Shown here: positions 1-27,952 of the stretch, piece after piece
How positions within the stretch are numbered: the first letter of the stretch is position 1
How the letters are laid out: each line of letters begins with the position of its first letter
Origin: a virus
DNA: 27,952 nucleotides
Reading direction: 5' to 3' (one strand)
Virus record (IMG/VR): IMGVR_UViG_3300045303_000151
Location: 1-27,952 of that record
Made by a program: the position numbers and the translations under genes
Notes under the pieces: model-generated
Databases searched by the model: none
What the model saw: only the letters and a program-made list of their open reading frames with translations
What the model was told of the DNA's origin: nothing

Positions 1-18
1 CCGCAGCTCCTCCGCATG

Positions 19-372
19 TCATCGTGCATTAAACCATGGATGCCGCGGATCCCGTGGCCAGCCGTCCGAATTGGCGAACGATCGGGGCTGATTGCCACCT
101 TCGATTCGTTGTTGGTCGCTGTCATGGCACTGCTTGCACAGCGAGTTGAACGGACCCGACCAGAACCGATCGTAATCACCTTCATGTCGTGTGATGTGAT
201 TGCAAACAGTAGCAGGACGATCAATGCCTCTGCTCTTGCACATGCAGCACATGGGTTCTGTCCTGAGCTGTGCTGCCCTCAGCCTGCGCCACCGTGGGGT
301 GTGATACCAGGTGCGCCATGGTAGCGCCGCCTTACGCCTGGCCTCGTAGGCCTGCCTGCTATCCACGAACAT
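19..372 (-). CDS. HNH endonuclease, phage packaging type
   Basis: Small HNH nuclease of 117 aa. The zinc/HNH core is visible: C42-x2-C45, then N58-H59, N76 and C79-x2-C82-H83, preceded by a basic Trp/Arg-rich segment (W20-R30) that probably contacts DNA. In many tailed phages such a protein is encoded next to the terminase genes and assists cleavage of packaged DNA at cos ends. Here it points out of the left edge of the window, so terminase would be expected just beyond. The start is an ATG preceded by GGTGGAG at a good distance. The family is clear; the packaging role is inferred from size and position because terminase itself is not in view. Confidence 0.85.
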   Translation of the reverse strand: MFVDSRQAYEARRKAALPWRTWYHTPRWRRLRAAQLRTEPMCCMCKSRGIDRPATVCNHITRHEGDYDRFWSGPFNSLCKQCHDSDQQRIEGGNQPRSFANSDGWPRDPRHPWFNAR

Positions 373-407
373 CTGTCTCCACCGTACTCATACGGATAAC
401 GCGGGAC

Positions 408-435
408 TTGCGTACGCCGGTATTGCGTGTATGAT
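408..435 (+). promoter_or_regulatory. Putative sigma-70-type promoter for the small-gene cluster
   Basis: TTGCGT (408-413), a 16-nt spacer and TATGAT (430-435) lie between the leftward HNH gene and the first rightward small gene at 468. The expected transcript start is near 442, giving a leader of about 25 nt. This is a motif match only. Confidence 0.45.
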
Positions 436-467
436 GTGTTCATTGAAACGGAGCAGCGCTGAGATCA

Positions 468-677
468 ATGACCCACGAAGAAAGAATGGAAGGCGAGCTG
501 GTCGGCATCAACCACCGGCTGGCGGGAATCGAGTCAAGGTTTGCCGGAATTGAGGGCCGTGCCGCAGGAATCGAGAACCGCCTGATGCACCTGCAAACGA
601 TCGGCACTTGGCTATTCGCGGGCCTACTAGCCTCGTATGCCGCCATTCTCGCCGTTGCACTGCGCGTTCACTACTAG
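468..677 (+). CDS. Small coiled-coil membrane protein
   Basis: 69 aa, family not recognised. Residues 8-40 form a short coiled coil built on a near-repeat of the type AGIExR (three or four copies: LAGIESR, FAGIEGR, AAGIENR). They are followed by one hydrophobic membrane segment (about 46-65) and a very short tail. The start is an ATG with GAG at 461-463 upstream, weak but acceptable. It is the first gene behind the promoter at 408-435 and is followed after 10 nt by a second protein of the same layout. Such proteins could act at the membrane, for example in superinfection exclusion, but nothing in the sequence proves that. Confidence 0.6.
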   Translation: MTHEERMEGELVGINHRLAGIESRFAGIEGRAAGIENRLMHLQTIGTWLFAGLLASYAAILAVALRVHY

Positions 678-687
678 TGAGATAATT

Positions 688-885
688 ATGGCGGATACGA
701 CGCTTGACAGTTTGCATCAAGACTTGATCGCCTTGCGAATTGATCTTGTCCGGTTAGAAGCCAAGATCGATAGCAAGCCATCGCTGATGGCGATGTTCAC
801 CGGTATTGTCGTGGTCGTGTTCGGTATGGCTGGCGCGATTGCCAGCACGGTTGCGATATTGCACACGCTGAAATTTATTCCGTGA
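688..885 (+). CDS. Small coiled-coil membrane protein
   Basis: 65 aa, family not recognised. The N-terminal helix (about residues 5-28, leucines in heptad spacing) is followed by a membrane segment (about 33-55) rich in V, G and A. The ATG at 688 was chosen over an in-frame start at 637, because the latter would run into the end of the preceding gene and the extra N-terminus looks like translated junk. It ends in a GTGA overlap with the next gene, so the two are probably translationally coupled. It has the same architecture as the 468-677 product without obvious sequence identity. Confidence 0.6.
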   Translation: MADTTLDSLHQDLIALRIDLVRLEAKIDSKPSLMAMFTGIVVVVFGMAGAIASTVAILHTLKFIP

Positions 886-1085
886 CTCCCACCCAATACC
901 GCGCCGCCATCAAGGCTCTCGGCCTCAGCCAAGAGAGAGCCGGGGACTGGCTCGGGATTGGAAGACGCACATCTCAGAGTTACGCGCTTGGGGAAACCCG
1001 CATCCCCGAGCCGGTCGCCAAACTGTTGCGGATCATGATCGAATTGAAACTTAACCCCGACGAAATTGAAGGAATTACAAAGTGA
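882..1085 (+). CDS. Small helix-turn-helix DNA-binding protein
   Basis: 67 aa. Residues 5-45 read as a Cro/CI-like helix-turn-helix: an Ala/Leu-rich first helix, LSQERAGDWLGIGRRTSQSY as the helix-turn-helix proper, then a Leu-rich helix. Proteins of this shape are single-domain regulators or antitoxin-like proteins. The GTG start at 882 overlaps the previous stop (GTGA), and its own end overlaps the next GTG start in the same way. It may regulate this small rightward cluster. The target is unknown. Confidence 0.65.
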   Translation: MTPTQYRAAIKALGLSQERAGDWLGIGRRTSQSYALGETRIPEPVAKLLRIMIELKLNPDEIEGITK

Positions 1086-1330
1086 AGAAATTACTGATTG
1101 CCACTGTTGCTTTCACTGCACTGTTTAGCAGCGTAGCATTTGCCGCTGAGCCCATCCCTCCGCGCAATAACTATACAGTTCATGAGATCAACAAGGCTTT
1201 AGAGTTCTTTGGCAAGCCTAGCCTTGGATCTTCCCGAATATTGCACAATGACCGCGACGGAACCCGCGATAAAGAAACGACCAAGACCTTTACCGAGAGC
1301 ACGATAACTTATCACTCCGGCAACAAATAA
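1082..1330 (+). CDS. Small exported protein of unknown function
   Basis: 82 aa. The N-terminus is a classic Sec signal peptide: MKK, a hydrophobic stretch (about 4-19) and an AFAA-type cleavage site near residue 21-22. The remaining 60 residues are hydrophilic and show no family I recognise. The GTG start at 1082 overlaps the stop of the HTH gene. It is predicted to be periplasmic. In a prophage, an exported small protein expressed apart from the lytic genes could be a lysogenic-conversion product; this is inference. Confidence 0.6.
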   Translation: MKKLLIATVAFTALFSSVAFAAEPIPPRNNYTVHEINKALEFFGKPSLGSSRILHNDRDGTRDKETTKTFTESTITYHSGNK

Positions 1331-1435
1331 ACCCTGCGCAGCACCAGCCCCACACGATTGCGAAATACATCAGCGCACCGTGTGGGATTCCAAGCTCGCC
1401 TTCGTGCTATAGTCCGCATCTGTTCGGGTGACACG

Positions 1436-1636
1436 ATGGGCAATGAAAGCAAGCTCGCCTATTTGCGCAAATTGGATAGCAAGCTCGATAGCATCGGCGA
1501 CCGATTGCGTTCGCTCGAAGTACGCTTCGGCACGCTGGAAAGCCGGTTCTCGGCGATGGAGGAGCGAATCGCCGGCGTCGAGTTTCATCTCGAACAGATC
1601 GAGCGGCGGTTAGAGTTGGTAAAAACACCACAATGA
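1436..1636 (+). CDS. Small coiled-coil protein
   Basis: 66 aa, almost entirely a predicted coiled coil: repeated units of the type SLEVRFGTLESRFSAMEERI with hydrophobic residues at heptad spacing and no membrane segment. The ATG at 1436 was chosen because it is preceded by GGTGA and a TATAGT box at 1408-1413. An in-frame start at 1358 would add an unconvincing Arg-rich leader. The last codons (VKTPQ) lie inside the left arm of the inverted repeat at 1617-1690, so stop codon and terminator overlap. Function unknown. Confidence 0.55.
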   Translation: MGNESKLAYLRKLDSKLDSIGDRLRSLEVRFGTLESRFSAMEERIAGVEFHLEQIERRLELVKTPQ

Positions 1637-1690
1637 AAAACCGCCCGCGGATTTCCCCGCAAGCGGCTATCGATTGTGGTGTTTTTACCA
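1617..1690. terminator. 18-bp perfect inverted repeat between convergent operons
   Basis: The arm TGGTAAAAACACCACAAT (1617-1634) is repeated in inverse orientation at 1673-1690. The loop contains a smaller CCGC...GCGG hairpin. It lies between the rightward small genes (ending 1636) and the end of the leftward early operon (1706), where a bidirectional terminator is expected. The A/T tracts inside the arms give U-rich 3' sides on both strands. Confidence 0.6.
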
Positions 1691-1705
1691 CTAGTTACCG
1701 TACAG

Positions 1706-2263
1706 TCAAGGACTATGACCATTCGAGAAGCCAAACACGATAGCTAGCGTGTCGAGGCACTCGAACAGCCGGCGGCTGAAATACCGATTCCAATCCTCGC
1801 CGATCATTCCCCGCGCCGCCGCGATCTGCCGGGTCGTCATGTTCTGGATCAGCATGTCATGGATCAGGACCGAGCCATCCTTGCCCAGCTCCCCGTAGCA
1901 TCTGGTTAGCCATTTCCCGGCCTTCAGAGCCTCGTCGGTGCGTGTTTCACGTGGCGGGTCACCATCCACCGCCTCACCGATCTGAAGCGCCCTGGGACCC
2001 CTCTCTGCCACGGCAAACCACCGTTGAAACGCCCTACCGGCCTCGTACTGCGCCTGATCGATATGCCCGCGGGCGAGGTGGTCGGCCAGCGGATCGTCCC
2101 GCACCGACCGGACCGCCGAGATCCTAGCGCCGGCCTCATACGGATCCTCGACCTCGACCTCGACGATGTGGCCGGCGGATCCGCGGTTAATCTGAGTGGC
2201 GCGGCGGTCGTGGACTTGCGGGCCGTTCAGGTGCGGCTCATAGGGCTTGCGGCCTTGGCTCAT
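1706..2263 (-). CDS. Unknown protein with C-terminal HTH-like region, possible late regulator
   Basis: 185 aa, last gene of the leftward early operon. No confident family. The middle (about 60-110) and C-terminal half (about 115-180) are helical. The end reads like a helix-turn-helix (MTTRQIAAARGMIGEDWNRY, followed by an R-rich helix and ECLDTLA), as in phage and DUF6456-type proteins. Its place at the end of the early operon resembles that of lambda Q, so a role in switching on late genes is a reasonable guess but unproven. The ATG at 2263 was chosen because it has GGAG about 10 nt upstream and begins 4 nt after the stop of the preceding gene. A start at 2335 would overlap that gene by 68 bp. 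Confidence 0.6.
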   Translation of the reverse strand: MSQGRKPYEPHLNGPQVHDRRATQINRGSAGHIVEVEVEDPYEAGARISAVRSVRDDPLADHLARGHIDQAQYEAGRAFQRWFAVAERGPRALQIGEAVDGDPPRETRTDEALKAGKWLTRCYGELGKDGSVLIHDMLIQNMTTRQIAAARGMIGEDWNRYFSRRLFECLDTLAIVFGFSNGHSP

Positions 2264-2267
2264 GGCG

Positions 2268-2516
2268 TCAGCAGCTCCACGATGGCCAGTTTGGCTGAAT
2301 TTGTGCTGGAGGTTCAGCGGCTTTTTCCGGCTCATCACCCCATGTTTCCTTGAACAGCATTTTCTCGCGCGGCGGAATCCGCAATTGTTTATTAAACAGA
2401 ATCGCCTTGACACAGCCGTTACGAACGGCGGCCCGGATAACGGATGCTGTAACACCAACTTCAGCCGCGAACTCGGCAATCGAGAAGCCGGGAAGTTTGG
2501 GGGATTTCCGTTTCAC
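2268..2516 (-). CDS. MerR/excisionase-like HTH protein
   Basis: 82 aa. Residues about 9-50 fit the excisionase/AlpA type of winged helix-turn-helix (HTH_17-like): FSIAEFAAEVGVTASVIRAA, a basic turn, then LRIPPREKM in place of the usual RIP..E. A Pro/Glu-rich tail follows. Proteins of this type act as recombination directionality factors (Xis) or as small activators. The integrase lies two genes upstream in the same operon, so this is the best Xis candidate in the window. The GTG start at 2516 overlaps the preceding stop (GTGA). Confidence 0.6.
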   Translation of the reverse strand: MKRKSPKLPGFSIAEFAAEVGVTASVIRAAVRNGCVKAILFNKQLRIPPREKMLFKETWGDEPEKAAEPPAQIQPNWPSWSC

Positions 2517-2722
2517 AGCAGCTGCTCCCGTGCCACCTCTTCCCGTAGCCACGCCGCAATCGCCTGCATCCGCGCGATCTCGACGTTGGCCTGGTGCTGG
2601 CTCATGCGGTGGGTCAAGACATGGTTGGCGTAGCGGACCCGGCGCTGCCTGACCTCGCGCTCGGCGCATTCGGCCAGCTCCTGCGCGGAGTAGTGGCGGA
2701 CAAGTTCGCCGGCGGACGTCAT
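2513..2722 (-). CDS. Small hypothetical protein
   Basis: 69 aa, predicted all-helical and highly charged, with no recognised domain and no membrane segment. It begins with ATG at 2722, overlapping the stop of the DUF1376 gene (2719-2722), and its own stop overlaps the GTG of the Xis-like gene. Tight coupling on both sides supports it as a real gene. Confidence 0.6.
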   Translation of the reverse strand: MTSAGELVRHYSAQELAECAEREVRQRRVRYANHVLTHRMSQHQANVEIARMQAIAAWLREEVAREQLL

Positions 2723-3354
2723 GGCTTCACCCAGCCCTTGGCCTGCAGCACAGCGGTGAGCTCGCCCGAGCCGAGGCTGCCGCTGGCTTGCTGCACTGCC
2801 TGCCGCGCCTGTTCTGCAAAGCCAGCCGGCCGATCGGCGATCTCAGGCGTTGATTTTGTGGGGGTTTCCGCGGGTTCCGCTGCCTCGCGCGCGCGCGCGG
2901 CTCCAGAAAGATTAGTAGTTATATCTCTCTTTATTGCTTCACCATGGCTAGACCGCGGCTTAGCCACGGCTTGGCCATGGCTTAGCGGCGGCTCAGCCAC
3001 GGCTTCGATCATTTCCCTCCTGGCCGCCTTCCGTATCCCCGCTTCCACACCCCCTTTATGGCCGGCCATGGCTTGCCGGGTTCGTATCTTTTCCGCCTTG
3101 GCTATTTCGGCCGTGGCGCGCTTGTTACAGCCATTGGCGTCAAAATAACCGGCGACCAGCGGCGCCAAGGCCTTCCGCCACCGCTGCACCGTCACCTTGC
3201 AGATCGCCGCCCTGGCGACGTCGTCGGCCGGGATATGGCCATGGGTCCAGCAATGCTGCAGCAGCAGGAAATAGGCGCCGTGGCCTTCCAGCGGCAGCTG
3301 TTGTGTATCGCGCTGATAGTCCCGCATGTGAAAGGCGATGAATGGCAGGCTCAT
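2719..3354 (-). CDS. DUF1376-family phage replication-associated protein
   Basis: About 211 aa. The N-terminal 100 residues match the DUF1376 pattern known from phage replication-initiation-type proteins: LPFIAFHMRDYQRDTQQLP, then HGAYFLLLQHCW and a winged-helix-like stretch up to about 85, followed by a charged segment. The C-terminal half is a low-complexity Ala/Glu/Pro linker containing repeated SHG motifs, ending in a small helical region. DUF1376 proteins commonly sit where lambda O or a helicase loader would be. The ATG at 3354 has GGAG 6 nt upstream; an ATG at 3360 (with AGGA at 7 nt) is equally possible. It is separated from the integrase by about 155 nt of noncoding DNA. Confidence 0.8.
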   Translation of the reverse strand: MSLPFIAFHMRDYQRDTQQLPLEGHGAYFLLLQHCWTHGHIPADDVARAAICKVTVQRWRKALAPLVAGYFDANGCNKRATAEIAKAEKIRTRQAMAGHKGGVEAGIRKAARREMIEAVAEPPLSHGQAVAKPRSSHGEAIKRDITTNLSGAARAREAAEPAETPTKSTPEIADRPAGFAEQARQAVQQASGSLGSGELTAVLQAKGWVKP

Positions 3355-3396
3355 CAGCATCTCCGGTTCCTGTGGGGAAACCGAAAGTGGTCTTTC

Positions 3397-3581
3397 GCGT
3401 TTTAGACACAAACCTGAATTGCTTTGTGCTTCCAATGCTCCATTGGCGTTGTCTAAAAACGCCAAAGTCATTGAAATTTCAGGGATATGTGACTTCCTCC
3501 GCGCTCACCACCCTCAGATTTTACCATTGATATCGTTGGCCTTTTCGCCAGATTGTCTAAATGGCTCTGGCGTTTTAGACA
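3397..3581. repeat. Cluster of four TGTCTAAA sites, candidate integrase/Xis binding sites
   Basis: The 8-mer TGTCTAAA occurs at 3450-3457 and 3554-3561, and its complement TTTAGACA at 3401-3408 and 3574-3581. Two of these lie in an identical 12-mer, GCGTTTTAGACA (3397-3408 and 3570-3581). They straddle the 3' end of the integrase gene and the gap before DUF1376, the usual place for attP arm-type sites. Binding by integrase or Xis is inferred. Confidence 0.45.
3443..3465. other. 8-bp perfect hairpin in the int-DUF1376 gap
   Basis: TTGGCGTT (3443-3450) and AACGCCAA (3458-3465) flank a 7-nt loop that carries one TGTCTAAA site. No U-tract follows on either strand, so a classical terminator is not supported. 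It may be a protein site or an mRNA structure. Apart from this and the repeats, the 3355-3513 gap holds nothing I can recognise. Confidence 0.4.
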
Positions 3582-4668
3582 GTCCGGTGTTCGCTTTTCG
3601 TGCTGCTTCGACCTGCGCCATGGTCGCCCGCGCAAGCTTCTTGCGGTCGGCGGCGTCGATGTACAACTGAATTTCGCGCAGGTCCTTGTGGCCCGAGATC
3701 GAGGCGATCGCCGGCGCCGAGAAGCCCGCTTCCGCCAGCCGGATCAGGCACAGCTTGCGAAGCCCATGGCTGGAGATGTCCGGCAGGCCGGCCTCGTCGC
3801 ACCACTCCCGCATCTTGTTGCCGAATCCACCCACCGTGAACGGCTTGCCCCACTGGTTCACCAGATAGGTCCCGGTGCCGATCAACGGCGTCGCCGCAAT
3901 GATCTGTTTGGTCTCCTCCAGCAACGGCACCGTGATCTTTTTGCCGCCGTTGCGCGAGGTTTTCTGCGGCTGGAAATCGGTTAGTTCGCCGTTCTTGATC
4001 AGTCTCGGCCCGATCCGGATCACATCGCCCTTACGAACCCCAAAATTGAGATACAGCGCCAGGGCCAGCCGCGCCATCGTGCCGACCGGATGCCGCTCTT
4101 CGAATCGTCCGACATGCTCCTCGGTCCACGGCACGAAGCCGCCGGTCTGAGCCATCTTTGCCCGCATCACGCCCTCGGTCGGGTCGGAGGTGATCATGCC
4201 GGCATTAAGGCAGTGGCGCATCAAGTGCCGCAACGCGCGCAGCATGTTGCGCTGCACCGACGGCGATCCAAGGTTCGAGATGTAGGCCTGCACATGCCGC
4301 CGCTCGAGTTTTGCAATCCGCTTGTCGCCGTGCTCGGCGCGGAACCTCTCCATCAGCGAGCGCTGGCTGATCTGCGAGCTTGCCGCGAGCTCACGGGTGA
4401 ACGCTGTGCTCTGGTAATACCCCACCACAGCCGCCTGCACCGTGCCGGGCAGCGTGCGCGAGGCTCCAATCGCGACCGGCGCCGATCCCCCGCTCGCCTT
4501 CCATGCCGCGAGTGCTCGATTATAGATTTCCATGAACTCCGGCGACCACGGCAGTCCGGGCAGACGCACCGGCTCTTCGCCAAGCCGGAAATAGAAATAA
4601 GGGTATTCCTTGCCCTTGTACCGGACGACATAGCCTTTGACGTGATCGGGCAGTTTCAGCCGCCGCAT
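3514..4668 (-). CDS. int: Tyrosine-type site-specific integrase
   Basis: 384 aa phage integrase. The catalytic set is complete: R212 (in GVRKGD), K236 (QKTSRNGGKK), H301-x2-R304 (SSHGLRK), H327 (SGHKD) and the nucleophile Y336 (REIQLYI). The N-terminal 1-80 (LPDHV...FYFR...LPGLPWSPEF) is the conserved N-terminal module of this integrase type, followed by a SAM-like core-binding domain (about 85-165). It catalyses strand exchange between attP and attB. It is encoded inside the leftward early operon, overlapping the upstream GIY-YIG gene by 13 bp (4656-4668), so the two are co-translated. The C-terminal extension past residue 350 is poorly conserved and its codons contain two TGTCTAAA-type sites. 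Confidence 0.95.
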   Translation of the reverse strand: MRRLKLPDHVKGYVVRYKGKEYPYFYFRLGEEPVRLPGLPWSPEFMEIYNRALAAWKASGGSAPVAIGASRTLPGTVQAAVVGYYQSTAFTRELAASSQISQRSLMERFRAEHGDKRIAKLERRHVQAYISNLGSPSVQRNMLRALRHLMRHCLNAGMITSDPTEGVMRAKMAQTGGFVPWTEEHVGRFEERHPVGTMARLALALYLNFGVRKGDVIRIGPRLIKNGELTDFQPQKTSRNGGKKITVPLLEETKQIIAATPLIGTGTYLVNQWGKPFTVGGFGNKMREWCDEAGLPDISSHGLRKLCLIRLAEAGFSAPAIASISGHKDLREIQLYIDAADRKKLARATMAQVEAARKANTGLSKTPEPFRQSGEKANDINGKI

Positions 4669-5150
4669 GGCGTGTTCCCGTTCGCCTCAATAATGGCGCT
4701 GCGATGCATCCTGTTCTGCGATGGGTTGATTGCTTTGATCAGCGTCACTTCCAGCCGCTCGCGCTCGTTCGCCTTGGTGGCAATATAGAACACTTCATCA
4801 AACGGTCGGCCGTTGCAACGATGATCCGCTACACGGTTCGGCATGTTGAGGCTGGAGCCGACGTATACAACCTTACCCTTCAACAAGAGCAGATAGACAC
4901 CGACCTGCGGCTGCACGGTGTTGGGATCGATACCGCGCTTGACTCTGATCCCGCCCACCAGCGTCGAGTCTAGCAGTGGCGATTTCGGCGCCTCCGACCT
5001 GCACGCCATCGCCCGCTCATAAGCCGCCATGAATTCCGGCGACCACGGCAGCCCAGGCAAGGTCGCGCGCGGGAAACCAGTGCGCCGGAAATAGAACCGC
5101 GCGTGTCCGTGCCGATCGTTGAAATGGTTGACGTAGTCCGGCAGCCTCAT
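4656..5150 (-). CDS. GIY-YIG nuclease fused to an integrase-type N-terminal domain
   Basis: 164 aa. Residues 84-146 form a GIY-YIG nuclease: GVY (84-86), YVG (96-98), R106 and H110, the likely catalytic E134, and PSQN (143-146). Residues 1-80 are clearly related to the N-terminus of the neighbouring integrase: LPDYV, FYFRR, LPGLPWSPEFM, then GGIRVKRG opposite the integrase's IGASRTLPG. The join falls where the integrase core-binding domain would begin. The ATG at 5150 overlaps the previous stop (ATGA) and gives the N-terminus that aligns with integrases; an upstream ATG at 5171 adds only seven residues. The 3' end overlaps int. It may be a nicking enzyme aimed at the DNA the integrase recognises; the function is unproven. 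Confidence 0.85.
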   Translation of the reverse strand: MRLPDYVNHFNDRHGHARFYFRRTGFPRATLPGLPWSPEFMAAYERAMACRSEAPKSPLLDSTLVGGIRVKRGIDPNTVQPQVGVYLLLLKGKVVYVGSSLNMPNRVADHRCNGRPFDEVFYIATKANERERLEVTLIKAINPSQNRMHRSAIIEANGNTPCGG

Positions 5151-5338
5151 TCCTTTAAAACCTCGTCCCATTCATTGGCCCGTTTCGCATCCGTCGGCGA
5201 CTCACCGCCAGCCATGGGGACCACGCTGATGGTGCCTGATTTGTCAGCCTTGAATCCGGTCTTGTCCATATCCAGTCCGGCCTTGCGCGCCGCCTTGATC
5301 GCCCGTTCCAGGTCGCGTTGTAGGAAAGTCACGGTCAT
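5147..5338 (-). CDS. Small hypothetical protein
   Basis: 63 aa, starting TVTFLQRDLERAIKAARKAG. A basic amphipathic helix is followed by a short beta-rich part (TGFKADKSGTISVVP) and an acidic C-terminus ending WDEVLKE. I do not recognise a family. The ATG at 5338 overlaps the preceding stop (ATGA) and the stop overlaps the GIY-YIG start in the same way, so an in-frame start six codons upstream was not used. It is probably an accessory product of the recombination operon. Confidence 0.6.
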   Translation of the reverse strand: MTVTFLQRDLERAIKAARKAGLDMDKTGFKADKSGTISVVPMAGGESPTDAKRANEWDEVLKE

Positions 5339-5610
5339 CGTTCCCGAGCCAGCCATGCTTGGTAAAGGTTGTCGAGGTCGTGCCAGATTGCCTGAGCATT
5401 GAGATCGTCGGCCAGTTCGCGGCGGGATTCGATCTCGCAGATAGAGCGCACGACATCCGCAGCCGTTTCCTCGTCTTCGATCTTCCTGATAATAAAGCCG
5501 CTCTCCCTCAGAAACACCCAGAACACCGGATCCTTGCAGCGCAGTGCGGCTTGCGTGACAGCGCTAAGTTCGGCCCACGTCCGGTGTTTGGTTGGCGCCG
5601 CGGCGGTCAC
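5335..5610 (-). CDS. Hypothetical early protein
   Basis: 91 aa, acidic and helical, with no recognised domain, signal or membrane segment. Two regions stand out: WAELSAVTQAALRCKDPVFW near the N-terminus and a Glu/Asp-rich helix around 45-70. The GTG start at 5610 shares one base with the TAG stop of the gene before (TAGTG), and the stop overlaps the next ATG. The compact packing supports expression as part of the early operon; the role is unknown. Confidence 0.6.
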   Translation of the reverse strand: MTAAAPTKHRTWAELSAVTQAALRCKDPVFWVFLRESGFIIRKIEDEETAADVVRSICEIESRRELADDLNAQAIWHDLDNLYQAWLARER

Positions 5611-5798
5611 TATGTGCCCCCTTTTTTGTATTTTCCCGCCAGGACATTTTCAATGACAGCACTGAATTCAGTCATGGCTTTTTCTCTGGAAAAGCCCGCG
5701 GCGACCAATCTTTCAAGGACGCCTCGCGTAAACCATTCATCATCGCACTCAAGCGTTTGCCTGATCGCATCAAGCACCATTTCCTCAGGCAATTTCAT
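5610..5798 (-). CDS. Small hypothetical protein
   Basis: 62 aa helical protein (start LPEEMVLDAIRQTLECDDEW, end KYKKGGT). No family recognised. The ATG at 5798 overlaps the YqaJ stop (ATGA). A longer in-frame reading from 6080 was rejected because it would lie antiparallel-free but wholly inside yqaJ in another frame and has a junk-like Arg-rich composition. It follows the nuclease gene directly, so it could be a small partner of the recombination proteins. Confidence 0.6.
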   Translation of the reverse strand: MKLPEEMVLDAIRQTLECDDEWFTRGVLERLVAAGFSREKAMTEFSAVIENVLAGKYKKGGT

Positions 5799-6436
5799 GC
5801 CGCCGCCTGCTCGCCGTACAGGCTGTCGAGCTGCGCGAGCTTGGCGGCCAATTCCTTCAGGAACGCTGCGGCCTCGGTTTCCAGCTCGATGATTCGCGCT
5901 TCGTCGCGTTTGACTCGCCTCACGAACAACCGCATGTGCTCGGGAAAGGAAGGGTTGTAAGAGGCGTAGTCGCACCATTGGCGGCCGGTCACAGCCATCA
6001 GCCACATCATTTGCGTGAGGTATCTCACCGGAATCTCCTGGCCTAACAGCGTTTCCAGATGGGCCGCTGGTTGCGGACATTTCAGTTCAAGGCCGCCGGC
6101 CTCACCGATTAACCCGTCAGGACTGACGTGACTGCCTTCGATGGTAGGATGGCGGATCAGCCCAACCTGATCGACAGTGTTGCCAGAATAAAACGCATAA
6201 GCATTGCGACCTTCCGGCTCGGTGTCAGTGCCGTGCTGCATGGCTTGCGTGATGAACTTATCGGCTGGCTGGCCAGTCAAGCGCTCGCAAATCAGTTCGG
6301 CCATCAGGTTGGCACGGGACGCCCCGTACCCTGTTTTGGTGCGGACGATTGCCTCCTGCATCCTTGACCCGCCGAGACTGCCGACGCGCGCCAGGCGCCA
6401 TTCCTCGCTACCCTGAACCAGTTCTGTCTCGCTCAT
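5795..6436 (-). CDS. YqaJ-like viral recombinase (lambda-exonuclease family)
   Basis: 213 aa nuclease of the YqaJ/lambda Exo family, which resects double-stranded ends for phage recombination. Visible features are the N-terminal QGSEEW (8-13), HGTDTEPEGR (68-77) and the PD-(D/E)xK centre: D107 in SPDGLI, then E117-L-K119 in GLELKCP. The C-terminal part (about 170-213) is a helical, possibly coiled-coil region. The ATG at 6436 overlaps the erf stop (ATGA), and a start at 6571 would add an unrelated Arg-rich leader. Coupling to a single-strand annealing protein (Erf) makes a standard two-component phage recombination system. Confidence 0.92.
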   Translation of the reverse strand: MSETELVQGSEEWRLARVGSLGGSRMQEAIVRTKTGYGASRANLMAELICERLTGQPADKFITQAMQHGTDTEPEGRNAYAFYSGNTVDQVGLIRHPTIEGSHVSPDGLIGEAGGLELKCPQPAAHLETLLGQEIPVRYLTQMMWLMAVTGRQWCDYASYNPSFPEHMRLFVRRVKRDEARIIELETEAAAFLKELAAKLAQLDSLYGEQAAA

Positions 6437-7179
6437 TTTGCAGTCGTTGCCTTCTTCTTGCCGATCGCAATGATCGCGCGTTGATAGTCTTTCGCCGGAA
6501 GGTCGGAGATTTTGTCTATGCCGAAGTAGTTGCAAAACGACGTATCGAAGCCGTCCGCAACAGCCGCGCACTTGTCGAAAATTTCCTGGGTCTGTTGGGC
6601 CGTGATCTTTTCACCGTCGCCGGCCGCCTTGCCGTCGTCGTCATTGCCGGCCGCCAGCCCGAGCATCTGCACCAGCGAATAGCGTTGCAAATAGGTCAGC
6701 GTCGAGCCGATCGCCTGAATCGCGTTCTTGTTGCCGCTGGTGTCGGCTGGTCCAGACAGCGTGGTTTCCTCGGCATGGCCGGCTTTGTGCGACAGGATGC
6801 AGGTGACGCTGATGCGATCGGTCTGCGTGGTGCGGAACCTGTAGCTCAAGCCATGCGCGCCGATGATCGGATCAACCACCTTGGCGATCGCGGCGAAGTC
6901 CGCATATTTCTTGGCGTTGTGGCCGGTGACGTTGCGCGTAATCGGCGGGATGTCCCGCTTCGCCGCCGCAACCGCCTCGTCGAACGCCTTGCGGGCCTGG
7001 TTGGCATCCCAGCGCTCATGCAAGGCCATCAGCTTCTCAATCATTGCGATGTCGGCGCCGGCGAGCACCGCCCGATTAAGCATGTCGAGCGGAGTGACCT
7101 GCGGCGCTGGCGGCATCGCAGCTGCGGGCCCGGGGTCGTCCGGCGGTATCACGGAAACCTTCTCAAGTTTTTCGTTCAT
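6433..7179 (-). CDS. erf: ERF-family single-strand annealing protein
   Basis: 248 aa. The central region (about 55-195) matches the ERF family: AFDEAVAAAKRDIPPI, KYADFAAIAKVVDPIIGAHG, YRFRT, and IQAIGSTLTYLQRYSLVQMLG with the typical GS..TY..RY..... core followed by DDDG. The first 30 residues are a Pro-rich tail and the C-terminal 50 residues are helical and Lys-rich. ERF proteins anneal complementary strands during recombination and genome circularisation. It is encoded immediately upstream of the YqaJ nuclease with a 4-bp overlap, as expected for functional partners. Confidence 0.95.
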   Translation of the reverse strand: MNEKLEKVSVIPPDDPGPAAAMPPAPQVTPLDMLNRAVLAGADIAMIEKLMALHERWDANQARKAFDEAVAAAKRDIPPITRNVTGHNAKKYADFAAIAKVVDPIIGAHGLSYRFRTTQTDRISVTCILSHKAGHAEETTLSGPADTSGNKNAIQAIGSTLTYLQRYSLVQMLGLAAGNDDDGKAAGDGEKITAQQTQEIFDKCAAVADGFDTSFCNYFGIDKISDLPAKDYQRAIIAIGKKKATTAK

Positions 7180-7496
7180 GGCATGTGCTTCCTTGTCGAT
7201 TGATCGGCCGGCCGCACGATTCGGTAATGTCCGCGCAGGTCTTTTCCATCACCGCTGATTCGGATTCCGATGCCGCTTTCCATCAGCATGCAGTTGATCT
7301 GGGTGACGTTGACCCGCACCGCATTTACGCTGCCGTTGCCGTTGTAGCATTTGGCGATGATGCCCAGCGTGGTGATGCCTGGATTGCGATCGATGGCATC
7401 GAAGATCTGCGCCTTCTTTGGCGGCAGATAAACACCGCCACGCTTTTGCGACGGCAATGGCTGCTTGCAGCGTGGACAGAGCGGGTACCTGCTCAC
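7176..7496 (-). CDS. Zinc-ribbon-like/winged-helix small protein
   Basis: 106 aa. It begins with a C-P-R-C pair (YPLCPRCKQPLPSQ), a half zinc knuckle, followed from about residue 25 by a winged-helix-like fold: QIFDAIDRNPGITTLGIIAK, VNVTQINCMLMESGIGIRIS and a beta-hairpin ending GHYRIV. DNA binding is likely, and its place before erf suggests a role in replication/recombination or in control of the operon. The GTG start at 7496 has AAAGGA 8-9 nt upstream, and its stop overlaps the erf ATG. Confidence 0.7.
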   Translation of the reverse strand: MSRYPLCPRCKQPLPSQKRGGVYLPPKKAQIFDAIDRNPGITTLGIIAKCYNGNGSVNAVRVNVTQINCMLMESGIGIRISGDGKDLRGHYRIVRPADQSTRKHMP

Positions 7497-7522
7497 GGAT
7501 CATTTCCTTTATTGCTTAAGTC

Positions 7523-7560
7523 AGCCACCGGGGCAAAGGGGCAGACTCACCCCGGTGGCT
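7523..7560. other. 11-bp perfect hairpin inside the early operon
   Basis: AGCCACCGGGG (7523-7533) pairs with CCCCGGTGGCT (7550-7560) around a 16-nt loop. On the transcribed strand it begins directly after the stop codon of the 260-aa protein and lies about 27 nt before the next gene's GTG. No U-tract follows. It is probably an mRNA-processing, stability or attenuation element rather than a strong terminator. Confidence 0.55.
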
Positions 7561-8343
7561 TCATCCGCGCGTGATGGTGGGGACCGCTGCGCGCGGAATT
7601 CGGTATTTGCTTTTGACGATTTTTTGCAGGAGAGCGGGCGTAGGTGGATTGCCGTGCAATATGTCATGCACCACGCAATTGATTTGATCTGAAGCGGCTT
7701 CGGGGCCGATGTCGAGCCGAATGAGATGGGTTAGGTATTCAATTGCGGCCAAACGTTCGGACGTGGACAGCCTGCAAGCAATATTTAGCAGCTGGTCGAG
7801 CGATGTCGGTTTTTTCCGGAAGCCTGCTTTGATGGCGGCGGCATTGGCAGACAGCTCGCCAGCGCAGACCCTGTCGAACAGCTCTTTGTCCTCGCGCTTC
7901 AGCCGGTCGAGCGTGTAGGCGAGGTCATTGCCGCGCTTTGGTTCAATAGTTACATTGTCACTATTGATTTTGGCTTGCTCCGATTTCTGGTCCCCGCCGG
8001 GTTTACGCGTGATCGCCGCTCGGTACATGCGTAGCGCATCGACATCGCCGCTCTTTTTCACCAGCGCCTCAACATATTTCGGCTCCCAACCGCACCCGCC
8101 TTCGTGCTTACTGGTGGTGATGAGTTCCCGAAACGATTTGAACTCGTAGAGCTTCATATTCAGCCAGAATTCGCGCCATGCCTCGGTTTCAATCACCTTG
8201 CGCACAGCCTGTGGAACGTGATTGAGATTGCACATTTCCACAGCCCGGCGCATCGCTTCGACGTCGTGGCCAAGCCAATTCAGTTTCTTTTTCTTAAGCG
8301 GCGGAACCGGATTGTCCGCCTTCATCACGACAAGGCCCATCAC
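7561..8343 (-). CDS. Conserved-type hypothetical protein
   Basis: 260 aa. A Lys-rich N-terminus (KKKKLNWLG) is followed by two helical regions. The middle segment (about 120-190) has a pattern I know from uncharacterised bacterial and phage proteins: GGDQKSEQ, then NDLAYTLDRLKREDKELFDRV, then CAGELSANAAAIKAGFRKKP. The last resembles a helix-turn-helix, so DNA binding is possible. The GTG start at 8343 overlaps the helicase stop (GTGA); an ATG follows at 8340. The gene is followed by the hairpin at 7523-7560. Function unknown, but it sits in the replication block. Confidence 0.7.
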   Translation of the reverse strand: MMGLVVMKADNPVPPLKKKKLNWLGHDVEAMRRAVEMCNLNHVPQAVRKVIETEAWREFWLNMKLYEFKSFRELITTSKHEGGCGWEPKYVEALVKKSGDVDALRMYRAAITRKPGGDQKSEQAKINSDNVTIEPKRGNDLAYTLDRLKREDKELFDRVCAGELSANAAAIKAGFRKKPTSLDQLLNIACRLSTSERLAAIEYLTHLIRLDIGPEAASDQINCVVHDILHGNPPTPALLQKIVKSKYRIPRAAVPTITRG

Positions 8344-10922
8344 GCAACTCCAACGTCACTCTCATTGATTTCATTATCGTAGATCGCCGATGTTGATCCG
8401 ATCCCGCCCATCCAGATCATTAGGTTCTTGGCGAGCCTTTTAATGCGCAACCGGGTTTGCGGCGCGATCAATTGATAATGATACCCAGGACGGTCCATAG
8501 GCCCATCATTGCGACAGGGTTCGGGCCCCACGATTGAGATCCATTTGCCTGACGGATCCTTGATGACCATGCCTGCAACGATCGCTGTCGCCTTGTAGAC
8601 AGCGGCGGACAGTTTGCTGATCTGGGTATAGTCGAGCAGGCCACGCTCTCGTAATTCATTGTACATCTCGGTGCGCAAATCAGTCAGGATGCCGGGCTGA
8701 CCACCCTCCTCTTGCAACCGCCGGATCTTAGAGACCTGTCGAAATAGCCGCACATCCTCGCGCCGTTTGGTAATTGCAACCATCTGGCGCAGCTTCTCGT
8801 CGGTTCGAATCTCGCTTGCCCATGCATTGTCGATGTCATCCGAATTGATGATGAAGCTGGCAAGCTCCTCGATGGAATAGGCGTCGGCTTTTTTTGGCTC
8901 TTCCTGACACACCGGACGGATGATGTGCTCCAGCGGCACGTCAAGGCTAATCATCTCCCTGCGATATTTTTCATCCGTCAGCACACTCTTCGAATGCGTC
9001 TTGGCAGACTCGATCCAATCCTCCGACTGGGCATTAATGCCACCGACATCTCGAATAATGGCACCAATTTCCTCCTCGGTCGGTTGCCGCCCCTGCGCGC
9101 AGATTTTTCCCAATTCGCTATCAATTTGAAGTTGGTCCATCATGGTGAACGGCGAAGTCGGATCTTGCGGCGGCTTCTCCTCAGTGCGGCTGCGACCTTC
9201 AAGAATATCGATCCAGTGATATAGCTTGGCCGCTTCAATCTTCTGATCCATGTGAGCGACGAAATCCCACGCCTTCTGGATCGCACCAACCATATCGATG
9301 ATCTCGTTCGGGAAATACCAGCGCGGATGACAGAACTCGTCGAATTCATCTCGTTTATGCATCGGCACCAGATGCAGCGGCAACCGTGCCAACCGCCCCA
9401 ATGTCTGCACCTGTTCCTTCACCGAATTGCTGCGCTTCAAATCGACCACGAAAGTTAGCGGCCAATTATTCATGCCGCGCACGCCGATATCGACAAGAAA
9501 GATGATGCGCTTGCAATCGGAAGTGCAGCGCCCTAGCAGCCCCGGACGCTTCGCCAGCATGAACGGATTGACGAAGTCGCTCGATTTATGAAACAGCCGG
9601 GTTTCTTCCCTTGGGATTTTTCGACCGCGCTTTTTAGCCATCTCCGTCGCGTCAGAGATTCCGTAGGTTGCGCTCCAGCCGTCTTCGGCAGAATAGCCCT
9701 CGCGCGCCAACTCGATATTGGTCAACTCGCACAGATCAACAGCCTCCTCGCGCGTGCTGCAGTAAACCGCGATGTGCGGGCTATACCAGTGATCCGGCCA
9801 CGCCAGTTTCATCCGCTGCTCCAACTCGGATGCATCCTTGACGGCAGCGCGAATCGCCGCCATCGCACCAATAAGCGAATGTTTTTCGCCATGCTGACCT
9901 TCGCCGCGCACTTCGACGGCTCGTTCCCAGCGCGTGTAGCCGTCATGCGTGATCGGTTGAATGAAATGCCGGATTTTGGCGTCCTGCCACGACAACAGCG
10001 GACGAAGACAATGGTCCTTCGCATAAACTGATGCGTGACTGGCCACACTGGCGAGTGCAAAGAACTTCCGCAGAAAGTCTCCTTTGGCGTCAAGGTTGGC
10101 AGCGGTTAGACCAAACTTGAGTGCGTGCGGAGCCAGCCGCACCAGACGCTCAGTGGCGTCCACCGCAAAGTCGCACTCGTCCCAGATAATTGTGTCGAAC
10201 GGTTCAAGGATTTTCAGTACCTGTTCATCGGTGCGCCGCGCATTCTTCTTGCCCCACAGCGCCTGCGGACAGGAGATGGTGACGTCATGATATCCGGGGC
10301 CACGCTCAAGATCGCCGGTCTCATCGCAAATCTGAACTTCCGGTTCGATCTCGCGCAATTTGAATTTGGTGATCTCGGTTTTCAGCTCATGCAGTAACTG
10401 CCTGCACAGATCACGCTCATGGACAAACCAGAGCACGCGCTTAGGACGCGGCGCATTCTTGAGACGGTTTCGAACCTCATGGCAAATGGTAAAAAGGGAG
10501 GCGACCATTAGCAAGGTCTTGCCTGCGCCACAGGTCAATGCAAACAGCGAAACGCTTTCGAGCAGCTTCAGCCGCAATCCGCCAACAAACAAATCGCCGT
10601 AGACTTTGATGGTGCCGGGTCCAGCTTCATGCTGCTGCCCGCGCAATCTGGTCAGATCGTAATTGCCGTCGAAATAGCCCTTCTCCTCCCACTTCGGATC
10701 GTGTGTCATGCCTCTTTCCCTGTTGTAGCGTTTACAGACCAGCCGGGTGTTGGCGAGGCTGGTCTCGCCGCCAAGTCCGCGAGAATGTATGTGATCGACC
10801 TCGAGTTCGCTGTCGCATTTGGAAGCGCAGCGCACCTCGCACTCAGAGCCGGACCTCGACAGCAACGCCATCCAAATTTCCAGGCTCATGTCGGCGGGCT
10901 TATGCGGCAGTTTCCAATTCAT
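8340..10922 (-). CDS. HNH nuclease-SF2 helicase fusion
   Basis: 860 aa. The N-terminal 20-70 is an HNH-like domain: C28, C32, C36, D43-H44 (VDHIHSRGLGG), N58, C63, N67. From about 105 a superfamily 2 helicase follows: Walker A GAGKT (132-136), motif II DECD (248-251), motif III GLTAAN (271-276), a domain-2 strand IAVYCST (384-390) and motif VI QTLGRLAR (506-513). The C-terminal 300 residues are helical and unassigned. A phage helicase of this kind (compare UvsW or RAD25-like enzymes) could open origins or drive branch migration. It is the largest early gene and lies 9 nt behind the preceding gene. Whether the HNH part is an active nuclease or only a DNA-binding zinc module is not decided by reading. 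Confidence 0.88.
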   Translation of the reverse strand: MNWKLPHKPADMSLEIWMALLSRSGSECEVRCASKCDSELEVDHIHSRGLGGETSLANTRLVCKRYNRERGMTHDPKWEEKGYFDGNYDLTRLRGQQHEAGPGTIKVYGDLFVGGLRLKLLESVSLFALTCGAGKTLLMVASLFTICHEVRNRLKNAPRPKRVLWFVHERDLCRQLLHELKTEITKFKLREIEPEVQICDETGDLERGPGYHDVTISCPQALWGKKNARRTDEQVLKILEPFDTIIWDECDFAVDATERLVRLAPHALKFGLTAANLDAKGDFLRKFFALASVASHASVYAKDHCLRPLLSWQDAKIRHFIQPITHDGYTRWERAVEVRGEGQHGEKHSLIGAMAAIRAAVKDASELEQRMKLAWPDHWYSPHIAVYCSTREEAVDLCELTNIELAREGYSAEDGWSATYGISDATEMAKKRGRKIPREETRLFHKSSDFVNPFMLAKRPGLLGRCTSDCKRIIFLVDIGVRGMNNWPLTFVVDLKRSNSVKEQVQTLGRLARLPLHLVPMHKRDEFDEFCHPRWYFPNEIIDMVGAIQKAWDFVAHMDQKIEAAKLYHWIDILEGRSRTEEKPPQDPTSPFTMMDQLQIDSELGKICAQGRQPTEEEIGAIIRDVGGINAQSEDWIESAKTHSKSVLTDEKYRREMISLDVPLEHIIRPVCQEEPKKADAYSIEELASFIINSDDIDNAWASEIRTDEKLRQMVAITKRREDVRLFRQVSKIRRLQEEGGQPGILTDLRTEMYNELRERGLLDYTQISKLSAAVYKATAIVAGMVIKDPSGKWISIVGPEPCRNDGPMDRPGYHYQLIAPQTRLRIKRLAKNLMIWMGGIGSTSAIYDNEINESDVGVA

Positions 10923-10931
10923 AACCGCGAC

Positions 10932-11270
10932 CTATTCCTCACCCTCTCCCACCAAACCCTTAACCGCCACCACCACAGCGTTATCAGGCCCGGTAACTTC
11001 TTCGAGTTTTCCGTTTTCATTCTGCAAAATCCGCATCTGGCGTTCTCGTTCGGCCTGATAGCCAGTCTTCAGCCTCATGTACGGAGTTACGCTGATGTCT
11101 TTCAGGATCGACCGGCGATAGCGCAAACGCCACAGTAGCCAGTAATCGATGCCGTAATCCCGCTCAATCGAACGCATTGCGTTTTCAATGTCACCGGGAC
11201 CACGCGCGCGCATTCGTGTGAGCCTCTTGCTCCACTCCGCGGCTTGATCGAGATAGGTCGCGTCAGACAT
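10932..11270 (-). CDS. Hypothetical early protein
   Basis: 112 aa. A charged helical N-terminus (DQAAEWSKRLTRMRARGPGD) is followed by IENAMRSIERDYGIDYWLLW, an Arg-rich turn and a Glu-rich C-terminus. The Trp/Arg-rich centre suggests nucleic-acid contact. No family recognised. The ATG at 11270 was chosen because the longer version from 11363 adds a hydrophobic leader read from a noncoding gap. Between this gene and the Cro-like gene, 11271-11403 holds no gene I can support. Confidence 0.6.
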   Translation of the reverse strand: MSDATYLDQAAEWSKRLTRMRARGPGDIENAMRSIERDYGIDYWLLWRLRYRRSILKDISVTPYMRLKTGYQAERERQMRILQNENGKLEEVTGPDNAVVVAVKGLVGEGEE

Positions 11271-11403
11271 TTGATTTTTCGCCCAAAGATTTTTGCGCAC
11301 TTGCAAACCCTCATGCTGTTGAGTGAACGGCAGGAGGAGGAGCACTAGGAGAGACACGAACACCCAGGCAGGAACCGCGCGGCGGCAACCGCGCGGAGGA
11401 AGA

Positions 11404-11637
11404 TCAAGACACAGTTTCGGAAGATCGTACCGCTAACTCGACGAGAGTTTCGGCCCTGACTTTTGACTTGAACGCAATCTCAGTCTCCAGAATCGGCGAC
11501 CACCATTCGGCAGGGACGTTATTGCGCTGCCACCACTTTGAGACAGCGGACGCCTTAGCGCCGATGTCAGACGCCATCGCCTCTCTGGTTTTCCAGAGCT
11601 CGATCAGTTCGCGGAACGAATTGATCTGCGGTGCCAT
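11404..11637 (-). CDS. Cro-like helix-turn-helix regulator
   Basis: 77 aa. Residues 8-45 form a compact helix-turn-helix: FRELIELWKTREAMASDIGA, KASAVSKWWQRNNVPAEWW, as in Cro-type proteins that read an operator as dimers. It is the first gene of the leftward operon and diverges from a CI-like gene, with three copies of AGGAC-N5-GTCCT between them. The ATG at 11637 was chosen because the upstream in-frame start at 11715 would run through the promoter and operators. The predicted transcript starts at or next to the ATG, so the message may be leaderless. Its operator specificity is inferred from position only. Confidence 0.8.
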   Translation of the reverse strand: MAPQINSFRELIELWKTREAMASDIGAKASAVSKWWQRNNVPAEWWSPILETEIAFKSKVRAETLVELAVRSSETVS

Positions 11638-11643
11638 ACCGCC

Positions 11644-11673
11644 GTTATAGGACTGTTGGTCCTTAAAACGCAA
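11644..11673 (-). promoter_or_regulatory. Leftward early promoter (PL/PR-like)
   Basis: On the minus strand, TTGCGT (11673-11668), an 18-nt spacer and TATAAC (11649-11644) precede the Cro-like gene. Operator O1 fills the spacer and O2 abuts the -35 box. The layout is the same as at the rightward promoter (12085-12114). Confidence 0.65.
11649..11663. promoter_or_regulatory. Operator O1
   Basis: AGGACTGTTGGTCCT, perfect 5-bp inverted arms with a 5-nt centre, lying between the -35 and -10 boxes of the leftward promoter. Confidence 0.7.
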
Positions 11674-11687
11674 GGCCCTTCTGTCCT
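11673..11687. promoter_or_regulatory. Operator O2 (one mismatch)
   Basis: AGGCCCTTCTGTCCT, one mismatch to AGGAC-N5-GTCCT. Its centre is 24 bp from that of O1. It touches the -35 box of the leftward promoter by one base. Confidence 0.6.
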
Positions 11688-11706
11688 TGGACGAAAAATT
11701 TCCTAT

Positions 11707-11721
11707 AGGACACACTGTCCG
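11707..11721. promoter_or_regulatory. Operator O3 (one mismatch) at the cI-like promoter
   Basis: AGGACACACTGTCCG, one mismatch to the consensus. It overlaps the palindrome TCCTATAGGA (11701-11710), whose TATAGG may serve as the -10 box of the rightward repressor gene, and it ends one base before the ATG at 11723. The position suggests autoregulation. Confidence 0.6.
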
Positions 11722-11722
11722 T

Positions 11723-11995
11723 ATGGCTGGTTCAAAGACAGAAGCTCAATACAAACAGGCCTTTATCGCTCGCGTGAGAGCCGCACGGAACTCGGCTGAT
11801 ATGACACAGCAACAAATCGCTGATGCCCTTGGCATGCCACAAGACAAGTACAAGCAATATGAAACCCGCACTCTGCTCCCTCATCACCTGATAGGCCGGT
11901 TTTGTATCATTACCCGAGCTGACCCTGAGTGGCTTGTAACTGGCCGAGGTCAGAAGCCGCTAAAGTCTCTGCCTGTCGCCCGATCTTACTCATAG
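11723..11995 (+). CDS. CI-like XRE-family repressor, single domain
   Basis: 90 aa. Residues 12-60 are an XRE/CI helix-turn-helix: FIARVRAARNSADMTQQQIADALG with recognition helix MPQDKYKQYETR, then LPHHLIGRFCIITRADPEWL, typical of phage repressors. There is no C-terminal peptidase domain of LexA/CI type, so induction would not work by RecA-stimulated self-cleavage. The ATG at 11723 lies directly after operator O3; a start at 11687 would read through the operators. It diverges from the Cro-like gene. It is probably the immunity repressor, although Cro and CI roles could be exchanged. Confidence 0.8.
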   Translation: MAGSKTEAQYKQAFIARVRAARNSADMTQQQIADALGMPQDKYKQYETRTLLPHHLIGRFCIITRADPEWLVTGRGQKPLKSLPVARSYS

Positions 11996-12070
11996 CTCCT
12001 TTTAAATCACCTTCCGTGCCAATCGGTGCGCGAGGGCTTTTTCTCGTCCTAAAATCCTTCTTCGAAGCTT

Positions 12071-12085
12071 AGGACCAATGGTCCT
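12071..12085. promoter_or_regulatory. Operator O4
   Basis: AGGACCAATGGTCCT, a perfect match to AGGAC-N5-GTCCT, upstream of the rightward promoter. It shares its last base with the -35 box. A half-site GTCCT lies at 12046-12050. Confidence 0.7.
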
Positions 12086-12114
12086 TGACATTTAAGGACT
12101 GATAGTCCTAGTTT
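12085..12114 (+). promoter_or_regulatory. Rightward promoter
   Basis: A consensus -35 TTGACA (12085-12090), an 18-nt spacer and a weak -10 TAGTTT (12109-12114). O5 fills the spacer and O4 abuts the -35 box, so a bound repressor should block it. It would drive the gcrA-like gene and the small-gene array, with a start near 12121. The stretch 11996-12070 holds only the end of the repressor message and a GGGCTTTTT run without a convincing stem. Confidence 0.6.
12095..12109. promoter_or_regulatory. Operator O5
   Basis: AGGACTGATAGTCCT, a perfect match to AGGAC-N5-GTCCT inside the -35/-10 spacer of the rightward promoter, 24 bp (centre to centre) from O4. Confidence 0.7.
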
Positions 12115-12168
12115 CTCCCCATCGAGACACCAGATGGGGGGCCGCATCACATCATCTATCGAAGGCAC

Positions 12169-12258
12169 GGAAAGCGGGCCCTTCGGAGAAACACGAAGGG
12201 CCCCGCTTTCCCACACTTCAGGCTCAAGGCGCACCCTTCTGAGTTCTCCGAAGGGTGC
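12169..12258 (+). promoter_or_regulatory. Structured leader with two alternative hairpins
   Basis: Hairpin 1 pairs 12169-12185 with 12194-12211 (17-bp stem, one bulged base, 8-nt loop). Hairpin 2 pairs GCACCCTTC (12231-12239) with GAAGGGTGC (12250-12258). CCCTTCGGAGAA (12179-12190) is also perfectly complementary to TTCTCCGAAGGG (12244-12255), so a different fold is possible. It lies in the untranslated leader before the gcrA-like gene. Neither hairpin has a U-tract. Attenuation or riboregulation is inferred. Confidence 0.5.
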
Positions 12259-12305
12259 CGATTCCGCCAAACTTCGGGATATCAACACAACGGGGACTGC
12301 ATCAC

Positions 12306-12542
12306 ATGACCAGCATCGCAACAACGAGCCGGATTTCGCTGGCCCGCGACGCCGTCTGGGAAGCCCTCCACACTTGCGTCGTGGACGAGGAGGCGCGGCG
12401 GCTGCTACGGCAGGCGCTGCGCCTGATGCGCCGGAACCGGAAAGGGAGGCGGAATGCGGCGTTGGACTTCGGAAAAGACGGATCTGGTGCGCGAGCTCTA
12501 CCCGACGCACTCGGCGTCGGTCATCGCGCTGAAGATCAATGA
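12306..12542 (+). CDS. Small hypothetical protein overlapping gcrA-like gene
   Basis: 78 aa. The N-terminal 55 residues are helical with the look of a real protein (SLARDAVWEALHTCVVDEEA, then RRLLRQALRLMRRNRKGRR). The last 25 residues are read in the frame offset from the gcrA-like gene and look unstructured. The ATG at 12306 has GGGGA about 9 nt upstream. It overlaps the next gene by 89 bp, which is unusual in this tightly but minimally overlapping operon, so confidence is moderate. Function unknown. Confidence 0.45.
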   Translation: MTSIATTSRISLARDAVWEALHTCVVDEEARRLLRQALRLMRRNRKGRRNAALDFGKDGSGARALPDALGVGHRAEDQ

Positions 12543-12948
12543 GAGGTTCGGTGGGGCCTATACCCGCAACAGCATCATGGGCGTGATCTTCCGCCACAAA
12601 CTGAAAAAGGGCGGCATGGGCAGTCATCCGCTGCACCAGCTGGTTCAGAAAAGGCCACCACGCAAAATGAAATTCAAGCCGAAGCCTGAATGGAAGCCGC
12701 CGCCATACATCGGCCCGCGCCCGCGCGGCATCCAGTGCCCTTGCCAGGTCGTCGACCTCGAGCAGTACAATTGCCACTGGCCGGTCGGCGATCCGCGCGA
12801 GCCTAACTTCTACTTCTGCGGCGCCGTGGTGGTGCCCGACCAGCAGTACTGCCCGACGCATTATGCCATGGCCTATGCAAGATCGCAGGAGAGATTTTTG
12901 TCGCCGATAATCGGCGTGGATCGAAACCTGAAGAGAGAAGCGGTATGA
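12454..12948 (+). CDS. GcrA-family transcription regulator
   Basis: 164 aa. The N-terminal 1-52 is the GcrA DNA-binding domain: RRWTSEKTDLVRELYPTHSA, SVIALKINERFGG, TRNSIMGVIFRHKL. The C-terminus keeps the family's RNA-polymerase-sigma-binding signature: C107-H-W-P-V-G-D-P, FYFCG (120-124) and C133-x2-H136. In Alphaproteobacteria GcrA acts with sigma-70 and CcrM methylation (GANTC) to control cell-cycle genes. A phage copy could redirect host promoters or serve phage ones. The middle 55-95 is a Lys/Pro-rich linker, as in the family. The ATG at 12454 has a strong GGGAGG site. It is the first clear gene of the rightward operon and overlaps the next gene by 4 bp. Confidence 0.9.
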   Translation: MRRWTSEKTDLVRELYPTHSASVIALKINERFGGAYTRNSIMGVIFRHKLKKGGMGSHPLHQLVQKRPPRKMKFKPKPEWKPPPYIGPRPRGIQCPCQVVDLEQYNCHWPVGDPREPNFYFCGAVVVPDQQYCPTHYAMAYARSQERFLSPIIGVDRNLKREAV

Positions 12949-13199
12949 CTTACGACGAACATTGCAAGCTGCTCGACGTGCTGGCCGAACAAGGCCTGGC
13001 CGCGCTCGATCGCGCCGACGAGGACGCCGCGCTACTCTATGTCACCGCGCTGATCGACTACGTGCTCCAGCACGGCGATGAGTTGCGCCGCGACGCACCG
13101 CCCATCGACCAGACGAAACTGCAGGAAATGAAACGGCTGTTCCGGCCAATCCTGCAGGCGATCGAACAGCGGCTTGGACCGCGAAAGACATGGCAGTAA
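12945..13199 (+). CDS. Small helical hypothetical protein
   Basis: 84 aa, acidic and all-helical (LAALDRADEDAALLYVTALI, then a Lys/Arg-rich C-terminal helix). No recognised family. It starts with ATG overlapping the gcrA-like stop (ATGA), so translation is coupled to the regulator. It also overlaps the next gene's start at 13190 by 10 bp. Confidence 0.65.
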   Translation: MTYDEHCKLLDVLAEQGLAALDRADEDAALLYVTALIDYVLQHGDELRRDAPPIDQTKLQEMKRLFRPILQAIEQRLGPRKTWQ

Positions 13200-13576
13200 C
13201 GCTGCTGAAAATGACTGCCGCATGCGTAGCGATGTTCACGCTACTGATGGTCTTTGCGATTCAGCGTATTCCGGTGCCCGAACCGGCCGCAGCCGCCGAG
13301 CGACGCTTCGACGATGCCTGGCAGGACACCATCCGCGTGATCCCATTGAAGAAAGCAGATCGCCTTCAGATCGCATCCACCGAGCCCAAACCGGTTACCG
13401 AGCGCATCATACCACCTGCCCCCGATGCGCCGGTAAGCGTGCCGCCTGTTGTTGTGGTGCAGGACGATGACAAGCCGCCTGCAGCGCGACACAGGCGGCA
13501 GCGCGACGTCTGCACCAAACACGGCATGCACAAGGTGACGATCCGAGGCGGCAAAAGTTGGAGATGCCGGAAATGA
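13190..13576 (+). CDS. Membrane-anchored periplasmic protein
   Basis: 128 aa. An uncleaved anchor or signal (about residues 4-24, MTAACVAMFTLLMVFAIQ) is followed by an Ala/Pro-rich extended region (30-95) with a VPPVVVV stretch, and a basic Cys-containing C-terminus (C112 and C126, ending SWRCRK). The topology suggests a protein fixed in the inner membrane and reaching into the periplasm through a proline-rich stalk. No family recognised. Its stop overlaps the next ATG (ATGA at 13573). Confidence 0.6.
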   Translation: MAVTLLKMTAACVAMFTLLMVFAIQRIPVPEPAAAAERRFDDAWQDTIRVIPLKKADRLQIASTEPKPVTERIIPPAPDAPVSVPPVVVVQDDDKPPAARHRRQRDVCTKHGMHKVTIRGGKSWRCRK

Positions 13577-13869
13577 GCGACCTCTTGCTTCGGTTACGCA
13601 CTTTTTCTGGCTGGACGACAAGAGACGTGCCCGGCGTTTTTCTAAACGACACGGCTATCATGTGCTGGGACGCGATCGACGAAATCGAACGGCTCCGAGA
13701 TGCGCTGCAATGCATGATCGATTTCGTAGGAGATGGCTGCCCAGACGGTAGCTACGGTTATTGTATGACGGAAGCCAAAGCCGCGCTGAATGGGATCAGG
13801 GCCATACCCAGTGCCGCGCTCGACAAGGACAAACGCGCGCCGCCCGATGCAGCCGGAGAGGACAAATGA
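13573..13869 (+). CDS. Array protein 1: coiled-coil small protein with variant tail
   Basis: 98 aa, first member of the tandem array. The N-terminus SDLLLRLRTFSG resembles the SDLVERLRSF of the third member. The helix IDEIERLRDALQCMIDF corresponds to the RIEALEAAL motif of the others. The tail SAALDKD (13813-13830 in DNA) is followed by an extra 13 residues ending AGEDK, as if an insertion had split the common AALDKD-AGK tail. The ATG at 13573 overlaps the previous stop; in-frame starts at 13558 and 13564 are less likely. Small proteins of this layout (ERLR... RIEALE... ARAAL) are frequent and uncharacterised in alphaproteobacterial phages. Confidence 0.65.
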   Translation: MSDLLLRLRTFSGWTTRDVPGVFLNDTAIMCWDAIDEIERLRDALQCMIDFVGDGCPDGSYGYCMTEAKAALNGIRAIPSAALDKDKRAPPDAAGEDK

Positions 13870-14117
13870 CTGAGAAATCGCATTACGAGCAGTTCGTTGA
13901 CTACATCATGAGCGACGACGACAGCGAGCTCGGCCGGATGAAGGCAGAGCGTGACTATGCTCTGCATGCCCTCGAAAGAGAGATCGCGATTGCGCACCAG
14001 GCCCAAGCCCGCGTCGAGGCGCTGGAAGCAGCGCTAGAGACTATCTTGGACGAAATTGATAGCAAGATACAAGCGTTCTTGAACCGCGCCGCGCTCGATA
14101 AGGATGCAGGAAAATGA
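13866..14117 (+). CDS. Array protein 2: coiled-coil small protein with AALDKDAGK tail
   Basis: 83 aa. An acidic N-terminus (YIMSDDDSELGR) is followed by one long coiled-coil helix including ARVEALEAALETILDEID, and the common tail NRAALDKDAGK. Start and stop both overlap neighbours as ATGA, and GGAGAGG precedes the ATG. The final codons carry AAGGA 9-10 nt before the next ATG and so double as its ribosome site. Function unknown. Confidence 0.7.
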   Translation: MTEKSHYEQFVDYIMSDDDSELGRMKAERDYALHALEREIAIAHQAQARVEALEAALETILDEIDSKIQAFLNRAALDKDAGK

Positions 14118-14344
14118 GTGATCTCGTGGAACGGCTGCGCTCATTTCATTACGCAAACCCCGTCTATAACGCCACACAAGAGGCCGCCGACCGCATCGAG
14201 GCGCTGGAGGTGGCGCTATGGGAGATTGCTCATCAAGAAACAACTGACGAAATGGAATATCCCGACCGAGTCGGCTTTGAAGGCGCGTATGACATTCTCG
14301 TCCGTTTAGCCCGCGCCGCGCTCGATAAGGACGCAGGGAAATGA
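14114..14344 (+). CDS. Array protein 3: coiled-coil small protein with AALDKDAGK tail
   Basis: 76 aa and the clearest form of the family. It runs SDLVERLRSF, a variable loop, DRIEALEVALWEIA, a second variable part and the tail LARAALDKDAGK. It overlaps both neighbours by ATGA. The tail codons contain AAGGA at 9 nt from the following ATG. The family is common in phages of Rhizobiales but has no assigned role; the coiled coil suggests oligomers, possibly mixed between members. Confidence 0.7.
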   Translation: MSDLVERLRSFHYANPVYNATQEAADRIEALEVALWEIAHQETTDEMEYPDRVGFEGAYDILVRLARAALDKDAGK

Positions 14345-14460
14345 TGAACATGCTGGCACGACCTACGCTTAGCGCTTTGTGGGACAGCGAATGTGGCGAC
14401 GATCTTGGCTTCATCGTGCGAAGTCGCCACGCCGCGCTCGATAAGGACGTAGGGAAATGA
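14341..14460 (+). CDS. Array protein 4: 39-aa gene with only the tail conserved
   Basis: 39 aa, starting MMNMLARPTLSALW and ending RHAALDKDVGK. It lacks the coiled-coil motif completely; only the last nine or ten residues match the other members. It starts in the ATGATG that overlaps the preceding stop and ends in ATGA with the next start, so it fits exactly between two array genes. It is either a true mini-gene or the remnant of a deleted member kept because its 3' end carries the ribosome site for the next gene. Confidence 0.55.
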   Translation: MMNMLARPTLSALWDSECGDDLGFIVRSRHAALDKDVGK

Positions 14461-14642
14461 GCAAATGCCGTTGGTGTGAGCGAGAAGGAAGTTGGCCGTC
14501 AATCTGTATGAGCACGCGAGACATGGAAGAGCGGCAAAACGACTATGTTTGTAATGCTGAATTGTTGAAGGCTGGTGGTGGCGAATACAGTATCAACCAA
14601 GCGCGCGCCCACGCCGCGCTCGATAAGGACACAGGGAAATGA
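14457..14642 (+). CDS. Array protein 5: Cys-rich small protein with the common tail
   Basis: 61 aa. The N-terminus has C4, C7 (KCRWCEREGSWPSIC) plus C17 and C32, reminiscent of a small zinc-binding knuckle. No RIEALE coiled coil is present. The tail ARAHAALDKDTGK matches the array. ATGA overlaps occur at both ends. A different body attached to the same tail suggests that the 3' cassette moves or persists independently of the upstream part. Confidence 0.6.
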   Translation: MSKCRWCEREGSWPSICMSTRDMEERQNDYVCNAELLKAGGGEYSINQARAHAALDKDTGK

Positions 14643-15157
14643 ACGAGCGCGAGCAGGCTTTTAAGATCGCCAATAATTGGCTTGATAATAATATGGATGC
14701 CTTGGTGGAGATGGTGCCGGGAGACCCGGACTGCGATGCATGTGTGCTGGCCAGACAATTCATACGGTTGTCAGACCGCATCGAGGCGCTGGAGGATGCG
14801 CTGCGGAAGATCGCGGAATGGCCACCATCATCAAGGATTGACGACATCATCGGCGCTTTTATTGACGCGAAGCTGTTCGCCCGCGCCGCGATCGATAAGG
14901 ATGAGGGGCTGCCTTTCAAAGGGCCGCGTGGCAGGTCGCGCATGGGGAATCATCTGATGACTGGCGAATTCGGACCTGCGCCGATGTTTGAGGAAGACGC
15001 GGAGAAGGTCGAGCCGGTTGCTGATGAGGCGCCCGCATCCGCTCGCATCGAGGCGCTGCGAGAGATGGCGGATTTGGTTGATATCGAAAGCCGACGAACC
15101 ATTAACCATTGCTATTCAATCGCCCGCGCCGCGCTCGATAAGGATGCAGGGAAATGA
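14639..15157 (+). CDS. Array protein 6: fusion of two array units
   Basis: 172 aa, twice the usual size. Unit one ends with the motif DRIEALEDALRKIA (about 45-58) and an internal tail ARAAIDKDEG (about 81-90). A linker of about 45 residues follows, then unit two with ASARIEALREMADL and the terminal tail IARAALDKDAGK. The internal tail DNA (14885-14908) has lost the AGGGAAATGA end. Two neighbouring genes have apparently fused in frame. Starts and stops are ATGA overlaps. Confidence 0.7.
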   Translation: MNEREQAFKIANNWLDNNMDALVEMVPGDPDCDACVLARQFIRLSDRIEALEDALRKIAEWPPSSRIDDIIGAFIDAKLFARAAIDKDEGLPFKGPRGRSRMGNHLMTGEFGPAPMFEEDAEKVEPVADEAPASARIEALREMADLVDIESRRTINHCYSIARAALDKDAGK

Positions 15158-15501
15158 AATCAACCCAAGCAATGCGAGATAGATGCCGTGAGTTGTCAAC
15201 GCCAAGTGATGATTACGACCGCGCTGTAATCTGCATTCTCGATGATTTCGAGACGCTGCAGGCGCGGGTCGAGGCGCTGGAAGCGGCGCGGGAGGTAGAC
15301 TTGCGGGAATGTGCTGCTCAACTCGACCAGAACACCGCGACTATGGACGTGGCCCGCATCCGTATCGAGACGCTGGAGGCGGTGCTGCTGGAAGCAGAGC
15401 GGTTCATGGCTTACTTCGCCGACGGAGCAACCAGCTTTGTCGGCCCCGGCACTCCGATTAGTTGTCTAGCTAAAATTCGCGCGACTCTGGAGTTGGGCTA
15501 A
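15154..15501 (+). CDS. Array protein 7: coiled-coil protein with decayed tail
   Basis: 115 aa. It has two coiled-coil motifs, ARVEALEAAREVDLRE and IRIETLEAVLLEAE, suggesting internal duplication. The C-terminus KIRATLELG occupies the place of the ARAALDKDAGK tail but is degenerate. The next gene begins by a TAATG overlap instead of ATGA with an embedded AAGGA. It begins with ATGA at 15154 behind a perfect cassette. Confidence 0.65.
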   Translation: MKSTQAMRDRCRELSTPSDDYDRAVICILDDFETLQARVEALEAAREVDLRECAAQLDQNTATMDVARIRIETLEAVLLEAERFMAYFADGATSFVGPGTPISCLAKIRATLELG

Positions 15502-15779
15502 TGACATCTAGCGTTGAAGCGCTCATGCAGCGGCTACACGAGCGCACCACAGAGCGGGACTATCACAAGCGAATGTGCGACACATTGGCCGCACGCATCG
15601 AGGCGCTGGAGGCCGCGCTAGAACGGTGTGCCAAATTTGCGGACGATTTTGATTGCCATCTTGGCGGCTACCCAAACGAAGAAGCGCAGCAATTTTACGA
15701 GACTGGAGTGCTCGACGCTTCCAGCTTGATCGCAAAGCATATTCGCGCCGCGCTCGATAAGGACGCCGACCGTGACTAA
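15501..15779 (+). CDS. Array protein 8: coiled-coil small protein with AALDKD tail
   Basis: 92 aa. SVEALMQRLHERT, then the motif ARIEALEAALERCAKF, a variable acidic part (GGYPNEEAQQFYETG) and IRAALDKDADRD. The DNA of the tail is identical to the others through the AAGGAC, then diverges. The AAGGA still lies 8-9 nt before the GTG of the next gene. The ATG shares its A with the previous TAA. It is the last member with the tail. Confidence 0.7.
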   Translation: MTSSVEALMQRLHERTTERDYHKRMCDTLAARIEALEAALERCAKFADDFDCHLGGYPNEEAQQFYETGVLDASSLIAKHIRAALDKDADRD

Positions 15780-15972
15780 AATGTTCGTATCAACAGTTGG
15801 TACATTGGCCGACAGTCGTTTGATCTCGATGGCGACCAGTAGCATCGACTTGGTGATCTTGCGTGGACTGGTCGAGAGAGCTGAGGGGCGCTGGCCGTTG
15901 TCGTTGCATCAACAGCAGCTCGATCGATTGGTTTACGTTCGCGATCTGTTGAGTGAGTTCATGCAGGAATAA
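15772..15972 (+). CDS. Small hypothetical protein
   Basis: 66 aa with a GTG start overlapping the previous gene by 8 bp; an ATG at 15781 would shorten it by three residues. It reads as a helical protein (LVERAEGRWPLSLHQQQLDR, then LLSEFMQE) with no tail cassette and no coiled-coil motif of the array type. It is probably coupled to array protein 8 through the AAGGA in that gene's tail. Confidence 0.55.
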   Translation: MTKMFVSTVGTLADSRLISMATSSIDLVILRGLVERAEGRWPLSLHQQQLDRLVYVRDLLSEFMQE

Positions 15973-15974
15973 GC

Positions 15975-16139
15975 ATGTATGAAGTATTCGTAGTTATTTT
16001 TATGTTCTTTGTCGCGGTCGTCATTGATCATCGAATGCACGAGCACAAAATACGACGCGCGGCGCAGCGTGAACGGCTTAGACAGTTGTTTTTGCAGCAA
16101 CGGAATAAGACGCGAGCCAACAAGATCATTGTGGAGTAG
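15975..16139 (+). CDS. 54-aa membrane protein with basic cytoplasmic tail
   Basis: 54 aa: one hydrophobic segment at residues 4-17 (VFVVIFMFFVAVVI) followed by a strongly basic amphipathic helix (HKIRRAAQRERLRQLFLQQR). The ATG at 15975 follows the previous stop by 2 nt, and the stop is 3 nt before the acyltransferase ATG. The position suggests a small partner of the acyltransferase or an independent membrane peptide. No family recognised. Confidence 0.5.
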   Translation: MYEVFVVIFMFFVAVVIDHRMHEHKIRRAAQRERLRQLFLQQRNKTRANKIIVE

Positions 16140-16142
16140 TCG

Positions 16143-17126
16143 ATGCGGTTTCCCGCCATCGAAGGTTTGAGGGGATGGTTAGCGTGGGCGGTGGTACTGG
16201 ATCATTTGGCATATTGGTCGGATCGATGGGGCCGGTTAGGCACCGTGCTGCGGGAGTTGGGTCATCCCGCAGTGCTAGGTTTTATATGTGTATCCGGTTT
16301 TGTCATTTGTCATTTGATCCTGACCAAACCCGAGCCTTATTCAATCTACATCACGCGGCGTTTCTTTCGCTTATTCCCGCTGTTCGCTGTCACCTGTATC
16401 GTCGGTTACTTCGCCTACCGACTGCAAGTGCAACTGCCCGATCCGAATTTCGCGCCGGGCTTCATGACGGACTTGCGCCGAATTGTCGAGAACACCGATC
16501 AATACTTCTGGGCGCACGTGATGATGCACACGAGCATGCTCTACGGCGTGCTGCCGCAGAACTGGCTGCCCTCGAGCGATGTCGCATTCAACATGCCAGC
16601 GTGGTCGATCTCGCTGGAGTGGCAGTTCTATCTGATCGCGCCATTGATCGTGGCACTATTGGTCAGGCGGCCGCGATTGGCGCCGGCCTTAGTCGTGGCG
16701 GTAGTGCTGTTGCAAGTGCTGTTCTATCGTGGCTGGTTCGGCGGCTACCATCAGCCGGCCACGTTGCCGGCGGCGGCCACGTTTTTTGCGATCGGCATCG
16801 CCAGCCGCTGGTTCTACCCGAGAATCGAAGGACGGCTACCGAAAGTATTTAGCTATGCACTGGAGAACCCGATCGCGCTCTACCTCGGTTCGAGGTCCTA
16901 CTCGACCTATCTGGGGCATTTTATCGTGCTGGTTGTCTGCCAACATGTCGCAGTGCGGTTCTTGGGCACAGCGCCTAGTTTCTTGGTGTTGGCAACGATG
17001 GTGATCCCGGCCACCTTGCTGTTCTCGGAACTGCTGTATCGCACTGTCGAATTGCCGGGGATCAGGCTAGGCTCTCGATTATGCAAGCGGCCTGAGAGCC
17101 CAACGGTCCTTAGGAAGGTTGCCTGA
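16143..17126 (+). CDS. Acyltransferase family 3 membrane protein (O-acetylase type)
   Basis: 327 aa integral membrane protein of the acyltransferase-3 (OafA/NodX-like) family. It shows the N-terminal R10-x10-H21 motif (EGLRGWLAWAVVLDH), a second conserved stretch FICVSGFVICHLIL, basic RRFFRLFP after helix 3, and WSISLEWQFYLIAP. About nine or ten hydrophobic segments are seen. Such enzymes transfer acetyl groups to surface polysaccharide on the periplasmic side. Phage copies typically modify the host O-antigen and thereby the phage receptor (lysogenic conversion). The gene has no structural role in the virion and sits at the end of the rightward operon, opposite the tailspike gene. Confidence 0.9.
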   Translation: MRFPAIEGLRGWLAWAVVLDHLAYWSDRWGRLGTVLRELGHPAVLGFICVSGFVICHLILTKPEPYSIYITRRFFRLFPLFAVTCIVGYFAYRLQVQLPDPNFAPGFMTDLRRIVENTDQYFWAHVMMHTSMLYGVLPQNWLPSSDVAFNMPAWSISLEWQFYLIAPLIVALLVRRPRLAPALVVAVVLLQVLFYRGWFGGYHQPATLPAAATFFAIGIASRWFYPRIEGRLPKVFSYALENPIALYLGSRSYSTYLGHFIVLVVCQHVAVRFLGTAPSFLVLATMVIPATLLFSELLYRTVELPGIRLGSRLCKRPESPTVLRKVA

Positions 17127-17138
17127 TAGTCGGCCGCG

Positions 17139-17228
17139 ATGTGCTGGGTGATCATCATAAGTCTTATTACTGTCGTCGCGATTTACGCGATGCTGTGGTG
17201 GCTCATCAAAAACGAGTACGAGAACTAG
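17139..17228 (+). CDS. 29-aa single-pass membrane peptide
   Basis: MCWVIIISLITVVAIYAMLW then WLIKNEYEN and stop. One hydrophobic helix fills most of the peptide. The ATG at 17139 is 12 nt past the acyltransferase stop; no strong ribosome site is evident. The stop codon lies in a CTAG shared with the stop of the convergent tailspike gene. Plausible but unproven. Confidence 0.4.
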   Translation: MCWVIIISLITVVAIYAMLWWLIKNEYEN

Positions 17229-18802
17229 ATCGGCGCCAGATCAAACCCGGCGCGAAAATAGTTGATCACCGCCTTGGCCGTCAGTTTGTCATTCCAGTTA
17301 CCCTTGGCCTGCTTTCTGACGGCGTTGATGCAGGCCACCTCGTCTTCGGTGCCGCCGATGCTCTTGTAGTATTTTGCCAGCGTGCGCTTCGGATCACTGA
17401 AATGGTATTCGGAATTGTCGCCGTTCATGTCGACCTTGTTCGGCGTCATCACATTGCCACCGCCGCTCTGGGCGTCGTAGACGCCGCGGTTGTCGTCGGT
17501 CGGCCAGTCGAACACGATATTGTCGATGACTTTGATGCTGGCACATTTTTCCAGGTAGATCGGCTGCACCCACAGCGCGCCGCCACCGCCGCCGGTATGG
17601 CGGGCATTCTCGTGCAGATTGCAGACGATGTTGCGCTGGGCCGTGACCCCCGAACCCTGACAGCTGTCGAGCACGAAGCCGTGTCCGGTACGACCCGCGC
17701 CAACATTTTGCGAACGGGTGACAACGTTGTCGGAAACGTTGCCTTCATTCGACATCGCTCCACCCTCACCGTCCTGATAGTTATGCCCGCATTCGAAGCC
17801 TGTGGCATGCAAGGTAGAAAAATTCTTGGTGATGGTGCCGCCACGCCTTAACTGGCCGCCGTCGGCAGCGTTGCGCGAGAGCCAGCAGCCGGTCATTGTG
17901 CCCGGTCCCGTAGTGCCGTTGCCTTGATTGTTGGGCTGCCGGAAATAGCCGGAGTGCGACAACGTGATCGGCGTATGACTACCGACCCAGCCGCAGCTGT
18001 CGAAAATGCATTCGCTCAGAATGGCGTTCTTGCAGTAGGAAAAGAACACCCCCTCCGTATTGCCGCTGGATGGCTGATGCCAGTCGTAACAGTCGAGCAC
18101 GACGCAACGATGCAATTTCGGCGTCTGATAAGAGCCAATGCAATCGAAGTTGTGCCGGTAAAAGCTGATCTTGCAGTCTTCCATGGTGAAGTTGCTGCCG
18201 CTTCCCCTGAGATTGACCCCGGTCGCCATCGATTTTTCGCCGGAGGTCGAACCCGCCGCATAAGCGCTGTTGGCAGGATCGCGCTTGTAGGCGTAGAACT
18301 CGACTGAAACCATGCAGACGTTGTCGGCGCTGTTGAAGTCGGCCGCCGGGGTCCATTCGTCGACACAAAAATCCAGCCGTGGCCGGTTGCCGCTGCCGTA
18401 GGCGTCTATCAGCATCGGCTCGCTGGCGGAACGGCCCTTCTTGGCCAAGTTCAGCGCTTGGTTAGTCCAGACATCGCCGCGCTTGAGCAACAGCCAGTCC
18501 GGGTAGCCGCTGCGCAACTGTGCAAGACCCGCACTCAATGTCTTCTTCGGCTTGGCCTCGCTGAGCCCGTCGTTGCTGTCGTTGCCGGAGGCCGAGACGT
18601 AGAATTTCTTGGTGTCGTTGCTCGCGGTGAATACGGTCCAGCCGCTTTCCGGCCCTGGGTCCGGTCCCGGATCGGGCGGAATCGGCGTGTCCTGGTAAAT
18701 CACATCACCGGTAAACGTGGCACCCTCCTCGACTGGTCCGGTGTATTCCTTTCCGGTTAATTGTCCTTTTAGAGTGGCGTCTGTAACGTTGATAACAGCC
18801 AT
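17225..18802 (-). CDS. Tailspike with right-handed beta-helix domain
   Basis: 525 aa. Residues 1-38 form a small adaptor rich in T, G and V. A Pro/Gly/Asp linker follows (about 40-53). From about 66 comes a pectate-lyase-like parallel beta-helix, opening with FYVSASGNDSNDG and the Gly/Asn-rich turns typical of such proteins (NFTMEDCKISFYRHNFDCIG, RNIVCNLHENARH, KVIDNIVFDW). Phage beta-helix tailspikes bind and often cleave capsule or O-antigen. The end (about 460-525) is helical. The ATG at 18802 has GGGAG 7 nt upstream. It is the last late gene and lies back to back with an O-antigen-type acyltransferase, so receptor binding and receptor modification meet here. Confidence 0.85.
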   Translation of the reverse strand: MAVINVTDATLKGQLTGKEYTGPVEEGATFTGDVIYQDTPIPPDPGPDPGPESGWTVFTASNDTKKFYVSASGNDSNDGLSEAKPKKTLSAGLAQLRSGYPDWLLLKRGDVWTNQALNLAKKGRSASEPMLIDAYGSGNRPRLDFCVDEWTPAADFNSADNVCMVSVEFYAYKRDPANSAYAAGSTSGEKSMATGVNLRGSGSNFTMEDCKISFYRHNFDCIGSYQTPKLHRCVVLDCYDWHQPSSGNTEGVFFSYCKNAILSECIFDSCGWVGSHTPITLSHSGYFRQPNNQGNGTTGPGTMTGCWLSRNAADGGQLRRGGTITKNFSTLHATGFECGHNYQDGEGGAMSNEGNVSDNVVTRSQNVGAGRTGHGFVLDSCQGSGVTAQRNIVCNLHENARHTGGGGGALWVQPIYLEKCASIKVIDNIVFDWPTDDNRGVYDAQSGGGNVMTPNKVDMNGDNSEYHFSDPKRTLAKYYKSIGGTEDEVACINAVRKQAKGNWNDKLTAKAVINYFRAGFDLAPI

Positions 18803-18829
18803 GTCATTCTCCCGGTTGCCTCGACTTGC

Positions 18830-19003
18830 TCAGGATTGAATTGGCGGGCCATACACAGCCCATCCCAGCAGCAGGAATAGGATGAAGTGCAGCAAGGCTC
18901 CACCGCCAAGGGCATAGGTGCCGACGATGAATCCGCCGAACACCGCGAGCGAGAACACGAACCAGATTAGCATCAGAACCCAGAATATCAGACCTCGACT
19001 CAT
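18830..19003 (-). CDS. Small two-TM membrane protein
   Basis: 57 aa with two hydrophobic helices (about 4-29 and 34-51) separated by a Gly-rich turn, and a short polar end. The ATG at 19003 was chosen because AAGGAG lies 8 nt upstream; a GTG three codons earlier is possible. A two-helix product near the endolysin could be a holin, but the gene is two genes downstream of the endolysin and lacks the charged C-terminus of many holins. A hairpin (19024-19056) lies just before its ribosome site. Confidence 0.55.
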   Translation of the reverse strand: MSRGLIFWVLMLIWFVFSLAVFGGFIVGTYALGGGALLHFILFLLLGWAVYGPPIQS

Positions 19004-19023
19004 GGCTTGCACTCCTTCAATGG

Positions 19024-19056
19024 GCGTTGTCTCCCACGAAAAGTGGGAGACAACGC
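19024..19056. other. 14-bp perfect hairpin in the late operon
   Basis: GCGTTGTCTCCCAC (19024-19037) and its exact complement (19043-19056) flank a 5-nt loop. It sits between the Pro/Gly-rich gene and the two-TM gene, just upstream of the latter's ribosome site. No U-tract follows on either strand. It may process or protect the late mRNA, or reduce transcription into the tailspike. Confidence 0.6.
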
Positions 19057-19095
19057 ACCGCCTCGGGGTTCTGCGTCACAGCCCCTAAGATCTCA

Positions 19096-19575
19096 TCATG
19101 TCGCCGACGGTGTCGGATGTGGTTCGGTCGGAGTAATGATGCCGACCACGATCCAGCCGGTCTCTGGCGTCCACCCGGTTTTCCAGTCAATCCGGGCCGG
19201 TTCACCACCGCCCTCTGGAGGTGGAATTTCCGGCGGCAGATTGGGGGGTAGAACTATGGGGTGATCAGGTTTCGGCTGCGGCTTGACGCCCGGTCCCATT
19301 CCGCCGCCCCAGAATCCAGGCGGCATTTGTGGCGGTCCCCAGATGCCAAGCGGCGGCGGTGAGCCTTCCGGCGGGAAATAGATCGGCGGCGTCGGCGTCG
19401 GCTGTGGCTTCACGCCTGGTCCCATTCCGCCACCCCAGTAGCCGGGAGGCGAGGAACCAGGAGGTCCACCAGGATTATAAATCGGATGCGACGGATGCGG
19501 CGGTTGACCACCGCCACCACCACCACCTTCTTCATTAAACGACAGCATTCCCACAAGTGTAACCGGTACAGGCAT
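19096..19575 (-). CDS. Pro/Gly-rich repeat protein
   Basis: 159 aa. After a short N-terminus (PVPVTLVGMLSFNEE) comes a Gly7 run, then low-complexity Pro/Gly sequence with two copies of the unit WGGGMGPGVKPQPxP (about 49-63 and 89-103). The C-terminus is more globular (DWKTGWTPETGWIVVGIITP). The ATG at 19575 has AAGGAGAG upstream. Similar proteins accompany endolysin and tail genes in Bradyrhizobium-type phages as far as I recall; the role is unknown, perhaps virion decoration or a structural spacer. Low complexity makes any homology call unsafe. Confidence 0.6.
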   Translation of the reverse strand: MPVPVTLVGMLSFNEEGGGGGGGQPPHPSHPIYNPGGPPGSSPPGYWGGGMGPGVKPQPTPTPPIYFPPEGSPPPLGIWGPPQMPPGFWGGGMGPGVKPQPKPDHPIVLPPNLPPEIPPPEGGGEPARIDWKTGWTPETGWIVVGIITPTEPHPTPSAT

Positions 19576-19623
19576 TGGGGTCTCTCCTTCATTGTTTGCG
19601 CAGGATTGCGCCGTCAAGTTTAC

Positions 19624-20769
19624 TCAGGCGTCGCCGTAGATCACCTCACCATTGACCGCAATAGATATTGCGACCTGACCTGAGGTTTGCAGATTGAGAT
19701 GCACCGACGCCATTTCGGGCGGCGCTGGTTGCGGTGGTTCGACCGATCCGAACGGATTGATCCACGTCAACAGCTCGTCGTCGCTGCCGTTGAACCGGTT
19801 GAGATCAACCAGGCTGCCGCTGATGCCGTTGACAGTGCCGCTCTCCGAGTACTGCCAAAGCGTGTATTCCGGATAAGTCCCCTTCGACCAACTTGGCGTG
19901 CCGCTGGTGTACTGCGCCAGCCACAGATCGGTATTGTCCGCCAACAGCTCGTCGCGATTGCCGTTGAGTTGCTCTTTCAGCAGATGGCCTGAATAGACCG
20001 TGATCTGCAGATCACGCGGGTCAGCCAACAACGCTTCCACCGCTTCGTGCAGATCGTCCAGTGTGCAGCCTTCCTCCTCGTAGTCAATCACCACTCGCTC
20101 GCCATCGACCGGCTGCAGGGTGTCAAGATAGAACCGCATCTGCTGGGTCGCGCTAGAGCCCGGCGACAGCCAGTGATAGGTCGCAACTGCGATCCCGGCG
20201 TCGATCGCGTTCTTGCAATTTTTACCGCGATTGGGATCGACGTAGGACGATCCTTCGCTGCACTTATGCACAAGTGCAATCACTCCCGCAGCACGAACCT
20301 TTTGGAAATCAGGGAAATCCTGATGGTGCGATATGTCGATGCATTTCACCACTTCGGCCATTGGTTCGACTCCTTGATAAGGGAAAATAATTTCTACCTC
20401 GTCGTCGGTTTCAATGCCGAGCGCGTCCATCAGGCCGGGCGAGATGTCGGCAATACGATCTGTGTCCTGATGCGGTCCCCAGTCGGCGGGCAGAGCGGTC
20501 AGTGCGATGCCGGTCTTGATTGCACGCACCAATGCCACCTCTTCGAGCAGCATTTGGCGCGGCGTCTCGTCGTAGTCCCAGCGCATGGCGAGATAGAATT
20601 GTTCGGGATCGAGACGCCGCGCCAAGCCGGTAGTGTCGGGTGGTTGCTGGTCGAGAAACAGCGATGGCTGATCTGCTGTATCGTGGATGAAGGCAAGCGG
20701 CTCGTCCGGTGCAACGCCATCATCGTCAGGGCCGCCAAACCAGCTACATTTACCGCGAAGTACGCTCAC
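19624..20769 (-). CDS. Endolysin: RlpA-like N-terminal domain plus GH25 muramidase
   Basis: 381 aa. Residues about 140-345 form a glycoside hydrolase family 25 domain: IDISHHQ (144-150), VIDYEEE (227-233) with the acidic catalytic residues, and LWQYSESGTVNG near the C-terminal end. This cleaves the MurNAc-GlcNAc bond. Residues 5-130 look like a double-psi beta-barrel of RlpA kind: KCSWFGGPDDDGV, FYLAMRWDY, PADWGP (95-100), DRIADISPGLMDALGI. A beta-rich 45-residue tail follows GH25. The GTG at 20769 was chosen because it overlaps the stop of the 31-aa gene (GTGA) and yields MSVLRGKC. No signal peptide, so export needs a holin. Confidence 0.85.
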   Translation of the reverse strand: MSVLRGKCSWFGGPDDDGVAPDEPLAFIHDTADQPSLFLDQQPPDTTGLARRLDPEQFYLAMRWDYDETPRQMLLEEVALVRAIKTGIALTALPADWGPHQDTDRIADISPGLMDALGIETDDEVEIIFPYQGVEPMAEVVKCIDISHHQDFPDFQKVRAAGVIALVHKCSEGSSYVDPNRGKNCKNAIDAGIAVATYHWLSPGSSATQQMRFYLDTLQPVDGERVVIDYEEEGCTLDDLHEAVEALLADPRDLQITVYSGHLLKEQLNGNRDELLADNTDLWLAQYTSGTPSWSKGTYPEYTLWQYSESGTVNGISGSLVDLNRFNGSDDELLTWINPFGSVEPPQPAPPEMASVHLNLQTSGQVAISIAVNGEVIYGDA

Positions 20770-20861
20770 GAGTAATACCACGTCATGAACACGATGAACG
20801 CCAGCAACAGAATACCAACGCCGATCAGAAACGGGATGTCTTTTCGCTCGAACGGAGTCAT
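20766..20861 (-). CDS. 31-aa single-pass membrane peptide in lysis cluster
   Basis: MTPFERKDIPFLIGVGILLL followed by AFIVFMTWYYS and stop: a charged N-terminus and one hydrophobic helix. It starts in an ATGA overlap with the gene upstream and ends in a GTGA overlap with the endolysin, so it is placed exactly like a lysis-cluster gene. It could be a pinholin-like or holin-partner peptide; this is inferred from position. Confidence 0.6.
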   Translation of the reverse strand: MTPFERKDIPFLIGVGILLLAFIVFMTWYYS

Positions 20862-21181
20862 CGTTTGTTGTTTTCTTGTTCGCGCCGCTCGATTTCCTGC
20901 ATTGAGGCGACATAAGCCTTACGGGCCTGCGTCGCTCCGGCTACCGCCCGCGCCGGCTGCCCTTTCTCGTCCGACATCCACACCGTCCACAGGCTAGTGA
21001 TCTTTTGCCGGAACGCATCGTCAATCGCTGCGCGCTCCAGCTCCAGCAACCGTCCCTCGTATTTGCTCACCACATAAACCGATTGCGCGTCCGCGCAGCA
21101 GGCGCTCCCGGCCCACAAAACCAAGACAATGACCGCGCCAATCACACACATGATGCCGATCACGTTCAATGCGTCGCGCAC
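20858..21181 (-). CDS. Membrane-anchored periplasmic helical protein, possible spanin or lysis accessory
   Basis: 107 aa. Hydrophobic segment at 7-24, then GSACCADAQS, which could be a signal-peptidase site or the acylated Cys of a lipoprotein-like signal, then a long charged periplasmic helix (YEGRLLELERAAIDDAFRQK) ending ERREQENNKR. The layout (N-terminal anchor plus helical ectodomain, next to the endolysin) resembles an Rz-type inner-membrane spanin, but no embedded Rz1-like frame was identified. The GTG start has GGAG 9 nt upstream. The stop overlaps the 31-aa gene. Confidence 0.55.
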   Translation of the reverse strand: MRDALNVIGIMCVIGAVIVLVLWAGSACCADAQSVYVVSKYEGRLLELERAAIDDAFRQKITSLWTVWMSDEKGQPARAVAGATQARKAYVASMQEIERREQENNKR

Positions 21182-21208
21182 GCTAGCTATCTCCGCAAAC
21201 GCCAGGCA

Positions 21209-22300
21209 TCAGGCATCCCTGCCGCGCCGGTCGATCCAGCCGAACGTATAGACAAACAGTGTATCACTGGCACTGCTTGCGCTAAGGCGGGAGCGGACTT
21301 GCGCCGATGTGTTGGTGAAAACGCCTCGGAGCGAAACCCCGAGTTGCCCGCCGCCTGCAAAAGACATACCAAAGTTAAGAACTAGCCCGCTAGGCGTATT
21401 ATCAGGTTCGGCCAGTGATGTAATCAGACCGTAGTTTGTAGCCGGAGTTACTAGCAGCACGGCTATGTCGACTTCTACAACAGCCCCCAGTGGTACAGAC
21501 AGAATTCGGGTCACTGCCGCCGTTCCCGGGTTGGTCGCAGCGACATCTTGCAGTGGTGCCGTCCACCTGAATTGATCGCCCGTCTGAATAAAGCCGATCC
21601 ACTGTGACGAGGCGTTGGTTTTCATCGAACCGATGCGTCGGAACAAGGTGTAATTGGCTGGCAACGTTGGTGCAGTCGCGGACAGCGACACCAGTACATC
21701 TACGATCTGCGTATCGACACGTTTGATCAGATGGACATGATACCAGGTGTTTACCGCAATCGCCCCAGTATCGAGTGCGCCATTGCCAGTGCCAACCGCC
21801 CACGCGCTCGTTGTCTTGGTCACAGCGCTCGCCAACTGCATTAAACTCGCCGTCGTACTGTCAGCAGCTTCACCTGCTGCCACCCCAAACGTGGCCGACG
21901 AACCAGCCGTTGACAGTGTCAGTCCTGCAATCCATCCGCGTAATGGTGCAGAAATATTCTGTCGCGCCTGTGCCTGCTGTGCCGCTGTCAGCGTCTGCGC
22001 GATGTCGTAGCGCACCACCTGCGCTGCGCTGCCCGCCGCCGTGACCGCCGTCGCGACGAAGGCGGTCGTCGCAATCGAGGTGTCGTTGTCACCGGCCGTT
22101 GGCGTCGGAGCTTTCGGATCGCCGGTAAAGGTCGGCGAGGCGAGCGGCGCTTTCTCGGTATCCAGCTCGAGGATGGCGGCCTGCACGTCAGTCGCCGAGA
22201 TATTGCCGCCGGGCGCGAAGGTAATGCCAGAGGCGGCGCCGGAGCCAGCTCCACCACCGCCGCTGATCTGAACCCAGGCCGTCCCGCTCCATTGCCACAC
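21209..22300 (-). CDS. Phage tail fibre protein
   Basis: 363 aa from the first canonical start (GTG at 22300). The reading frame continues upstream to 22372 and there encodes IGINFPSRPPTGQKFPDP, the usual N-terminus of this tail-protein type, ahead of VWQWSGTAWVQ. A strong GGGAGG lies 5 nt before an ATC at 22370-22372, so the true start may be AUC. Further on, LASPTFTGDPKAPTPTAGDNDTSIATTAFV is the classical tail-fibre motif found before receptor-binding regions. The rest is beta-rich. It probably forms part of the host-recognition apparatus with the SPRY-like protein and tailspike. Confidence 0.8.
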   Translation of the reverse strand: MWQWSGTAWVQISGGGGAGSGAASGITFAPGGNISATDVQAAILELDTEKAPLASPTFTGDPKAPTPTAGDNDTSIATTAFVATAVTAAGSAAQVVRYDIAQTLTAAQQAQARQNISAPLRGWIAGLTLSTAGSSATFGVAAGEAADSTTASLMQLASAVTKTTSAWAVGTGNGALDTGAIAVNTWYHVHLIKRVDTQIVDVLVSLSATAPTLPANYTLFRRIGSMKTNASSQWIGFIQTGDQFRWTAPLQDVAATNPGTAAVTRILSVPLGAVVEVDIAVLLVTPATNYGLITSLAEPDNTPSGLVLNFGMSFAGGGQLGVSLRGVFTNTSAQVRSRLSASSASDTLFVYTFGWIDRRGRDA

Positions 22301-22389
22301 TGGCAGGTTCGGAAGCGCCGGATCGGGAAACTTCTGCCCGGTCGGCGGGCGACTGGGAAAATTGATTCCGATAGCAGCCTCCCGTTAAT

Positions 22390-23043
22390 TTACGCGGGCC
22401 ATCCCGCGGTGAATCCGGACGGCACCGCGCCCGTGAATGCGCTGCCGCCGAAGTTAGATATCAGCGTGTCCGCACCGCCAAAACAATCAGTCGGGAAGGT
22501 CGTTCCGACATTCGGGATGCTGACGCCGCCAGTACCCGCTGCCGGATCACGACTCGCGTTGTTATTCCAGTTTCCAGCCGCGCCCAGCCGCCACCAGATC
22601 AGTTTCGCAGCTATGTCGACCGCGACACAGATCACGGTGCCGCTGGTGATGGTACCGAGACCAACGCCTGATCCGGGCACGCCGCCAACGGTGATGGAAG
22701 TACTACCGTCAACATAAACAAGGCCATTTTGTATGACCCCGCTTTTACCGGCTCCTGCGCTGCTAAACGTTTGCGTCGATACTGAAAGTGATCCGATCGC
22801 CAGTCCAACCCCGCTAGAGATCTGACTAGCATTGAACGTGGTTTCCCAATAATATTTGCCCGTCGACCGTGAACTGATTGCACGAACGAGCCCAGTCCAT
22901 CCCGCCGTTCCAGTCGCGGTCAGATTGCCTCCAGACAGCGAGATGTGGGTGTCCTTGTCAGCCGGGTTCAACGTCGTGGGCGTTATCGGCGCCGCGCCCG
23001 CCACGGCGCTTCCCGGCCCAGCTGCCAGCGTTAGGATTGTCAT
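22390..23043 (-). CDS. SPRY-like tail protein, putative receptor-binding
   Basis: 217 aa. The central fold reads like the SPRY/B30.2-type domains found in phage tail proteins: GKYYWETTFNASQISSGVGL, YVDGST, VICVAVDIAAKLIWWRLGAA and NWNNNASRDPAAGTGGV. These are lectin-like beta-sandwiches that can bind sugars or protein. The N-terminus (about 1-30) is extended, perhaps for docking. It lies between the small tail proteins and the tail fibre gene. ATG start at 23043; 18 nt separate it from the gene upstream. Confidence 0.75.
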   Translation of the reverse strand: MTILTLAAGPGSAVAGAAPITPTTLNPADKDTHISLSGGNLTATGTAGWTGLVRAISSRSTGKYYWETTFNASQISSGVGLAIGSLSVSTQTFSSAGAGKSGVIQNGLVYVDGSTSITVGGVPGSGVGLGTITSGTVICVAVDIAAKLIWWRLGAAGNWNNNASRDPAAGTGGVSIPNVGTTFPTDCFGGADTLISNFGGSAFTGAVPSGFTAGWPA

Positions 23044-23061
23044 GCCGCAAGCCTGTTCAAG

Positions 23062-23583
23062 TCAGGCAGCTTTATAACCGGAGGCGCTGACCTTGGTGCT
23101 GGCCCCCGTCGTCACGTTCTGGGCATAAAGAGCGGTCGCGGTCGTTGGCTGGCGCAATGGCGTCGGAAAGCTGATGGCAGCGCCGCCATAAGCGGCCGCG
23201 GCCGGAATGACATAGAGCGTCGCGCCGCCAGCTCCGTCCTGTATCAAGACATCGGTGCCGACCGTGGCGTGCGCGTTGGATACCGTAATCTGGGTAATGT
23301 AGTTGCGCAGACCAGCCGCAGGCGCGGCGAGCAGGGATGTACTGGTGGTGCCGGTCATTGCCGTGGTGATGGCGCCGGAAACGTAATTCGTGGGACTTAC
23401 GCCCCCGGATGAAGTGACCGACAGTGCGCCGCCGGTGACGGTGACGGCCCCGCCCAAGCCATCGGCTAATACCTGCCCGAACGAATGCGGTCCTGCCCCG
23501 GTGCCACTCTCATCCCAGGCCCGCATCGGCCGCGTGGTGCCGAGCGCATCCTTGATGTTAAGAAAAGTCCATGCTCCAGCCAT
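23062..23583 (-). CDS. Minor tail protein, hypothetical
   Basis: 173 aa, rich in Ala, Gly, Thr and Val, with predicted beta-strands throughout. It opens GAWTFLNIKDALGTTRPMRA, a type of N-terminus I know from small tail proteins of alphaproteobacterial siphoviruses, and continues with a jelly-roll-like C-terminus (NYITQITVSNAHATVGTDVL). It begins right after the TAA of the gene upstream. Its place between hub and fibre genes suggests a component of the tail tip. Confidence 0.65.
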   Translation of the reverse strand: MAGAWTFLNIKDALGTTRPMRAWDESGTGAGPHSFGQVLADGLGGAVTVTGGALSVTSSGGVSPTNYVSGAITTAMTGTTSTSLLAAPAAGLRNYITQITVSNAHATVGTDVLIQDGAGGATLYVIPAAAAYGGAAISFPTPLRQPTTATALYAQNVTTGASTKVSASGYKAA

Positions 23584-23772
23584 TTAGAAAGCTCCGAGGT
23601 ACATCGAATCGTAAAACCTGGAAAACACCAGAGAATAAATTACATCATCTGTCGGATAGTCGTCCGGCGTGTAGATGGTGCCGGGACGAATGATTGTTGG
23701 CGGCTCACCTGCCGAAGCGCCGATGTTGCCCGGTTCGAATAGCGCGGTGATACAGTCATCAAGCAGTGGCAT
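23584..23772 (-). CDS. Small tail-region hypothetical protein
   Basis: 62 aa with no recognised domain, acidic and aromatic at the C-terminus (SLVFSRFYDSMYLGAF). Its ATG shares one base with the stop of the hub gene (TGATG) and its TAA abuts the next ATG. Packing without gaps supports a real gene; it may be a small tail-tip or chaperone protein. Confidence 0.6.
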   Translation of the reverse strand: MPLLDDCITALFEPGNIGASAGEPPTIIRPGTIYTPDDYPTDDVIYSLVFSRFYDSMYLGAF

Positions 23773-25832
23773 CAGGTCGGCCCTCCGCGCGGGAAGGCGC
23801 GGGTCGGTGGGGTAAATCCGGCATCGGTCTGGTAGCGCGCGATCCCTTTAGTGATGCGGACCTCGTCAACCCAGCCCTTCATCGGCGTGGCGAACCAGGT
23901 ATTGGCACCGATCCCTATCGGTTGATTTGGATTGAACATGCTGCTATCGGTCGGCGTGACGCTCGCCATCGGCACTCCGTTCTTGTAGATCCTGATTGTT
24001 CCCGAACTATCCTTGTCGACAGCGAGATGGTACCAGATTCCAGTCGTCAATGCCGCGCCGCTGGATTGCACCACCGCATTGAAGACCGATCCGTTTGACG
24101 ACGATCTGAAGCCGAATTCGGTACCGCTTCTTTCGAAGGTCCACGAGTAGTTTCCCGGCTCGAACGACCAGTTAAGCAATGTCCCGGTAGCCGCCGAGAT
24201 GTCGGAGAAGCGCACCCAGCATTCGATCGTGAACTGGTCGGAATTGGCAACCGATAGCCGCCAATCGCTACTGGCTAGGAATTCGATCAATTGCTCGACG
24301 CCGCCAAGCAACATCGACGACACACCGAACTTGAATTGCGACGTGTCGATCTGCGGCAAGTTGAGCGGGTTGGCGGTGCCGGTGCCGTGGTGCCGGAGGC
24401 TTTCGTCGGTGAATCCTGGCGCCCCCTGCGAGCCGTCGACGCCCTCGAAACCAAGCAACAGCACCACGTAGATGAAATATGGATCGGTGCTGTCGTCCAC
24501 CACAAGCGAACAGCGCAGAATCGATTCCAGCGTCAGCTCCACCGCGTAGTTGACGCCATGCGTGGTCTCGATGACCTTGAACACCTCGTTGATGAAATCG
24601 TCGCCGAGATCAAGCAGTGCCACCATGTCACCCGGCTCGATCTCGAGCCCGTACAGCATCGCGGTCGCCGCCACCCGCTTCCGTGATACTTCCTGCTGAT
24701 ACAGCGCATAGGTCACCAGCGACTGCCGGGTGTGCGCATCTAGGATCGTCGGCAGGAACACCGACTCGCTCGACACCGAACTCGACACCGCCACCGGCAC
24801 CCGCGGGAACACTGCCTTGCTGGGCACGATGGTATAATCAGCACCCGGATCGATGGTAGTCAGTTCGAGCTCGCGAGGCACGCTGTCCCGCGCCGCCCGC
24901 GACAGCATCACCTGCCCGCTCATTCGCGAGCGGTTCAGGTTGATATCGGCCGTCACCGCCGCACCGCGATCGACAATGCGCAGCTTGTCGGTCTGCAGGA
25001 TATCCCAATTGGGATAGAATCGGCCGAATTGCTGGATGGTCGCGAGGAACTCCGCGTCAGCCGCGAAGATCATCCCGCCGCTGGCATCGGTGATGCCGAC
25101 CGTCTCGAATTGCGCCGAGGTATAGTTTACCCAGGGCGACAGTGCCAGGCGAGTGAACCCTTCTCCCATGTTGATCATGTCGCCGACTGAATCAGCGATC
25201 ACCGCCGCCACGTATGGGATCTTCTTGAACTTGGTGGCCTGTAACGGCAGATTCGCGAACCACAGCAGCATTTGCGGCCGATAGGCGATGGCATCGGCGC
25301 CGTAATGCGCGATCTCGATCGGATCGGCGGCCTGGGTCAATGTCCCCGGATACCAACGGTAGGTGAATCCCTCGGTTGAGAATCCATCCGCCGCGGTCCA
25401 CACCACTTCCGAATCGAACGCGATCTCCCGCAAGCTTCGCGTACCAGCAGGATCGGCCGGCACACCGAAGCTAATGCAGAACGTCGCGTTGCCATTCTCG
25501 ACCCATGGCCCCGCAATAATCTCACCACCGATACGCGCCAGTCCCAGCACCGAGAGCGGCACTGGGTGGCCGTATAAACTATACGACGTCTCGGTCGGAT
25601 TGACGCCGGTCGAGGTCGAGACCACCGGACTAGTCGCAGGCGGAACGGCCTGACTCGCGACCGGGTACCACGCCATGTTGTTGGGATCGGCGCGGCCGGC
25701 AAGAATATCGGCAGGGTCCGCCTGTCGATAGACGTATGAACCAGGCGCGAACTTGCCGCCGGCGCCCCACTCGGCAAGAATATTGCCGCCGCCAAGTGGC
25801 GTATATTTTACCGGATCGTCTTGCCAGGCCAT
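23772..25832 (-). CDS. Tail hub protein with C-terminal LamG/ConA-like domain
   Basis: 686 aa. Residues about 1-460 resemble the phage-tail/GTA hub family: MINMGEGFTRLALSPWVNYT, a run of beta-rich domains, LELTTIDPGADYTIVPSKAV, and YGLEIEPGDMVALLD. This part builds the baseplate hub at the tail tip. Residues about 465-686 form a Laminin-G/concanavalin-like module: FTIECWVRFSDISAATGTLL, WYHLAVDKDSSGTIRIYKNG, and GWVDEVRITKGIARY, which often binds carbohydrate. The hub is shorter than the classic GTA hub, which also carries a TIM-barrel domain. ATG start directly after the DUF2163 stop. Confidence 0.85.
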   Translation of the reverse strand: MAWQDDPVKYTPLGGGNILAEWGAGGKFAPGSYVYRQADPADILAGRADPNNMAWYPVASQAVPPATSPVVSTSTGVNPTETSYSLYGHPVPLSVLGLARIGGEIIAGPWVENGNATFCISFGVPADPAGTRSLREIAFDSEVVWTAADGFSTEGFTYRWYPGTLTQAADPIEIAHYGADAIAYRPQMLLWFANLPLQATKFKKIPYVAAVIADSVGDMINMGEGFTRLALSPWVNYTSAQFETVGITDASGGMIFAADAEFLATIQQFGRFYPNWDILQTDKLRIVDRGAAVTADINLNRSRMSGQVMLSRAARDSVPRELELTTIDPGADYTIVPSKAVFPRVPVAVSSSVSSESVFLPTILDAHTRQSLVTYALYQQEVSRKRVAATAMLYGLEIEPGDMVALLDLGDDFINEVFKVIETTHGVNYAVELTLESILRCSLVVDDSTDPYFIYVVLLLGFEGVDGSQGAPGFTDESLRHHGTGTANPLNLPQIDTSQFKFGVSSMLLGGVEQLIEFLASSDWRLSVANSDQFTIECWVRFSDISAATGTLLNWSFEPGNYSWTFERSGTEFGFRSSSNGSVFNAVVQSSGAALTTGIWYHLAVDKDSSGTIRIYKNGVPMASVTPTDSSMFNPNQPIGIGANTWFATPMKGWVDEVRITKGIARYQTDAGFTPPTRAFPRGGPT

Positions 25833-26663
25833 TCAGTTAACCTGTTGCGCTGCAGCCGCGGTCCCGGTGAAGTGTGGTTCTCCCTGGAAATTGATCTGGT
25901 TGTTGAACTTGGCACAGCCGGTCGCCGTCATTGTCTTGTCGCAACCTGGATACATCGTCAGGCTTCCGCCGACCGTCAGCAGCCGAAAGCTCGGCAGATA
26001 GGTTGTCAGGGTCTGGCTCGACTGCACCCAGTTGGCAACCTGCAGCGCCGTGCCGCTGTCCAGCACCATGACACCCTGATTGAACCAGCCATCGGCCTGC
26101 GACACACCGGTTACCGTGAAATTAAACTGATCAATGACCGCCGCGATTGTAGTGTGAACCGCATAGCTGGCCGGATTAACGCCGCACAACACCGAGAACA
26201 GATCGGTACGACACATCGGCGAGCGCTTCTGCGTCATCAGGATTTTCGCAAACGCCACCGGTCCCTTGACCTCGAGCGAGACCTGATTTTCGATCGAATA
26301 GGAAATGTTGCCGATCGCACCTGTGAACAGCAGTTTTGGCGTTGTCAGGTTCATCCGATCGACAATGTAGATCTGCACCGTTGCCGAATCGAACAGCCCG
26401 ATATCGATATCATTAGAATCCAGCACGGTGCCGCGATTATGGACCGCCACGATCTGACAGCTCGGCATTTCGCCATTCGAGGTATGCTTGACTGCACTGA
26501 TTTGAATGCCTGCCACGACTTGCCAGGTCTGCCCTCCGATCGTAATTGGAACGTCGGATTCGGCGATCCGATAGACCTGGCCGTCGCGTCGCGTAATCGT
26601 GCACAGCCGCGCCGGGAAGCCAACCGCAGCAGCAGTGAAATTGAGCGGAGAGAAGTCCTTCAT
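25833..26663 (-). CDS. DUF2163/BR0599-family tail protein
   Basis: 276 aa. The C-terminus shows the BR0599 signature: MYPGCDKTMTATGCAKFNNQ followed by INFQGEPHFTG, with two Cys and the KFNN motif. The N-terminal part (about 10-170) is the beta-rich DUF2163 region (RLCTITRRDGQVYRIAESDVPI, and C-containing CRTDLFSVLCGV). In GTAs and related phages this protein joins the distal tail to the hub. TGA of the DUF2460 gene and ATG here are adjacent, and the hub gene follows in the same way. Confidence 0.9.
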   Translation of the reverse strand: MKDFSPLNFTAAAVGFPARLCTITRRDGQVYRIAESDVPITIGGQTWQVVAGIQISAVKHTSNGEMPSCQIVAVHNRGTVLDSNDIDIGLFDSATVQIYIVDRMNLTTPKLLFTGAIGNISYSIENQVSLEVKGPVAFAKILMTQKRSPMCRTDLFSVLCGVNPASYAVHTTIAAVIDQFNFTVTGVSQADGWFNQGVMVLDSGTALQVANWVQSSQTLTTYLPSFRLLTVGGSLTMYPGCDKTMTATGCAKFNNQINFQGEPHFTGTAAAAQQVN

Positions 26664-27296
26664 TCAACTCTCTCCGATCACTTCCTTGATCGGGATGTTC
26701 TGCAACGAAGTCAGATCGGCTTCATTCATGACGACTGGCAGAGAATCGCTGTCAAAACGCACCGGCACGTCGAATTCTCCGGACCAGGTCAGCTGCTGGC
26801 CAGTCGTCGGCGCCGTCGTGAAAGTCACTAGCCCGGAACTGGAAATCGTGTAAGCCGACGTGACGACGTTGTTGATCTTGATGACCGGCGTCGAAGCCAG
26901 CAGCGTGATACTCCGAACATAAAAGAATGAGCCCTGTTCGCCGAGCAGAATCAACTGCGGGTCGTATGTCATCGTTAGTTGGAAGGCCGTCTTGGTTCCA
27001 TCGCCAGTCCCGAACACCTCGTTGGTGGCGGTATAATCACTCCAGTCCCTGAATCGAAAAGGGTAGAGCGAGCCGAAATGCGCGCGGTACAACGAAAGGA
27101 TGGCGCGGAAATCGCCGAGCTTGTCGGTTGAGTTCTGCAATCCCCAGCCAAGATCACCGATGGCCCGACATTTGGTCCATTGCGCAAACCTCTGCTCATT
27201 CCCCGCCGAGCCTTCGTGAATCACAGTGCGAAAGGTGGGACCGAACCTCGAACCGCGCTCGATGTATTCGGGCAACCGATAGGCCGGGATGGTCAT
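26664..27296 (-). CDS. DUF2460-family distal tail protein
   Basis: 210 aa. Typical DUF2460 (TIGR02217) features: an N-terminal YRLPEYIERGSRFGP, then LYRAHFGSLYPFRFRDWSDY, FGTGDGTKTAFQLT, a central beta domain with VTFTTAPTTGQQLTWSGEFD and the final VPVRFDSDSLPVVMNEAD. It forms the distal-tail ring in GTAs and related siphoviruses. The ATG overlaps the tape-measure stop (ATGA). The order tape measure, DUF2460, DUF2163, hub is the conserved order of this tail type. Confidence 0.92.
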   Translation of the reverse strand: MTIPAYRLPEYIERGSRFGPTFRTVIHEGSAGNEQRFAQWTKCRAIGDLGWGLQNSTDKLGDFRAILSLYRAHFGSLYPFRFRDWSDYTATNEVFGTGDGTKTAFQLTMTYDPQLILLGEQGSFFYVRSITLLASTPVIKINNVVTSAYTISSSGLVTFTTAPTTGQQLTWSGEFDVPVRFDSDSLPVVMNEADLTSLQNIPIKEVIGES

Positions 27297-27952
27297 CGCG
27301 CCGTCGCAGCTCCGATTTGCTTCGCGAGCGACTGGTTGCTCTGGAACAAGGTGCGTCCCAGTTCATCCTTGTTGGCATTGCCCTGAATCATGATCGGCTG
27401 CGAGATGTTGATAGTGGTATGGCCGGGGCCGGTCGCGGTGCGCCTGGCGCCCATCGGATCGACGAAGATGCGCTCGCCGCTGGCCACCGGTATCGTCGCG
27501 ACCATGTTGTCGTTCGCGCTATAGCCACCCGGCACGTCGACCCAGCCGCCAGTCGCCATGCCCTGGCTGCGAAAACCGATGTGACTCGTTCTGGGGTCCT
27601 GGGTGTAATACGGCGACAACAGATCCTGGTTGGTGGCGTTCAGGCTGTCGGTGGATTTGGTCAGCTCTTCAATCGATTGCCGGAGTTGCGCCATCTGGTC
27701 TTGTTGCGCAATGCTGGTGGGGCGCGATTGCAGCCATTGCATTTCGGCCCTGAGATTAGCGGCTTGCGTTGCCTTGTCCGACGTCTGTCGATTCAATGCG
27801 TCCGTCAACGAGCTGACCTGACTGATGATATCGGATTCGTTGATGGCCTGCTGTAGAACGAGATTGTTCGATCCAGACTGGATTCCGCTGGGCGATCCAA
27901 CCACTCCACCCATCACAGCAGGGCGGGCCTGTTGCGCCATGGCAAAGGACAA
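27293..27952 (-). CDS. Tape measure protein, C-terminal part (cut by the window edge)
   Basis: 219 aa are visible and the frame is still open at the right edge, so the N-terminus is missing. Residues about 35-110 form a coiled coil (SLTDALNRQTSDKATQAANL, QDQMAQLRQSIEELTKS). The C-terminus holds GGWVDVPGGYSANDNMVATI followed by ASGERIFVDPMG and a beta-rich end, ASGERI.V.P being typical of tape-measure C-termini. The protein sets tail length and is threaded into the host during infection. The order of the genes after it supports the identification. Confidence 0.75.
   Translation of the reverse strand: MSFAMAQQARPAVMGGVVGSPSGIQSGSNNLVLQQAINESDIISQVSSLTDALNRQTSDKATQAANLRAEMQWLQSRPTSIAQQDQMAQLRQSIEELTKSTDSLNATNQDLLSPYYTQDPRTSHIGFRSQGMATGGWVDVPGGYSANDNMVATIPVASGERIFVDPMGARRTATGPGHTTINISQPIMIQGNANKDELGRTLFQSNQSLAKQIGAATAR

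Follow-up and report, generated by a model that had tools for sequence, protein, structure and literature searches.

Of the systems described so far, those closest to the locus reported here are the boundary sequences of phages and the Start Associated Sequences. It is a long-standing question whether phage mosaics are generated by homologous recombination at conserved boundaries or by joining at random with selection acting afterwards, and there is a general model in which phage modules are separated by short conserved boundary sequences (PMC3233612). A specific instance is provided by genes 67 and 68 of Island3 (mycobacteriophage cluster I), which are unrelated genes with a common 3' end of ~60 bp, coding for 18 residues, that was taken as a site of homologous exchange (PMC3029335). 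The unrelated genes of the present array likewise have a common 3' end (hereafter the cassette, or anchor 2); unlike that of Island3, it holds the Shine-Dalgarno (SD) site and the start overlap of the next gene, occurs in 46 copies in ten arrays, and is paired with an intragenic anchor. Start Associated Sequences of cluster K mycobacteriophages have the consensus GGGATAGGAGCCC and lie 3-7 bp from the start (PMC3203893). The cassette resembles them in being a short repeat of one orientation in the ribosome-site position before genes of different families, with an SD core and conservation past the SD, and differs in its core sequence, GCCGCGCTCGATAAGGA, which does not match the consensus. The accessible part of the same source neither describes them as coding for a common C-terminal tail nor reports block exchange there (PMC3203893).

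The mobile PeSL cassettes of T4-type phages are summarized as a promoter plus a stem-loop (Arbiol 2010, Comeau 2014, via PMC4503421). On that summary, PeSLs are regulatory elements which, like the present cassette, are repeated between small genes where modules are shuffled; unlike them, the cassette lies inside coding sequence and has no common hairpin. The small genes of the phage lambda ninR chain are reportedly joined by stop-start overlaps, and we know of no shared peptide tail among them. The array resembles ninR, whose genes are cited as interlinked in a chain (Kroger and Hobom 1982, via PMC7166090), in being a chain of small genes with stop-start overlaps. In termination-reinitiation at ATGA, the coupled start lies in a 4-nt overlap, with the SD inside the upstream gene (PMC6728339); this is the translation mechanism to be expected in the array, and as a general mechanism it has no repeated cassette.

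The gene array and its repeats

The window, i.e., the whole stretch of DNA analyzed, comprises 27,952 nt of IMG/VR record IMGVR_UViG_3300045303_000151, from a soil phage, with the array genes at 13573-15972 on the + strand. When searched with GCCGCGCTCGATAAGGA at up to three mismatches, it returned eight matches, all on the + strand (0.11 expected; eight reached in none of 100 shuffles). Six of these are exact (14088, 14315, 14431, 14613, 15128, 15747) and two carry one mismatch, namely 13813 (GAC for GAT) and 14885 (ATC for CTC). The eight copies of the original prediction were thus borne out, except that they are not always read as AALDKD, since the copy at 14885, internal to the gene at 14639-15157 and with no start after it, reads AAIDKD. 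The full copies (14085-14117, 14312-14344, 14428-14460, 14610-14642, 15125-15157; + strand) have the form CGC GCC GCG CTC GAT AAG GAn ... ATGA, and the core-only copies are at 13810, 14882 and 15744, also on the + strand. As had been claimed, five copies finish in a near-identical GCAGGGAAATGA that overlaps the next ATG in an ATGA stop-start overlap, and at all five the end of AAGGA is exactly 9 nt ahead of that ATG. With stop-start overlaps and the SD inside the upstream gene, the window has the sequence arrangement expected of a chain coupled by termination-reinitiation.

The original prediction had missed a second frozen repeat, which lies within the genes and is referred to here as anchor 1 (RVEALEAAL / RIEALEAALR); it is found at 14010-14039 on the + strand, with more copies near 14192, 14777, 15044, 15265, 15361 and 15594. 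All nine array genes are on the + strand. Gene 1 (13573-13869, 98 aa) has the one-mismatch cassette at 13813-13829 and then an extended tail; no start lies behind this copy, and the next gene uses its own GGAG. Gene 2 (13866-14117, 83 aa) has a head common to L231:1655, followed by anchor 1 and the exact cassette at 14088, while gene 3 (14114-14344, 76 aa) carries anchor 1 and the exact cassette at 14315. Gene 4 (14341-14460, 39 aa) is barely more than its cassette (14431), and gene 5 (14457-14642, 61 aa) contains Cys and the cassette at 14613. Gene 6 (14639-15157, 172 aa), with the degenerate internal cassette at 14885 and the exact one at 15128, looks like a fusion of two array genes. Gene 7 (15154-15501, 115 aa) is without a cassette and ends in RATLELG; its head is common to contigs G003 and G004, and its C-terminal block to G007. 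Gene 8 (15501-15779, 92 aa) has anchor 1 and the exact cassette at 15747, and gene 9 (15772-15972, 66 aa, no tail) follows with a GTG start 8 nt past this last core, or with ATG at 15781. The bodies differ as had been predicted, being coiled-coil-like, Cys-containing or, in the 39-aa gene, nearly absent; in Pfam and PHROG, the nine genes had weak matches only, none convincing.

Recurrence of the cassette in other phages

Related IMG/VR phages carry the cassette as well, and the 46 copies in ten arrays include those of the window; it is to be noted that the related contigs were picked by DNA pattern, which in itself guarantees a good copy, or more than one, in each. Several of the other phage contigs are multi-copy, all with the cassette on the coding strand, and none showed the reversed control pattern. 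No cassette was found in 398 proteobacterial genomes, the matches in GenBank phages were at chance level, and cultured phage records had no match to the array or to tail-gene DNA. When viral contigs were scanned with degenerate peptide patterns, most matches were single RAALDK occurrences in proteins that are unrelated and use different codons, and the three genome-contig matches were isolated and in unrelated taxa. Among 213 viral loci, at least three alike ATGA junctions were seen only in this cassette family and in L110, which consists of plain paralogues. An assembly artefact through misjoining at the repeats is unlikely, since different samples agree: G002 and G003, from two samples, have the same array at >99.8% identity over ~16 kb, and G006 and L234, from two others, agree over 426 bp.

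A start lies 4-12 nt downstream of the core in 37 of the 46 copies, and at exactly 9 nt in 30, as compared with a start at 4-12 nt for 11 of 33 other AAGGA sites and for 14% of random sites. The cassette is a repeat at the ribosome-site position upstream of the starts of different gene families. The proposal that the same DNA provides both a C-terminal tail and an SD-distance site for the next start is supported by most of the 46 copies, and the joining of unrelated bodies extends to other phages; in G001, a cassette-only mini-gene, MIARAALDKDARLL, stands between two genes. Most copies fold no better than shuffles (z-scores -0.8 to +1.3) and there is no common RNA fold, and the SD site is therefore probably accessible. 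With neither a common fold nor an Rfam match, an RNA element was rejected.

The core codons are frozen throughout (CGC 33/33, GCC 41/44, GCG 40/41, GAT 39/40), with CTC in 41 of 44 against a background of 0.18. Codon identity in most other genes common to the same contigs is 41-81%, with some recently swapped blocks at 90-97%. The frozen stretch reaches 15 nt upstream of AAGGA, and anchor 1, which has no start role, is also codon-frozen (e.g., CTG 27/28, GCG 25/27); thus, copying is needed besides start selection.

Block exchange and its likely basis

Both repeats as points of block exchange between phages had escaped the original prediction. Of 58 BLAST match ends, 40 lie at an anchor in both partners (shifted anchors: mean 3.0, maximum 17; 0 of 2000 as high) and, in a strict set, 18 of 26 do so (shifted mean 1.5, maximum 9). 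With both repeats masked before the comparison, 18 homologous block pairs were obtained, the homology between phages being limited to single blocks, and the neighbour across the anchor was homologous in 0 of 32. The masked homology often ends 0-3 nt from a repeat, and for blocks of 406, 132 and 157 bp the match reaches within 0-1 nt of the anchors on both sides. The borders of exchanged blocks therefore look like boundary sequences, i.e., a short similar sequence with homology on one side and its absence on the other. The genes are chimeras in the order head - anchor 1 - middle - anchor 2 (tail), in which one head occurs with different middles and one middle with different heads, at up to 98% nucleotide identity up to the anchor edge and none beyond. 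A point against exchange at the cassette is that the exact runs common to copies from different phages are short: their median is only 14 nt, and 20% of pairs attain 23 nt, whereas 23-27 bp is the length quoted for Red-beta, so that the runs are near or below it.

The window codes for an ERF single-strand annealing recombinase (6433-7179, - strand; Pfam PF04404, E 1.9e-19), which is a candidate enzyme for the exchanges, and for a YqaJ-type exonuclease (5795-6571, - strand; PF09588, E 4e-20), its likely partner. Rad52-like phage recombinases, one ERF included, recombine diverged sequences over short homology (PMC3945230). ERF was found in three of nine records (window, G004, G005) and RecT in one (G007), and a search for these two families found neither in G001 (50 kb) or G002 (64 kb), which also counts against this reading, all with the proviso that the records may be fragments. 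The nearest relative of the ERF is in a Bradyrhizobium phage, in which no such array was seen.

We consider it likely, from the sequence comparisons, that anchors 1 and 2 are swap points for homologous recombination and that anchor 2 also carries the stop, SD and restart. The array would consist of small, fast-changing phage genes built of interchangeable blocks (head, anchor 1, middle, anchor 2), where the DNA of anchor 1 codes for RIEALEAALR and that of anchor 2 for the end AALDKDAGK, both kept near-identical at the DNA level across genes and phages. The comparisons show blocks swapped at the anchors between phages and prophages; homologous recombination would do this, probably through an ERF/YqaJ-type annealing system of the phage itself where it has one. 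Since anchor 2 combines a stop codon, the AAGGA SD and the next gene's overlapping start, a block exchanged there would, judging from the position of these signals, have its upstream frame closed and give the next gene a coupled start; the common peptide tail may then result mainly from the junction lying within coding sequence. The idea of a 'self-propagating' cassette is not supported, as there was no sign of autonomous movement and the data agree with recombination between homologous sequences.

The order head - RIEALEAALR - middle - RAALDKD in many genes, the MSDLxxRLR common to several heads, and the ordinary tandem-paralogue chains of other viral contigs (L110) could also be read as a single family of paralogues that arose by tandem duplication and diverges fast, protein constraint having kept the coiled coil and tail alike as the heads and middles changed. 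This is unlikely: identity switches abruptly within genes, heads and middles occur in different combinations with high identity as far as the edge of the anchor, the tail is also found on unrelated bodies (such as a Cys-rich protein that is DnaJ-zinc-like, by weak Pfam matches only, and one of 181 aa with a DPPY motif), and protein constraint does not explain frozen synonymous sites. The chimeras have largely refuted the tandem-paralogue reading already. Full-length tandem duplication, in particular, was rejected, as the bodies, anchors aside, are for the most part unrelated and copies are not similar over the full gene length; the duplication with full-length gene identity that would have undone the cassette idea is therefore not the case.

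A purely translational role, in which GCCGCGCTCGAT is kept as a start signal, or as a phage-factor site at starts like Start Associated Sequences, with swapping incidental, would agree with the 9-nt spacing of most copies, with the probably accessible site, and with the rarity of changes in AAGGA (3/230 sites) relative to the preceding 12 nt (21/552; p = 0.07). We regard it as improbable, because freezing extends beyond AAGGA and to anchor 1, match ends fall at both anchors, and startless cassette copies persist; these are mostly intact still, so the core is not kept by start selection alone. Even less probable, at the level of a slim chance, is that a common partner recognises AALDKD(A/T)GK for docking or localisation, the DNA identity of this peptide reflecting recent spread. 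The residues A, A, L, D and K are each kept in 40-44 of 45 tails, and the A-A-L-D codons show 10 synonymous against 11 nonsynonymous changes, a slight synonymous excess (p = 0.04, from non-independent events). However, codon freezing is far above that of other genes, several chain genes are tailless, including gene 7 of the window, whose same-head gene in G003 is tailed, and the peptide has been swapped or extended with the start kept in G001:8884 (..TGQCREP) and G004:10641 (..KGNEPGNTH). The docking alternative raised earlier thus finds little support, and the comparison suggested with it, i.e., whether the peptide is kept while AAGGA or ATGA changes, mostly favours the cassette: of the copies whose start is in the usual position, G003:11622 is the sole one that keeps AALDKD and has lost AAGGA (AAAGA).

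Beyond recombination at the two anchors, it is possible, in a more tentative reading of the same sequences, that this is a two-anchor combinatorial locus, where selection holds two short DNAs identical so that recombination mixes heads and middles, and new small proteins would be immediately closed, restarted and translated, in effect a system that slowly generates diversity among early phage proteins. In regard to phage mosaics, the array offers a locus from nature that has near-identical junctions by the dozen plus an intragenic one, in which swapped blocks and their exact edges are readable and testable. That one sequence can end a protein, start translation and be a site of exchange, all at once, would help to account for the speed with which phages gain working small genes.

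The array, its phage and related contigs

Judging by its gene content, the 27,952-base IMG/VR virus record reads as a temperate phage; it encodes an integrase, an ERF annealing protein, a YqaJ exonuclease, a GH25 lysozyme, a helix-turn-helix protein and a GcrA homologue (window 12454-12948; PF07750, E 1.1e-18). The array runs rightward (13573-15972) downstream of the GcrA gene, which lies just upstream, and of two other small genes. An acyltransferase family 3 gene, possibly a surface-sugar modification gene of the lysogen, lies shortly past it on the same strand (16143-17126). Elsewhere in the window, a putative tail protein (23772-25832) has a concanavalin/LamG-like domain (PF13385) at its C-terminal end, and an 860-aa protein (8340-10922), whose HNH domain lies close to the N-terminus and which also has a ResIII/DEAD-type helicase region, had no match among cultured phages by tblastn.

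The array coordinates of the original prediction were correct, and so was its count of eight copies of the 17-mer core of the cassette, although the copies are not all identical as claimed, six being exact and two having one mismatch; nor do they always read AALDKD, since the copy at 14885, which lies within a 172-aa gene, encodes AAIDKD. Five copies are followed by nearly identical 12 bases ending in ATGA, in which the upstream stop overlaps the next start.

The cassette also turned up by pattern scanning in other metagenomic phage contigs: at least nine copies in G001 (3300045282_000259), several each in G004 (3300045285_000083), G005 (3300014326_000185) and G002 and G003 (3300047388_000423 and 3300047409_000495, nearly the same phage from two samples), and one or two per contig in the rest. 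These contigs were collected via the cassette itself, and several records are fragments. Close relatives also have in common a small gene 5' of the array (..GGKSWRCRK; 43-60% identity). The 20-mer CGCGCCGCGCTCGATAAGGA was found in none of 398 proteobacterial genomes. GcrA homologues occurred in 7 of the 9 records searched, which suggests that array-bearing phages encode a member of this cell-cycle regulator family themselves; since the closest ERF is moreover in a Bradyrhizobium phage, we infer that the hosts are alphaproteobacterial. In L266, another viral contig, a 181-aa protein with a DPPY motif (9477-10022), methyltransferase-like by weak Pfam match only, ends in IARAALDKEKK.

Exchange of blocks at the anchors

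Many array genes are ordered as head, anchor 1 (a repeat coding RIEALEAALR), middle and anchor 2 (the cassette). The head MSDRKSAERAIEALR.. is linked to two different middles, in G004 and G001, while the G001 middle QRIVQWSEAYPLDIFPEPDW.. follows another head in G008. The gene at G004:10383 joins the head of window gene 7 (MKSTQAMRDRCREL..; 15154-15501) to the middle of a G001 gene; the end of gene 7 has another head in G007, and the head of window gene 2 (13866-14117) another middle in L231. In BLAST comparisons between arrays, 40 of 58 match ends fell at an anchor in each of the two arrays, compared with a mean of 3.0 and a maximum of 17 for shifted anchors; when only strong matches were kept, the count was 18 of 26 (controls: mean 1.5, maximum 9). 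Because anchors can themselves lengthen matches, they were masked before blocks were compared, which left 18 homologous block pairs, including three that are either short, marginal or located 5' of the array. With this masking, the block past the anchor was homologous in none of 32 cases. Matching extended to within 0-1 nt of the anchors on both sides for blocks of 406, 132 and 157 bp. To judge from these comparisons, blocks change partners at the anchors. Misassembly as the source of the pattern is argued against by independent assemblies of one phage, which agree over the array. On the minus strand of viral contig L110 (at about 1336-2061 in reverse-complement numbering), small genes are likewise chained by ATGA overlaps with a recurring junction; there, whole genes are alike (MTPVK..QVxxQV.. 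KSKMQ), which makes the chain a tandem-paralogue array of the ordinary kind, and its QV-repeat protein is unusual.

Probable start signal and codon constancy

The curated set comprised 46 core copies from ten arrays including the window, with the near-identical pair G002/G003 represented by G003 alone. A start codon (ATG or GTG) followed by an open frame of 30 codons or more lay 4-12 nt downstream in 37/46 and at exactly 9 nt in 30/46, gene starts being predictions and the copies not independent; such a start followed 11/33 other AAGGA sites in the arrays and 14% of random sites. When the core-to-start length varies, it usually does so by three (6, 9 or 12 nt), preserving the overlap. At G001:8884 the upstream frame continues (TGQCREP) with the next ATG still at 9 nt, at G001:9436-9480 the cassette is a separate 14-codon gene between two genes, and at G004:10641 the tail has changed to KGNEPGNTH with a start nearby. 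One copy (G003:11622) keeps the peptide with AAGGA changed to AAAGA. Folding of the cassette RNA revealed no common structure.

The frozen stretch consists of the codons CGC (identical in 33/33), GCC (41/44), GCG (40/41), CTC (41/44, against a background frequency of 0.18), GAT (39/40) and AAG (42/43), followed by GA; P values for this freezing assume independent copies, which these are not. For most genes common to the array-bearing contigs, 41-81% of codons are conserved, and for recently swapped blocks 90-97%. Start selection alone is insufficient to explain the frozen DNA: the freezing exceeds that of most shared genes, anchor 1, which starts no gene, is frozen too (e.g., CTG 27/28, GCG 25/27), and cores with no start behind them are still mostly intact, so that DNA copying is needed. 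Some added start selection is possible; AAGGA is slightly more constant than the preceding 12 bases (3/230 vs 21/552 changes, p = 0.07). Constraint on the tail peptide itself is only hinted at by the sequences, the A-A-L-D codons having 10 synonymous and 11 nonsynonymous changes (p = 0.04).

Known systems and a proposed mechanism

That exchange takes place at short boundary sequences is an established idea, supported by evidence from some phages (PMC3233612), and genes 67 and 68 of Island3 have 60 bp in common at their 3' ends (PMC3029335). These provide a shared 3' end or an exchange site, whereas the present cassette also supplies a Shine-Dalgarno (SD) site and start, and is accompanied by an intragenic anchor. 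Start Associated Sequences are described as repeated ribosome-site elements ahead of different genes (PMC3203893); compared with that description, the cassette is also a coded protein end and an exchange edge. A partial literature search found no description of a repeat with all of these roles together: encoding the C-terminal end of many unrelated proteins, providing the SD site and start of the following gene, and recurring as an edge of exchange, with a second, intragenic anchor as its partner.

Rad52-like phage recombinases, one ERF among them, can use short and diverged homologies, the minimum quoted for Red-beta being 23-27 bp (PMC3945230). The anchors, at 20-33 nt, are close to this minimum, and in 20% of between-phage copy pairs the exact shared run is at least 23 nt long. 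ERF is encoded in the window, G004 and G005, and G007 encodes RecT; the remaining records searched yielded neither, several records being fragments. The arrays combine repeated anchors, chimeras with edges at the anchors and an SD-start geometry. Homologous recombination would exchange blocks between co-infecting phages or prophages, and the next gene would be translated by termination-reinitiation, as expected from studies of ATGA overlaps (PMC6728339).
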